From IMG/VR virus record IMGVR_UViG_3300010396_000015, positions 1 through 48,521 of that record: a stretch of 48,521 nucleotides of DNA; one strand, 5' to 3'. Below are positions 1-48,521 of the stretch, one piece after another; positions within the stretch are counted from its first letter, which is position 1, and each line of letters begins with the position of its first letter. Below the pieces are notes generated by a model that ran no database searches, was not told the DNA's origin, and saw only the letters and a list, made by a program, of their open reading frames with translations. The translations under genes and the position numbers were made by a program. Source of the stretch: a virus.

Positions 1-123
1 AAGGAAAAAACCTGACAAAATGGGTTAAGGTGGCGCGCCCCTCCGCGCGATTTGCCCCTCCCACGGTCCCGAAATGATTATCGTTACCATCCAGGTCCGC
101 AACGTGGTGCGCTGCGATGGGCT
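1..123. repeat. Direct terminal repeat, left copy
   Basis: The first 123 bases are identical to the last 123 (48399-48521). This is what an assembler leaves when a circular or circularly permuted, terminally redundant genome is closed, so the unit genome is 48,398 bp. An exact physical terminal repeat is the alternative, but the position inside non-coding DNA between divergent operons does not decide it. A short GC hairpin (GCGCG 33-37 with CGCGC 44-48) lies within it. Confidence 0.95.
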
Positions 124-146
124 ACAGCCACGTGGTGCAGTGCGAT
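102..146 (+). repeat. Imperfect 17-bp direct repeat, period 28
   Basis: ACGTGGTGCGCTGCGAT (102-118) is followed 28 bp later by ACGTGGTGCAGTGCGAT (130-146), differing at two adjacent positions. The two copies lie in the divergent intergenic region upstream of the early genes. Paired direct repeats with this spacing fit a protein-binding site (operator or iteron pair), which is inference only. Confidence 0.6.
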
Positions 147-252
147 CCCAATGTCAAGCAATCTTCACATAACTTAACACACGAACGCTGGCAATCGCGG
201 CGCACCATATGGTAGCCTGGCGCCGTTGGCAAACGAAACGGGAGAGACAGAG

Positions 253-489
253 ATGAGGAAGTCAGATCAAGTCATCATCGCAATCCGCGATGGCGGCGGC
301 ACGCAGGCCGAACAGCGGGCCGTGTTGGATCAGGCGTTGCGCGTCATCGCCGAGGCACGGAATCTGGTGGCTGCAGCCTTCGACTACGGCACCACTGGTC
401 ACGGCGCACACACGGACGCGGCGCATGAGGCATTGAACTCCCTCGACATCGCTGCGTCTTGCTGCGTGACCATGCATGAGGATTGTTAG
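253..489 (+). CDS. Small early phage protein, unknown function
   Basis: A 78-residue protein beginning MRKSDQVIIAIRDGGG. The frame is open from a TTG at 226, but the ATG at 253 follows a purine-rich GGGAGAGACAGAG and is the better start. It is mostly helical by appearance (AEQRAVLDQALRVIAEAR) and ends with a Cys pair (SCCVTMHEDC). No domain is recognised. It is the first gene of the plus-strand region, and a promoter begins right at its stop codon, so it is probably its own short transcript or a leader of the next one. Small first genes in phages often act on the host, but nothing here shows that. Confidence 0.65.
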   Translation: MRKSDQVIIAIRDGGGTQAEQRAVLDQALRVIAEARNLVAAAFDYGTTGHGAHTDAAHEALNSLDIAASCCVTMHEDC

Positions 490-518
490 TTGACATCATT
501 GTGGGGGTTTGCTAACCT
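490..518 (+). promoter_or_regulatory. Sigma70-like promoter
   Basis: TTGACA (490-495), a 17-bp spacer, then TAACCT (513-518). The -35 is perfect and the -10 is weak. It directly precedes the gene at 557, whose ribosome-binding site is at 546. The TTGACA begins at the stop codon of the preceding gene. It is the weakest of the four plus-strand promoters. Confidence 0.5.
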
Positions 519-556
519 CCACACTAATGGCAATTACGCCAGATCGGGAGACCCAC

Positions 557-1060
557 ATGGCTACTATCAAGGTTGATGTCAATGCCTCGGTGAGGCAGAT
601 TGTGTTCAGTGTCGCAGGTGCAGGCGAGACCACGCTGCATTGTGAGAGGCTTTCGGGCGAGGTGATGGAGTATGCAGCGTTGCATGGGTTGAAGCAGCGG
701 ATTGCAGATGCAGCGGCGCTTTCACGGGACGACACGACAGGCAAGCCAGCAACACCCGCAGAGAAACTCGCTGCGATGCAACAGCTGGTGGACTTTTACG
801 AAACTGGCACAAAGGAGTGGAATCGTAAGCGGGAAGGGGGTTCGCGAGTTTCGTCTGACGTGGGGATTCTCACTCGGGCGCTCGTTGAACTGCGACCTGA
901 GAAGTCTCGGGAGTCGATTGAGACTTACGTTGCGAATCTCAAGGCGAATGAGGTTCGCGCCTTGCTCGGGCATGGAGCAGTGAAAGTCATCGCCGATCGT
1001 ATTCGCGAGGAGGCTGGGAAGGGTATCGATGCAGATGCCTTGCTGAATGGGTTAGTCTGA
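557..1060 (+). CDS. Early phage protein, paralogue of the 4765-5328 product
   Basis: A 167-residue protein of unknown function. The ATG at 557 has the strong start signal GGGAGACCCAC just upstream; an earlier ATG at 509 has none. Residues about 80-167 match the C-terminal half of the product at 4765-5328: both have EWNxxREGG, then a helix ending RALVEL/V, then a Ser-containing Y-x3-L segment, and both end in D-[AT]-DALLxxL. Both genes follow a TTGAC promoter. This suggests a duplicated pair, perhaps an expressed-early virion-independent protein. Neighbouring DNA downstream is a 409-bp non-coding stretch. No catalytic motif is visible. Confidence 0.8.
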   Translation: MATIKVDVNASVRQIVFSVAGAGETTLHCERLSGEVMEYAALHGLKQRIADAAALSRDDTTGKPATPAEKLAAMQQLVDFYETGTKEWNRKREGGSRVSSDVGILTRALVELRPEKSRESIETYVANLKANEVRALLGHGAVKVIADRIREEAGKGIDADALLNGLV

Positions 1061-1193
1061 GGGAGACTGGGGATGGTGGGAACCTTCAACCATCATCCCC
1101 ATCCATCCCATGACGAACAACAACGTGGGGGTGCCCCAAACATTACCTGATTGCCTTCCTTACGTATGACTACATTTGATCCAAGGTTCCGAC

Positions 1194-1256
1194 ATTCTAA
1201 GGTTTTATTATTAAATATTTTTTTTTTAAAAGACTAGAATCAGGGAACCTTAGAAT
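1194..1256. repeat. 11-bp inverted repeat flanking an AT-rich core
   Basis: ATTCTAAGGTT (1194-1204) is the exact reverse complement of AACCTTAGAAT (1246-1256). The 41-bp interior is strongly AT-rich with a T10 run, unlike the GC-rich surroundings. A long T-run after a hairpin could be a terminator, but here the T-run is in the loop. A melting region of an origin or a protein-bound control site fits better; this is inference. Confidence 0.65.
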
Positions 1257-1320
1257 TCCGGGTACCATTGCGTAACTGGATCACTGAGTATCAGATGGGG
1301 TATTTGGGTGGGGGTCACGT

Positions 1321-1360
1321 TGTTGTCCGTCATGGGCGAGGGGTTGATTATAGGACAACA
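1321..1360. promoter_or_regulatory. Operator-like 8-bp inverted repeat
   Basis: TGTTGTCC (1321-1328) and GGACAACA (1353-1360) are perfect inverted half-sites separated by 24 bp. The right half ends 7 bp before the -35 box at 1368, a usual place for a transcription regulator to bind. No protein partner can be named; the HTH protein at 1684 is a candidate because it lies in the operon. Confidence 0.35.
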
Positions 1361-1367
1361 CCCTTGG

Positions 1368-1396
1368 TTGACACATGGGGGAGTTTATGGTATGGT
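1368..1396 (+). promoter_or_regulatory. Strong sigma70-like promoter
   Basis: TTGACA (1368-1373), 17-bp spacer, TATGGT (1391-1396). The -35 is preceded by CCCTTGG, giving CCCTTGGTTGACA, identical to 5468-5480 and near-identical to 4659-4671. It drives the gene cluster starting at 1470. Confidence 0.75.
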
Positions 1397-1469
1397 GTGG
1401 GTTCGCCGCCGACATGGCGCGGATCTGAGGTACATACCAGTGGACAGCATCGAGCACTTTCCAGGTGGA

Positions 1470-1697
1470 ACTATGTTCAGCGGGCCGAAGGCCGTTGAGA
1501 TATTCCGCTTGCACGCGTTAGCCAGCGCTCTATCGCTTGAGACCAAAGGCATTCGTTTGAGTAAGGGCAGGTCAGCCCTCAAAGCAGCGAAGCTCGCCAC
1601 AGGGCTTCGCAGCAACGATCGCCTCAAGCATATCGCTCGGATCGCTGTGATGCTTGAGGGACTTAAGCGAGAGGTAGTGGTTAATGAGCAAGAATAA
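1470..1697 (+). CDS. Small basic phage protein, unknown
   Basis: A 75-residue, Lys/Arg-rich, helical-looking protein beginning MFSGPKAVEIF. The same frame is open from 1308, but the promoter at 1368-1396 lies within that extension and an AGGTGGA ribosome-binding site precedes the ATG at 1470. Its charge suggests nucleic-acid contact, which is only inference. Its last codons overlap the next gene by 14 bp, so the two are probably translated together. It is the first gene of the operon running to 4649. Confidence 0.65.
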   Translation, partial: TMFSGPKAVEIFRLHALASALSLETKGIRLSKGRSALKAAKLATGLRSNDRLKHIARIAVMLEGLKREVVVNEQE

Positions 1698-2253
1698 CAA
1701 AAAGTTCAACATGGAGATAGTTGCGCAGATCCGCGCTGACTACGCCAGGGGTATGAGTCAAGGGCAGTTGTCCAGGGCTTACCGCGCGTCGATCACGACT
1801 ATTGGGAGGATTGTGCGTAACGAGTCCTGGCAAGATGATGATTATGACGAGGGTGAGGCAAAGGCTGGGGTTAAGGCACCAGTGCTTACGCTAGAGGAAT
1901 CACGAGCTGCTATGCAAAGGCTCTGGGAGATGCAGCAGCGATTGGAAGCGGATAAACAAAAGCCATCTGGGATTGACTGGGATAATCCGATACCGACGAC
2001 TGTGGTTACAAGGCCGACGGTTGTGCCAGAGGTTACACCAGAGGCTATTGCGAAACGAACTGAGGCTGACGCAGCGTTACAGTTGACGTTGGCCGAACGC
2101 ACAGGACTCGGGCTGGATGAGATCAAGCGTAGGTGGACTGATTGCAAGGGCGATCGGGAGGCCATTGCGAGGTTGGTTAATGAGTTGCACCGACCAGTAC
2201 CATTGGTTGAAGTTAAACTCGAGACGTTTCTTAACGAAGGAGACCCACAATGA
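1684..2253 (+). CDS. HTH DNA-binding protein (resolvase/homeodomain-like HTH)
   Basis: A 189-residue protein. Residues about 9-46 form a clear helix-turn-helix of the type seen at the end of resolvases and in phage regulators: EIVAQIRADYARGMSQGQL is followed by a recognition-helix-like TTIGRIVRNESW. The rest is acidic and Pro/Val-rich (about 50-115), then helical with WTDCKGDREAIARLVNELH, which may be an interaction part. It probably binds phage or host DNA as a regulator, and the inverted repeats upstream (1194-1256, 1321-1360) are possible targets. It overlaps the next gene by ATGA, with AAGGAGACCCACA near its 3' end serving as that gene's ribosome-binding site. Confidence 0.75.
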   Translation: MSKNNKKFNMEIVAQIRADYARGMSQGQLSRAYRASITTIGRIVRNESWQDDDYDEGEAKAGVKAPVLTLEESRAAMQRLWEMQQRLEADKQKPSGIDWDNPIPTTVVTRPTVVPEVTPEAIAKRTEADAALQLTLAERTGLGLDEIKRRWTDCKGDREAIARLVNELHRPVPLVEVKLETFLNEGDPQ

Positions 2254-2453
2254 CGAATCCACTCATATCCGCTGAGCAGTTGGAGATCGACCGCCAGGCG
2301 GTAGAGATCGAGCGGCTGCGCGCGGCGCTGGGGCAAATAGCGCGACCGGGTGACTTCACGCTGCCAGCCGAGATTGCCCGCGAGGCATTGGCCCACGAGT
2401 CATACGGTGATGAAGAACCAAAGGTGCCGGGGTGCCACAGATACGAGCCATGA
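2250..2453 (+). CDS. Small phage protein, unknown
   Basis: A 67-residue protein starting MTNPLISAEQLEIDRQ. It has a short coiled-coil-like helix (EIDRQAVEIERLRAALGQIA) followed by a PGDFTLPAEIAREAL segment and a polar tail. The helix plus P..A.IAR-AL layout occurs in many small phage hypothetical proteins. Start is fixed by AAGGAGACCCACA and by the ATGA overlap with the HTH gene. No function can be named. Confidence 0.65.
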   Translation: MTNPLISAEQLEIDRQAVEIERLRAALGQIARPGDFTLPAEIAREALAHESYGDEEPKVPGCHRYEP

Positions 2454-2485
2454 AGCCCTCATCAAAAACATACTGGAGAGACCCT

Positions 2486-2791
2486 ATGGTTAAGGCATAT
2501 GATGAACTCACCACTTCCGAGCGTGTTCGCTTGCACATGGAAGATGGGGAGTATGATAAGGCAATGAACCTTGTCGAGGACCTTGAAGAAATGGAATGGC
2601 AGATGCGGGATGATCTCGCCAGGGCGAATAGTCGCATTCGAACGCTTGAGCAGGGGTTGATCCAGGCCAAGCACGACCTCGACTCGATTATCTGGTACGC
2701 GGAGAAAGGCCTCGCGTCACTCGAGAGCCTGGAGACCAGGGTGGAAGAGGTAAGGTTGGAGTTCAACGGTGACTTAAGTGAGTTGATCTAA
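2486..2791 (+). CDS. Coiled-coil phage protein, unknown
   Basis: About 101 residues, acidic and almost wholly helical, with a long coiled coil (ERVRLHMEDGEYDKAMNLV..., RANSRIRTLEQGLIQAKHDL). The ATG at 2486 follows GGAGAGACCCT, a variant of the start signal used in this region. An ATG at 2450 overlapping the previous stop (ATGA) would add 12 residues and cannot be excluded. Its stop overlaps the next start (TAATG). Function unknown; a structural or adaptor role would fit a coiled coil. Confidence 0.65.
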   Translation: MVKAYDELTTSERVRLHMEDGEYDKAMNLVEDLEEMEWQMRDDLARANSRIRTLEQGLIQAKHDLDSIIWYAEKGLASLESLETRVEEVRLEFNGDLSELI

Positions 2792-2970
2792 TGACTTACG
2801 AGGAAAAACACCTTGCGTTAATCACTTATCTCAAGGTCAAGGTCCAGGAACATGACTGGCACGCGGTGAGTGACGCAGCGAATGATTTGAGGGTGATGGA
2901 AGCTGAGCACAGCATTTATCGAACAATGCAGTTGTTTACAAAAGGAGACCCAAATGTCGATTCTAGATGA
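2791..2970 (+). CDS. Small helical phage protein, unknown
   Basis: A 59-residue ORF (MTYEEKHLALITYLKVKVQE...) that starts at the TAATG overlap with the preceding gene and runs 17 bp into the helicase gene. The ribosome-binding site of the helicase gene (AAAGGAGACCCAA) is inside its 3' end. It is mostly helical and amphipathic with several acidic residues. No recognisable family motif. Support comes from the tight packing and sensible composition rather than from homology. Confidence 0.55.
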   Translation: MTYEEKHLALITYLKVKVQEHDWHAVSDAANDLRVMEAEHSIYRTMQLFTKGDPNVDSR

Positions 2971-4414
2971 AGCAGTGATGGTGGACGATCCGCCGCGGAG
3001 GGACTGGTCGGAGTACCAGGGGAATATCTTTGAGGCTGTACATAAACAGTTCGATAACCTAATCGTTCAAGCAGTTGCAGGTAGTGGCGAAACCACCACG
3101 CTGGTTGAGGCCACCACGTTTGTCAGCGGCTCAGCGTTGTTCCTTGCCTTTAACAAGGGTATTGCCGAAGAGTTACGTTCACGTACCTCGATTGATTGTA
3201 AGACCATGAATGCCCTTGGGCATCAGGTCTGGCGCCAGGAGATGCCCCATGCGAAGCTCGACGCGAAGAAACTGGACTCGATCATTGCGAGGTTTCCAGA
3301 CGAGAGCTTTCGCAAGGAATTCGGCTACACCATCAAGCGAGCTGTCGGCTTGGCAAAGAACTGCGCGTTCGGTATTGGGCGCGAGGCAGAGTTACAGGAC
3401 TTCGCAGAGTTGATTGATTCGTACCTGGATGTGGATTCGACGAGGTTGCAAGATGTTGCGCTGGCATCGCTCTCTGTGTTCGAGCAATCCCTTTCTGAAC
3501 TTGAGACGTTCGACTTCGATGATCAACTCTATGTACCACTTGCACAAGGCTGGGCTTATCCCACTTACTGGACTGTATTTGTGGATGAGTGCCAAGACCT
3601 CTCGCCGATCCAGCACCTTATGCTTGCGAATATGCAAACACTGGGCTCGAGGATCATCGCAGTGGGGGACCGAAACCAAGGCATTTATGGCTTTCGCGGC
3701 GCAGCACACGATTCAATGGACTTGCTCAAATCACGATTCAGCATGGTTGAGCTTCCTCTGTCCATTAGCTATCGCTGCGCACAGCGGATCGTTGAGGAGG
3801 CTCAGATGTACTCTGAGCACATCCAGGCAAGGCCGAATGCTCCACTTGGCGCTGTACGTTACACTCGGGACGACGAAGCCGACCCAGAGATCTTCGTCAA
3901 CCAGTTGATTCTCTGTCGTAACAACGCCCCGATGTTCCGGGCGATCATGCGTCACATTCGCCAGCGTAAGCCCTGCCGTGTCCTCTCAAACTTCCTCGAG
4001 GGTTTTCAAGGCTTCATACGAAAGTTCAAAGGCGAGGACACTCGGGCGATCCGGCAGCAACTCGACAAATGGTATCTCAAGGAGAAGGAAAGTGCTGAGA
4101 ACAAAGGCTTCCGGGGGAAAGTCGCTGCGCTGGCGGACAAATACGAAACAGTGGCGTTATTCTGCGAAGAGTACCGGACGAAACAGGAGATCTTGGACAC
4201 AGTATATAAACTCTCTCAATGTGCAACCGGACCCTTGTTCAGCACAATCCACAAAGCCAAGGGCCTTGAGCATCAGTCGGTGCATATACTGCGGCCGGAT
4301 CTGATGCCGGCCTTCTATGCCACTTCCAAAGAGCAACTCCAACAAGAGTCTAACCTCACCTATGTCGCCATCACAAGGGCAATCGATAACCTCACCTGGG
4401 GAGAGCGCCGATGA
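2954..4414 (+). CDS. UvrD/PcrA-type superfamily 1 helicase with altered Walker A
   Basis: A 486-residue SF1A helicase. Motifs are in order: Q-motif-like YQGNIFEAV (21-29), Walker A AVAGSGETTTL (40-50), Walker B VFVDECQD (208-215), motif III GDRNQGIYGFRGA (238-250), motif V TIHKAKGLEH and motif VI YVAITRA near the C-terminus. The family uses ATP to unwind DNA 3' to 5' in repair, recombination or replication. The invariant Walker A lysine (AGSGKT) is glutamate here (residue 46, codon GAA at 3089-3091), one base from AAA, while all other motifs look intact. Either the enzyme has lost or changed ATP use, or this is a point mutation or sequencing error. The start is fixed by AAAGGAGACCCAA. The 3' end overlaps the next gene by ATGA. 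Confidence 0.92.
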   Translation: MSILDEAVMVDDPPRRDWSEYQGNIFEAVHKQFDNLIVQAVAGSGETTTLVEATTFVSGSALFLAFNKGIAEELRSRTSIDCKTMNALGHQVWRQEMPHAKLDAKKLDSIIARFPDESFRKEFGYTIKRAVGLAKNCAFGIGREAELQDFAELIDSYLDVDSTRLQDVALASLSVFEQSLSELETFDFDDQLYVPLAQGWAYPTYWTVFVDECQDLSPIQHLMLANMQTLGSRIIAVGDRNQGIYGFRGAAHDSMDLLKSRFSMVELPLSISYRCAQRIVEEAQMYSEHIQARPNAPLGAVRYTRDDEADPEIFVNQLILCRNNAPMFRAIMRHIRQRKPCRVLSNFLEGFQGFIRKFKGEDTRAIRQQLDKWYLKEKESAENKGFRGKVAALADKYETVALFCEEYRTKQEILDTVYKLSQCATGPLFSTIHKAKGLEHQSVHILRPDLMPAFYATSKEQLQQESNLTYVAITRAIDNLTWGERR

Positions 4415-4599
4415 CGCATTTCATAGCAGAGTCCCTTGTCTTCACTCGCTGGCTCGCTATTATGGGAGTGATACTCTGGTTTGGTGTGGCTGCGCTGATC
4501 TTCATCATCGCAAGCCTATCCTGGCTATGCCGCCAGATCCGTATCTGGACCTACCGCCACCTGACGAATCGAACGACGAAGAGCACAGGCCGCATCTAG
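4411..4599 (+). CDS. Small single-TM membrane protein
   Basis: A 62-residue protein with one clear transmembrane helix (about residues 13-38, WLAIMGVILWFGVAALIF) and a basic C-terminal tail (RQIRIWTYRHLTNRTTK), suggesting N-out/C-in topology with the tail in the cytoplasm. It starts at the ATGA overlap with the helicase gene. Small early phage membrane proteins can cause superinfection exclusion or alter the host envelope, but nothing in this one shows which. Its 3' part overlaps the acidic ORF at 4527. Confidence 0.6.
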   Translation: MTHFIAESLVFTRWLAIMGVILWFGVAALIFIIASLSWLCRQIRIWTYRHLTNRTTKSTGRI

Positions 4600-4649
4600 T
4601 TGAAACTGAAGACGAATGGGAACCGGACACGGATGAAGGCAATGAATAA
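4527..4649 (+). CDS. Possible nested acidic mini-protein
   Basis: A 40-residue, very acidic, Pro-rich ORF (MPPDPYLDLPPPDESNDEEH...), overlapping the 3' half of the membrane-protein gene in another frame and extending 50 bp beyond it. It fills the space up to the next promoter. It has no signal peptide or lipobox, so it is not an Rz1-type spanin. There is no strong ribosome-binding site. It could be real and translationally coupled, or chance. Confidence 0.3.
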   Translation: MPPDPYLDLPPPDESNDEEHRPHLVETEDEWEPDTDEGNE

Positions 4650-4665
4650 TCCTCCAAACCCTTTG

Positions 4666-4693
4666 TTGACTTCCCACAAACCCATGCGATAAT
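4666..4693 (+). promoter_or_regulatory. Sigma70-like promoter
   Basis: TTGACT (4666-4671), 16-bp spacer, GATAAT (4688-4693). The -35 carries the upstream extension CCCTTTG seen at the other two promoters of this region. It serves the paralogous early gene at 4765. Confidence 0.75.
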
Positions 4694-4764
4694 GCCCGTG
4701 TGGAATCGGTGGAGCGCCACAATTGTCAATCAAGGCTCGCCACTTGGTAAAAAGGATAAGGCTA

Positions 4765-5328
4765 ATGAACGCAGTTGCAAATGACGTTACCCCTTCGTCA
4801 AATGACGAACTGGTAACGATGTCCGATGGAAGACAGGTGACATTCGTCGGGAAGCGCAAGCTTCTCAAAGAGTCCATCATCGAGAATGGTCAGGTAACGG
4901 TGCGTTTGGACTTCCGCAATGGGAAGACCATTTCGTACGAGATCCCCGATCAGTTCGTTCTCCGCTTTGCCGGGCACGGGGCGGAACAGAAACTCGGTGA
5001 TGCGACGGCTGGAGAGCAGAACGTCGATGACATGGTGGAAGCCGTGGAGTCGGTGGTTCTGCAGCTCAACAAAGGCGAGTGGAATGCCCGCCGGGAGGGT
5101 GGCGCTGGTGGATTCGCAGGCGCGAGCGTGTTGCTCAGGGCCCTGGTGGAAGTCTCCGGCAAGCCGATCGAGCGAGTGCGAGAGTATCTCTCTGGTCTCA
5201 ACCAGAAGGAAAAGCTCGCCCTGCGACAGTCGCCGAAGCTCAAGCCCACGATCGAGCGGATCGAGGCGGAGAATGCTTCGAAGACCTCAGCCTCGGTGGA
5301 TACCGACGCGTTGCTGAGCGCGCTCTAA
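4765..5328 (+). CDS. Early phage protein, paralogue of the 557-1060 product
   Basis: A 187-residue protein (MNAVANDVTPSSND...). The ATG at 4765 follows AAGGATAAGG; an earlier TTG at 4723 lacks a good site. The N-terminal half looks beta-rich (DGRQVTFVGKRKLL, GQVTVRLDFRNGKTISYEIP), the C-terminal half shares EWNxRREGG...LLRALVEV and the DTDALLSAL ending with the product at 557-1060. It sits alone between a promoter (4666) and a terminator (5411), so it is a monocistronic unit, which implies high or separately timed expression. The family appears in many podophages without known function. Confidence 0.8.
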   Translation: MNAVANDVTPSSNDELVTMSDGRQVTFVGKRKLLKESIIENGQVTVRLDFRNGKTISYEIPDQFVLRFAGHGAEQKLGDATAGEQNVDDMVEAVESVVLQLNKGEWNARREGGAGGFAGASVLLRALVEVSGKPIERVREYLSGLNQKEKLALRQSPKLKPTIERIEAENASKTSASVDTDALLSAL

Positions 5329-5340
5329 TCTTGAGCGCAG

Positions 5341-5399
5341 CCTCGCTATCCACTCCCTGGTAGCGAGGAAGTCTGTGCCACGAGTGGGTCTCCTGGCAC
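5341..5399 (+). ncRNA. Two hairpins preceding the terminator (structured 3' UTR or small RNA)
   Basis: CCTCGCTA (5341-5348) pairs perfectly with TAGCGAGG (5361-5368), and GTGCCA (5375-5380) with TGGCAC (5394-5399). With the terminator stem that follows, three hairpins lie in about 100 bases of non-coding DNA. They may be an RNA-stabilising 3' UTR or a small RNA released from the transcript; no separate promoter is seen. Confidence 0.4.
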
Positions 5400-5410
5400 C
5401 GGCGGGACGA

Positions 5411-5442
5411 GGCCTCAGAGGTTCTCTCTGGGGCCTTTTCCT
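5411..5442 (+). terminator. Rho-independent terminator
   Basis: Stem GGCCTCAGAG / CTCTGGGGCC (one G-T pair) with a short loop, followed by TTTTCCTTT. It ends the transcript of the gene at 4765. Confidence 0.85.
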
Positions 5443-5474
5443 TTATCCCTTCCAATGAAACTCTAAACCCTTGG

Positions 5475-5503
5475 TTGACATGGGTGGGAGGTTGTGATAC
5501 TAT
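5475..5503 (+). promoter_or_regulatory. Sigma70-like promoter
   Basis: TTGACA (5475-5480), 17-bp spacer, TACTAT (5498-5503). The 13 bases CCCTTGGTTGACA (5468-5480) are identical to those at 1361-1373. It lies just after the terminator and opens the long replication operon starting at 5557. Confidence 0.78.
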
Positions 5504-5556
5504 ACGTGCGTTTCGTGAACCGAACCATACGTACACAACAAAGAGGGACCAAAACA

Positions 5557-5673
5557 ATGAAGCTCGAGCTCTTGATTATTTTGACAGGGATCGCGATTGC
5601 ACTCTGGTGGGGACTGCGCAAATCCCACCGAAGCTGGCCCACTGAGCAGCACCCATCGTACTTCCGGCAATAA
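5557..5673 (+). CDS. Tiny membrane protein
   Basis: A 38-residue ORF, MKLELLIILTGIAIALWWG followed by a polar basic tail. One hydrophobic helix covers residues 4-20. A GAGGGACC ribosome-binding site lies 6 bp upstream, and the ORF is the first after a good promoter, which supports it. Function unknown; small early membrane peptides are common in phages. The following gene starts 26 bp later. Confidence 0.55.
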   Translation: MKLELLIILTGIAIALWWGLRKSHRSWPTEQHPSYFRQ

Positions 5674-5699
5674 CCCAGCCAAGGGAGACCCACTCCATC

Positions 5700-6188
5700 A
5701 TGGAAGACCTAGATAACCTCCTCGCAGAGGCCCTTACAATCGCCATGCGTAACAAGCGGGGCCAGGGATCGGTAGCTCGCTTGCGCACCATTGGTGAGAC
5801 CTTGAATCAATCCTTCAACAACCCAGACAACTGGACTGCTCGAAGGATTTTGCATATCCTCCACAACAACCCAGAGGTAGGATCGCTTGGCTATTTCCAG
5901 GAACACATCCATCGCCAGAGCGGTGCACGCCGCCTTACCCGTTTGGAGTTCGAGCCATTGTACAGTGAGCTTGAGATCGTTACTGGCCGCGAGTGGTGCG
6001 GACCCCTTCAACACACCGTTGATCCTCCAACTGAGGGAGAGATTTCGGCAATTCGAGAGTATTGGCATCCCACTAGCCTTCGATTTGCCTGGAAGCATCT
6101 CCGAGGGGAGCGCCGCGTCAAGCCCATCACCAAGCCCCAGGTAGCAAACCGCACGCCTGAGCAGATGTTAAAGGAGTTATTTGCATGA
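5700..6188 (+). CDS. Phage protein, unknown
   Basis: A 162-residue protein, helical by appearance and weakly basic at the C-terminus (HLRGERRVKPITKPQ). AAGGGAGACCCACT is upstream but about 12 bp from the ATG, longer than at the other genes using this signal. It ends with RTPEQMLKELFA, a typical helix. No domain recognised. It overlaps the next gene by ATGA, so translation is coupled along the cluster 5700-7281. Confidence 0.65.
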   Translation: MEDLDNLLAEALTIAMRNKRGQGSVARLRTIGETLNQSFNNPDNWTARRILHILHNNPEVGSLGYFQEHIHRQSGARRLTRLEFEPLYSELEIVTGREWCGPLQHTVDPPTEGEISAIREYWHPTSLRFAWKHLRGERRVKPITKPQVANRTPEQMLKELFA

Positions 6189-6448
6189 TAAAGCCAACAA
6201 TCGGTAGAGTAGTGCTAGTACAGAATCGCTCTGCTTCGACTGATCAGAACCAAGCCGAGCCTGCCCTGATTACCTACGTATGGTCAGACACGATGATAAA
6301 CGTCGGTGGCTTCGACCATAATGGTGTGCCATTTAGCTTTTCATCGTTGCAGCTCCTTCAAGATGACGAGGCTGCCCCGAGCTATTGTTACTCCGAGTGG
6401 ATGCCATACCAGAAGGAGCAGGCAGCTAAAACAGCTATTGGTCGCTGA
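6185..6448 (+). CDS. Conserved small phage protein (KPTIGR...EWMPYQ family)
   Basis: An 87-residue protein with a pattern I recognise from many phage genomes: N-terminal KPTIGRVVLVQ, central PALITYVWSDTMINVGGFD and C-terminal CYSEWMPYQKEQAAK. The hydrophobic alternation suggests a small beta barrel. No function has been assigned to this family to my knowledge. The ATGA overlap fixes the start. Often found among early replication-linked small genes, as here. Confidence 0.8.
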   Translation: MIKPTIGRVVLVQNRSASTDQNQAEPALITYVWSDTMINVGGFDHNGVPFSFSSLQLLQDDEAAPSYCYSEWMPYQKEQAAKTAIGR

Positions 6449-6455
6449 TAGAAAT

Positions 6456-6665
6456 ATGCCTCGCACCCCCAATATAACTCGGCCTTCGAAACTCACCCTC
6501 CACCTCCCGGAGGACATCCGAGCCAAGCTCGATCTATACCTATTCAGTGAGATCGAGGGCCGTATTCCTTACGCTGCGTATCAGAAGTTCTTGATCGAAA
6601 GGATTAATGAGTTCTTCACCGGCGGCGTACGCAATTGCCCCCAGTGCGGGCACCAGTTTAAATAG
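6456..6665 (+). CDS. Ribbon-helix-helix-like small protein with CPxCG tail
   Basis: A 69-residue protein. The frame is open from 6306, but that part overlaps the preceding gene; the ATG at 6456 (8 bp after its stop) gives MPRTPNITRPSKLTLHLPE. Residues about 11-50 look like a ribbon-helix-helix fold: beta strand KLTLHLP, helix DIRAKLDLYLFSEIEG, then a second helix. The tail NCPQCGHQF is half of a zinc ribbon. It may be a small DNA-binding regulator; the inference rests on pattern only. Confidence 0.6.
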   Translation: MPRTPNITRPSKLTLHLPEDIRAKLDLYLFSEIEGRIPYAAYQKFLIERINEFFTGGVRNCPQCGHQFK

Positions 6666-6674
6666 GATAGTTAC

Positions 6675-6869
6675 ATGAAAGACGAAACTTCTATTGGTCT
6701 AAGCTATGAAAGTATTAGAGAAGCCTTAGAACAATACCTAAACCGGCACCTTGTTACTGAGCATCAGCTCAAAGTAATTCGGTGGGAGCGTGATACAACT
6801 AACAATGCATATAATGCACCAGAGCGTATTATAGTTACCACATCCCATGTGGAGGAGCCTTCACAATGA
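6675..6869 (+). CDS. Small phage protein, unknown
   Basis: A 64-residue acidic protein (MKDETSIGLSYESIREALEQ...). AGGATAG 5 bp before the ATG serves as ribosome-binding site. A helix (SIREALEQYLNRHL) is followed by beta-like KVIRWERD and RIIVTTS. The region is more AT-rich than its neighbours, a possible sign of separate origin. ATGA overlap with the next gene. No family recognised. Confidence 0.6.
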   Translation: MKDETSIGLSYESIREALEQYLNRHLVTEHQLKVIRWERDTTNNAYNAPERIIVTTSHVEEPSQ

Positions 6870-7075
6870 CCCCAGAGTTACTCAACAAGATTAGTCAATG
6901 GCGCCAGCGATGCATCGACGGCACCATTACCCAGAACGAGTGGAAGGAAGCTATCAAGGCCTTGCGAGAGGATCGGCGGAACGCCATCGCGCAGGGGAAG
7001 ACCGCCTCGTCTCGAAAGGCCGCTGGCCCGGTGCGCAGCGCCGATGATATTCTCAAAGGCTTGGATGCCATTTAA
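6866..7075 (+). CDS. Conserved small phage helical protein
   Basis: A 69-residue basic helical protein: MTPELLNKISQWRQRCIDGT, then EWKEAIKALREDR, a Lys/Ser linker and SADDILKGLDAI. The layout (Trp-Arg helix, EAI-LRE-R helix, basic linker, SADDLL end) is common to a family of small phage proteins of unknown function. The basic linker suggests nucleic-acid or protein binding. ATGA overlap with the preceding gene. Confidence 0.7.
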   Translation: MTPELLNKISQWRQRCIDGTITQNEWKEAIKALREDRRNAIAQGKTASSRKAAGPVRSADDILKGLDAI

Positions 7076-7083
7076 GGATTCCA

Positions 7084-7281
7084 ATGGAAATCGTGGACCC
7101 GCCACAGTATAAACCTGACTTCGAATCTGAATGCTACATCCAAGGATGTGGCCGTTCCCCTACCGTTATCGTCATCGATCATGTAGTGCCGCATACAGAC
7201 CTCTGCGGAATACATTTCTTCGGTGACTTGAGCATGGGGGACTGGACGAATTGGAACGACCCGAGAGACGCGACACAGTAA
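7084..7281 (+). CDS. Small Cys/His protein, possible zinc binder
   Basis: A 65-residue acidic protein with CYIQGC near residue 17 and later HVVPHTDLCGIHF. Four Cys and several His are spaced in a way that could bind one zinc, but no named finger is recognised. TTAAGGATTCC before the ATG serves as ribosome-binding site. It is followed closely by the nuclease gene. Confidence 0.6.
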   Translation: MEIVDPPQYKPDFESECYIQGCGRSPTVIVIDHVVPHTDLCGIHFFGDLSMGDWTNWNDPRDATQ

Positions 7282-7293
7282 GGGAGACCCGCA

Positions 7294-8202
7294 ATGACCG
7301 CTGAACCATACTTCCCAAGTGTGTTCGACTCAAGCATGTTGAGCGCTTGGAAATCCTGCCAGACTCTTTTCAAGCACATCTACCTCGAGGACTGGAAATC
7401 CAAAGGCGAGAATGTCCACCGCCATGCGGGCAAGGCATTCGCCACTGCCCTGGAAGTAGCGAGGACCTCTTACTATGTGGATAAACAAACAAGTGATTCC
7501 GCCGTCGCCGCCGGACTCGCAGCACTCGTTACTGCCTATGGTGACTTTCAGTGCCCTCCGGACTCGGCGAAGTCCTTGGAAAGGATGTGTGGTGCCTACG
7601 AGTTCTACTTTGATAACTATCCGCTCAATGAGGATGACTCTCCACCAATTCTCCTGCCTTCGGGCAAGAGGGGCATCGAGTTTTCGTTCGCTCACCCGCT
7701 TCCAATCCTTCATCCAGTCACCGGCGATCCCATTTTGTACTGCGGACGGATGGACGCCATCTTGTCTTATGCCGGCGGAGTATACAATACAGATGAAAAG
7801 ACCGCTACGTCTCTTGGTCCTTCCTGGAGCCGACAGTGGGATCTTCGAGCCCAGTTCACCGGTTATGCTTGGGGTGCTCGTGAGGCTGGAATTAAAACCG
7901 ACGGCACGATAATCCGAGGTGTCTCAATCCTCAAGACCAAGTACGAAACCCAGCAAGCCATCGTGATGCATCCGGACTGGCAGATCCATCGTTGGTATGA
8001 AGAGATGCTGGATACGGTTAATGAGATTATAAGTCGCTGGCGCATGGGTTACTTCAAGCACAACCTGGATAGCTCTTGTGCTGATTATGGCGGCTGTGCG
8101 TTTCGCATCCCTTGCCTTAGCCAAGACCCGACTCCCTGGCTCGAGACCTCGTTTGAGAAGCGCCGGTGGAACCCCTTGATGAGGGAAGAGGTGGCGACGT
8201 GA
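7294..8202 (+). CDS. PD-(D/E)XK nuclease, Cas4/RecB-like, with Fe-S cysteines
   Basis: A 302-residue nuclease. The fold's motifs are visible: His44 in VHRHAGKAF, Asp154 in GRMDAIL, Glu168-Lys169 in TDEKTAT, and Gln187/Tyr191 in QFTGYAW. Cys22 near the N-terminus and Cys262, Cys268 and Cys274 near the C-terminus match the four-cysteine iron-sulfur layout of Cas4 and AddB nucleases. Such enzymes trim DNA ends and work in recombination. It lies 1.5 kb before a Sak4-like ATPase and an SSB-like protein, a usual phage recombination set. The start is fixed by AAGGGAGACCCGCA. No cas1/cas2 is near, so this is not a CRISPR gene. Confidence 0.9.
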   Translation: MTAEPYFPSVFDSSMLSAWKSCQTLFKHIYLEDWKSKGENVHRHAGKAFATALEVARTSYYVDKQTSDSAVAAGLAALVTAYGDFQCPPDSAKSLERMCGAYEFYFDNYPLNEDDSPPILLPSGKRGIEFSFAHPLPILHPVTGDPILYCGRMDAILSYAGGVYNTDEKTATSLGPSWSRQWDLRAQFTGYAWGAREAGIKTDGTIIRGVSILKTKYETQQAIVMHPDWQIHRWYEEMLDTVNEIISRWRMGYFKHNLDSSCADYGGCAFRIPCLSQDPTPWLETSFEKRRWNPLMREEVAT

Positions 8203-8327
8203 CCTTCCTAGACTCCATTACCTACGGACTCGATCACGGACCGATTCTTTCTCGAATCATATACGGTGTAGTCCTGTTAGGTATTGCCTGGATGTTAATT
8301 GGTATTGCTAATCGAGGGAATCACTAA
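8199..8327 (+). CDS. Tiny single-TM membrane protein
   Basis: A 42-residue ORF that starts with GTG overlapping the nuclease stop (GTGA) and ends in a TAATG overlap with the next gene. Residues about 19-38 (RIIYGVVLLGIAWMLIGIAN) form one transmembrane helix. Translational coupling on both sides supports it. Function unknown. Confidence 0.55.
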   Translation: MTFLDSITYGLDHGPILSRIIYGVVLLGIAWMLIGIANRGNH

Positions 8328-8521
8328 TGAGCCTTGTAGAGCAAGCCCGCAAGTGGCCGCGTGATGGCTTTGGAGAGGGGCGTTTGTTCAACGAATTAGC
8401 AGATGAGATCGAGCGGCTGCAGTCCCTTTTGGGCGCCGAGACGTGCACATGGCCGAACGGCCGCTGCTGTCTTTTAAGAGACGCTTCCAGCGCATCACCA
8501 GATCGGGAGGAAGCGAAGTGA
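8327..8521 (+). CDS. Small phage protein, unknown
   Basis: A 64-residue protein, MSLVEQARKWPRDGFGEGRL, a short coiled-coil helix (LADEIERLQSLLGA) and a tail with Cys (ETCTWPNGRCC). The ADEIERLQ helix is common in small phage accessory proteins. Start at the TAATG overlap; stop overlaps the next GTG (GTGA). No function assigned. Confidence 0.65.
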   Translation: MSLVEQARKWPRDGFGEGRLFNELADEIERLQSLLGAETCTWPNGRCCLLRDASSASPDREEAK

Positions 8522-8733
8522 GCGAACAAATCTCCGAGGACTGCCCGAGCAGCAAAGATGGCACTCATTGTGACTGTTGGTGGGATGGTGCTGCGTGCTG
8601 CCGTTGCCACGCCCCGGCTGACCCTGAAGTTTGCCCGGACTGTGGCGCGAGTGATTGCCCGCAGCATCTGGCGAACCATGCCGGCTGCTCCACTACCAGC
8701 GCAGGAGACAGGCGTGAGCCAGATGAGATGTGA
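8518..8733 (+). CDS. Cys-rich zinc-binding phage protein
   Basis: A 71-residue protein starting at GTG 8518 after GGGAGGAAGC. An upstream ATG at 8443 in the same frame would overlap the previous gene heavily. It carries a dense set of cysteines: DGTHCDCWWDGAACCRCH and VCPDCGASDC, enough for two zinc sites. Proteins with DCPxSKDGTHCDxWWDG are frequent in phages and have no known function. Overlaps the next gene by 20 bp. Confidence 0.7.
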   Translation: MSEQISEDCPSSKDGTHCDCWWDGAACCRCHAPADPEVCPDCGASDCPQHLANHAGCSTTSAGDRREPDEM

Positions 8734-9034
8734 GCACGGGGTCCAAGCCGGCGGCAGCAACATCCCTGCATTGGGGTGGAATGGCCCACTGGGTAGGTGT
8801 GAGTGCTGCCTCGGCACGTTCGTCTACATTGATCAGGGCGGCTGGGGAAGCAATGGCAGCAGCCATAGCCGCTACTGGCATCCGAAGAATCGCTGCGGCC
8901 CATGCGGCGGCGGCTATCACGAGCATTCAACGCTACCTTCAACCGTGAAAGAGCAAGAGCCGGTGGGGAGTCAAAAAGCTGCTGAGGTATCTCAGCCGGG
9001 CGCTGCCTTGCCCGCCCGCCCCATCGTTAAGTAA
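8714..9034 (+). CDS. Cys/His-rich phage protein
   Basis: About 106 residues from GTG 8714, which follows CAGGAGACAGG. It has CEHG, GRCECCLG and RCGPCGGGYHEH, with Gly/Ser-rich loops and an aromatic pair (HSRYWHP). This suggests a zinc-ribbon-like protein. The frame is open further upstream to 8558, but that part is antisense-like and overlaps the preceding Cys-rich gene. Function unknown. Confidence 0.55.
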   Translation: MSQMRCEHGVQAGGSNIPALGWNGPLGRCECCLGTFVYIDQGGWGSNGSSHSRYWHPKNRCGPCGGGYHEHSTLPSTVKEQEPVGSQKAAEVSQPGAALPARPIVK

Positions 9035-9051
9035 TCGGGAGGAACTGAAGC

Positions 9052-9414
9052 ATGGATAAGGCATACAAGAACACCGACCGCGAGCTGTGGCGGGAGCGCG
9101 AGGGCGACTATTACGCGGACAGCATCTTCGTCACCGAGCAGGGCGCCATTGGCATCAATCACGGCGGATACGTGCGCGTGATGCCGCTGTCAGGATGGTT
9201 CGAGGCTGCAGGCGGAAAGTTCCCAGCGCTGCCCGAGCCGTCATCTTCCAGCGCAACAGCGCCTCACGCGCATACCGATGAGTGCTGGGAACCGGACAGC
9301 GGGTGCGACATGGGGCGCAACGCTGAGTTCGCCCGCACCTTGAGCCTGTCCGACGCCCTGGAAGGAATAGCGGAGGCAGTTGCCAGTCCACCCACTGGAG
9401 TCACCGTGTCTTGA
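9052..9414 (+). CDS. Conserved phage protein (DKxYKNTDRELWRER family)
   Basis: A 120-residue protein. The N-terminal 55 residues (KAYKNTDRELWREREGDYYA, then GAIGINHGGYVRVMPLSGWF) match a small beta-strand protein that I recognise from numerous phage genomes. The C-terminal half is Ser/Ala/Pro-rich then acidic and may be a lineage-specific addition. GGGAGGAACTG is upstream. TTGA overlap with the next gene. Function unknown. Confidence 0.75.
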   Translation: MDKAYKNTDRELWREREGDYYADSIFVTEQGAIGINHGGYVRVMPLSGWFEAAGGKFPALPEPSSSSATAPHAHTDECWEPDSGCDMGRNAEFARTLSLSDALEGIAEAVASPPTGVTVS

Positions 9415-9797
9415 GGACGGCGTTCCTCAGCCTAGGCGACGGTAAGTGGACTATCCAGGTCCCTGATAAGCGTGCGTACCCAGACGACACCTGGCCGATC
9501 TACTCATCTATCTGGTACTGCAAGTTTTGTTTCCACGTCTGGGCCAAGCTCGAGGTCATCGACTCTCCCCTTTGCCTTTCCTTGACCTCAACATGCTATT
9601 CCTGTATTGACAAATGGCGCAAGAGCAGTTATACTACCCGCATCAACGATCCTGTTCCGGGTAGCTTACTCAGCGATTGTGCCTTATACCACGAATGGAA
9701 CATGGATCTAATGGAGGTGCTGCCGGAGTATTTACTCTCGCGAGAATTCGACCTACACCTTAGAATCGCCAATGAAGGAAATTCACCATATGGCTGA
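9411..9797 (+). CDS. Phage zinc-ribbon-like protein
   Basis: A 128-residue protein starting at TTG 9411, overlapping the previous stop (TTGA). Pattern: RTAFLSLGDGKWTIQVPD, then WYCKFCFHVWAK and CYSCIDKW, giving two CxxC pairs that could bind one zinc. The WP-YSS-WYC-FCF arrangement occurs in other phage hypotheticals. It overlaps the ATPase gene by 8 bp from its preferred start. Function unknown. Confidence 0.65.
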   Translation: MRTAFLSLGDGKWTIQVPDKRAYPDDTWPIYSSIWYCKFCFHVWAKLEVIDSPLCLSLTSTCYSCIDKWRKSSYTTRINDPVPGSLLSDCALYHEWNMDLMEVLPEYLLSREFDLHLRIANEGNSPYG

Positions 9798-10635
9798 TTC
9801 GTTACTCGCAGGCGTTAACGTCCTCCTCGAAGGCCCCGCCGGCACAGGCAAGACCCATGCTCTGGGAACCCTGGCCGACACGGGTGTCGAGGTCTTTTGT
9901 CTTTTCACCGAGTCTGGACTGGAGACCCTCCTTGGCTACTACACCGACACGGGGAAGCCAGTCCCGTCGAATCTCCACTGGCATGTGTTACCTCGAGGGG
10001 GAAGCGCATTCTCGACTCTCGCAGAGTCCGCCAACACCATCAATACAACCTCCCTCGATGTCCTCTACAAGCTCGCGGACAACAACCGGGCCAAGCACAA
10101 CCAATTCGTCGGCCTCCTCCGTGCGCTCAGCGACTTCCCGGACGACCGGACTGGTAATAAGTACGGCGCCGTCGATACGTGGGGACCGGATCGCTGCCTT
10201 GCCATCGATTCTCTTACTGGTATCAATCCAATTGCTATGTCTCTGGTTGTGGGTAATAAGCCGGTAAAGAGCCAAGCCGATTGGGGCATCGCCCAGGATC
10301 AGATTGAGAAACTCTTGAGGCAATTAACCGATGGATGCAGATGTCACGTTGTATTACTCGCCCACGTGGAACGTGAAGTCGACCAAGTGTTTGGTGGAGT
10401 TAAAGTTACCGTCTCTACCCTTGGCAGAGCCCTTGCCCCAAAGATTCCTCCAATGTTCTCTGACGTTATACTGTCTGTCAGAGAAGGAACAAAGTTCAGC
10501 TGGTCCACCGCAAATGCTCAGGCTGATCTCAAAGCAAGAAATTTGCCAATTGCTGATGGACTCCCTCCATCATTTAAGCCAATCATCGACAAGTGGATCT
10601 CCCGAGGAGGCTCCCTAACCACCAAACCAAAGTAA
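9790..10635 (+). CDS. RecA-fold ATPase, Sak4-like recombination protein
   Basis: About 281 residues from ATG 9790, which has AAGGAA 9 bp upstream; an ATG at 9772 in frame is possible. Walker A is GPAGTGKT (15-22). A Walker B-like strand is CLAIDSLTG, and VVLLAHVER is the sensor strand typical of RecA-fold phage proteins. Sak4-type proteins are single-strand annealing or strand-exchange recombinases and are usually followed by an SSB, as here. It likely loads on ssDNA in recombination-dependent replication or repair. The nuclease at 7294 would make the substrate. Confidence 0.85.
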   Translation: MADSLLAGVNVLLEGPAGTGKTHALGTLADTGVEVFCLFTESGLETLLGYYTDTGKPVPSNLHWHVLPRGGSAFSTLAESANTINTTSLDVLYKLADNNRAKHNQFVGLLRALSDFPDDRTGNKYGAVDTWGPDRCLAIDSLTGINPIAMSLVVGNKPVKSQADWGIAQDQIEKLLRQLTDGCRCHVVLLAHVEREVDQVFGGVKVTVSTLGRALAPKIPPMFSDVILSVREGTKFSWSTANAQADLKARNLPIADGLPPSFKPIIDKWISRGGSLTTKPK

Positions 10636-10677
10636 CCAATGTACACAGTGAAATCACAGTAATTCAAGGAAAAGATC

Positions 10678-11133
10678 ATGTCTAACTTCGACCCATCCCA
10701 GTTCCTCGACGCCACCACGACCGAGGCCAGCACTGCCCGCCCGCCGATCCCAGCCGGAACAGAGCTTATCGGGACTATCCTCGATATCAACTCCGTCACC
10801 TGGCAGGGTAAGCAGGACCCGTCCAAGAGTGGAATCCGGCTCGATGTCAAGATCCAGTGTGACATCCCGCAGGAACTCCAGGCGAACGGCCAGCCTCCCT
10901 CGTTGCAGTTCACCGACGGCATCATGCTCGATATCACTGCCGCAGGTGCTATGGACATGAGCCCCGGCAAAAACGGCAAGCTCCGGCGGTATCGTGAGGC
11001 CCTGGGGATGAATGTCCCTGGCCAGGCATTTGCCCCTCGGCAGATGATCGGGCGGGCAATTCGAGTGAAGATCAAGAACGAGCCATACGAAGGCAACATT
11101 TACGACAGGGTTGATTCTGTCGCAAAGGTCTAG
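10678..11133 (+). CDS. Single-stranded DNA-binding-like protein (Sak4 partner)
   Basis: A 151-residue protein with the layout of phage SSB-like proteins found beside Sak4: N-terminal SNFDPSQFLDATT, IPAGTELIGTILDINS, a GIRLDVKIQCDIP strand, FTDGIMLDITAAGAMDMSPGK, then RREALGMN-type and GRAIRVKIKNE. The fold is probably an OB barrel. It would protect ssDNA and hand it to the ATPase upstream. A terminator 13 bp after its stop closes the unit. Confidence 0.75.
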   Translation: MSNFDPSQFLDATTTEASTARPPIPAGTELIGTILDINSVTWQGKQDPSKSGIRLDVKIQCDIPQELQANGQPPSLQFTDGIMLDITAAGAMDMSPGKNGKLRRYREALGMNVPGQAFAPRQMIGRAIRVKIKNEPYEGNIYDRVDSVAKV

Positions 11134-11145
11134 CCCTTAACCTAA

Positions 11146-11177
11146 CCACCCAGGGGTTGTGAGCCTCTGGGTGTTTT
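11146..11177 (+). terminator. Rho-independent terminator
   Basis: ACCCAGGGG (11148-11156) pairs with CCTCTGGGT (11164-11172), 9 bp with one G-T pair and a 7-nt loop, followed by GTTTT. It lies 13 bp after the SSB-like gene and may give partial read-through into the DNA polymerase unit. Confidence 0.85.
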
Positions 11178-11199
11178 GCTAATCGACCGGGAGTTTCCA

Positions 11200-11550
11200 A
11201 TGCCGATAACTGTAAAGGCCCTAGCCGCCTCACGTCTCTACTCCGTCACTCGCATAGAGGACGTAGAGGCAGGGATATTGAACTGTTATTTTCCCATCAC
11301 TATGGAAGGCGATGATGATGAGTCCAGGGAGATGATCTTCATCGGGGAGACTAATATCCAGTTCCCTAACACCCCTCCCATCACCATTCGCTTCCCGATC
11401 AAGGCGAAGTCCATCGCCATCGCCCTTCAGCAATGGCATGAAACTTGCTCCAACGCCATCGCCCAGTGGGAATCCCAACAACGCCAGCATCTCATTGCCA
11501 GCGCAGCAGCCGCCGGGATGCCTAAGCCGAAGATCCAGCTACCATCATGA
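11200..11550 (+). CDS. Conserved phage protein, unknown
   Basis: A 116-residue protein from ATG 11200 (GGGAG six bases upstream); the open frame extends to a TTG at 11176 inside the terminator. It begins MPITVKALAASRLYSVT and has beta-rich acidic middle parts (REMIFIGETNIQF), then PPITIRFPIKAKSIAIALQQ and a helical WHETCSNAIAQWESQ. I recall similar small proteins beside phage replication genes, with no known function. ATGA overlap with the methyltransferase fusion gene. Confidence 0.7.
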   Translation: MPITVKALAASRLYSVTRIEDVEAGILNCYFPITMEGDDDESREMIFIGETNIQFPNTPPITIRFPIKAKSIAIALQQWHETCSNAIAQWESQQRQHLIASAAAAGMPKPKIQLPS

Positions 11551-12854
11551 AACTCCTGAGCATCAACGTCAATGAAATCCTCATCGACAAGCACCGCCAA
11601 CGCAAGACCATCTCCCAGGAAGATGTCCTGCGCCTGGCCAATTCAATTGCCGCTAACGGACTCATCCAACCAGTGGTTGTGCGAAAGGACCCAGAGGGAA
11701 ATTACCTCCTGGTTGCAGGCGAGCGGCGTCTTCGCGCGCTCACCCATCTTTGGTTCTTTGACAATCAAGTTCGGTGCGGGGAGTTTCAATTCGAAGTCGA
11801 ACACGTGCCTTGTATATATCAAGGCGACATGGACCCCGACGATGCCTTTGAAATGGAACTCGAAGAGAACATCCGCCGGGTTGACCTCTCCTGGCAAGAG
11901 CGAGCCCAAGCCACCGCTGAGCTTAACGAGCGCCGTAAGCGTCGTGCAGCAGCTGCTGGACTCGCAGCACCTACGATCGAGGAGCTCGCTGAAACCACTC
12001 ATGGTTCAAGTGGCGAAAGCCTCCAGCGGACCAGGGCAGAAATCCTGGTTGCACCCCATCTCTCCGACCCCGACGTTGCCGCCGCCTCCTCCCCCAAGGA
12101 AGCGCTCAAGCTCCTCCAGCGCAAGGAGCAAGCGTCCAAAAACGCCGCGCTCGCGCTCTCGATAGGCAAGTCCCTAATCGACGAGCACACCCTTCACCAA
12201 GGGGAATGTTTCCGAGTCCTCGAGGATATACCAGATGGAACCTTCGATGTCATCCTCACTGATCCCCCGTATGGAATTGATGCAGATCAATTCAGCGATA
12301 GTGGCGGTCGCGTTGCGGGAGCTCACTTCTATGACGACTCCTGGAAAACCTGGAATACCCTCGCCAAGCGACTGGCAGTGGAGAGCTACCGGGTTGCTAA
12401 GCCTCAGGCACATGCTTACATCTTTTGCGACATTGATAATTTCGTCTTACTCAAAGGATTTTTTCAAGAACAGGAATGGCGTGTATTCCGTACTCCTTTG
12501 GTCTGGGTTAATCCTACAGCAATGCGCGCGCCTTGGCCTGAACACGGCCCCCAGAGGAAATACCAGATCTGCCTGTTCGCGGTTAAAGGGAATCGGCCAG
12601 TTAATCGAATCTACCCTGATGTGGTGACATATGCATCAGATGATAATCTGGGCCATCACGCCCAGAAACCCGTGGCTTTATACCTTGACTTGCTTACTCG
12701 GAGTGTACGCCCTGGAGATACTGTTCTTGATCCTTTTGGTGGTACGGGACCTGTTATTCCCGCAGCGCACGAGTTGAAGTGTCGGGCGACTTACATCGAG
12801 CAAGACCCGGCGGCGTTCGGGATAGGGGTTAAACGGCTGGAGGGGTTGAAATGA
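11547..12854 (+). CDS. ParB-like nuclease/CTPase domain fused to DNA adenine methyltransferase
   Basis: A 435-residue fusion. Residues 1-115 are a ParB/Srx-type domain: LANSIAANGLIQPVVVR, VAGERRLRAL (57-65), and ENIRRVDLSW (108-116). A helical linker (120-210) follows. Residues about 215-435 are an amino-methyltransferase of the beta order: motif IV DPPYG (239-243), then HAQKP, then the SAM-binding loop DPFGGTG (395-401). DPPY fits N6-adenine methylation. Such fusions occur in phages and may mask phage DNA from host restriction. The ParB part would give DNA binding or specificity. Coupled by ATGA on both sides with the small gene before and the DUF3310 gene after. Confidence 0.92.
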   Translation: MKLLSINVNEILIDKHRQRKTISQEDVLRLANSIAANGLIQPVVVRKDPEGNYLLVAGERRLRALTHLWFFDNQVRCGEFQFEVEHVPCIYQGDMDPDDAFEMELEENIRRVDLSWQERAQATAELNERRKRRAAAAGLAAPTIEELAETTHGSSGESLQRTRAEILVAPHLSDPDVAAASSPKEALKLLQRKEQASKNAALALSIGKSLIDEHTLHQGECFRVLEDIPDGTFDVILTDPPYGIDADQFSDSGGRVAGAHFYDDSWKTWNTLAKRLAVESYRVAKPQAHAYIFCDIDNFVLLKGFFQEQEWRVFRTPLVWVNPTAMRAPWPEHGPQRKYQICLFAVKGNRPVNRIYPDVVTYASDDNLGHHAQKPVALYLDLLTRSVRPGDTVLDPFGGTGPVIPAAHELKCRATYIEQDPAAFGIGVKRLEGLK

Positions 12855-13168
12855 ATATGGCTGCGCCGAGATGCCCAAGTTGTGGTGAGTCTAATGGATT
12901 TCATGAGGTACATTGCCGTCAATTCCATCCTGGCACAGTGGTAATACAGACCGGCACCCCTGACGACCCAGTAAACCACCCAAAGCACTACACCTCCCAT
13001 CCGTCTGGTATCGAATGCATCCAGATCACCAGGCATATGGGGTTCAACCTCGGCAATGCCGTAAAGTACATCTGGCGAGCCGACCTCAAGGCTGGGGTTG
13101 AGGACCTGGAAAAGGCTCTCTGGTATATTAAAGACGAGATTGAGAAGCGCAAATGCCCATCGAAGTAG
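12851..13168 (+). CDS. DUF3310 protein with N-terminal zinc knuckle
   Basis: A 105-residue protein. Residues about 38-100 are a typical DUF3310 domain: PVNHPKHYTSHPSGIECIQ, then GFNLGNAVKYIWRADLKAG, then VEDLEKALWYIKDEIEKR. The family occurs in many phages, some annotated as nucleotide-kinase-like, with no proven reaction. The N-terminus adds RCPSCGESNGFHEVHC, a possible zinc site. It overlaps the polymerase gene by 16 bp. Confidence 0.9.
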   Translation: MNMAAPRCPSCGESNGFHEVHCRQFHPGTVVIQTGTPDDPVNHPKHYTSHPSGIECIQITRHMGFNLGNAVKYIWRADLKAGVEDLEKALWYIKDEIEKRKCPSK

Positions 13169-15657
13169 GCCCCGACGGCCCACCTAATGCTAAGATCATG
13201 CTCGTCGGCGAAGCCCCTGGTGCTGAGGAGGAACGCTCTGGCAAGCCATTCCAAGGCGCCTCCGGCATGGAGCTCAATCGTATGCTCCAAGAGGCCGGCA
13301 TCACTCGCAGCGAATGCTTCGTAACCAACTGTGTCCGTGTCCGCCCTCCCGCCAACGACATCACCCAGTTCTTCGCCCAGTCTAAGAAGGAAATCACTAA
13401 TGCTCATATTAAACATCTGGGTCGCCATTGCCTTCCTGTCATTATGGACGGCTTGCATACTCTGGCTCGGGAGATTGATCTGGTCAGGCCGAGTATTATC
13501 GTGGCCTTGGGAGGAACCCCACTTTGGGCCCTCACCGGTAAAGAAGGAATCACCAAGTGGCGAGGGTCGATGCTCCGTACGTTGGTGTCCAGTTACAAGG
13601 TCATACCTACGTACCACCCCGCAGCAGTCCTCCGCCAATGGGAGTGGCGGTCAACCCTCGTCCACGACTTGCGCCGAGCAGCCCGATTCCGGGACGGTAC
13701 TGATTTTCCCGTTCCCAAGTGGAACTTCCAAATAAGGCCATCCTTCAATGACGCAACTATCATTCTCACTAATCTACGACATCGACTTGACTGTGGAGAA
13801 CGACTGCAACTCAGCTTTGACATCGAAACTCGAAGAGGACATATCGCATGTGCTGGTGTCTCATGGACAAGATTTGATGCGATCTGTATTCCGTTTATGT
13901 GTGTCGAAAGGAGTAGCGGTTTCTGGGGGGAAGCTGAGGAAGCGACTCTCGTCGATCTACTGTACCGATGCCTCACCCACCGAAACGCGTCAGTAATCGG
14001 CCAGAACATCCTCTACGACTCCCAGTACACCTGGCGGCATTGGCACTTCGTCCCCCGAGTAACCCAGGACACGATGATCTCTCAGCACGCTGTGTTCAGC
14101 GATCAGCCCAAGTCCCTTGCCCATCTCGCATCATTATACTGTGACTATTACGTCTACTGGAAAGACGAAGGAAAGAACTGGGATGCTAACCTCGGTGAAG
14201 ACCAGCTCTGGAATTACAACTGCCAGGATTGTGTTTATACCTATGAAGTCGCTGATACTTTACGCAGCATTGTGGAGAAGATGGAACTGGGGCCTGTTCA
14301 CACTGCGCAGCAACAAATGTTCTGGCCGGTTCTTAAGGCTATGCAACTTGGAATTCGGGTGGATACGGCTAAAAGATCCGAGCTAACCGCTGAAGTCCAA
14401 GAGGAAATCGCCAAGCGAGAGCAGTTCATCTACGACACTCTGGGGCATGACTTCAACGTCAACTCCCACGTCCAGATGAAGAAGCTCTTCTATGATGATC
14501 TCAAGCTCCCAGTCCAAATGACCCGAGCAAAGAAAGGAGTCGCCGGCCATGCTACACTTAACGATGAAGCGATGCAACGACTGGCAGACCGAGAACCCCT
14601 TATCCGCCCACTCGTTAGTGCAATTGCTGATATCAGAACCCTTGGGATATTTCTGGGTAACTTTCTATCCGCCCCGCTGGATACCGACGGTCGCATGCGG
14701 TGTGCCTATAACATCGGAGGATCTGCCTCAGGAGCAAGTGCTCCGAAAACCTATCGCTTGTCTAGTTCAGAATACGCCTTCGGATCAGGGACCAATCTTC
14801 AGAATATTCCCTCTGAGAAATCCAAGTCCGTGGCCAAGGCGGCAGCGCGAACTGGACTTAGTTTTCTCGGAGATCCCTATGGATTCCCGAACATTCGTAG
14901 TATGTTTATCCCAGATCCTGGATATATCTGGTTCGACGGAGATCTCGATCGCGCCGACCTTCAAGTGGTCGCCTGGGAGGCCGACGATGAGATGCTCAAG
15001 TCCGCCCTACGAATGGGCGCCGATATCCACCTAATGAACGCATTTGTCCTCCAAGGCAAAGACCCTCCCCCACTCGAGGAGCTAGTAGAAAACCATGACC
15101 GATACAGAGACCATCGCGGCCCTCGCAAAGCTCTTCGAGAGTTTTCCAAAACCTTCTGCCACGGAACCAATTACGGCGGAAGCGCAAGGACTATGGCAGC
15201 AAATACTGGTCGGACTGTCCACGAAGTTGACCGAGCCCAGCACATCTGGTTTGGTGCGCATCCTGGTATTAAGCAATGGCACGATCGAATTAAGCAGCAG
15301 GTCACTAAATATCACTTTGTCCAAAACACCTTCGGATACCAGTGGAGGATCTTTGGTCGTGTCGATTCAATTATCCCTGAAGCCATCGCTTGGATTCCCC
15401 AGTCTACTGTTTCCATCGTAATCAACAAGATCTGGCTAGCGATCTACAACCAAGTCCCCGAGGTTCAAGTCCTTGCCCAGGTCCATGATTCCCTTAATGG
15501 ACAATTTCCCAAGTCCATGATACAATCCACCCCGCACAAAATCATGGAGGCCTCCCGAGTGGTAGTCCCATATCCAGACCCACTGGTTATACCCTTCAAC
15601 CTTAAGTTCTCCACTACATCATGGGGGCAGTGTGAGGAACTTTCCAAACTGGCTTAA
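13153..15657 (+). CDS. Uracil-DNA glycosylase (family 4/5)-family A DNA polymerase fusion
   Basis: An 834-residue replicative polymerase with an extra repair domain. Residues 1-180: UDG with VGEAPG (18-23), SGKPFQGASG and TYHPAAVLR (153-161). Residues about 215-370: 3'-5' exonuclease with Exo I FDIET (D223, E225), Exo II NILYDS (D289) and Exo III YNCQD (D359). Residues about 380-834: PolA domain with motif A DLDRADLQVVA (597-607), motif B R662-K666-Y674-G675 and motif C VHDS (777-780). Three hallmark positions differ from E. coli Pol I: Glu710 is Asp602, Phe762 is His670, and Glu883 is Ser780. Metal ligands D597 and D779 are kept. The UDG part could remove uracil during copying. It overlaps the next gene by 26 bp. 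Confidence 0.95.
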   Translation: MPIEVGPDGPPNAKIMLVGEAPGAEEERSGKPFQGASGMELNRMLQEAGITRSECFVTNCVRVRPPANDITQFFAQSKKEITNAHIKHLGRHCLPVIMDGLHTLAREIDLVRPSIIVALGGTPLWALTGKEGITKWRGSMLRTLVSSYKVIPTYHPAAVLRQWEWRSTLVHDLRRAARFRDGTDFPVPKWNFQIRPSFNDATIILTNLRHRLDCGERLQLSFDIETRRGHIACAGVSWTRFDAICIPFMCVERSSGFWGEAEEATLVDLLYRCLTHRNASVIGQNILYDSQYTWRHWHFVPRVTQDTMISQHAVFSDQPKSLAHLASLYCDYYVYWKDEGKNWDANLGEDQLWNYNCQDCVYTYEVADTLRSIVEKMELGPVHTAQQQMFWPVLKAMQLGIRVDTAKRSELTAEVQEEIAKREQFIYDTLGHDFNVNSHVQMKKLFYDDLKLPVQMTRAKKGVAGHATLNDEAMQRLADREPLIRPLVSAIADIRTLGIFLGNFLSAPLDTDGRMRCAYNIGGSASGASAPKTYRLSSSEYAFGSGTNLQNIPSEKSKSVAKAAARTGLSFLGDPYGFPNIRSMFIPDPGYIWFDGDLDRADLQVVAWEADDEMLKSALRMGADIHLMNAFVLQGKDPPPLEELVENHDRYRDHRGPRKALREFSKTFCHGTNYGGSARTMAANTGRTVHEVDRAQHIWFGAHPGIKQWHDRIKQQVTKYHFVQNTFGYQWRIFGRVDSIIPEAIAWIPQSTVSIVINKIWLAIYNQVPEVQVLAQVHDSLNGQFPKSMIQSTPHKIMEASRVVVPYPDPLVIPFNLKFSTTSWGQCEELSKLA

Positions 15658-16861
15658 TGCCTATATAGAATATGCAAAGTTTTCAGAAGCTCCAAGGCGA
15701 ATGCACTTCTGGTCTGGCGTGTCCGCTATTGCCGGAGCGCTGCGCCGTCGAGTATGGATCGACATGGGATACTTCAAGTGGCACGCGAACCATTATATTG
15801 TCTTCGTCGCTCCTCCTGGAATTGTCTCCAAGTCGACTACAGTTTCTATCGCGATGTCGCTCCTGCGAAAGGTGCCTGGTGTTAAATTTGGCCCCGACGT
15901 GGTTACGTGGCCGGCTCTGGTTACAGGCTTTGCTGAGGCTTCTGAGTTATTTGAATTCAACTCAGAATGGTATACTCAATGCGCGCTTACGTTGGAAAGC
16001 TCAGAGTTTGGTAATCTGGTTAATCCGCAAGATCGTGAGATGATTGACTTGCTCGTCAACCTTTGGGACGCAAAGCAAGGCGAGTTCAAAAAGATCACCA
16101 AAGGCTCTGGCACAGATACCGTCGAGAATCCCTGGATCAACCTCATCGCCTGCACCACTCCCGCGTGGATCGCAGGGAATTTCCCCGAGTACGTGATCGG
16201 CGGCGGGTTTACTTCCCGTTGCTTGTTCGTCTACGCCGAGGAAAAGGAGCGTTTCGTTGCGTACCCATCCCAGCACATCCCAGCGGGCCAGAGAGCCCAG
16301 GCTGACCTCCTCGTCCAGGACCTCGAGCACATTGCCACCAACCTCATGGGGCCGTATACCATTTCAGACGAGGGAATGGAATGGGGAGAGGTCTGGTATA
16401 AACACCACTATGATCACCCGCCCGAGCTTTTACAAGATGAAAGGTTTGGCGGATATCTGGCTCGAAAGCAGACCCACCTCCACAAGTTGGCGATGGTGAT
16501 CGCTGCGGCCCAGCGAGACCTAATGGAGATAACCGTCGAGGATCTCTCTACCGCCGGCACCATGATCGACGACCTGGAAAAAGACATGCCCAAGGTCTTT
16601 TCCAAGATCGGGCGGACAACCCAATCCATCCAAGCCGAGCGCTTGATTAAGTTCGTTCGTAAGAATAAACTTGTATCTTACGACCATGCTTACCAGCATG
16701 TCTACGAGCATTTCCCCTTGCTCCGGGATTACTCCAGCGTCTTCGACGGAGCCGTTCGGGCGGGATATATCCAGATAATCAACACTGACCGAGGGCTGAT
16801 GGTGGCACCGAAGGATATAGATGATTCTCTACGTGGTATTCCATCGGCGAATCCCACGTAG
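15632..16861 (+). CDS. DUF3987-type P-loop protein (putative replicative helicase)
   Basis: A 409-residue protein from GTG 15632. N-terminus NWLNAYIEYAKFSEAPRRMH and FWSGVSAIAGALRRRVWID match the DUF3987 primase-helicase-like family of phages and plasmids. The P-loop is atypical: APPGIVSKSTT (60-70), with Ser in place of the Gly before Lys. A LESSEFGNL strand and the GFTSRCLFVYAE segment also fit the family. It likely moves on DNA beside the polymerase, with which it is translationally coupled. The last gene of the plus-strand operon, its 3' end encodes the 12-bp hairpin at 16825-16865. Confidence 0.8.
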   Translation: MRNFPNWLNAYIEYAKFSEAPRRMHFWSGVSAIAGALRRRVWIDMGYFKWHANHYIVFVAPPGIVSKSTTVSIAMSLLRKVPGVKFGPDVVTWPALVTGFAEASELFEFNSEWYTQCALTLESSEFGNLVNPQDREMIDLLVNLWDAKQGEFKKITKGSGTDTVENPWINLIACTTPAWIAGNFPEYVIGGGFTSRCLFVYAEEKERFVAYPSQHIPAGQRAQADLLVQDLEHIATNLMGPYTISDEGMEWGEVWYKHHYDHPPELLQDERFGGYLARKQTHLHKLAMVIAAAQRDLMEITVEDLSTAGTMIDDLEKDMPKVFSKIGRTTQSIQAERLIKFVRKNKLVSYDHAYQHVYEHFPLLRDYSSVFDGAVRAGYIQIINTDRGLMVAPKDIDDSLRGIPSANPT

Positions 16862-16865
16862 AGAA
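16825..16865. repeat. Hairpin element A at the convergent junction (possible bidirectional terminator)
   Basis: TTCTCTACGTGG (16825-16836) and CCACGTAGAGAA (16854-16865) are perfect inverted arms with a 17-nt loop holding ATCGGCGAAT. It spans the stop codon of the last plus-strand gene and lies 5 bp before the end of the last minus-strand gene. The central 31 bp match the hairpin at 32079-32113 (read on the minus strand) at 27 of 31 positions, loop included. The right part recurs at 48346-48392. No T-run follows on either strand. Confidence 0.8.
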
Positions 16866-16870
16866 CCCCC

Positions 16871-17335
16871 TCAGTTTACCCTATTATAACTCCACCCGTC
16901 GGCGGACAAGATCACTGCCAACATCACCGGAGTGATCTTGTTCAATGGCTGCCAGAGCTCATTAATAACCCCACCTACTTCCAGGCAGGCGGCAACCAAC
17001 TCCGAGCAGAACCAGCAATCATCCTCTCGCCAGTCCCGATTGGTAACAAAGGCGAGAATTGCTAGGTGATCGTATTTCTTATTGATTTGCTTGTAAGCAT
17101 AGCGATAAACCTCGAACGCTTGTTCCCCGCTGACCTCCTTGCTAAACACCCAGCGGGTAGTAGTGCCCAGGTAATTTCCTGGCCTCGCTTGTACTCCGCC
17201 GTCGGTCCGAGCCCCGAGCAGCGTATGGTTCGGCATAACCAGGTCCGCATGACTCAAACGCCCAGCGGAGAACCAGCTGATCCCTTTCGAGATCAGCCCG
17301 GTTCCTTGCGCTAGGCTAACCTCTAGCCGCGTCAT
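16871..17335 (-). CDS. Permuted NlpC/P60-like (YiiX/YebB) cysteine hydrolase
   Basis: A 154-residue protein. The circularly permuted papain fold shows LSHADLVMP with His29, LLGARTDGGVQARP, and DDCWFCSELVAACLE with nucleophile Cys110. Members of this group cleave amide bonds in peptidoglycan, lipids or proteins. At the end of the lysis cassette it may be a second cell-wall enzyme or a virion-associated hydrolase. No signal peptide is seen, although LISKGISWFSAG is mildly hydrophobic. The ATGA overlap with the upstream gene fixes the start. Last gene of the late operon. Confidence 0.75.
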   Translation of the reverse strand: MTRLEVSLAQGTGLISKGISWFSAGRLSHADLVMPNHTLLGARTDGGVQARPGNYLGTTTRWVFSKEVSGEQAFEVYRYAYKQINKKYDHLAILAFVTNRDWREDDCWFCSELVAACLEVGGVINELWQPLNKITPVMLAVILSADGWSYNRVN

Positions 17336-17682
17336 CCAACCTGCCCTACTCCCGCACTCGGCGGCGGAGCAACCACTCCCCCACTCACCGGCGGATTCAC
17401 CACTGGCGGATTCGCCACGGCCTTAGCCATCAAGGCCTGTACCTTCCCCACCACGAGGGAGGCCAGCTGCCCTTCCAGTGCACCCAAGGCATTCGGTGCC
17501 GCTGCAATAAGGCTCACCCGGAACTGCAACCAGGCCATTGCTTCCTTAAGCGGATCGCCGTTCGCCCCTTCCACCGCCGTCCCAAAGGTCACAATCGCCG
17601 GACCAAAGGTAGTCAGTGCATCGTTCTCCGCCAGTACCAGGATTGCCTTGCCAGCTGCCTCAAGATCTGTTCCAAAAGTCAT
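17332..17682 (-). CDS. Small phage protein, unknown
   Basis: A 116-residue Ala/Val-rich protein: MTFGTDLEAAGKAILVLAEN, an amphipathic middle (AMAWLQFRVSLIAAAPNALG) and a Pro-rich tail (NPPVVNPPVSGGVVAPPPSA). It lies between the holin-like gene and the hydrolase with ATGA overlaps on both sides. Possibly a lysis-associated or virion protein; no family motif is seen. Confidence 0.6.
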   Translation of the reverse strand: MTFGTDLEAAGKAILVLAENDALTTFGPAIVTFGTAVEGANGDPLKEAMAWLQFRVSLIAAAPNALGALEGQLASLVVGKVQALMAKAVANPPVVNPPVSGGVVAPPPSAGVGQVG

Positions 17683-17903
17683 TTCATAACCCCTTGCCCG
17701 TTTGGGCTTTCCATACCATTACTACCAAACAGCGAGTGGGCGGCGACACCAATTGCAGCCGTTAATCCACCCGACACCCCAATCACGATATCCTTGGACT
17801 CTGCAGTTATATTCCCTGGATGCAAGAGCAATACCATAGAGATAGTTGACAGAGCTGTCACCACAGCCAGACCAAAGACTAATTGTGCCAGTACCTTATC
17901 CAC
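17679..17903 (-). CDS. Putative holin
   Basis: A 74-residue protein with two hydrophobic helices (about 5-26, LAQLVFGLAVVTALSTISMVL, and 38-59, KDIVIGVSGGLTAAIGVAAH) and a polar C-terminus, the size and layout of a class II holin. The start is set at GTG 17903 because GGAGACC lies 5 bp upstream; the frame is open back to 18023 but that part overlaps the preceding gene. Holins form the inner-membrane holes that let the endolysin out. The endolysin gene is 500 bp upstream in the same operon. It overlaps the previous gene by 8 bp. Confidence 0.6.
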   Translation of the reverse strand: MDKVLAQLVFGLAVVTALSTISMVLLLHPGNITAESKDIVIGVSGGLTAAIGVAAHSLFGSNGMESPNGQGVMK

Positions 17904-18171
17904 CGAAAGGTCTCCATTTAAGATGAACCTCAAAGGTATTTGTACCAAAGTCACCAGCGTTAATGCTCGAGATATGCCGGCCTTCCAAGGCAAAGCTAAG
18001 CTTCTTCCCCAGCGGATACTCAACGCCCGCCTCCACGATCCCGTAAGGATTATCCACTACATTAATATCATACCGCCAGTACACATACGTCGGCGGAGGC
18101 ATTGGATGGTCCTGCACCCAGCCAACTCCTCCTGATAAAAAGATCCCATGCAGGAACAATAGCCAGTTCAT
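17896..18171 (-). CDS. Small secreted, outer-membrane-type beta protein
   Basis: A 91-residue protein. The hydrophobic N-terminus (MNWLLFLHGIFLSGGVGW) resembles a signal peptide without a lipobox Cys. The rest alternates as beta strands: GIVEAGVEYPLGKKLSFALE, GRHISSINAGDFGTN and TFEVHLKWRPFGG. The [GS]xHISS...G-N-EV-L-W-PF pattern occurs in other phage proteins of lysis regions. It may be an outer-membrane-associated lysis factor in place of an o-spanin. Coupled by ATGA to the upstream gene. Confidence 0.55.
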   Translation of the reverse strand: MNWLLFLHGIFLSGGVGWVQDHPMPPPTYVYWRYDINVVDNPYGIVEAGVEYPLGKKLSFALEGRHISSINAGDFGTNTFEVHLKWRPFGG

Positions 18172-18422
18172 TTCTCTTCCCTGTGTAACACAACGTTCAA
18201 GATATCCCTGTGCAGTTGATCTAGCCGTTTTGTGTTCGCCTCGTGGTGGGTTGATAGCTGTAACGACAGCTCCCTGATGGTAGCCGATAGTTTATCAATC
18301 GATGAATCCACTTCGCTCTTATCAGCCTTCCCTGATATCTTCAGCGCCAACCACCCCACAAACGTCACAATCGGCAGCATCAACAAATGCAGCCAGTTCA
18401 GCCCAGTTGTTTGCTCTGACAT
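18168..18422 (-). CDS. TM plus coiled-coil protein, i-spanin-like
   Basis: An 84-residue protein from ATG 18422 (GTG 18425 is directly before it; GGAGGTG upstream serves both). Residues about 10-30 (WLHLLMLPIVTFVGWLALKI) form one transmembrane helix, followed by a long coiled coil (SSIDKLSATIRELSLQL to HREEK). This N-in, periplasmic coiled-coil layout is that of Rz-type inner-membrane spanins, though shorter than lambda Rz. It overlaps the endolysin stop codon. Confidence 0.55.
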   Translation of the reverse strand: MSEQTTGLNWLHLLMLPIVTFVGWLALKISGKADKSEVDSSIDKLSATIRELSLQLSTHHEANTKRLDQLHRDILNVVLHREEK

Positions 18423-18766
18423 CACTCTACACCTCCCCAGGTTAAGGAGAAGTGATCAGCGTCAGTCCGCCGGAAGTCTCCACCCCACCTGGCCAAGGTA
18501 TGCATGGATTTCCACTTGTCCCCCAAGGGCTGGTAGTCTGCTTTCCCCACAGTAAGTACCCCGTCCTTAAACAGGTTAAGATCAATTGCCAGACGTTCAG
18601 TATGAAGAGAATGTGTAACCCCAGCACCTTTCGCTGCCTGGATCTCCGCTTCCTCTGGGCTTCGCCAAGCCTCGCTAAACGTAAGCTCATACCCCTCGGC
18701 ATAAGCCCATTCGATAAACTGCGCGATCAGTTTAACGAATAGACTCTGCTGTTCTCTCAGGGTCAT
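18422..18766 (-). CDS. Endolysin, M15 family L-Ala-D-Glu / D-Ala-D-Ala peptidase
   Basis: A 114-residue protein with the M15 zinc-peptidase signature: SEAWRSPEEAE, then THSLHTERLAIDLNLF giving His55 and Asp62, and DADHFSL giving His105, the three zinc ligands. It cuts the peptide part of peptidoglycan at lysis. It has no signal peptide, so it needs the holin. Size is typical of the short phage M15 endolysins. It lies in a lysis cassette with a spanin-like and a holin-like gene. Confidence 0.92.
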   Translation of the reverse strand: MTLREQQSLFVKLIAQFIEWAYAEGYELTFSEAWRSPEEAEIQAAKGAGVTHSLHTERLAIDLNLFKDGVLTVGKADYQPLGDKWKSMHTLARWGGDFRRTDADHFSLTWGGVE

Positions 18767-18769
18767 GTG

Positions 18770-18949
18770 CTAGGCCTTTGGTGTGGGCGGAGCCGGCGGC
18801 GGAGTCTTCGGACGCTTCGCCGGGGGTAGGGCGGCGGCCTGGACTTGGGTAGCGATCTTGTTCAAGATATTCGCCACGTCCACATACCGGCCGACGGCCA
18901 GATGGTTAATCACCACATCAATCTCAGCTTTCTCTAGGTTGATTTGCAT
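18770..18949 (-). CDS. Small helical phage protein with Pro-rich tail
   Basis: A 59-residue ORF starting at ATG 18949, one base after the stop of the upstream gene, with AGGA nine bases before. An in-frame ATG at 18976 would overlap the upstream gene and lacks a ribosome-binding site. Helical NLEKAEIDVVINHLAVGRY, then DVANILNKIATQVQAA and a basic/Pro tail (AKRPKTPPPAPPTPKA). Similar small proteins lie before lysis genes in other podophages; function unknown. Confidence 0.55.
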   Translation of the reverse strand: MQINLEKAEIDVVINHLAVGRYVDVANILNKIATQVQAAALPPAKRPKTPPPAPPTPKA

Positions 18950-18950
18950 G

Positions 18951-19853
18951 TCAAGTGTATCCTGTAATGAGACCATTAACTACTGTCATCGTGTGGCCTG
19001 TGCCGAAGGAAACTGATCCAGTGAACCCGGCGGTAAACCACTGTGTCTGGCCAGCCGACCCACCACTGACCATCGGCGCACCAACTGGACCGTACCCTCC
19101 TCCTGTATTCCCAATACATCCGTATAAGAATATCTGCATCGGCTGCGAACCAGCACTCGGCGCTCCAAACGCGATAAAGTCCGCCATGATGTTCGTGTGG
19201 GAGATGTCCGAACCATTCGACATGCGAACAACCCCAGACGTGCCGTGCAACGTAGTCGAGGTTAAGTGTATCGTCGCACCGCCAGAGCCAACCTCTCCTG
19301 CAATAATATGCACATCCCCAGGAATCCCCAAGGCATTGGTGGCGTTACCACCTTGCACAACCGTCAGTCCACCAGAGCCATTCAGTGACGTACCACCCTG
19401 CAACTGCAGCGTCCCGCCAACTCCCCCAAAGCTCCCACCACCGATCAACCAGAGCAACCCACCATTCGCAGTCCCTGCGCCTTGGGTCTCTCCCGCAGTG
19501 ATGATGATGGTATTCCCAGGCGTGATGTTATCAAACGCTTGGTCAGTGATCAGACACGCAGTAATCGCCGTCCCACCACCTCCCCCCGAGCCTAGCAAAA
19601 ACGCCGCCCCAGGGGTACCAGTTGGATTCGGCAGGTTGGTCCCCACGATAAAGTTCGCACTCGCCTGCAGCGACTGCCCGGGGCCAGTGAACTGCAAGTA
19701 CCCTGAGTTAAACGTCGGGCTGTAAACTCCCTTCGCCGCGATCCCCAGGATCTGATCCACCGTCATCCCGACATCAACTCCAGCTTGCAATCCCCAGAGA
19801 ATTTCATTCCCTGTTGGAGTGGAAGCAGCTGGCAATTGGCTTAGATTTGGCAT
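18951..19853 (-). CDS. Fibre-like virion protein, Gly/Thr-rich beta repeats
   Basis: A 300-residue, low-charge, Gly/Thr/Ser/Ala-rich protein. N-terminal LSQLPAASTPTGNEILWG and VDVGMTVDQILG resemble the N-terminal anchor part of phage tail fibre proteins. The body has beta-like repeats (NIVGT, TIIITAG, TLQLQGG, GDVHIIAGE, TIHLTSTT). It may be a tail appendage. TAATG coupling with the upstream gene. Confidence 0.6.
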   Translation of the reverse strand: MPNLSQLPAASTPTGNEILWGLQAGVDVGMTVDQILGIAAKGVYSPTFNSGYLQFTGPGQSLQASANFIVGTNLPNPTGTPGAAFLLGSGGGGGTAITACLITDQAFDNITPGNTIIITAGETQGAGTANGGLLWLIGGGSFGGVGGTLQLQGGTSLNGSGGLTVVQGGNATNALGIPGDVHIIAGEVGSGGATIHLTSTTLHGTSGVVRMSNGSDISHTNIMADFIAFGAPSAGSQPMQIFLYGCIGNTGGGYGPVGAPMVSGGSAGQTQWFTAGFTGSVSFGTGHTMTVVNGLITGYT

Positions 19854-20503
19854 TAGAGATTCATCCCTAGTATAATCATTGGATCTGTTCCGCCGACGAC
19901 CGACTGCCCCGCAGCCACCGATACAATCACTGTAGCAATCGCCTGGCCGCCGAGGTTATCTTTAACCAAGGCTTGTGCTATCCCGTTGGAGAGTGGGATC
20001 AAGCTTGTAAAGAACGTAGCAATGGCATTCGGAGAGTCGATCGTGATATTCGTCCCGCCGGCCAGCCAACTCCACTGCACCGATGTAACCACCACCCAGC
20101 TCGGGATAATCAACACCACCAGGGGACTCGCATACCCCGATATGGTGGTCATATCCGCGCCACCAGCCGTGGTCATATCCGCGCTGTAGACCGTGGTCAT
20201 CGGCAGGCCAGTGCCGTACACGCAGACCACTGGGTCTGGCAACGCTATACAAGGAAACGTCGGCTCGATCTGTTTAAAGAGATTCGTCTCTGGCTGAGCC
20301 CAGGGAACGGTCATCACATCCTTAACATTCCGCACGAAGTCCTGAGGCTGCCTCGGCTCGTTATGCTCTGGGCATCGATACATCCCCTGCCAGTTCCTCT
20401 CCATCGTTGAGGCTTTACGCTTGCGCCCGCACATCGAGCAGGCGGCATTGAAGTCCCCTGGAGCCCAATAGTCTGCTCGTCCCTTTACCACCGGACTACC
20501 CAT
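19853..20503 (-). CDS. Virion-associated protein with N-terminal zinc ribbon
   Basis: A 216-residue protein. The first 75 residues (RADYWAPGDFNAACSMCGRK, then MYRCPEHNEPRQPQDFVRNV) hold a CxxC...CPEH zinc ribbon and a QPQDFVR segment that I recognise from late-region proteins of several podophages. The C-terminal part is beta-rich and contains IPSWVVVTSVQWSW and repeated Val/Ile strands, like an Ig-type fold. Overlaps the ATP-grasp gene by 8 bp, with AAGGGG upstream. Likely a minor structural protein. Confidence 0.65.
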   Translation of the reverse strand: MGSPVVKGRADYWAPGDFNAACSMCGRKRKASTMERNWQGMYRCPEHNEPRQPQDFVRNVKDVMTVPWAQPETNLFKQIEPTFPCIALPDPVVCVYGTGLPMTTVYSADMTTAGGADMTTISGYASPLVVLIIPSWVVVTSVQWSWLAGGTNITIDSPNAIATFFTSLIPLSNGIAQALVKDNLGGQAIATVIVSVAAGQSVVGGTDPMIILGMNL

Positions 20504-21815
20504 AGATTATCCCCTTGGCATAACCCAGCTTATGCAGCACTGGTAATTGAGCCTCTAGCCGCTTCCCGATGTCCGTGCGGTACATCACGTTGCTAGGCCA
20601 TTTAACGTCCCCCACTACCGCATACGCCGCCCGGTGGGCCGCAGTTACCGTTTCCCCGGCACCCGTGACCACCACAACATAGTTGCCCGCTGTGAGCATC
20701 TGATTGCGCCTCACCACGGCCCCGCCGGCTACCCTGGGCGCTGAGCCCCATTTGACTTCCTGCCAGTGTAAATGTGGCCAGTCCTTCGTCTTGTACTTAA
20801 TCGGATACTCCGCCCATGTCCCCAAGGGGTCCTTCGACCTCGGGAAGTCCCCGTGACTCATCACCACACCCAGTGCCACTTCCTCACTCACATCAAAGCT
20901 ATCCTTGCCCTTGAGCAAGTCCAGCATCCAACCCACCGGATCACCCAGCAAAACCTCTTGTCTTATCGTAAAGTCCGGCCAACCCAGTCGCATAGTGAAT
21001 TCCAAAGGCCAGGGTCTACCGTCCTTATCCACAATACAGTTAACCGAACAATCCCCAGTATAACCGATAAGCTGCAGATGGTCAGTAAGAGGCTTAAGCA
21101 ACTTATCAAAAAGCAACGACTTACTCGTGTGCGCGATAACAGTTCCTTGTTCACCGGTGTTCTCCCCGAGGTCGTCGTTCATGAACTTCTTATGTTCAAA
21201 CGACTCCTCGATCATTCGGCACCAGCCGCCTGGTCCGAACATTCCAGAAACGCCAATCTCAATCCCGTCGGCCTTCTCCTGGAGCATTAACTCCCCAGTG
21301 AACTTTCCCTCGCGCTCCCACTTCTCGAGTATAAACACTGCCTCGTCAGGCGTAGACGCAACATGCGTCATGGCCTTATCGGCGGTCCCTCCCCAAGGTT
21401 TCATCACGAAAGGCTTCCCTTCTCTGGTGATGTAATCAACCCCTTCCTCCGCCGACCCGACCACCGCGTAAGGCAAGGTCTCAATCCCTACGCTTTCCAG
21501 TAACTCTTGCCCCTTCTGCCGATCGAGCTCGAGCTCGGCGGACTTCGCGTTGGCTCCAAAGATCGGGTAGCCTTTCCCAAAGTAGTAGGAGAGCTTATTC
21601 TCATACTTAGAATTCCCGCAGAGGACAACAAGATCTGCCCAGTCCATAAGCGGTTCCCAATCCTCAGGGCGATTAACCAAGCCCTCTCCATAGGGACGAT
21701 CGCCCGCGACATGCGGCGGTAGCCAGTAACGCACTGCATGATCCGCTTCCTTGGCCCTCAAGGCCAGATCAAGTCCAGTACCTTCCCCTTCCAGATCCAT
21801 TACCAGGACTCTCAC
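20496..21815 (-). CDS. PurD-like ATP-grasp ligase
   Basis: A 439-residue ATP-grasp protein resembling phosphoribosylamine-glycine ligase (GARS). Seen: N-terminal VRVLVMDLEGEGTGLDLAL, PIFGANAKSAELELDR, FVMKPWGGTADKAM, GENTGEQGTV (compare GPNTGGMG of PurD), PLEFTMRLGWPDF (ATP-grasp metal site) and C-terminal YVVVVTGAGETVTAAHRAAY with MYRTDIGKR (the RxDIG hallmark). The GTG start at 21815 overlaps the upstream stop (GTGA). PurD uses ATP to join glycine to phosphoribosylamine in purine synthesis; here several core residues differ, so another amino- or peptide-ligase substrate is possible. Its place among ejection and fibre genes is unusual. Confidence 0.8.
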   Translation of the reverse strand: MRVLVMDLEGEGTGLDLALRAKEADHAVRYWLPPHVAGDRPYGEGLVNRPEDWEPLMDWADLVVLCGNSKYENKLSYYFGKGYPIFGANAKSAELELDRQKGQELLESVGIETLPYAVVGSAEEGVDYITREGKPFVMKPWGGTADKAMTHVASTPDEAVFILEKWEREGKFTGELMLQEKADGIEIGVSGMFGPGGWCRMIEESFEHKKFMNDDLGENTGEQGTVIAHTSKSLLFDKLLKPLTDHLQLIGYTGDCSVNCIVDKDGRPWPLEFTMRLGWPDFTIRQEVLLGDPVGWMLDLLKGKDSFDVSEEVALGVVMSHGDFPRSKDPLGTWAEYPIKYKTKDWPHLHWQEVKWGSAPRVAGGAVVRRNQMLTAGNYVVVVTGAGETVTAAHRAAYAVVGDVKWPSNVMYRTDIGKRLEAQLPVLHKLGYAKGIIYG

Positions 21816-21964
21816 GATGCCGCACCCTTTTCCTTGCGTACCCACTGATAAATCGTACAGTAGAGAATCCCAAACCTCTTCGCGGTCTCAGCAATGGTAT
21901 GTCCTTCGGACAGGTATTTCATTACCTTATCCTTAGTTGTCCTATCATATGCCTTACCTTTCAT
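21812..21964 (-). CDS. Small HTH protein, transposase-type helix-turn-helix
   Basis: A 50-residue ORF: MKGKAYDRTTKDKVMKYLSE, GHTIAETAKRFG, CTIYQWVRKEKG. This is a complete HTH_23/28-type domain as found at the N-terminus of IS transposases and in small regulators. No transposase catalytic part or inverted repeats are near. It starts 11 bp inside the upstream gene and its stop overlaps the ATP-grasp start (GTGA), so it is coupled to both. It may regulate late genes or be a remnant of an inserted element. Confidence 0.65.
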   Translation of the reverse strand: MKGKAYDRTTKDKVMKYLSEGHTIAETAKRFGILYCTIYQWVRKEKGAAS

Positions 21965-24900
21965 ACTGATCCTCCAGCTCCGCGCGATGCGACTTGCTTG
22001 AGTAAGGAAGATATTTCTCCCTTTCCTCCGGGGTCATCTTATCCAAGATCCGCTTTTGCTGGTCAAAGGTCATTTCCTGGAACATATGGACGTGGCTGTC
22101 CTCTCCTCTGGCAATTCCTCTAACCAGCCGCTTAACCTCAGCGCCAGACAAATTGTACTTGTCCTGCATGGTCTGGAGCTGATCATCGAACTTATCCGTG
22201 TCGTTAGATGCGTAGAGCGCTCTAAGTTTTTTGGCATCCGTGCTCCGTTCAGCAGACGCAAAGGGTGTCTCTTTTGCAGCGTAATATTTATCATAGACCG
22301 AAGTGATAGCCGCCTCGCCTTTATTCTCTGTCGCGTACTTAGGAGCGGTATTGAACCCAAGAATTGATAGTCCCGTGTCTTCTCCTGACTTAGACCCTTG
22401 ATTACCGAGCGAGATAGGCTCGAGGTCGATGAGCGTGCGGTAGAGCGTTTGCTCGAGTTGCTTGTACGCGGGAGCGTTAGGGTCCCGGATCTCCTGGCCA
22501 TAGTCGTTAACCCCCCTTGCCCATTCTTCGATCAGACCAATTTGCCCGGCGGCCTTCGACATTGCGATATCCCCGACTGCACTCAGCACACCCTCATTCT
22601 CAATGTGCTTGTACAGCGAGGCAATCTCCTTGGTGTAGAACATCGTGGAGACCCGCATCGGGTTCCCCTGGTCGTCGGTCTCCCCGGTGCGAGGATAGAT
22701 GTAATCCATTAATCCAGAGGGAGTCTTGCCTGTCATAGCATAGGTAAGCAATCCCCCATAACCCAATGCCTGGGTCATGTAGAACATGCTGAACATCGGG
22801 CGGTCTAACAACCCGCTGGAGGCTTTACCTTTAACTCCTCCCTTGGTAACCATCGCCTTTCCAAGATCAAGAGCTCCACCGCCGAACTCCCTGATGAATC
22901 CAAGCTGCCATCCAAGCGATAAGGTATTCGCAACAGCCAAGTCCTTGACCCATCGGTTCCAAAACAGCGTATTGTATGCCATCTCTCCATAACGATTATC
23001 CACTGATTTAGCCAGATCCCTCATCACCATCCGCCTGGCCATCGGGTCATTTGCCAGATGCCCATTGACCTTCATCGCCGACCTGGCGTCCTTGAGGAAC
23101 GACGCAACCTTCAACGCTGGAATCCACTTCTGAAACATTACACTCTGCATCGACTCAATCGCCGCGTAAGGCGCATGCCATACCGCCGACGCCTTGCGTT
23201 GCAGAATCGCATCATGGAACTTCTCAATGGCCCTTCCCCTGTAAACCATTGAGAGTTCCGGAGTCAGACCTCCTTCCACCAGGTATTGCAACCCCAGCTG
23301 CTCATGCTCCATCAAGTCCCCAGCCTTGATCTGCCCTTTGTAAGCCTTCATCAACCGATTGCCCTGCTTCGAATCCTCGATCAGGCTCCAAATTAAAGAG
23401 GATTCCTTAACCATGTGGCCTGCCCACTCTACTGGATTCATGGCTCCGCTTAGCATCTCCTTTGATGCCCGTACCATTCCAGCGGCGTTATGGATCGTAG
23501 CAATATGCAAGGGATGGTAGAGGCTCATCGCCAGGCGGATGGGAACCATCTTGTTCTTCATCCACATCATGAGCTTAAACCCATCCCCCACAGGGCCTCG
23601 CATGTTCCACAGGCTTCGGGAGTTCAAGGCATTTTGAATAACTGGCGCTGCGCGAGAGTTAACCCAAACGCTCTTTCCATTCGGGGAAGGATACTTCTTC
23701 GCCAACCAGGGAGGAATCTTGTCTCCCTTCTCAGCATCCACCGCAAGGCCCTGTGCAGTGAGTTCCTTCAGTGTATCCACTTTCATCTGGGCCATGTTCG
23801 AGGCTTGCTGGCGGGCAAGCATGATGTCCTCAGGATTGGTGTACTTGGGTTTGAAGCCAGCCTTTATCGCCTGTTCGTAGAGGTCGAACCCACGGTCCTT
23901 TGCGAACCCTGGCTTGGTCCACGACTGCCCGAACTGCTGCGAGAGCCATTCCGCCAGATCATCAGAGCGCTCAAAGATATGAGGGAGATAATGATCCACA
24001 GGCTCGTATTCGATTCCACTGGCTTTGTCCTGAGCTTCCAGTGCCTTAGCCCAGGCCTTGTATCCCTCGGCGGCAGACTTGAGTACAGGGTGATCGAACG
24101 TCTCTCCCTTTTCAAATCCCCTAATAAACTTCTGCGCCAGCTCGGGATTCTTTGTCCAGAAGTCCCTGCGCACTCTACCCTTTTCGAAGTGTACGGTATC
24201 ACTCTGCACCCTCTTGCCAATAGCTTCAGCTAGGATAGCCCCGGCCTTACGAGCCTCGATTCCCTTAGCCTCCGGGGCGAAGTTGTCGAGGATGAAGTTC
24301 CAGTACTCTTTGATCTTCCCTTTGACCAAGCCCATGCCGACGGCATCAGCGGCTCGAGATAAACCCTTGAACCCATGTGGGTCTGGTGCTCGAGGGGTCT
24401 GGCGATCAGCAAGTCGGTAGGCATCGGCGGCAGCCTGGGAAGCACGGTCCGCTACCTTACGGACGGAGTTCATTATCGCCTGGTTATCGATGATGTTGGT
24501 GGAGAGGCGCACGACGTTATGAAGCAACTGGGCTTCCGTCGGGTTCTTGATGCCGAACATACGATGCAAGGCACCAACGAACTTACTCCACATATTGGAG
24601 AGTCGTTCACCAGGCTTGCGCCAGGACTCACTGGAGATCAGCCAGTCCTGGAAGTCAGGGTTAGATAAAGCCTCAGCTACAAACTCGTGAGGATTGGTTA
24701 AACCATAAGGACTGCCGCCGACATCAATAGATTTCCAGCTAGGCAGTTGGTCAGGTTTTGCAGCGTGGCGCTCTAGAGCAATACTCCAAAGCCTATCCAA
24801 TTCCTTCGCCGCCGGATGATCCGGGCGTTCCTCAAGGAACTTCACTGTGGCATGGTGGACTAGCTCGTGGACTAGAGTCTTAACCGTCCCATAAGGCGTC

Positions 24901-26186
24901 GGCCGAACCTCAATCCTCATCGGGGAGATCTTGACTCCCTTAACCCCAGGAGTGCTCTGGCGGTTGTAGATAAACAGCCCACCAATTGAGCCATCGTCCT
25001 CACCTTTATCATTCTGCAGCATCGACTTGAAATGCACAGGGATGTTGTCTGTTGACATCTTCAGCTTAATAAGAAGCTGATTCATGTACGACAGTGTTGT
25101 GTCCTTAGGTGCATTACTCGTCGTGTAGATTAGTTTATCAAGTAACTTATGCGACGACACAGGGACTCCCTTCTCCCCGTTCGCAGCATGGGCATCTAAG
25201 TCATCTTGAATATTCCGTTGCGCCTGTGCCCAGTAGTTATGCAGTCCAGCCTCTGTGTCATGGCTGGCAACCCTCGCCTCTTCCACCCCGACCTTTTCCT
25301 CTTGCTCAGGGGTAGCCTTGGCCAGTTCATTAACCTGTTGCGAGAGCGCCTCACCCAGGTTTGGCTGAGTCTTCCCAACCTCCTCGGCTACAGTCGATGC
25401 CGCCTCTGGATGCTCGATCGCTAGACTCTGGAACGACACTGCAGCCGCATGGGAAGCCTCGTCGGCAGTCTTCACCACTGGATGCGGGTTATCCACAATC
25501 CGGATAATGGGCTTCCCATCAGGCCTCACACCCACTACTCTCACCCGAGGCTTATTCGGATTGAGTTTCAAGTCCCCAAGGGGAGGTTCCTTTTTCACCA
25601 TCGAGGGGATCTCTCCCTCTGGGGTAATTGGGTGCACACCATCAGCATCCCCACCGATCGCACCAGCGGTTAGCTGTACCAGGTTATCAGTCCATTCAGT
25701 GATAACCTGTTCCTGGCGGTCTACGTCAGCTTGGTTCTGTCCGGTTGCCACAGCCAGCTTCCCGCCAGCATGGACTGCCCTGTCAATTGGATCTCCCACG
25801 AGCCACTGGGCGGTTGAGGTCAGCGGGGAAGCAATCGCACCTACAGTGTTGATCAGTGCTCCACCGATATCCTTCAACCCTCGAACCCACTCCCCAGTCG
25901 GTACCTTTGGAATATCCTCGATGTCTGCTCGAGCAGCTTGCACAGCAGAATTACTCTGATCTGTGTAAATCTGCCAGAACCGATTCCCAGACTTATTCAA
26001 ATCATCCATCGTCGCCCGGCCGAGCTTCGAGGCAGCCCCAGCAAGCTTCTGCACTGGTGTAGGACTATTCGCTTTGCCTGTCGATGGTATATCCTCTGAG
26101 AGGGCTGACAGTGGAATACCCAAACCAGCGTTCGAAGCCGCCGGGGCTGCGCTACCCGAGTTAAGAGAGTCGAGGGAGATTGGCAT
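21954..26186 (-). CDS. Large internal virion / DNA-ejection protein with metallopeptidase motif
   Basis: A 1410-residue protein, the largest of the genome. It is helical and charged, as are podovirus internal virion proteins ejected with the DNA. Residues 440-445 are HELVHH in a helix (VKTLVHELVHHATVKFLEE), a zinc-metallopeptidase signature, with upstream beta strands (MRIEVRPTPYGT) fitting such a domain. The rest has Ala-rich segments at the N-terminus and long helical stretches (700-1300). It may help cross the periplasm or cut envelope protein or peptidoglycan. TAATG coupling upstream to another ejection protein. Confidence 0.8.
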   Translation of the reverse strand: MPISLDSLNSGSAAPAASNAGLGIPLSALSEDIPSTGKANSPTPVQKLAGAASKLGRATMDDLNKSGNRFWQIYTDQSNSAVQAARADIEDIPKVPTGEWVRGLKDIGGALINTVGAIASPLTSTAQWLVGDPIDRAVHAGGKLAVATGQNQADVDRQEQVITEWTDNLVQLTAGAIGGDADGVHPITPEGEIPSMVKKEPPLGDLKLNPNKPRVRVVGVRPDGKPIIRIVDNPHPVVKTADEASHAAAVSFQSLAIEHPEAASTVAEEVGKTQPNLGEALSQQVNELAKATPEQEEKVGVEEARVASHDTEAGLHNYWAQAQRNIQDDLDAHAANGEKGVPVSSHKLLDKLIYTTSNAPKDTTLSYMNQLLIKLKMSTDNIPVHFKSMLQNDKGEDDGSIGGLFIYNRQSTPGVKGVKISPMRIEVRPTPYGTVKTLVHELVHHATVKFLEERPDHPAAKELDRLWSIALERHAAKPDQLPSWKSIDVGGSPYGLTNPHEFVAEALSNPDFQDWLISSESWRKPGERLSNMWSKFVGALHRMFGIKNPTEAQLLHNVVRLSTNIIDNQAIMNSVRKVADRASQAAADAYRLADRQTPRAPDPHGFKGLSRAADAVGMGLVKGKIKEYWNFILDNFAPEAKGIEARKAGAILAEAIGKRVQSDTVHFEKGRVRRDFWTKNPELAQKFIRGFEKGETFDHPVLKSAAEGYKAWAKALEAQDKASGIEYEPVDHYLPHIFERSDDLAEWLSQQFGQSWTKPGFAKDRGFDLYEQAIKAGFKPKYTNPEDIMLARQQASNMAQMKVDTLKELTAQGLAVDAEKGDKIPPWLAKKYPSPNGKSVWVNSRAAPVIQNALNSRSLWNMRGPVGDGFKLMMWMKNKMVPIRLAMSLYHPLHIATIHNAAGMVRASKEMLSGAMNPVEWAGHMVKESSLIWSLIEDSKQGNRLMKAYKGQIKAGDLMEHEQLGLQYLVEGGLTPELSMVYRGRAIEKFHDAILQRKASAVWHAPYAAIESMQSVMFQKWIPALKVASFLKDARSAMKVNGHLANDPMARRMVMRDLAKSVDNRYGEMAYNTLFWNRWVKDLAVANTLSLGWQLGFIREFGGGALDLGKAMVTKGGVKGKASSGLLDRPMFSMFYMTQALGYGGLLTYAMTGKTPSGLMDYIYPRTGETDDQGNPMRVSTMFYTKEIASLYKHIENEGVLSAVGDIAMSKAAGQIGLIEEWARGVNDYGQEIRDPNAPAYKQLEQTLYRTLIDLEPISLGNQGSKSGEDTGLSILGFNTAPKYATENKGEAAITSVYDKYYAAKETPFASAERSTDAKKLRALYASNDTDKFDDQLQTMQDKYNLSGAEVKRLVRGIARGEDSHVHMFQEMTFDQQKRILDKMTPEEREKYLPYSSKSHRAELEDQYER

Positions 26187-27412
26187 TATTGGTCTACCGC
26201 TGGTTCGTCATCAGCTGGATTATCCGAGCCCGGTTCGGCTGGATCTGGGCCGATGTCGTCATCACTACCAGAGTCACCTCCACCAGACCCAGCACTACGG
26301 AGCTTAGCCAACTCCCCAGGGTTATACAATCTCCCATTCATCAAGAGCATCGGCTTGCCCTGGACGTTGTACCAGAGATTATCCTTCATCGACCCAATGT
26401 CTACCTTTCCTCCCTTCATCGGTAAGGCCAGGGGCTTCGACGCGGCACTGCCGCCTCGAGGCGCCACTTGCCTCAACCCACCGAACTGGCCGTCTTCCTT
26501 GGCCTCGCTAAATGCCTGGCGGAATGCTTGGTCCCGCGGGATACCTGGGTTGCTGCGCAGGATCTCCAGTGCCCTCTCAGCCACCGGTTGGGCTAGGGAT
26601 CTAAACCTTGAGGTCTGCGCCAGATCCGCTGGATCACCATATTGCACAGCCATCTGATCAGTAATCATCTGCACATCAGCGGCCTTCGGTGTGAGGTTAA
26701 CTCCTCCAGCCTTACGCAAATGCTCTTCCCTCGCCGAGTTGAGTCTCGCCGCCGTCTCTGCCTGCACCGTCCTCGCATCGGTGAGTTTCAGTCCCGCCTG
26801 GGTAGCCTTCTCCCTTGCCTGCGCGGCGGCGGTCTCAGCCTTTTGCAGGGAAGTCTGTACTCCATTATGCAACTCTTGTATCAATTGCTCACTATAAGGC
26901 GCATGGAGAATCGCTGATACATGAGGATCCTTCGCCTCATCCGGGTGGGTCATTACAAAGTTCTGCAGCGCCGTATGCCAACTCGCCTCGTCATGAATCC
27001 CATCTAGGAAGTCCGCCATATCCGTCAAGGACTTGCGCTGCTGTTCGGCTTGCTGAGTCGCAATATACGCCTGCCCAGTTCGGATCGTCGAAGCCGTTTG
27101 GGAGTATTGTCTGGCCTCCTCGGGCTTGTCCGAGTCAAGTGCAATCTGCGCCATTAGATCCATCTGATCTGCAGTGGTCTGCCCAGAGCCGATCTTGCCA
27201 TTATCCACGGCCTGGCTCAGCAGAGTCATCTGCTTCTGTTGCCTCTGTAACTCCAACTGTGAAGTCTGCAAGGCTACTTGTTTAGCCTGAGTCCCAATAT
27301 GCCCTTGGGCAAGGATATCTGGAAACAGCTGCGCATCCTCTCGCTGTTGCTGCTCTTGTCCCTTAACTGCTGCCCCGGTGGCAATGCCACTTGTGAAGTC
27401 GAAGTCACCCAT
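26186..27412 (-). CDS. Ejection (internal virion) protein, coiled-coil
   Basis: A 408-residue, Gln/Ala-rich helical protein. Residues about 20-70 (VKGQEQQQREDAQLF, QTSQLELQRQQKQMTLLSQA) and 160-235 (SLQKAETAAAQAREKATQAG) form long coiled coils; the tail (370-408) is acidic and disordered (GGGDSGSDDDIGPDPAEPGS). Composition and position just before the 1410-residue protein match the P22 gp16/gp20-type ejection proteins. TAAGGAGTTATC before the ATG is a strong ribosome-binding site. Confidence 0.7.
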   Translation of the reverse strand: MGDFDFTSGIATGAAVKGQEQQQREDAQLFPDILAQGHIGTQAKQVALQTSQLELQRQQKQMTLLSQAVDNGKIGSGQTTADQMDLMAQIALDSDKPEEARQYSQTASTIRTGQAYIATQQAEQQRKSLTDMADFLDGIHDEASWHTALQNFVMTHPDEAKDPHVSAILHAPYSEQLIQELHNGVQTSLQKAETAAAQAREKATQAGLKLTDARTVQAETAARLNSAREEHLRKAGGVNLTPKAADVQMITDQMAVQYGDPADLAQTSRFRSLAQPVAERALEILRSNPGIPRDQAFRQAFSEAKEDGQFGGLRQVAPRGGSAASKPLALPMKGGKVDIGSMKDNLWYNVQGKPMLLMNGRLYNPGELAKLRSAGSGGGDSGSDDDIGPDPAEPGSDNPADDEPAVDQ

Positions 27413-27421
27413 GATAACTCC

Positions 27422-28003
27422 TTACATTTTGACAGCAGTGACGTTCACGGGGCTGAGATCTCCTCCCCCACCACCGAACAATCCGCTGACCTGTCCAAGG
27501 ACTCCCTCGGCACTGTTAAAGATCCCGTTGCTTTGCTTGGCAGTGGAGTTGTTCGCATTCGTGGTTGCATTCACTCCACCGACAGCCTCACCTAATGTCT
27601 GCCCGGCGGCATTCCCGCCGAGGCCAGTGAGACTCGCAAGCAACTGCTCTTGCTGTGACAACTGCTGTCCAGCGAATGTCTGACCATATTGCTCCAGTGC
27701 AGTGGCTTCATTCCCACTTCCCAGATACCCCTGCGAGGCCATCTGGCGGGAGACACCAGTGAGCCCTTGGTTAAGGGTATCCTGAAACGTCCTGCTTGAC
27801 AGAAACGAATCAGGGTTCTGAATTAGTTGCTGAAGCTGCGTGTTATACTGCTGCTGGTTATTCCATTGCTGCCCAGCGATTTGCGAGGCCTGTTGAGTGA
27901 TAGCCGAGGAAGCACTAGCGTTACTGCTAGATTTCTTCGATCCCACAATATTACTAACCACTCCAATGGCACCAATGACTCCTCCAGCAATTGCCATGCT
28001 CAT
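27422..28003 (-). CDS. Ejection protein, P22 gp7-like
   Basis: A 193-residue protein. N-terminal Gly/Ala/Ile helix (MAIAGGVIGAIGVVSNIVGS) is followed by Gln/Asn/Ser-rich helices with NQGLTGVSRQMASQGYLGSG and ALEQYGQTFAGQQLSQQEQL. The hydrophobic glycine helix, Gln-rich body and QG-L-SG-N motif are usual for the small DNA-transfer proteins of P22-like phages. They form part of the channel through the envelope. ATGA overlap with the cupin gene. Confidence 0.7.
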   Translation of the reverse strand: MSMAIAGGVIGAIGVVSNIVGSKKSSSNASASSAITQQASQIAGQQWNNQQQYNTQLQQLIQNPDSFLSSRTFQDTLNQGLTGVSRQMASQGYLGSGNEATALEQYGQTFAGQQLSQQEQLLASLTGLGGNAAGQTLGEAVGGVNATTNANNSTAKQSNGIFNSAEGVLGQVSGLFGGGGGDLSPVNVTAVKM

Positions 28004-28425
28004 TTAAGGGCTCCGTGTTTTAGTTTGTTCCCTGGGAGATAGGCTGACTGCGGGTCCGTCTCAGCGATCTCTTTTTCAATCTCAGCGATATCAGTGAGAC
28101 TTGTCCGGTGGATGGTCATGAATACTGAGTCCTCGAATGCAAACCCTGCGCGTTTTGCGCCAGGCTGAGATACGAAAAAGTCCCCGGCGGAGAGTATCAT
28201 CCTAGGCTTTCCAGTCTGGACGATAGACATCCGGCCTTTGAGAAGCATAGCAAAGTGTTCCTTGATATGAACTGCTCCGACAATCACCGCAGTCTCAGGG
28301 ATAAAAATCTCCCTCGCGTACATTCCGTCGGCGAAGTAATGCTTGGTGGGAAACTCATACTGGGGAATCTTGAGTACCTCCGCCTGGAGGTCCAACATCA
28401 TATCCTTGGTGACAACTGCATTCAT
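28000..28425 (-). CDS. Cupin-fold protein
   Basis: A 141-residue protein with a single cupin barrel: YAREIFIPETAVIVGAVHI, KEHFAMLLKGRMSIVQTGKP, MILSAGDFFVSQPGAKRAGF, VFMTIHRT. His in VHIKEH and His in TIHRT are possible metal ligands. Cupins may be enzymes or structural. In this position of podophage genomes such a protein may bind to the tail or head as a minor part. ATGA overlaps on both sides keep it in the tail gene row. Confidence 0.75.
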   Translation of the reverse strand: MNAVVTKDMMLDLQAEVLKIPQYEFPTKHYFADGMYAREIFIPETAVIVGAVHIKEHFAMLLKGRMSIVQTGKPRMILSAGDFFVSQPGAKRAGFAFEDSVFMTIHRTSLTDIAEIEKEIAETDPQSAYLPGNKLKHGALK

Positions 28426-28637
28426 GTCGCAGCTACTTGGGATATAAGAATCCCGTTTTTAAAGGTCATCGAGCCGTTGGCGCCGCCGGTGGTGAGCTTC
28501 GCAGTGACAATCGTCCCAGTAAATCCTACTGAGAACGCTAGGGAAAGTGACTTGAAAAACATCCACCAGGGGAGATTAAAATCCCCGGTTGGCTCTAGGG
28601 CAGGTTCTCCCCGCTGAGGTATCGGCTGGATTATCAT
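28422..28637 (-). CDS. Conserved small phage protein
   Basis: A 71-residue protein: MIIQPIPQRGEPALEPTGDF, PWWMFFKSLSLAF, then GFTGTIVTAKLTTGGANGSM and TFKNGILISQ. The GTI-TAKLT-GGANGSMTF-NGIL pattern recurs in small proteins encoded after the gp10-type tail gene of many podophages and tail-fibre regions. Probably a virion attachment protein. ATGA overlaps on both sides. Confidence 0.75.
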   Translation of the reverse strand: MIIQPIPQRGEPALEPTGDFNLPWWMFFKSLSLAFSVGFTGTIVTAKLTTGGANGSMTFKNGILISQVAAT

Positions 28638-30097
28638 GATGTCCCTATATCGTACTCAAGGTCCACCGCCCTGATCCGCAGGGAAGTTTTGGCCAGGTGT
28701 CGAAAGTGATACGCTCGTTTGTAGAACGAACCTTCGTCTTTCAGAACAGGCCTTGATACGGATAGATCAACTTGCCTGAAATTGGACCAGGTTTTGTAAT
28801 CGTTATCTGAGTACCGAACGTACAGGACTGACCCGGCGGTCTGGTCTGCCTGGAACCACATACGGTTGAGAACTTTAACTCGGTTGATATTCGCGGAGTA
28901 ATTCGGCGTGTAGATATCCACCTGAGGTGTGGAGGTTATTCCAGCATAATTCGTATCAAAGGGATACACGTAAGCTGCATCGATGAAGTTTATCGAGCCG
29001 TCGGCATCCCCCTGGACCAGGATCTTCCCGTTAACGTCAAAGGTGCTCTCCATCCACGGCCAGTAGTTCCCCGCGCCATCTGTCCACTGGGACCAGAGTT
29101 GTTGCCCGCTATCATAGACCAGAGTAAGGTTCGCGCCTGTTACTGTAAGGATATAGAATTTATGTCCAGCGACCTTCAACGCGGACGAATGGATACTTCC
29201 ATAACTCCCCGTTAGCGCCGCCTGGAGTAATCTCTCCACTGGCGGGGTAGAGATTATCTGCGTCTTCAGGTTTTGCATCATCGCGATCTGTGGGGATCGA
29301 GACTGGTTGTAGGTTAGCCAGTATAAAATATCATCCAGGGATTGGATACTCCCAGCATCGGCACAGCCGTAGGGAGTTATTGCCTCGGGTACAGGGGCTA
29401 GCGGGGAACCTGTTGGATTGCCATTATCCAGGAATACCTGAGTGATATTCCTCTTAAAAGCGATAACGTAGGAAAGCTGTCGGTCCAATGCAATCCCTGG
29501 ACTGCCGTCGGCATTGGCTAGGATGACGTTTAAAGAATCCGCCCAAGTGGGCGTGTTAAGGGGACTTCCCCAAATAGCTCCTGTGATGTCCATTATATAC
29601 GAAGTCCCGTCGAGGGTCGCCACTCCAGGAACCAGAGTGTTAGAAAACGCTGGTGTCACCGAGGTTAGGGTTACGCCGTCGGCGGAGACTGTGTAAACAT
29701 CATTACCTCCATTGCAAAGGATAACAATTGGAGAGGTTATCGGAATTACACTGAACCTAAACCGATTCGTAGTACTTGTCCCAGTGGCTACACTCCCCAC
29801 CAAGCTTCCATTACAGTAAAGACTCTGCCCAGCAACACCGAATACAGAGACTGCTGAGTTCCAATAAGCGTAGCTATACAATCCTTGGCCCAGGTGCGTT
29901 CCAAGACTACCCAGGTTGTAGGTGTATTTTACCCCGAGGCGCTTGTAAATTTGGTACTGGCCAGTAACTCCATCCTGTTCCCCGTAGCCATTAATCAACC
30001 TCGCATCGAAGTTAGTCGTTCCGTCACGGTTGTCGGTTTGATTAATAAGCGGCAGCTGTTGAGGCTGCTGCATTGTTGGGGCTTGTTGAGCGGGCAT
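28634..30097 (-). CDS. P22 gp10-like tail / packaged-DNA stabilisation protein
   Basis: A 487-residue beta-rich protein. N-terminal LPLINQTDNRDGTTNFDARLING, then YKRLGVKYTY, repeated aromatic strands (LGQGLYSYAYWNSAVSVFG) and blocks with LDRQLSYVIAFKRNITQVF and LNRMWFQADQ resemble the gp10 hub of P22, which closes the portal channel after packaging. C-terminal RHLAKTSLRIRAVDLEYDIG matches the family end. TAATG overlap with the gp4-like gene upstream gives the P22-like order. Confidence 0.8.
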   Translation of the reverse strand: MPAQQAPTMQQPQQLPLINQTDNRDGTTNFDARLINGYGEQDGVTGQYQIYKRLGVKYTYNLGSLGTHLGQGLYSYAYWNSAVSVFGVAGQSLYCNGSLVGSVATGTSTTNRFRFSVIPITSPIVILCNGGNDVYTVSADGVTLTSVTPAFSNTLVPGVATLDGTSYIMDITGAIWGSPLNTPTWADSLNVILANADGSPGIALDRQLSYVIAFKRNITQVFLDNGNPTGSPLAPVPEAITPYGCADAGSIQSLDDILYWLTYNQSRSPQIAMMQNLKTQIISTPPVERLLQAALTGSYGSIHSSALKVAGHKFYILTVTGANLTLVYDSGQQLWSQWTDGAGNYWPWMESTFDVNGKILVQGDADGSINFIDAAYVYPFDTNYAGITSTPQVDIYTPNYSANINRVKVLNRMWFQADQTAGSVLYVRYSDNDYKTWSNFRQVDLSVSRPVLKDEGSFYKRAYHFRHLAKTSLRIRAVDLEYDIGTS

Positions 30098-30864
30098 TAT
30101 CGGAACCTGTTGCTGCCGAAGCCACTACGCTGATCGGGCTGGAACATGGTCGAGGCATCCTCAACATCCCAAGCCTCGAGGGCATCTTGGTATCGCTGGG
30201 CCATTGACTGACACACCTGTTGGATCGCCAATGGCTGACCCTGGGAGATTTGCTCAGCCAAACCCCAATGCAGGAGGATAAACCATTCCTGCGGGAAGTT
30301 CATCTGGTCCGTTAAAGAGATCGAGTTGTTCACCTGGATCTGTTCCAGGGCATGGACTGTTCCAGTAGCAGCGGTAGCGTCGGGGGTCAGCCAAAGCCAG
30401 AAGTTGGTGACGAATTGCTGCTTGTCCACGAAGTAAGAGTTGATCGCTCCCTGTTGAACTAGGGTCGACAGGTAATCCCACTCTTGCCGGGATAAGGGAA
30501 TCAGCGGCCGACGGTTGAAGTTCGAGTCCTGGTAGTAAGCCTCGAGGATCCTCGGCGGACGGGGCTGTACCACATTCCCCGAAGGTCCGATCGAGTAGAG
30601 ATTCTGTCCAGCAATTGGGGTGATCGCAATATCCTGCTGGAGCCATAGCTTCAACCCCTGCGTCTGGTAGTAATTAACTAGTTCATTCAACCTCGGCATA
30701 TACTCAGCAAAGTCCTCACTCGAGGGCTCTTGCCCACGGCCAAGGATCTTCGCATCCCACATCGCGAACTGGATGATTCGCTGCGCGGAGTTAAAATAAA
30801 TCGGTCCTGCCCCTATGGGGGGAGTAACCGGATTAACTGGCGTGGGGACTGGATTCTGGCTCAT
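30097..30864 (-). CDS. P22 gp4-like head-tail adaptor (tail accessory) protein
   Basis: A 255-residue protein. AQRIIQFAMWDAKILGRGQE, EYMPRLNELVNYYQTQGLKL, WLQQDIAITPIAGQNLYSIG and RPPRILEAYYQDSNFNRRPL fit the gp4-type adaptor that binds under the portal ring and starts tail assembly. The C-terminal part is helical (FILLHWGLAEQISQG). It lies next to the gp10-like gene, as in P22-like phages. TTG-free ATG start with ATGA overlap to the previous gene. Confidence 0.8.
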   Translation of the reverse strand: MSQNPVPTPVNPVTPPIGAGPIYFNSAQRIIQFAMWDAKILGRGQEPSSEDFAEYMPRLNELVNYYQTQGLKLWLQQDIAITPIAGQNLYSIGPSGNVVQPRPPRILEAYYQDSNFNRRPLIPLSRQEWDYLSTLVQQGAINSYFVDKQQFVTNFWLWLTPDATAATGTVHALEQIQVNNSISLTDQMNFPQEWFILLHWGLAEQISQGQPLAIQQVCQSMAQRYQDALEAWDVEDASTMFQPDQRSGFGSNRFR

Positions 30865-31202
30865 TTGTCGATATCCAGGATGAACATAAAATGCTTCGGG
30901 CTATCCACCACACCAAAGGTGTCGTAGTAGAAAACCCCTTTCCACCCATCGGGCGGCTGCAAGGCTGTATCAAACCTCATAGAATTCCTACTCTCCATAG
31001 GAAAGAGCGGGGTCTCTTTATCCCACCAGAGGTGGATGCCCATTTTCTCTTGAATGAGCCAAAGGACCGACCCTATCTTTGGCGGATAAGGTCGGTCCCA
31101 TTTCATCAATTCCTTCGGATCAAAGACATTCTTCTCCATGATCCCGGAGAATTGGATCGTATGGTTACGAGCGCCATCTGCAAGGACCCTGGAGATTATC
31201 AT
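30861..31202 (-). CDS. Late-region protein, unknown
   Basis: A 113-residue protein with many aromatic residues (KWDRPYPPKIGSVLWLIQEK, GIHLWWDKETPLF, WKGVFYYDTFGVV) in apparent beta strands. It lies between a head decoration-like protein and the gp4-like adaptor and is probably a virion part or head-completion factor. No motif recognised. ATGA overlap with the gene downstream. Confidence 0.6.
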   Translation of the reverse strand: MIISRVLADGARNHTIQFSGIMEKNVFDPKELMKWDRPYPPKIGSVLWLIQEKMGIHLWWDKETPLFPMESRNSMRFDTALQPPDGWKGVFYYDTFGVVDSPKHFMFILDIDK

Positions 31203-32051
31203 TTATCTTTCCTTCTGTACAGCAATGAAGTCCGCAGTGATCGAGTCCGCGGCGGCAGAGCCCGCCTGGACAGCAATCGTCGGATTCAGGTTCGCCGTCG
31301 TGATCGTCCACGGGCCAGTGTAGCCGGTTCCGGCTAATCCACTTGCCACAAAGTTCGAACTCACAACCTGTAACTGCCTGCCAACCACAGGTAGAACAGT
31401 CACCCCAGTCACCGGGTTCACGGCGCCAGTACCAGACTGAGGCAGCCAGCCCACCAGGACCGACCCTACGAAGACATTGATGTTCTGGTTCCTATCGATA
31501 TAGAAACCTACGTCAATGTTCGTAGCTGCAGCCAGGGTATACGCCGAAGCCGGGATGGCCCAGGTCATGGCTGTGCTCGCCGAGACTGTGATCAGTTCCA
31601 GAACCGAACCACCACTTGGATGGTGAAAGTAAATCCCGTCCGTAATCGCTGCAAACGGGGTTGCCGTGGTGTCCAGTAACCCTACAATGGCTGAGCTGGT
31701 CAGGGTAGAGAGCTGGAACCGCGCCAGGAAGAACATCTTCTTTCCCTGGGTAGCAACCTGCGGAAGCGTGAAGTCCGCCGCCGGAAGCTGCATCGACACG
31801 TAGTCAGCATTCGTCGCTGCCGTGGTGAGGGTGACTAAACCTCCATCACCCGCTCCGTGGACTGCTGTACCGGTTGAGCCCTTGCTAACCGTCCAGAGGC
31901 CAGTAGAGCCGATGCTGTTGTCGAAGTCATCAAAGAACTGATGGTAGAACGCAGGGTTACTAAACCCCGAGTCTGCCATTGGTCCATACGGCGGATCAGT
32001 GGTCGATCCCGCTGGTAGCCGCTGAGGGACCGCATTTGGAGTCGCAGTCAC
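31203..32051 (-). CDS. Head-region beta-sandwich protein (decoration or fibre-like)
   Basis: A 282-residue protein from GTG 32051 with AAAGGAGAAACC upstream. The body has the alternation of a lectin-like beta sandwich: FYHQFFDDFDNS, LWTVSKGSTGT, KMFFLARFQLST and NIDVGFYIDRNQNINVFVGS. Such proteins decorate capsids or bind host sugars. It follows the major capsid gene after the hairpin at 32079-32113, so its expression may be lowered relative to the capsid. Confidence 0.65.
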   Translation of the reverse strand: MTATPNAVPQRLPAGSTTDPPYGPMADSGFSNPAFYHQFFDDFDNSIGSTGLWTVSKGSTGTAVHGAGDGGLVTLTTAATNADYVSMQLPAADFTLPQVATQGKKMFFLARFQLSTLTSSAIVGLLDTTATPFAAITDGIYFHHPSGGSVLELITVSASTAMTWAIPASAYTLAAATNIDVGFYIDRNQNINVFVGSVLVGWLPQSGTGAVNPVTGVTVLPVVGRQLQVVSSNFVASGLAGTGYTGPWTITTANLNPTIAVQAGSAAADSITADFIAVQKER

Positions 32052-32078
32052 TTGGTTTCTCCTTTAGCTTGGGAATAA

Positions 32079-32113
32079 TGTACGTGGGAATCGCCGATCG
32101 AAACCCACGTACA
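32079..32113 (-). repeat. Hairpin element B downstream of the capsid gene (putative attenuator)
   Basis: TGTACGTGGG (32079-32088) and CCCACGTACA (32104-32113) are perfect 10-bp arms with a 15-nt loop. On the transcribed (minus) strand, the central 31 bp match hairpin A (16828-16858 region) at 27 of 31 positions, including the loop core ATCGGCGA. Both hairpins are in sense orientation at the 3' end of a gene. TTATT follows on the minus strand, a weak terminator tail. Confidence 0.8.
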
Positions 32114-32125
32114 CTATCCTATCCC

Positions 32126-33049
32126 TTACGGACCATTCGATCCCAGGATGCTACGCGGATCGGTATTACCTACCGAGAACCGCATGTACGTACCCGCCTT
32201 CGCATTCTTCGTGTCGAAGTCGTTATCCTGGTCGAACTCAGGCCGATCGCGCCAGAACATCTGCATCCCATTAGGGCAGTTCGTTCGGACGAAAAAGGCA
32301 TGAGGGTTGGTGAAGTAATGGTTCATCTTGATACCACCCGGGAAGGCATTGGTCGCCTTCAGCACGTTGATATCATTGTTCGCCGTTCCGGGCTGAAGCA
32401 CTGACTTCATAATCCGGTTAGCGTTGAACCACTCCTGGCGTGCAATGTGCAAGCTCTGCGGAAGGATCGAGATGAAGAGTCCTCGATCCGTCTGCAAGCC
32501 CATTGCCTGGATGCTGATGTCCTCGAGCGAGGCTTCCATCAGATCTGCCGCCGGGGTCAATACGTTGCTGAACGTACCTCCAGTCGCATTGGGATTTGAC
32601 GAGGAGCAGAGGGTCTGACCGTTACCATTCAGATACACCGCACCGGTGAAGGCATCGTTGTACACACCTGCAGCAATGTTCTCGACCGTCTGAGTGATCG
32701 AGAATGCATTTGCCCAGGCGCGGTTCATGGAGACCTTCTCGTAAAGGTTGTCCTGGAGCTCTTCGTAGGTGACGATATATCCCAGCGCATACGCGATGTG
32801 CGTGTACGTTGAGATGACACCCTGAGTTTCGTAATCATAGGTCATTGGCGCGCCTTCAGCTTTCGCCGGGGCAAGGCCGAAACCAGTGATTGCACCGTCC
32901 TGCTCGTACGCCATACTGGAGTCGAGCTGGTCGTAGAGGTCCAGATACTCCTTTGCGTGTTCGTCGTACTTCTGTCCCCAGAAGGCATGCACCCCAGGCC
33001 AGAGGGCTTTGGGATGACTGCCAGTGGAGATGATACCACCAATAGCCAT
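32126..33049 (-). CDS. Major capsid protein
   Basis: A 307-residue protein. Start-up segment STGSHPKALWPGVHAFWGQK, a YLDLYDQLDSSMAYEQ stretch, TYTHIAYALGYIVTYEELQD, a SLEDISIQAMGLQTDRGLF helix, and LPQSLHIARQEWFNANRIM fit the HK97-type coat family of podophages with about 300-residue coats. Position after scaffold-like and decoration-like genes, and a hairpin right after it, support high expression. It would form the T=7 head lattice. Confidence 0.82.
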   Translation of the reverse strand: MAIGGIISTGSHPKALWPGVHAFWGQKYDEHAKEYLDLYDQLDSSMAYEQDGAITGFGLAPAKAEGAPMTYDYETQGVISTYTHIAYALGYIVTYEELQDNLYEKVSMNRAWANAFSITQTVENIAAGVYNDAFTGAVYLNGNGQTLCSSSNPNATGGTFSNVLTPAADLMEASLEDISIQAMGLQTDRGLFISILPQSLHIARQEWFNANRIMKSVLQPGTANNDINVLKATNAFPGGIKMNHYFTNPHAFFVRTNCPNGMQMFWRDRPEFDQDNDFDTKNAKAGTYMRFSVGNTDPRSILGSNGP

Positions 33050-33052
33050 GTG

Positions 33053-33706
33053 TTATACTCCCGTGGTGCCAGAGCTGAACTGATGATTGTTAATCATCAC
33101 CCACCACTTCTGACCACCGCCGCCCGTTGCCGGGTTGGTGACGAAGTGATTATCTGCGCGCTGTGCCAAGCACAGGATACGCAGATTCAGCGTAGCGGTC
33201 GTGGCGACCGAAGCGTTGTTGAGGGTAGTACCTGAGACGGAAACTCCAGCTGCAGGGGCAGCATACACGATATTCGCGTTGTTGCCGGCAGCCGCCTGAG
33301 TCAGGTTCGTCCCTGCACCACCTTCCTGGATCTCGTAGATGATATTCGGATCATCAACGACCAGGGCGTAGTACGCCGCCGACTGTGCCCCACTCGGGCG
33401 ATAAGTCAGGCCCAGGTTATTGGGATTGATGTAAGGACCACCAAACCCACCACCTGCCAGCTGAGCCGAAAGCCCAACTGCCACCACAACACCAATCGCA
33501 GTCGCACCGGCGGTGCCCAGGGTAATCCCTGAGAGACCAGTCGCCGGATCGCCTGCGGTCTGGAGTTTCACCAGATCGCCAGGGTAATACGCATTCGTAT
33601 CTCCCGGAGCGATATAATACGGATTCGCTACACTGTTCCAAGGAGTACCAGAGATACTCTTAATTGGAGACAGTCCAGCGGGCTTTGAAGGATTCGTGAA
33701 AGCCAC
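33053..33706 (-). CDS. Capsid decoration / head structural protein
   Basis: A 217-residue protein from GTG 33706 with TTAGGAGAAC upstream. It is Gly/Ala/Thr-rich with beta strands: NPYYIAPGDTNAYYPGDLVK, ATAIGVVVAVGLSAQL, YYALVVDDPNIIYEI, ATLNLRILCLAQRADNHFV. The layout (early PGDLV, GVVVAV, DPN...YEIQ, LRIL) matches proteins found directly before the major capsid gene in other podophages and is likely to cover the capsid. Four bases separate it from the capsid gene. Confidence 0.65.
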   Translation of the reverse strand: MAFTNPSKPAGLSPIKSISGTPWNSVANPYYIAPGDTNAYYPGDLVKLQTAGDPATGLSGITLGTAGATAIGVVVAVGLSAQLAGGGFGGPYINPNNLGLTYRPSGAQSAAYYALVVDDPNIIYEIQEGGAGTNLTQAAAGNNANIVYAAPAAGVSVSGTTLNNASVATTATLNLRILCLAQRADNHFVTNPATGGGGQKWWVMINNHQFSSGTTGV

Positions 33707-33725
33707 GTAAGTTCTCCTAAGTTAG

Positions 33726-34283
33726 CTAATTCCCACGCCTACCAGGCTGGGCCCTTTTGATTCCTCGATTCAGCACCGGCTTGATATTCATCGAGCGATT
33801 TCCTGCATACGCATGATCAGGCAACGGTGCTGTATTACCATCCTTCCCACCTACGGCTTCTCCTTCAAATATCGAGCCCATGATCTGGGCATTCCGCTGG
33901 TCGAGGAGTTTCTTGTCCTCTTCCCACCATTCCTGTTTGAGCTTCATCAGTACCAGACGTTCCACAGTACCATTCGCGACTTCGCCCCCGACGATGGAGA
34001 CGCAGTCGCCAAGGTCCGTGCTTCCGCCCAGCGACTTCGGCGAACCGATCTGACGGGAGTTAACAGAAACCTCTCCCTTGTGGACTAGCTCGTAACCAGC
34101 CTGCTTTGCCCGTTCCACACGGGACTCAGCAAACCAGTGTAAATGGAACCCGTCAATCGGCTCGACCTGAAGGCGTTGGACTGGAGCACTCATCGGCACT
34201 CGGCGGATACGCTTCTCCCCTTCCTCGCCCTTGACGTTAGCAGGGTTAGGAACGCCGCCTTCTTTAATCTCTCGTTCTTGCAT
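33726..34283 (-). CDS. Head morphogenesis protein, unknown role
   Basis: A 185-residue basic protein. RRVPMSAPVQRLQVEPIDGF, HLHWFAESRVERAKQAGYEL, GGSTDLGDCVSIVGG and RLVLMKLKQEWWEEDKKLL form a pattern that I recognise from late-region proteins between scaffold and capsid genes in several podophages. The tail is basic (NRGIKRAQPGRRGN). Probably a minor head component. GAACGAGGATTACG upstream serves as the ribosome-binding site. Confidence 0.7.
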   Translation of the reverse strand: MQEREIKEGGVPNPANVKGEEGEKRIRRVPMSAPVQRLQVEPIDGFHLHWFAESRVERAKQAGYELVHKGEVSVNSRQIGSPKSLGGSTDLGDCVSIVGGEVANGTVERLVLMKLKQEWWEEDKKLLDQRNAQIMGSIFEGEAVGGKDGNTAPLPDHAYAGNRSMNIKPVLNRGIKRAQPGRRGN

Positions 34284-34298
34284 TTTCGTAATCCTCGT

Positions 34299-35159
34299 TC
34301 AGGCTAAAACTTGTTTAACATAGTGTGCACGCCAGGCTTCCATCGTCTTGAACTCCCGATTGGGACCGACGAGTCGCTTGCCGAAACGATCGCAAGCGGC
34401 CTTGGCATCATCAGGGAGATCAGCGTAGGACTTACCACCCCCACCACTCGAGCCATTGCGTCCGCCGCCAACCTGCTGCGGGGGAGGATCATCACCTTGC
34501 TTGAGATAAGCATTGGTCTCCGCCGTGATAAGGTTCGCTCGCTCCGTCGGAGTGAGGTCCTTGAGCTTGCCTTCCTCGGCCAGTTTAATCCCCATCTGCG
34601 TTGCCACAGCTCGCTTGATCGGGTCGTTCTCCCACCAAGGGTTCTGAGCCTTCCACGCCTTGAACTCCGGGGTTTCGGCGGCAGGCTTTGGAGCGGCCTC
34701 ACGCTTGGGAGTTTCCTTAACCGGCTCTGGCTTAGCCAGCTCGGCCATGATCTCCACTTCCCGCTCAGTGTTGCCGTCGGCCCGAACGCTCTTGAGCTCA
34801 GCGGCAAGTTCCTTCCGCGCCGCCTCGACCCGCTGCTTGACGATATCGTCAGTGAATTCCTTCAATGCAGCGATCTGTTCCTGCGCTTCGGCCAGTGCAG
34901 TCTTCGTGCTCGACAGCTCGGTATTGAGATTGGATACCTTGCCCTCCAGATTGCGATTTGTAGATCGAAGAATTGGCAGTACGCTTTCTGCCTTCTCGAC
35001 AAACGACTGGGCGTCCAGCCACGGCACCCCATCATCTCCACGCCATTGCTCCTGCGGGACCCATCCCATTTTGCGAGCCTTGGCTTCGGTCTCCGGCGGG
35101 GGAGTTACAACCTGCCCATCACCATTGATCGGCTTACGCTCGTTGGTTTGATCAGTCAT
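34299..35159 (-). CDS. Scaffold-like head assembly protein
   Basis: A 286-residue, highly charged helical protein. KMGWVPQEQWRGD is an N-terminal motif found in phage scaffold and similar head proteins; residues about 65-150 are a coiled coil (NLNTELSSTKTALAEAQEQI). A Pro/Lys linker and WWENDPIKRAVATQMG follow, then a C-terminal FKTMEAWRAHYVKQVLA. It lies directly upstream of head genes and after a GroES-like gene. Scaffolds guide coat assembly and leave the head. Confidence 0.75.
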   Translation of the reverse strand: MTDQTNERKPINGDGQVVTPPPETEAKARKMGWVPQEQWRGDDGVPWLDAQSFVEKAESVLPILRSTNRNLEGKVSNLNTELSSTKTALAEAQEQIAALKEFTDDIVKQRVEAARKELAAELKSVRADGNTEREVEIMAELAKPEPVKETPKREAAPKPAAETPEFKAWKAQNPWWENDPIKRAVATQMGIKLAEEGKLKDLTPTERANLITAETNAYLKQGDDPPPQQVGGGRNGSSGGGGKSYADLPDDAKAACDRFGKRLVGPNREFKTMEAWRAHYVKQVLA

Positions 35160-35625
35160 TGGTAATTGCCTCCGGCATCGGGGAACGAGTTGCCTCGGTC
35201 GAACGATGCCTTTCCTTCACGATCTGGCAGTAGATATCCTGGTCGTTTACGATACGGTACTGGATATCGTCCCAGGGACCTTTGATAACCGCGCCACAGT
35301 ACTTGGATACCAGGACCTTATCCCCTACACGAGCACGGGGAGTAGAGCCTTTCCAAGCATCCGGGCCGATCGCGATCACAGTCGCCCGGGATTCGATTGT
35401 ATCCAGTCGTCGCTTCACATCATCCGGGAGCTGGATGACAGAGTTCTTAACCTCCGGATCGTAGGGGAGGATAAGCACCGCACAACCCTGAGGATCAAGC
35501 CCGGAGTCGTTCACGGTCTTGTCCTCGGACTGTCTCATAGCACTCTCACACCAAGGCTTGTGGGCACCGAATATATCCAGGTCCACTCCACACTCATTAC
35601 ATATCGGCTTTCTGTTCATCGCCAT
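35152..35625 (-). CDS. GroES-like co-chaperonin with N-terminal zinc knuckle
   Basis: About 157 residues from ATG 35625, eight bases after AGAGGA; ATG 35631 is too close and ATG 35619 is also possible. Residues about 45-140 fit the Cpn10 barrel: GCAVLILPYDPE, LPDDVKRR, ATVIAIGPDAW, ARVGDKVLVSKYCGA and VNDQDIYCQI. The N-terminus adds CNECGVDLDIFGAHKPWC, a possible zinc site. A phage GroES, like T4 gp31, lets host GroEL fold large coat proteins. Between portal and scaffold genes this role fits. Confidence 0.8.
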   Translation of the reverse strand: MAMNRKPICNECGVDLDIFGAHKPWCESAMRQSEDKTVNDSGLDPQGCAVLILPYDPEVKNSVIQLPDDVKRRLDTIESRATVIAIGPDAWKGSTPRARVGDKVLVSKYCGAVIKGPWDDIQYRIVNDQDIYCQIVKERHRSTEATRSPMPEAITND

Positions 35626-35884
35626 CTTCATCGTCCTCTATAAGTGATTCAATCAAGTCCTCGTAATCAAGATCCCGGAGCTGCTTCAGGGTCTTCACCA
35701 GACTCAGCGCCACCAGATTCAGCGCCGCCGTCTGCTCCGCCGTCTCCGCTAGGAACTCCTCCGCCTCCCATCGACCCCGGATCTCCTTGATCTTGAGATC
35801 CAGCATCACTTGGAACGCCTCCGTTACCGGATGGAGCATCCAGCTTTGCCATCCCTCCTCCGTCGGCAGATCCTTTCTTCTCAC
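35597..35884 (-). CDS. Overprinted protein overlapping the portal 3' end
   Basis: A 95-residue protein starting at GTG 35884 with GAAGGAGACGACG just upstream, inside the portal gene. It shares 218 bp with the portal gene in another frame. Residues: LPTEEGWQSWMLHPVTEAFQ, LKIKEIRGRWEAEEFLAETA, LVKTLKQLRDLDYEDLIESL, a plausible all-helical protein. The portal's overlapping C-terminal tail is Gly/Ser/Asp low-complexity, which suggests that this frame carries the selective constraint. Small head proteins with a W-HPVT motif follow portals in related phages. Confidence 0.7.
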   Translation of the reverse strand: MRRKDLPTEEGWQSWMLHPVTEAFQVMLDLKIKEIRGRWEAEEFLAETAEQTAALNLVALSLVKTLKQLRDLDYEDLIESLIEDDEDGDEQKADM

Positions 35885-37868
35885 CGTCGTCTCCTTCGCC
35901 TTGACCTTGCAAGGCAGCTATCCGTTCGTTCAGCATCTCGCCATGAGCCTTAACCGTGTCAATAGCAAGCTCGAAGGCCTTGAGCCTCTCGGCCACCCCG
36001 ACGTTGCCAGCTTCCTTCACCGCCTGTGCCGCCTGGGCTTCGAGGAGATGGATCTTCGCCGGGATGAGGGCAGCCTCGGACTGCATCTTTTTCACCTGCG
36101 CCTGGATCTGTGCCATCTTCGGCTGGAGCTTCATCTGCTCTAACTGCAGCTTCGGATTCGGGGGAGTCTTCGCCTTTCCGATGCCAGGGTACACTTGGTC
36201 GATATTCTCGACCTTGAGTGATCGAAGGAAGTTCCTCGTTACGACTTCGATGTCATAGCCAGGGGTTTGCAGCGAGTCCTGCTTCACAGCAATGGCCTGT
36301 TGGATCTGCATCACGCTGGATGGGGTGTTAGGATCAGCCACCGGGGCGATCTGGTCCGCCGTGCCGAGGTAATCCTCACGCATGATGAAGTGCTTCCCTG
36401 CGCCGAACCGCTGGTGCGGGCGGAGGTACAGGGCATTCATAGCGAACCGCTTGCGGAACTCCTGTCGCATGGACTTCCAGACCCGCTTGAAGATCATCTG
36501 GTACACTTGCATGCCTTTCTCTGACATGCCTTGGTACGTCGATGCGGGAGTGTTTTGGCCAGGGTTCTCACCAACTTCCGTGTCGCCTGTTCCAGATACC
36601 CGGTTCGCGTAGTTAATGAGGAGTTGAATCAACGCTAGAGTAACTTGCGAAGGCTCCGACTTAGGGAACGGAACCATGTTCTTTTTAAGGTCGTCACCGG
36701 TCGAGTCAACCCGCTTCCATTCGAAGGGTGCGATCGTGTAGGCACCTCCACGTATCTTAACCCCCCGTCCCAGGAACCCGCCGTTGGAGTTATTAACAGT
36801 GGCCGCATCGATGAGCTGGTTGATTCCACTATTGACTGCCTCATTAATCGGGCCGAGGAAAGTTCCGAAGCCACTCTCATAGAAGCCTCCATCCGGCGAT
36901 GGGATGAATCCGTACTTGGTGTAGAATTCACTTGCCTGGATAGAGACGATTTCCTTAGCTGCATTGCGGCTAATAGCTCCCTCACCTTGGCATCTGGCAA
37001 CGATTCTAAGAACTTTTCTTGATCCGCCGTCAATGGTGATGACATAGGGTTCTGCATAACCATCCTTATCCAGATCCAGAGAAACGCATTGCTCAAGGGC
37101 TTGGAATGGGGTGAGTTCGTCTGCCGCCGGCGGGTTCTGTCCCTTACGCTTTTGTTCCTCAGCGTCACCAACAGGAATCTGCGGGGCAGAGTTAAACCAG
37201 GACTCGTTCCTCACGTCCCGATAGATCTTGTTCATCACCCCTTCGTAAATCTCATTACGAAACAGAGGTATGATATGGGTCTTTCGGCTACAGCCATCGA
37301 GGCTCTTGGTCCAGTAGTTCACCACGAAGTTCATCGCAGTGACGAAATCGCTTACGGTATAGCCCTTCGTCGCATCGAAGTAAGTCTTGACGAAACCACT
37401 CCCCACGATCGACATGTAGATAAAGAGACGATCGTGTTCCTCTTCCCAAGCCTCATCTTGCTCTAGAACCTGCCAGGACATGTGCCGGCCGATACGCTCG
37501 GCCTTTTTGAGGAGTTGCTGATCCGCCTCACCTTGGGTACGGAAGCGAACGATGTCGGTGCCCTGAATGATATCCGTGTAAGCATTGGCGGAGAACTGCA
37601 ATGAACCAATCGTGATCAAGGGAAAGATCACATTCGAAGCGTTCGGCCAGGGGAAGGTCTTGGCTTCTTGGACTTGCATGGCCAGGTTCATCGCCGCCTG
37701 CGTACGGCGCTTCCAGACGATACGGGATTGTTCGTCTCGGGCATAGCCAGTCCACACCCGCTCCCCAATCTTACCCAGGTCCGCCTCAGTAAACCGGTCG
37801 CAGATGTTCGGCTCTTTGATAAGATCCTTATCAAAGGTAATCGAATTGTCCAGGTTCAGGTCAAACAT
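35667..37868 (-). CDS. Portal protein, P22-type
   Basis: A 733-residue portal. N-terminal FDKDLIKEPNICDRFTEADL, then KRRTQAAMNLAMQVQEAKTF, WPNASNVIFPLITIGSLQFS, and later FLGPINEAVNSGINQLIDAA with the long-helix barrel (LEQMKLQPKMAQIQAQVKKM) match the dodecameric P22-like portals (about 725 residues). It is the DNA entry point and binds the terminase. The last 80 residues are a Gly/Ser/Asp/Glu low-complexity tail overlapped by the gene at 35597-35884. Start TAAATG follows the upstream small gene. Confidence 0.9.
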   Translation of the reverse strand: MFDLNLDNSITFDKDLIKEPNICDRFTEADLGKIGERVWTGYARDEQSRIVWKRRTQAAMNLAMQVQEAKTFPWPNASNVIFPLITIGSLQFSANAYTDIIQGTDIVRFRTQGEADQQLLKKAERIGRHMSWQVLEQDEAWEEEHDRLFIYMSIVGSGFVKTYFDATKGYTVSDFVTAMNFVVNYWTKSLDGCSRKTHIIPLFRNEIYEGVMNKIYRDVRNESWFNSAPQIPVGDAEEQKRKGQNPPAADELTPFQALEQCVSLDLDKDGYAEPYVITIDGGSRKVLRIVARCQGEGAISRNAAKEIVSIQASEFYTKYGFIPSPDGGFYESGFGTFLGPINEAVNSGINQLIDAATVNNSNGGFLGRGVKIRGGAYTIAPFEWKRVDSTGDDLKKNMVPFPKSEPSQVTLALIQLLINYANRVSGTGDTEVGENPGQNTPASTYQGMSEKGMQVYQMIFKRVWKSMRQEFRKRFAMNALYLRPHQRFGAGKHFIMREDYLGTADQIAPVADPNTPSSVMQIQQAIAVKQDSLQTPGYDIEVVTRNFLRSLKVENIDQVYPGIGKAKTPPNPKLQLEQMKLQPKMAQIQAQVKKMQSEAALIPAKIHLLEAQAAQAVKEAGNVGVAERLKAFELAIDTVKAHGEMLNERIAALQGQGEGDDGEKKGSADGGGMAKLDAPSGNGGVPSDAGSQDQGDPGSMGGGGVPSGDGGADGGAESGGAESGEDPEAAPGS

Positions 37869-38060
37869 TTACGCAGCCTTTACACATTGCTTACAAACAG
37901 GCACACGATTACGAATAGCACGGCGAGTAGACTTCCACCATGACCAGCCAAGTAGTGATTGTCTTCCACAAGCTACTGGACCTTCACTATGATAACGACC
38001 AAACTGGATGTGAAGAGTAGTTCCCCTTGGTGGTAATACATAAAAGAACCTGCGTATCAT
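37869..38060 (-). CDS. Small basic Cys-containing phage protein
   Basis: A 63-residue basic protein: MIRRFFYVLPPRGTTLHIQF, SLLGWSWWKSTRRAIRNRV, PVCKQCVKAA. GAAGGAGACGATT gives a strong ribosome-binding site. It fills the space between terminase and portal and abuts the portal start. The end CxxC and basic residues suggest a nucleic-acid contact, but this is not an HNH enzyme since no HNH residues are present. Function unknown. Confidence 0.6.
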   Translation of the reverse strand: MIRRFFYVLPPRGTTLHIQFGRYHSEGPVACGRQSLLGWSWWKSTRRAIRNRVPVCKQCVKAA

Positions 38061-38071
38061 AATCGTCTCCT

Positions 38072-39532
38072 TCAGTATCCTGTTACTGCAGATCGTCCAT
38101 CACCACCGCCCCGGAGTCTCTGGGACTCAACCTCAAACTCTTCCTCTTCCGGAGTAGCATCATCTCCCTCCTGCGGCGAGATCTCCTCAAACCCTCGAAA
38201 GAGTTCCGTGGTCGAGTCGAACTGATCATCGAGAATAGCTTCCACACCAGGAGTGAAATGAAGTATCTCATCTTCGTACTCCTCATACCAAGTGGCGGAT
38301 TTATTAAACCTCACCGCACCGGCCTTCATACGCTTTTGAAAAGCCCTGCCTCGGGCGGCCTTATCCTTCACCGACATCAAGGGGATGAAGTTAATCCAGA
38401 TGTCCCGCTTCTGCATCTCCGCTCGGATGAACGGCCAGAGGGTTTTCCAGATAACCCCATCCTCTACGAAGAATGCTTGGGGATGCCATTGCTCTTCAAC
38501 GGAGAAGAGTTCTTCAACGATTCCGGCGGCGTCCCAGCGGCCAACGCGCTGATCCATGACATGACTGACATGGTCGAGATCCTTTCCGCCAATAGTAATG
38601 CTGCTCCGGTTCGCACGATCTTGCGTTGATACAGCGAAGTCAACGCCTGCGGCGACGACTTTAAAGGCATCCCAGTCCTCCGGCCGCATGGGGAGGAACT
38701 GGTCTCGGGTAACATATCGGTCACTGGAGTCTCGAGGGTCATTGAGATATTCTTGAGAGTATCCACCAGCGTCACCTTCGTTTACAAACTCTTGGCGAAT
38801 CCCCTTGAGACGTTCGGCGGAGAATTTCTCCGGCCACAGGATCTCAGAGAAATCGCTGAATGACTTATGCGCCTTGTAGAGCTTCGATGCCCAGGCTTTG
38901 TTTTTCATCAATCGACTTAAAAGGGAATCTTCATGGAGGATGGTGCCGTGGACACGGATCTTTCCGCCGTCTCGCAAGGTCTGCTTCGCCGCCCGGAAGA
39001 ACCATCGGCGGAACTTCAGCCGCCTCTCCCGATTCTCCACCTGCTCATCATCCTCAATGTCGTCCGCGATAATGAGCCCAGGGCGCTTGCCATGCCACTT
39101 GCGACCGCGAATCTTTTGCTCAGCGCCACGAGCAAGTATACGGAACTGATAACCGTCAGTACACTGAACAATAATATCAGAACGCTGATCAGTAACAAAC
39201 TTGTCAATAGCGAAATCCCTGCGAAGGTCCTCGTTGTCCCGAAGCTCGTCGGCGATGTCAGAGAGCATTTCAATTGCCATCTCCTCACTTGAGCCGAGGA
39301 TCATCGCGTATTCTTCCCAGCGAAAAAGAACCGCCGCCAAGGCGAAGTCATGCGTGAACGCAGTGGTTTTCGCATGATTCCGTGGGGCGGCAGTAGCAGC
39401 AGCAGTCACCGGGAGACAATAGCGAGACCAGACTTCGCGATGGAAGTCGGGGGTGGGTTTCGCCTGATCATAGCGGGGGCTCAGGTAGATACCTGAGAGC
39501 GCTTCGACCTTCTCCTCGGTTAGCTGGGGCAT
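38072..39532 (-). CDS. Terminase large subunit
   Basis: A 486-residue packaging motor. Walker A is APRNHAKTT (49-57), the terminase-type variant; Walker B is LIIADDIEDDE (153-163); the coupling motif may be HGTILHEDS (195-203). The nuclease domain starts with GVDFAVS (Asp298) and continues with further acidic residues (FFVEDGVIW). It uses ATP to pump DNA through the portal and cuts concatemers. It is separated from the putative small terminase by about 8 kb of fibre genes. TAATG-type coupling with the gene upstream. Confidence 0.93.
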   Translation of the reverse strand: MPQLTEEKVEALSGIYLSPRYDQAKPTPDFHREVWSRYCLPVTAAATAAPRNHAKTTAFTHDFALAAVLFRWEEYAMILGSSEEMAIEMLSDIADELRDNEDLRRDFAIDKFVTDQRSDIIVQCTDGYQFRILARGAEQKIRGRKWHGKRPGLIIADDIEDDEQVENRERRLKFRRWFFRAAKQTLRDGGKIRVHGTILHEDSLLSRLMKNKAWASKLYKAHKSFSDFSEILWPEKFSAERLKGIRQEFVNEGDAGGYSQEYLNDPRDSSDRYVTRDQFLPMRPEDWDAFKVVAAGVDFAVSTQDRANRSSITIGGKDLDHVSHVMDQRVGRWDAAGIVEELFSVEEQWHPQAFFVEDGVIWKTLWPFIRAEMQKRDIWINFIPLMSVKDKAARGRAFQKRMKAGAVRFNKSATWYEEYEDEILHFTPGVEAILDDQFDSTTELFRGFEEISPQEGDDATPEEEEFEVESQRLRGGGDGRSAVTGY

Positions 39533-39858
39533 TAGGGTGTGTCTGGGAGAATGGATAGGTAGCCGTTTAAGGCAAGCTTCTGCCCGGAGCTGGTAATGGC
39601 AATACAGTTGAGTACGTAAGTTGTTCCAAGGACTCCGCCGGTTACAAGCTGAGTAACAGTCGATACCCCAACGACATCAGGCAGACCGCTGAGTATATTC
39701 GCAGGACTCTGGTCATTACCACTCCAAACGCTGGCTGTAACAATGGCGGAGTCGACTATCTCGTTGGTAATGGAGAGCCTAGACAGGAACTCAAACGTTA
39801 GCAACAAGATCTCACTGACGTTCTTGGCAGGGAATATAACTCGATTGGAGACGGTCAT
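39532..39858 (-). CDS. Small virion protein, fibre-region
   Basis: A 108-residue protein from ATG 39858 (ATGA overlap). MTVSNRVIFPAKNVSEILLL, FLSRLSITNEIVDSAIVTAS, NILSGLPDVVGVSTVTQLVT and TTYVLNCIAITSSGQKLALN fit a small Ig-like phage protein found near tail fibre genes in many phages, with IVTASVWSG and YVLN-ATTSSGQ-L strands. Probably a tail-fibre adaptor or minor structural protein. Confidence 0.65.
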   Translation of the reverse strand: MTVSNRVIFPAKNVSEILLLTFEFLSRLSITNEIVDSAIVTASVWSGNDQSPANILSGLPDVVGVSTVTQLVTGGVLGTTYVLNCIAITSSGQKLALNGYLSILPDTP

Positions 39859-40592
39859 TGGCAACCCCGCAGGGACGTTCCTTGGTTGGAGGTACTACCA
39901 GCAACCGCAGGGTTGTAGTATCCACACAGGGTTCCCCAGCCAGTCGCTGTTGCCAGGGTACCGAAGTCTGCACCAAGAGCAGCCGTAGTGGTGGGGATAA
40001 GGTATCCCGCCGAGGCACTTGGGAAGTCCGTGGTGCCGGTGTACAGGCCGTTGTAGACTGGTACGCCGCCCGACGACCCGATCTGGGGAGGATAGATACT
40101 CACTGGGTTGTTAGCGTTCTGGTTAACACTCATAACCACAGCGAAGCCGTTAGCTCTGGTCAGCACACTGCCGCCAACATTCACTGGGCCAGTCGAGGCG
40201 CCAAAGTTTGTGGTGCTCGCGGCATCAAGGGAATTGGTTAACGGGAGTCCAGCAACCTCGAGGACTTCATAGACCCAGTAGACATTTGTCGCCCCGACAC
40301 CTCGGGTGAAGGTCAGGGTGTGGATACCAGAGGCAGCGTTGAAGAACGAGTACAACGAAGCACTGTTGTGGCGACCAGGAGCATTAGCGGCGTTGATCTG
40401 GAGGTCAGGAGTATATGTGCCGCCGGCATCGGATACAGATACTGGGATGTTGCTGTTATTGGAGGTATCCAGGTAGTTCACCAACACAAGGATGGTGTTG
40501 CCGCCCGTTACTCCAGAGAGAGTATACGTCGGGTTAACACTGGAAAAGGTAACTACCTGTTTCCCGGAGGACTGGACCAGGCTTGCGCTCAT
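39855..40592 (-). CDS. Beta-sandwich fibre-region protein
   Basis: A 245-residue Ser/Thr/Gly/Asn-rich protein. YTLSGVTGGNTILVLVNYLD, VSVSDAGGTYTPDLQ, SLYSFFNAASGIHTLTFTRG and VYEVLEVAGLPLTN match, strand by strand, the product of 42840-43691 (LTGVASGDFIPIL, VTDSNGT, IYYVANTATGTHTITV, IAEYSG). So the two share a fold. Unlike that one it has no signal peptide. Likely a host-binding module. Confidence 0.65.
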   Translation of the reverse strand: MSASLVQSSGKQVVTFSSVNPTYTLSGVTGGNTILVLVNYLDTSNNSNIPVSVSDAGGTYTPDLQINAANAPGRHNSASLYSFFNAASGIHTLTFTRGVGATNVYWVYEVLEVAGLPLTNSLDAASTTNFGASTGPVNVGGSVLTRANGFAVVMSVNQNANNPVSIYPPQIGSSGGVPVYNGLYTGTTDFPSASAGYLIPTTTAALGADFGTLATATGWGTLCGYYNPAVAGSTSNQGTSLRGCQ

Positions 40593-41725
40593 GGATAGTT
40601 CGCCGGGTAGGCAGTATTGAGAATCGGGTTACTGTTGATGTAGGGCAGTACGTTTGTGGTCCAGTTACCATTACCCCCAATGGCAATCATCCACCAGATG
40701 TTCTTAGCATTCAGGCCATAGGTGCCAGTGCCTTGGGCTGCTGCGCCGATGTCGGGCACGGTATAGGCATAGTCATTTCCGTTTGAACCATCGCCCTCGA
40801 CCAAGGCGAAGTACGGCATAGCATTTGGGCGTTGGTCGGGGAAGCCATCCAGGCCTAGGTAGCCACGCTGACCCCAGGTTAGATTCCCCGGCGCACCAGA
40901 GGCACCGAAGACATCCGGCGTGCTCATGGCAAGGCGATTGCCAGCCTCGACAGCGACCATAGCCTCGACCTGGGATTGGGTGTTTCCAGTGCCCATCCAG
41001 TTATTCTGGGTTAGAACGTTGGTCTTTGGGAAGCTCCCAACGATAGCAGCGTTGGTTGCCTGCCACTGGATAATCGCACCGGTGGGGGAGAAATCCGATC
41101 CGCTCGTCAGGGCAAGGGAACTCTCTTGACCAGTTACGTTGTAGAAATACGGATCAGCATCGTAATTGGCGATCCCCGCACCAGCCTGACCAGCGGATTG
41201 ATGCGCCGCCAGGGATGCGAACAACGCCTGCCAACGGGCGGCTACTGACGGTCGCCACCAAGCCACACTAACCGCTGTGGTGTGTACACCATCAGGGTCG
41301 AGGGTCCAGAAACCAAACTGACCACCAGTTGGGCTCGAGCCGTAAGAGGAAGTGTTATAGATATAGCTGGGGATGCAGCTGGGTGCAGTCGCTGGAGAGC
41401 TGACAGAGCCAAAGGCCTGTCCCCAGATCATTACACCATAATGCTTACCAGGGTAATTGGTCTGGATATAATCCCTGGCCTGATCAACGTTCGACCAGTT
41501 GTATGTTCCAGCAGTAGTATCCTCGATGCTGTTCCAGTAATGGATATCCATATATCCCAGGACATTCGCATTACTGAGGGTAAGGTCAATCTCCGCCCGG
41601 CGGGAAACCCAGCGGGTGTCAGTTGACTTCACCACCTGCTGTGAGAGACTAGAATGCCCAGGGCTCCACTTCACCGTATGAGCCGGTGGAGCAGGTGAAC
41701 CCTTGGTGAGGATCAAAAAACTCAT
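40589..41725 (-). CDS. Glycosidase-like TIM-barrel protein (putative receptor-active fibre enzyme)
   Basis: A 378-residue protein with features of a glycoside hydrolase TIM barrel: NVLGYMDIHYWNSIEDTTAG, TYNWSNVDQARDYIQTNY, GKHYGVMIWGQAF and further Trp-rich segments (FWTLDPDG, VAWWRPSVAARWQALFASLA). The W-SIE...G-Y-WS-D pattern resembles GH42/GH10-like enzymes. It may cut a host surface polysaccharide; the catalytic acids cannot be assigned surely. ATGA overlaps on both sides. No signal peptide. Confidence 0.6.
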   Translation of the reverse strand: MSFLILTKGSPAPPAHTVKWSPGHSSLSQQVVKSTDTRWVSRRAEIDLTLSNANVLGYMDIHYWNSIEDTTAGTYNWSNVDQARDYIQTNYPGKHYGVMIWGQAFGSVSSPATAPSCIPSYIYNTSSYGSSPTGGQFGFWTLDPDGVHTTAVSVAWWRPSVAARWQALFASLAAHQSAGQAGAGIANYDADPYFYNVTGQESSLALTSGSDFSPTGAIIQWQATNAAIVGSFPKTNVLTQNNWMGTGNTQSQVEAMVAVEAGNRLAMSTPDVFGASGAPGNLTWGQRGYLGLDGFPDQRPNAMPYFALVEGDGSNGNDYAYTVPDIGAAAQGTGTYGLNAKNIWWMIAIGGNGNWTTNVLPYINSNPILNTAYPANYP

Positions 41726-42840
41726 GCAATGCCTAAGTTCACCACGATCGGGGTTGACGTGGCGGCGGCAGTTGCGGTGTTGTCCGTTGCGCCTACGCCG
41801 CCGGTTACTGCATATGCGATCTTGTTAGTAAAGACCAGCGGCATCGGCAGGGGGATCACCACACCTGCGCCCTGGGAGTTATACGGAATCGGGAAGACAT
41901 CCGTGTCGCTGGTGGTACCAAGGGTGATAGCCCCCGAGACATCGTAGAAATGGAGGTACGCTACCGCACCAGTTCCGTTATAGGCGTAGATGTAATAGAC
42001 TTGACCAGCGGAACCTTTGGGAGTCTGCACCGCATTGGTGGTGGAGACAATCCGGACACTGGATCTTGAGGCGCCGCCGGACACTGCGGCCTGGGGAGTA
42101 ACGCTAACCAGGGCAGAGCTGGGACTGGCAGACGATCCTCCGGTAATGCCGTTGGTGACGTTGACTTTAACGTAGCCATTAATGTCTGTCTGGAGATCAA
42201 CTCGGAAGCCATCGGTTAATGTTACTGGAGTGCTATGGTAGACCCCACCGATCTTGGTGGGGTTTCCTGCATCGGCGGCGCCAGAGGCTACGTTGCCGCC
42301 CGCTACAACTCGTAGGTACCCCGCCGGGTTGAGTGAGATCGCACTGATGTTTCCTGCAGTAAGGGTAGGATCAGTCGATTCAACTCTTGCACCAGCGGGG
42401 GTTATGCTGAACGCACCACGAGCATCGGTGGTGTTATCCGTAAGGGAGGTGCCACCACCACCCGAGCCTTCCACTACGTTAACCCGCAGGGCACCTTCGA
42501 CATCCAGGGTGAAGGGGTAGATGTTCCCTGCGGTGAACGATGGGGTGCCTGTGACGCACGAGGCCATTGCCAAGGTGCCCTTGTTGGCGCCGAGGGCTGC
42601 AGCTTGGGCGATGAGCAGGCCATTTACGCTCGAGTCGAGGGCTGCGCCGGCGGGTAGAGGGAGACTCGCCGCAACGACCGGCAGTGGGTTGCCAGTGCTA
42701 ACCTTAACCGGGTCCCCAGCATTTTGAGTCTCAAGGACTACCTTGACGTGCTGGAGGTTAGCCGAATCGAGATACGTCGCAGAGCTCTGTCCGCCGGCGA
42801 CGGAGACTCCGTTGAGGAGAACACTTGAGTCACCAGCCAT
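41722..42840 (-). CDS. Fibre-like virion protein
   Basis: A 372-residue protein from ATG 42840 at the TAATG overlap; upstream start codons in frame would overlap the previous gene. MAGDSSVLLNGVSVAGGQSS and LQHVKVVLETQNAGDPVKVS are followed by repeated short beta blocks (VSTGNPLPVVAASLPLP, RVNVVEGSGGGG, YLRVVAGGNVASG, YVKVNVTNGITGG). Repeats of this kind occur in fibres that trimerise. The C-terminal part (QVYYIYAYNGTGAVAYLHFY) looks like a globular tip. Confidence 0.65.
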   Translation of the reverse strand: MAGDSSVLLNGVSVAGGQSSATYLDSANLQHVKVVLETQNAGDPVKVSTGNPLPVVAASLPLPAGAALDSSVNGLLIAQAAALGANKGTLAMASCVTGTPSFTAGNIYPFTLDVEGALRVNVVEGSGGGGTSLTDNTTDARGAFSITPAGARVESTDPTLTAGNISAISLNPAGYLRVVAGGNVASGAADAGNPTKIGGVYHSTPVTLTDGFRVDLQTDINGYVKVNVTNGITGGSSASPSSALVSVTPQAAVSGGASRSSVRIVSTTNAVQTPKGSAGQVYYIYAYNGTGAVAYLHFYDVSGAITLGTTSDTDVFPIPYNSQGAGVVIPLPMPLVFTNKIAYAVTGGVGATDNTATAAATSTPIVVNLGIA

Positions 42841-43691
42841 TAGTTTGCTCCGAAGTTGCCCACGGTGGGCTGCAGGTATTGCGTGGTGGAACAATCGACA
42901 GTAGACAGCGCTCCGCTCTTGAGTGAGACGACCGTCGTGCTTGCTGTTGGAACAGTCAGAGCCCCGCCGCTGGTCTTACCGGAATGGGTGCAGGAGGCGC
43001 CGCTTGCGGGCTTGAACGAGGCAATGGTCAAGCCCCAAGGCGCGCCGCTGAAATTGTTGGTCGCCGTGGTCGAAATAGCGGCTGCGGTGGTTTGGACGAA
43101 GCTGGCCCATGCTGAAGTCACATTCGTGTTATGTGTATCGACGCTGGCAAAGCCGTTTGTCCATCCGCTGATAGCGTCACCCGAGCCATTTTGCGTACCC
43201 ATCGATAGCAACAAGTCACCATTTGCAGTAGGTGTGACGCTGCTGCTGGCCATGCTGGTAGTGGTGCCGGTCGTCGTCGTTCCGCCGACATCGCAAGGGG
43301 ATGTCGTAGCGACCCCGCTGTACTCTGCGATGGCTATGGAATAACCCTGGCCGCCTCCCACAGTTGGGTTCACAGTGATGGTATGCGTGCCGGTCGCGGT
43401 GTTGGCGACGTAATAGATCGCGCCATTCCAGCCGGCGCCCGGATTTACCAGCGGTACGCAGTTGCTTACGGTCCCGTTGCTGTCGGTAACGGAGGTGAAT
43501 GTTTGCCCGCTGCCAGCGAACGTGATCAGGATGGGGATGAAGTCCCCTGATGCCACGCCAGTTAGCGTCAGCGTCGGTGAAGTGCCGGTGTAGAAGCCAT
43601 CTGTGTATACGTGCTGGCCAGGGACGAGGGCCGGCGCAGCAGCCGCAGAAGCCGAGACCAGCGCCAAGAGGAATGGGATCAGTTTCTTCAT
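42840..43691 (-). CDS. Beta-sandwich protein with signal peptide
   Basis: A 283-residue protein. The N-terminus MKKLIPFLLALVSASAAAAP is a clear Sec signal peptide with an Ala-x-Ala cleavage site. The mature part shares the fold of the 39855-40592 product (see there), then has Thr/Ser-rich linkers and a C-terminal Cys-containing tail. A signal peptide on a phage fibre-region protein is unusual: the protein may be exported to act on the cell surface, or the gene may be taken from a bacterial secreted protein. ATGA overlap upstream. Confidence 0.7.
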   Translation of the reverse strand: MKKLIPFLLALVSASAAAAPALVPGQHVYTDGFYTGTSPTLTLTGVASGDFIPILITFAGSGQTFTSVTDSNGTVSNCVPLVNPGAGWNGAIYYVANTATGTHTITVNPTVGGGQGYSIAIAEYSGVATTSPCDVGGTTTTGTTTSMASSSVTPTANGDLLLSMGTQNGSGDAISGWTNGFASVDTHNTNVTSAWASFVQTTAAAISTTATNNFSGAPWGLTIASFKPASGASCTHSGKTSGGALTVPTASTTVVSLKSGALSTVDCSTTQYLQPTVGNFGAN

Positions 43692-45964
43692 AGACCCGCC
43701 AAGTACGAATCCAGCGCTGCATTCGCCGGGATCACAGACTCCAACACGCTATCGCTTCCCCAGCCGGTGCGCAGCTCACCGCCACAGCTGAATGAAGCCA
43801 GTGGCGCCTGGCACGCGACCGTAGATGTCACCGTCTCAAGCCCATCGTAGGAATTGTCTCGCGTGTCCACGATTCCAAGGTTCTGGTTCTCTCGTTGCGG
43901 ATCGAACCATTGCCACCACAGGGCGAACGTGAACGGATAGACCCCGTCTGCGGTGTACTTTGTGTTCTGTAAGGTCTCCACCGTGCTTTCAAACGCAGCG
44001 CCGCGCAGAGCCTGCGTCGCGAAGTCCTGACTCGGACTCGCCTGAGCGACGTTGCAGGTGGTTGTGGGATTGGTAGGCGTCACGCTGGCCGTATAGACGA
44101 CCGTCGCACCGCTCGCGCTATTTGGATCAAGCCCGCTGATGTTGTACGTCGAGTCGGTGCAACTGGTCTGGATGGGAATGCTGGTGGAGAACTGGTTGGG
44201 CGTGGAAACGGTGCAGGTGACAGTGGTTCCTGATCTCGTGCACGATGATCCGGGGTAGGCGAAGATCGAATCGAAGTTCGCCGAGTTGTAAATGCCCATG
44301 CCAAGGGCCATGTCGCCGGCATAGGTGTGAACGAAATCCACCATGGCCTGAGTGATGGAGGTCGTCGCCGGCAGCATGCATGCGCTGACATATGGCGCGA
44401 TTCCAGCCAAGACGTAGCGGTTGGGGGGGGTGCCCCACGTCCCGCAGGTATCCAGTCCGATATTCAGCGCGCCGGGCAATGTGGCCTGGATTTGGTCATA
44501 GAAGGTCTTCGCATAGCGGGCCGCCAGGGTCGTATCTAGCGTGCCCATGTCGGCGGTGAATCCAGCACTCGAATACCCGCCCGTGCATACCGACGAGTCG
44601 CCAACGCCGTCGATGCAGACCACGTTCGAGCCGATGTAGGCGCTATGCGCCGAGCGGCCGTCCTCATCCATTGCACCGGTCCCAACGCCCCAGCCGTTCT
44701 GGATGTATTCGGCTGTGATCGCAGCACCGCTCGCCGGCGCCGTGGCGAATGTCACTGAGAGGGCGCCGGTGCTGTAGTTGATCGTGCCGGAGATCGCGCC
44801 CGCGCCGGTGAGCGTGCCGGCGGTCGAGAAGTGTCCGTTACCGCCATCGCCGCCAACTAGATCGCCGGCAGAGAAGATCCCAAGGCTATTGGCCGAGACT
44901 GTGCCCGAAAGGGTTGCCGAAAACGTTGTCGTGGCGCCGTTGCCGGTGCCGACCGATATGGCCGCGCCCGGTGAAGGACAGATCCACGTTGCGAAGTGCG
45001 AGCCGTGGCAAGTGCCGCTCGTACCGAAGGTGGTATAGCTCGATCCCCACGCCGTGTTGAGGGCGGCGATGGTGCCATACTCACCGGTGAGCTGCGTATA
45101 GAGCGCCTTCTTCGAGTACACCGTCGAGTCGGTATAGATCACGCCGCCCTGGCGAGAGGTCGCCCACTGGATTGGCGACATCAGTGCGACCATCATCGAC
45201 AGGCGGAAATCGTTATTGCCGACGGTCGGGCTTGTCCTGAAGTCAGGACCACCATTCATTCCGTGCGTGTCGTCGGAGTCGCACATGGTGACGCCGATGA
45301 AATAGCTTTTGTCCGTCGCGCTCGCCGCCATCGTCTGCATGTAACCGTAGTCACCGGCTGCGGACAGGGCCGTCTGTACATAGGTAACCCACGCCGGATC
45401 TTCATAATCCGTGACGCTGGGAAAGGCGTTGGTCATGTTCCAGAATTGGCTCGACGCACCCATCAGGTCTTTGGTGGGCGCCGTGGACCATCCAAAGCGG
45501 TTCGTCAACGCTTCAGAACAAGGCTCTTCGTTGAAGATATAGGGCACTTTTGGAGCGGCCGGCGTCTGCCACGGCACCACATAGGCCGCGCTGAATGGGC
45601 CGGTCATGTTGAATCCCCAGGACTGCATCCGGGTCAGTTCCTGAATGGCCCAGGCGGTTTCGTTGCCGTACTTCGTGGTGACGTACTGAGCGTAGTTCAT
45701 CCCCGATTCGTCATTGCCGTTGGACGTGTCGTCCATGACGAAAAAGCCGCGGCCGAAGTACGGATGTCCAGCAGGAGTGCAGAGCACTTTATGGCTCGCG
45801 ACGGTTGCGAGACCGAAATAGCTCGTGCCATTCGGGTTGGTGCAGCTGGCGTTGGTGACGCCCCCGTAGGCGTCATAACCAATTACGGTGCCTGCGACGC
45901 CGCCGAACGGCCGCGCGCTAGCGCTAAGCCCGAAGCAGAGCAGTAGTAGGGCTAGCCAGCGCAT
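43688..45964 (-). CDS. Secreted glycoside-hydrolase-like protein with inserted beta domain
   Basis: A 758-residue protein from ATG 45964 (TAATG coupling). Residues 1-18 (MRWLALLLLCFGLSASARPF) are a signal peptide. A TIM-barrel glycosidase follows: GHPYFGRGFFVMDDTSNG, ELTRMQSWGFNMTGPFSA, ALYTQLTGEYGTIAALNTAW, and LNIGLDTCGTWGTPP, resembling GH42/agarase-like enzymes. About residues 335-430 are an inserted beta domain (VGTGNGATTTFSATLSG, ISGTINYSTGALSVTFATAP) common in phage structural proteins. It probably depolymerises host surface sugar; the acid pair is not assignable by eye. Sixteen Cys-pairs-like positions suggest disulfides outside the cytoplasm. Confidence 0.7.
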   Translation of the reverse strand: MRWLALLLLCFGLSASARPFGGVAGTVIGYDAYGGVTNASCTNPNGTSYFGLATVASHKVLCTPAGHPYFGRGFFVMDDTSNGNDESGMNYAQYVTTKYGNETAWAIQELTRMQSWGFNMTGPFSAAYVVPWQTPAAPKVPYIFNEEPCSEALTNRFGWSTAPTKDLMGASSQFWNMTNAFPSVTDYEDPAWVTYVQTALSAAGDYGYMQTMAASATDKSYFIGVTMCDSDDTHGMNGGPDFRTSPTVGNNDFRLSMMVALMSPIQWATSRQGGVIYTDSTVYSKKALYTQLTGEYGTIAALNTAWGSSYTTFGTSGTCHGSHFATWICPSPGAAISVGTGNGATTTFSATLSGTVSANSLGIFSAGDLVGGDGGNGHFSTAGTLTGAGAISGTINYSTGALSVTFATAPASGAAITAEYIQNGWGVGTGAMDEDGRSAHSAYIGSNVVCIDGVGDSSVCTGGYSSAGFTADMGTLDTTLAARYAKTFYDQIQATLPGALNIGLDTCGTWGTPPNRYVLAGIAPYVSACMLPATTSITQAMVDFVHTYAGDMALGMGIYNSANFDSIFAYPGSSCTRSGTTVTCTVSTPNQFSTSIPIQTSCTDSTYNISGLDPNSASGATVVYTASVTPTNPTTTCNVAQASPSQDFATQALRGAAFESTVETLQNTKYTADGVYPFTFALWWQWFDPQRENQNLGIVDTRDNSYDGLETVTSTVACQAPLASFSCGGELRTGWGSDSVLESVIPANAALDSYLAGL

Positions 45965-46869
45965 TAGAAGTACTGGCAATCGAAGCTAATGACATCCGTC
46001 GCACCACTGGCGCCAGGGATGTCCAGCACTGCGGTAGTGGTGGTGCTCGAATGCTCCGGCCACTCACCCCACCATGTGCCTGCGGCCTGCAGCGTTCTGT
46101 CCCCTACGTTGCAGTGATAGCCGTTCGGCGCGGTGAAGCCGGTGGCGCCGTTGAAGGTTATGGTGATTGATGTGCACGGGCCGCTGGCGAGAGTCACCGT
46201 GCCGGCAAACGGTCCGCCAGTATGTGCAGAGGGTGTGCAGCCAGTGCCGGCGACGGTGAAGGTGGTATTGGCGGCGATGTCCGCGAGCACCGTGGCGTTG
46301 GTCGCCGCGCAGCCCATCGTCGTGCTGGTGGAGTTGCTGATGAGACACGGCGCTGTCGCGCCCACAACCGTCGTGGTGCCAGGAGTGATGGAGGTGGCCG
46401 AGCCGCCCGCATTCGCCAGCACGAACGCATCAGTGGCAATCTTAGTGGTGTTGTCGGCAAGGGTCTGCGTAGTAGCCGTGGTGCCGTTGGGCAGCGCTGG
46501 GGTGCCCGAGAGATTGGCCGCAGTCGTGGCAGCAATTGTGCCACTACCTGTTACACCTAAACTTGCTCCAGTACCAACTAGCATTGCTGCAGTTGTATTG
46601 GTAGCGCCAGTGATAGCGGAGAAGGCTGGTGAGCCACCACTGGCGGCGTTGATAACCCCAGTGGTGATGGAGAGGTTCGTTCCGAGGGTTAGGCAAGAAC
46701 CCACACTGCCGTTGGAGGCATAGTAGACCATCTGGTTGGAGGTGCAAGTGGGAAGATTCCCAGTCCCGCCGCCGATGTTTCCAGTTACCCCACCGTTTTG
46801 GTTCGGCCCTCCCTGAGCAAGGGCTAGGACTGGGAGAAGGGCTAGGGCTAGCCAGCGCCAGGGCTTCAC
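45964..46869 (-). CDS. Signal-peptide-bearing fibre protein
   Basis: A 301-residue protein from GTG 46869 (GTGA overlap). Residues 1-20 (MKPWRWLALALLPVLALAQG) are a signal peptide; its coding DNA shares GCGCTGGCTAGCCCTA with the next gene's signal peptide. The body has LPNGTTATTQTLADNTTKI followed by ATDAFV, a motif of phage tail fibre and collar proteins, and repeated Thr/Ala/Gly beta blocks. A C-terminal Cys-containing beta part follows (NGYHCNVGDRTLQAAGTWWG). Tail fibre by content, yet with an export signal. Confidence 0.7.
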   Translation of the reverse strand: MKPWRWLALALLPVLALAQGGPNQNGGVTGNIGGGTGNLPTCTSNQMVYYASNGSVGSCLTLGTNLSITTGVINAASGGSPAFSAITGATNTTAAMLVGTGASLGVTGSGTIAATTAANLSGTPALPNGTTATTQTLADNTTKIATDAFVLANAGGSATSITPGTTTVVGATAPCLISNSTSTTMGCAATNATVLADIAANTTFTVAGTGCTPSAHTGGPFAGTVTLASGPCTSITITFNGATGFTAPNGYHCNVGDRTLQAAGTWWGEWPEHSSTTTTAVLDIPGASGATDVISFDCQYF

Positions 46870-47444
46870 TTACTCTCTCCCTGGAGGACGGCGAGGGTGA
46901 CGACACCACTCGTGTAAGCAGAGACATTGAGCTGCACCGCCGACACGGGGAGGTTGAAGTTACTCACCGTTCGGGTGATAACGTTGGCCAGGACTGCGTG
47001 CTGGACCATGCGGCCAGAGGTGACCATTGCCCCGGCGGGAGCGGTGTACGAACCACTCAAGGGCGAGGTGAGGGTGTAGCTCGAGGCCGAGAGAACCGAG
47101 GCTACGTTGTACCAGCCATCGAGGATGCCGCAGCTATATAGCTGGACCAGATCCCCTACGCTGAGGCCGTGGGTGTTGCCATCACCCGAGCTAATCGGCG
47201 CATTGCCTGGGTTGAGGCCGTAGTCGCCAGTGACGGTGATGACTGTGCCGGTGCGAGACACCCCGACCACTGTGCGACCGCTAACCGCCGAGAGGTCGTC
47301 GATGCAGTAGAAGGCACTGGCCGTTGCTGAGCCACCGCTGGACATCGAGATCGCCAGACTAACTACGAATGGTGTCTGATACCAGTCCAGTGGGATCGGG
47401 GCGCTGTACCCGACGGCAGAGAGAGATACGCGAACCGGGCGCAC
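46866..47444 (-). CDS. Conserved virion protein, unknown
   Basis: A 192-residue protein from GTG 47444. N-terminal MRPVRVSLSAVGYSAPIPLD, WYQTPFVVSLAISMSSGG and SATASAFYCIDDLSAV follow a pattern that I know from phage structural proteins (RVxLxGxGxSxxIPxD, FxVSLxVxxSGxxT). A central Ig-like section (VVGVSRTGTVITVTGDYG) and C-terminal NLPVSAVQLNVSAYTSGVVT follow. Second-to-third gene of the late operon. Probably part of the tail or head-tail joint. Confidence 0.65.
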   Translation of the reverse strand: MRPVRVSLSAVGYSAPIPLDWYQTPFVVSLAISMSSGGSATASAFYCIDDLSAVSGRTVVGVSRTGTVITVTGDYGLNPGNAPISSGDGNTHGLSVGDLVQLYSCGILDGWYNVASVLSASSYTLTSPLSGSYTAPAGAMVTSGRMVQHAVLANVITRTVSNFNLPVSAVQLNVSAYTSGVVTLAVLQGESK

Positions 47445-47621
47445 TTAACAAACCCCTGGGAGTTTACCAGGCATCAGGGTGCCGCCGAACCGATGCTTTT
47501 GTCTGATCGGCACCGACGGCGAGGGAGGGGACTGGTCCGGTGCCTTGACCTGCGGGCAGGTCTTCCCACCAGGACTCATACCACTATGGCTGGGCAGGCG
47601 AGGCGTCATCTTGCTGGTCAT
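47445..47621 (-). CDS. Small Pro/Lys-rich phage protein
   Basis: A 58-residue protein from ATG 47621, which has CGGAGGTCTTCC upstream, one of the best ribosome-binding sites in the window. MTSKMTPRLPSHSGMSPGGK is followed by a Pro/Ser linker and RQKHRFGGTLMPGKLPGVC. It overlaps the 3' end of the putative small terminase by 38 bp and abuts the next gene. Function unknown; perhaps a small virion or packaging factor. Confidence 0.55.
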   Translation of the reverse strand: MTSKMTPRLPSHSGMSPGGKTCPQVKAPDQSPPSPSVPIRQKHRFGGTLMPGKLPGVC

Positions 47622-48234
47622 GGAAGACCTCCGAGTCAATGATCTCACTACGCTTCCGGCGCAGCAAGCCGACGAGATTCTCGCCGAGGGATTCAAGGTG
47701 GACATGCATCGAAACAGGGGGAGCAGCCGGTGGCTGGATAACCCTGGCGCCATAGCCGGCGGCTTGGGAGGCGATCTTCAGGGCTTGCAGGACGAGCTGA
47801 TCCGGGACCGTGGCGGCAGGCTTGGATAGCTTCTCCCGCAGGATCTCCATCGAGCGGCTCACCAGGCCCTTGAACTGGGTGTCGATGGTCTGCGCCAGCA
47901 CTGGGTCCACGAGCTCATTCCGTCGCTGAGCGAGCTTTGCTTGAAAAGCATCGCTGCAGATAACCTGGGAAATCCAACTCGCCGAATACCCGAAGCGAAC
48001 CGCCAGCTGATCCTGGGAGATACTCGGCTCACTCAGAATCATATCAATCATCGCGTCGTGCGTGTAGTGGATCTTTTTAAGCGCACCGGTATAGACAACG
48101 TGTGGCTTGGTATCAACGCTAACGTCAACGTCAACGCAGGTGGCCGAGACCTCGCGAGAAGTCTCTGAGGGACCCGCATCGCTGAGAAAATTCTCCAACG
48201 AGGCCTCGGCCAGATCTGAACCAATGGATGACAT
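47584..48234 (-). CDS. HTH protein, putative terminase small subunit
   Basis: A 216-residue protein. Residues about 60-100 hold a helix-turn-helix (MIDMILSEPSISQDQLAVRF, GYSASWISQVICSD), then a helical middle (AKLAQRRNELVDPVLAQTID) that in small terminases forms the ring, and a C-terminal region with Pro-rich linker and charged tail. The HTH-then-helix order, the position as first late gene and a large terminase later in the same operon favour a DNA-recognising small terminase. A late-gene regulator is the alternative. No good ribosome-binding site precedes the ATG at 48234. Confidence 0.65.
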   Translation of the reverse strand: MSSIGSDLAEASLENFLSDAGPSETSREVSATCVDVDVSVDTKPHVVYTGALKKIHYTHDAMIDMILSEPSISQDQLAVRFGYSASWISQVICSDAFQAKLAQRRNELVDPVLAQTIDTQFKGLVSRSMEILREKLSKPAATVPDQLVLQALKIASQAAGYGARVIQPPAAPPVSMHVHLESLGENLVGLLRRKRSEIIDSEVFHDQQDDASPAQP

Positions 48235-48277
48235 GCGGTGTCGGACGATTCCGGTAGCGGGTTAGACCAGTGCGCCG

Positions 48278-48306
48278 ATCATACACATCGCTTTGCAATA
48301 GGTCAA
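48278..48306 (-). promoter_or_regulatory. Strong late promoter on the minus strand
   Basis: On the minus strand: TTGACC (48306-48301), 17-bp spacer, TATGAT (48283-48278). Both boxes match the sigma70 consensus at five of six positions. Transcription would begin near 48271, giving a 37-nt leader before the first late gene at 48234. It is the only clear minus-strand promoter and may serve the whole 31-kb late operon. Confidence 0.82.
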
Positions 48307-48345
48307 GCCCTTTTCCTCAAGCGGCGGGATTATTTTACAAGACTG

Positions 48346-48392
48346 TCGGGGAAGCCCACGTAGAGAACGGGATGCGAAACGCACGTAGAGAA
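48346..48392 (+). repeat. Two half-sites of the hairpin element, direct repeats
   Basis: CCCACGTAGAGAAC (48355-48368) is identical to 16853-16866, and the bases from 48346 continue the match (21 of 23). The second copy GCGAAACGCACGTAGAGAA (48374-48392) matches 16847-16865 at 17 of 19. CACGTAGAGAA thus occurs twice here, 25 bp apart, in the same direction. There is no pairing left arm, so these do not form the hairpin seen at 16825. They lie between the divergent operons, upstream of the early leader. Confidence 0.8.
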
Positions 48393-48398
48393 TGTCGA

Positions 48399-48521
48399 AA
48401 GGAAAAAACCTGACAAAATGGGTTAAGGTGGCGCGCCCCTCCGCGCGATTTGCCCCTCCCACGGTCCCGAAATGATTATCGTTACCATCCAGGTCCGCAA
48501 CGTGGTGCGCTGCGATGGGCT
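48399..48521. repeat. Direct terminal repeat, right copy
   Basis: Identical over 123 bases to positions 1-123. See the left copy; together they show that the contig closes on itself. Confidence 0.95.

Follow-up and report, generated by a model that had tools for sequence, protein, structure and literature searches.

Paired boxes at promoters and transcript ends of a phage genome as probable DNA operators of its own RHH-like protein

Two hairpins of nearly the same sequence, one (A, at a junction of convergent operons) ending the early genes and the other (B, 32079-32113) standing behind the capsid gene, raise the question of whether such elements act as RNA at the ends of transcripts or are read as DNA. 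The DNA analysed here, called the window, is the whole stretch of 48,521 nt at positions 1-48,521 of the virus record IMGVR_UViG_3300010396_000015. Its first and last 123 nt (1-123 and 48399-48521) form an exact terminal direct repeat, and the record looks complete. Since terminal repeats, of 80-127 nt, are also present in several relatives, the window and the relatives' records with such repeats are probably complete.

The likeness of A and B, reported in the initial annotation as 27 of 31 central bases when both are read in the sense strand, including ATCGGCGA, was reproduced, as were the lengths of the arms. The arms of A (TTCTCTACGTGG/CCACGTAGAGAA) form a stem of 12 bp with a loop of 17, and those of B (TGTACGTGGG/CCCACGTACA) a stem of 10 bp with a loop of 15. 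With three or fewer mismatches allowed, the A/B consensus is matched in the window at A and B only, and none of 100 dinucleotide shuffles contains it. A near-identity DNA search of phage records gave no match, and an exact 16-mer scan of IMG/VR (loop plus right arm) returned 31 scattered matches, which is about the chance level. Both elements occupy gene ends: the final 12 codons of primase/helicase fall within A, which stops 6 bp short of the end of the convergent gene, and B is flanked by the major capsid gene and the late gene that follows it (Table 1). A perfect 11-bp inverted repeat with a loop of 14 (16906-16941) is found within the convergent ORF, 40 bp past A.

Common to A and B is a 6-bp box of the TACGTG type, present as a pair. 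Repeat and matrix scans of the window revealed two further copies of this box pair, sites C and D, which had been overlooked in the initial annotation, and at all four sites (4/4) the boxes stand exactly 25 bp apart, start to start. Site C begins on the last base of the -10 element of the early promoter. Site D has no hairpin (RNA folding z 0.1). The TTCTCT that extends the arms of A is also found directly before both boxes of D, and it is therefore part of the box and not of the stem.

Table 1. Box pairs, promoters and genes of the window considered in the text
Feature	Coordinates	Strand	Description
Early promoter	5475-5503	+	TTGACA-N17-TACTAT, consensus match; ahead of the operon with the proposed regulator gene
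Site C	5503-5533	+	boxes 5503-5508 and 5528-5533, 25 bp apart; imperfect inverted repeat
Proposed regulator, RHH-like	6456-6665	+	69 aa, unannotated; putative strand KLTLHLP, proposed DNA-facing residues K12, T14 and H16
Primase/helicase gene	15632-16861	+	last early gene; phrog_14296, 6e-82
Site A	16825-16865	+	inverted TACGTG boxes 16830-16835 and 16855-16860, 25 bp apart; convergent junction, end of primase/helicase gene
Last gene of the opposing (late) strand	16871-17335	-	PHROG 1128-like
Site B	32075-32117	-	inverted boxes 32081-32086 and 32106-32111, 25 bp apart; after the capsid gene
Major capsid protein gene	32126-33049	-	57% to an annotated major capsid protein
Candidate late promoter	48278-48306	-	TTGACC-N17-TATGAT, consensus match; downstream of D
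Site D	48346-48393	-	boxes 48357-48362 and 48382-48387, 25 bp apart; direct repeat

The same positions could be followed in related phages, for which about 150 loci were gathered with the exonuclease, capsid and DNA polymerase genes; the nearest cultured relative found by its capsid protein was Alcaligenes phage QDWS535 (48% identity). The relatives carry box pairs with a spacing of 24-25 bp behind the capsid gene, behind primase/helicase, at an early promoter and ahead of the late operon, and the word of these pairs is phage-specific: G022 carries five pairs of GTGAACAC, all exactly 24 bp apart, the word of G007 is AGGCGCCT, and in G018 the word CGGGGACAAT forms direct pairs, 24 bp apart, at all three of the mapped places. 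The box pair at the junction in G053 is a direct repeat as well. In early promoters of G012, G002, G022, L158 and G065 a box lies between the -35 and -10 elements, where it is not transcribed from that promoter. A box that works in direct pairs and also within a promoter spacer points to a DNA site. Many loci, including L153, L181, L182 and the QNA group, have no recognised word, and several triads of strand residues are without an assigned one. After the capsid gene of L047 and L052 the operator pair is replaced by a classical intrinsic terminator followed by a promoter-like sequence (TTGCAC/TTGCAT-N17-TACAAT).

The initial annotation had taken the well-kept loop as a sign of recognition by a protein or of a processed RNA. 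Elements of this kind, looked for at 3' gene ends of related phages as a possible refutation, do occur there. The spot after the capsid gene carries a strong dyad in most relatives, different in sequence in each, and several have an ordinary intrinsic terminator instead. Because stems and loops at this place differ wholly among relatives, they do not constitute an RNA family with a fixed loop, and an Rfam search found no match. Recognition by a protein is the part that is supported, in the form of a putative DNA site, whereas an RNA loop as its target disagrees with the direct-repeat copies and with those in promoter spacers; the RNA reading of A and B was thus mostly wrong. Post-capsid sites were also considered as promoters, and this was rejected for want of a consistent -35/-10 there.

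Folding of the transcripts nevertheless deserves attention. The predicted hairpins are very stable (z -5.0 on the plus and -5.7 on the minus strand of A, -7.1 for B), and the 70 nt after the capsid stop have z<-2 in 23 of 33 loci, compared with 11 and 7 for control stretches within the gene and farther downstream, respectively (mean z -3.5 versus -1.8 and -1.0). An additional RNA-level role at B and after the capsid gene is therefore plausible, with moderate support. If A and B were RNA elements only, that is, terminators, processing sites or protein-bound loops, this stability, the post-capsid excess over the control stretches and the classical intrinsic terminators at the same place in some relatives would be accounted for. 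This explanation is improbable, however, as pairs are direct repeats at D, at the three G018 sites and at the G053 junction, boxes also lie inside promoter spacers, and the word varies among phages and tracks a protein of the DNA-binding type, as described below. In addition, a U-tract is missing after A on both strands, only AUUAUU follows B, and both sites were absent from a terminator scan, which was the search made for intrinsic terminators.

Another explanation extends the one based on operators: at gene ends the inverted repeat could be kept because its RNA stem is selected besides regulator binding. Such dual use is quite possible, at something short of even odds. In a manual classification with small numbers, 9 of 10 phages have an inverted pair after the capsid gene and about 3 of 9 have one ahead of the late operon. 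The post-capsid pair of G018 is direct but is followed at once by a separate GC hairpin of 10 bp, and the post-capsid z-scores agree with a selected stem. On the other hand, inverted pairs are found at promoters too.

The reader of the paired boxes is likely, judging from sequence, to be the small protein encoded at 6456-6665. It is common to the word-bearing phages and has a strand-helix-helix sequence pattern, and a promoter carrying an operator stands upstream of its gene in the window and in G002, G005, G007, G012, G022, G028 and L158. We infer the label "RHH-like" from this pattern and from the covariation described in the next paragraph. The family was not recognised in Pfam or PHROGs, with weak matches only to Pfam RHH_5 (E 0.06-0.09, in 2 of 55 members); PDB sequence searches with the protein returned nothing informative, and Foldseek gave no usable match for two predicted models. 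The AlphaFold2 monomer of the 52-residue core (pLDDT 92) consists of helices 13-23 and 35-49 and contains no strand. In a lone RHH chain no sheet is expected.

Strand residues and operator words were compared in 65 non-redundant loci. When the best repeated pair of 9-mers ahead of the gene was picked automatically, the outcome was too noisy at most loci, and fixed-word tests with control spacings were used instead. Paired TACGTR is present in 8 of 10 loci with KT proteins and in 1 of 55 others (Fisher 8e-8), and paired TGTTCA/TGAACA in 4 of 5 loci with HHT proteins and in 3 of 60 others (2.5e-4); these Fisher values are optimistic, since the word classes had been recognised by eye before testing. 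For the T class, 15 pairs were observed and 0.4 expected from control spacings. Of 46 columns, those of residues 12 and 14 were, in this order, the two most strongly associated with operator class in a test that covered, among the shared proteins, the family of the 6456-6665 protein alone. A scan of 44 whole records, which partly overlap the 65-locus set and serve as a check rather than as a fully independent sample, found inverted TACGTR pairs in 6, all six with KT proteins. In the three mapped records of these six, the pairs are found at a promoter or behind either the primase/helicase gene or the capsid region.

The match between residues and words does not follow overall relatedness. HHT-positive proteins are just 30-48% identical to one another, and the HHT protein of G022 is 58-61% identical to KTH proteins of TACGT-word phages. 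In the tree of the neighbouring exonuclease each word is scattered, with at least three changes forced per word, and L087 (KTH, TACGT) adjoins G022 (HHT), L152 (KNC) and L083 (SHT). Linkage or shared descent alone is insufficient to explain the match. Statistically, the alternating strand residues of the RHH-like protein appear to set its DNA specificity.

Other proteins of the phage could act as the reader, namely the ParB-methyltransferase (11547-12854) and the HTH proteins (1684-2253 and 47584-48234), all of which have domains of the DNA-binding type. There is little likelihood of this, as the strongest association with operator class was that of two strand residues in the 6456-6665 protein (the only one tested by columns), and no homologue of 1684-2253 was detected in several word-bearing phages. 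The latter had been considered as the regulator and was rejected, its Trp-repressor-like match being weak and the protein absent from many word-bearing relatives.

The explanation preferred here, to which a probability of about 0.78 is assigned as a whole, is that A and B are paired DNA operators of the phage's own RHH-like protein. Each box would bind one dimer of this protein, and the two-stranded sheet of the dimer would read the box in the major groove. Made early from the 5475 promoter, the protein could then shut this promoter off via site C, a putative autorepression, and could act on the late promoter from site D with a sign that we infer. At A and B the bound protein would, solely by analogy, most likely be a roadblock where the early and capsid transcripts end, and would limit readthrough between the convergent operons and past the capsid gene. 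Inverted pairs at transcript ends would also give a stable RNA stem, which may help to stop transcription or to protect the mRNA 3' end.

Scattered as they are across the genome, the sites could instead be centromere-like or architectural, the protein bridging distant pairs and organising or partitioning the genome rather than regulating transcription; RHH proteins, for example plasmid partition factors, bind repeated boxes. It is very improbable that this is their role. The sites are tied to promoters and transcript ends and are not clustered, early promoters carry a box in the spacer, and no ParM/ParA partner was recognised.

If the paired boxes are operators of the RHH-like protein, a probable function is provided for an unannotated small protein of the 60-odd distinct phages sampled, together with a proposal for the timing of gene expression in these phages. 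The scaffold stays while the word changes from one close relative to another, which makes the group a natural experiment on DNA reading by RHH proteins; a swap of strand residues is predicted to swap the preferred box. A more tentative and rather doubtful reading is that of a fast-switching regulon, in which two or three strand-residue changes go with a change of all operators together, and in which operators at transcript ends double as RNA stems, so that initiation would be controlled as DNA and 3'-end formation as RNA. The same tentative reading would include a readable RHH recognition code (KT: TACGT; HHT: GTGAACAC; KN: GGCGCC; SHT: TGTGGACA).

Several neighbouring features of the window were noted. 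At 1175-1275, inverted repeats (AAGGTTCC...GGAACCTT) enclose a long tract of T/A, a possible origin or packaging element, and similar A-tract dyads are found in the relatives G003 (10-57) and G007 (28949-28995). An imperfect dyad with a 20-arm (490-533) opens with an early promoter-like TTGACA. Two paralogous proteins (509-1060 and 4723-5328, about 26% identical) are present in nearly all relatives and have no Pfam or PHROG function. The protein at 11547-12854, a ParB-like domain fused to a DNA methyltransferase, is conserved among relatives. Integrase families were sought in the window and none was found.

A literature search with little coverage of subscription journals found no paper describing this phage system. 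The closest known proteins are RHH regulators (MetJ, Arc/Mnt, CopG, NikR, AmrZ), which share with the proposed regulator the small size, a strand-helix-helix-type sequence and strand residues as base readers (here proposed), as well as self-regulation and two boxes per operator (here proposed also). MetJ has a K-x-T strand and a GACGTC-type box, and these resemble the K-x-T strand and the TACGTA box of the present system. Unlike the known RHH regulators, the family described here is unknown to Pfam and PHROGs, its boxes stand 24-25 bp apart in direct or inverted orientation, its sites are found at transcript ends too, and its words switch between close relatives. In AmrZ, strand residues K18, V20 and R22 read GGC half-sites (PMC3325190).

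Among viral regulators, the RHH proteins SvtR and AvtR of archaeal viruses could be compared: SvtR represses its own gene and binds a few other sites, one of them some 80 nt ahead of the promoter of a structural gene (PMC5569661). They differ from the phage system in host domain, sequence and box layout, and the passages on them describe no sites at transcript ends (PMC5569661). In the p4 early/late switch of phi29, early phage proteins act on early as well as late promoters (PMC3100819). Proteins and sites are different here, and the proposed effect on the late promoter need not be activation.

A functional parallel for the gene-end sites is offered by the stoperators of cluster A mycobacteriophages, repressor sites at promoters and in intergenic gaps that are proposed to stop elongation and whose specificities diverge between phages, as they do here (PMC9283540). 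If the proposal is true, operators at transcript ends would extend elongation-acting regulators of this kind to an unrelated protein family. A genome has more than 20 stoperators, each a single asymmetric 13-bp site that is oriented with transcription and to which an HTH protein binds as a monomer (PMC9283540). The phages considered here, in contrast, have 4-5 paired boxes in free orientation, and the four pairs of the window, direct as well as inverted, differ in this from sites of the L5 type.
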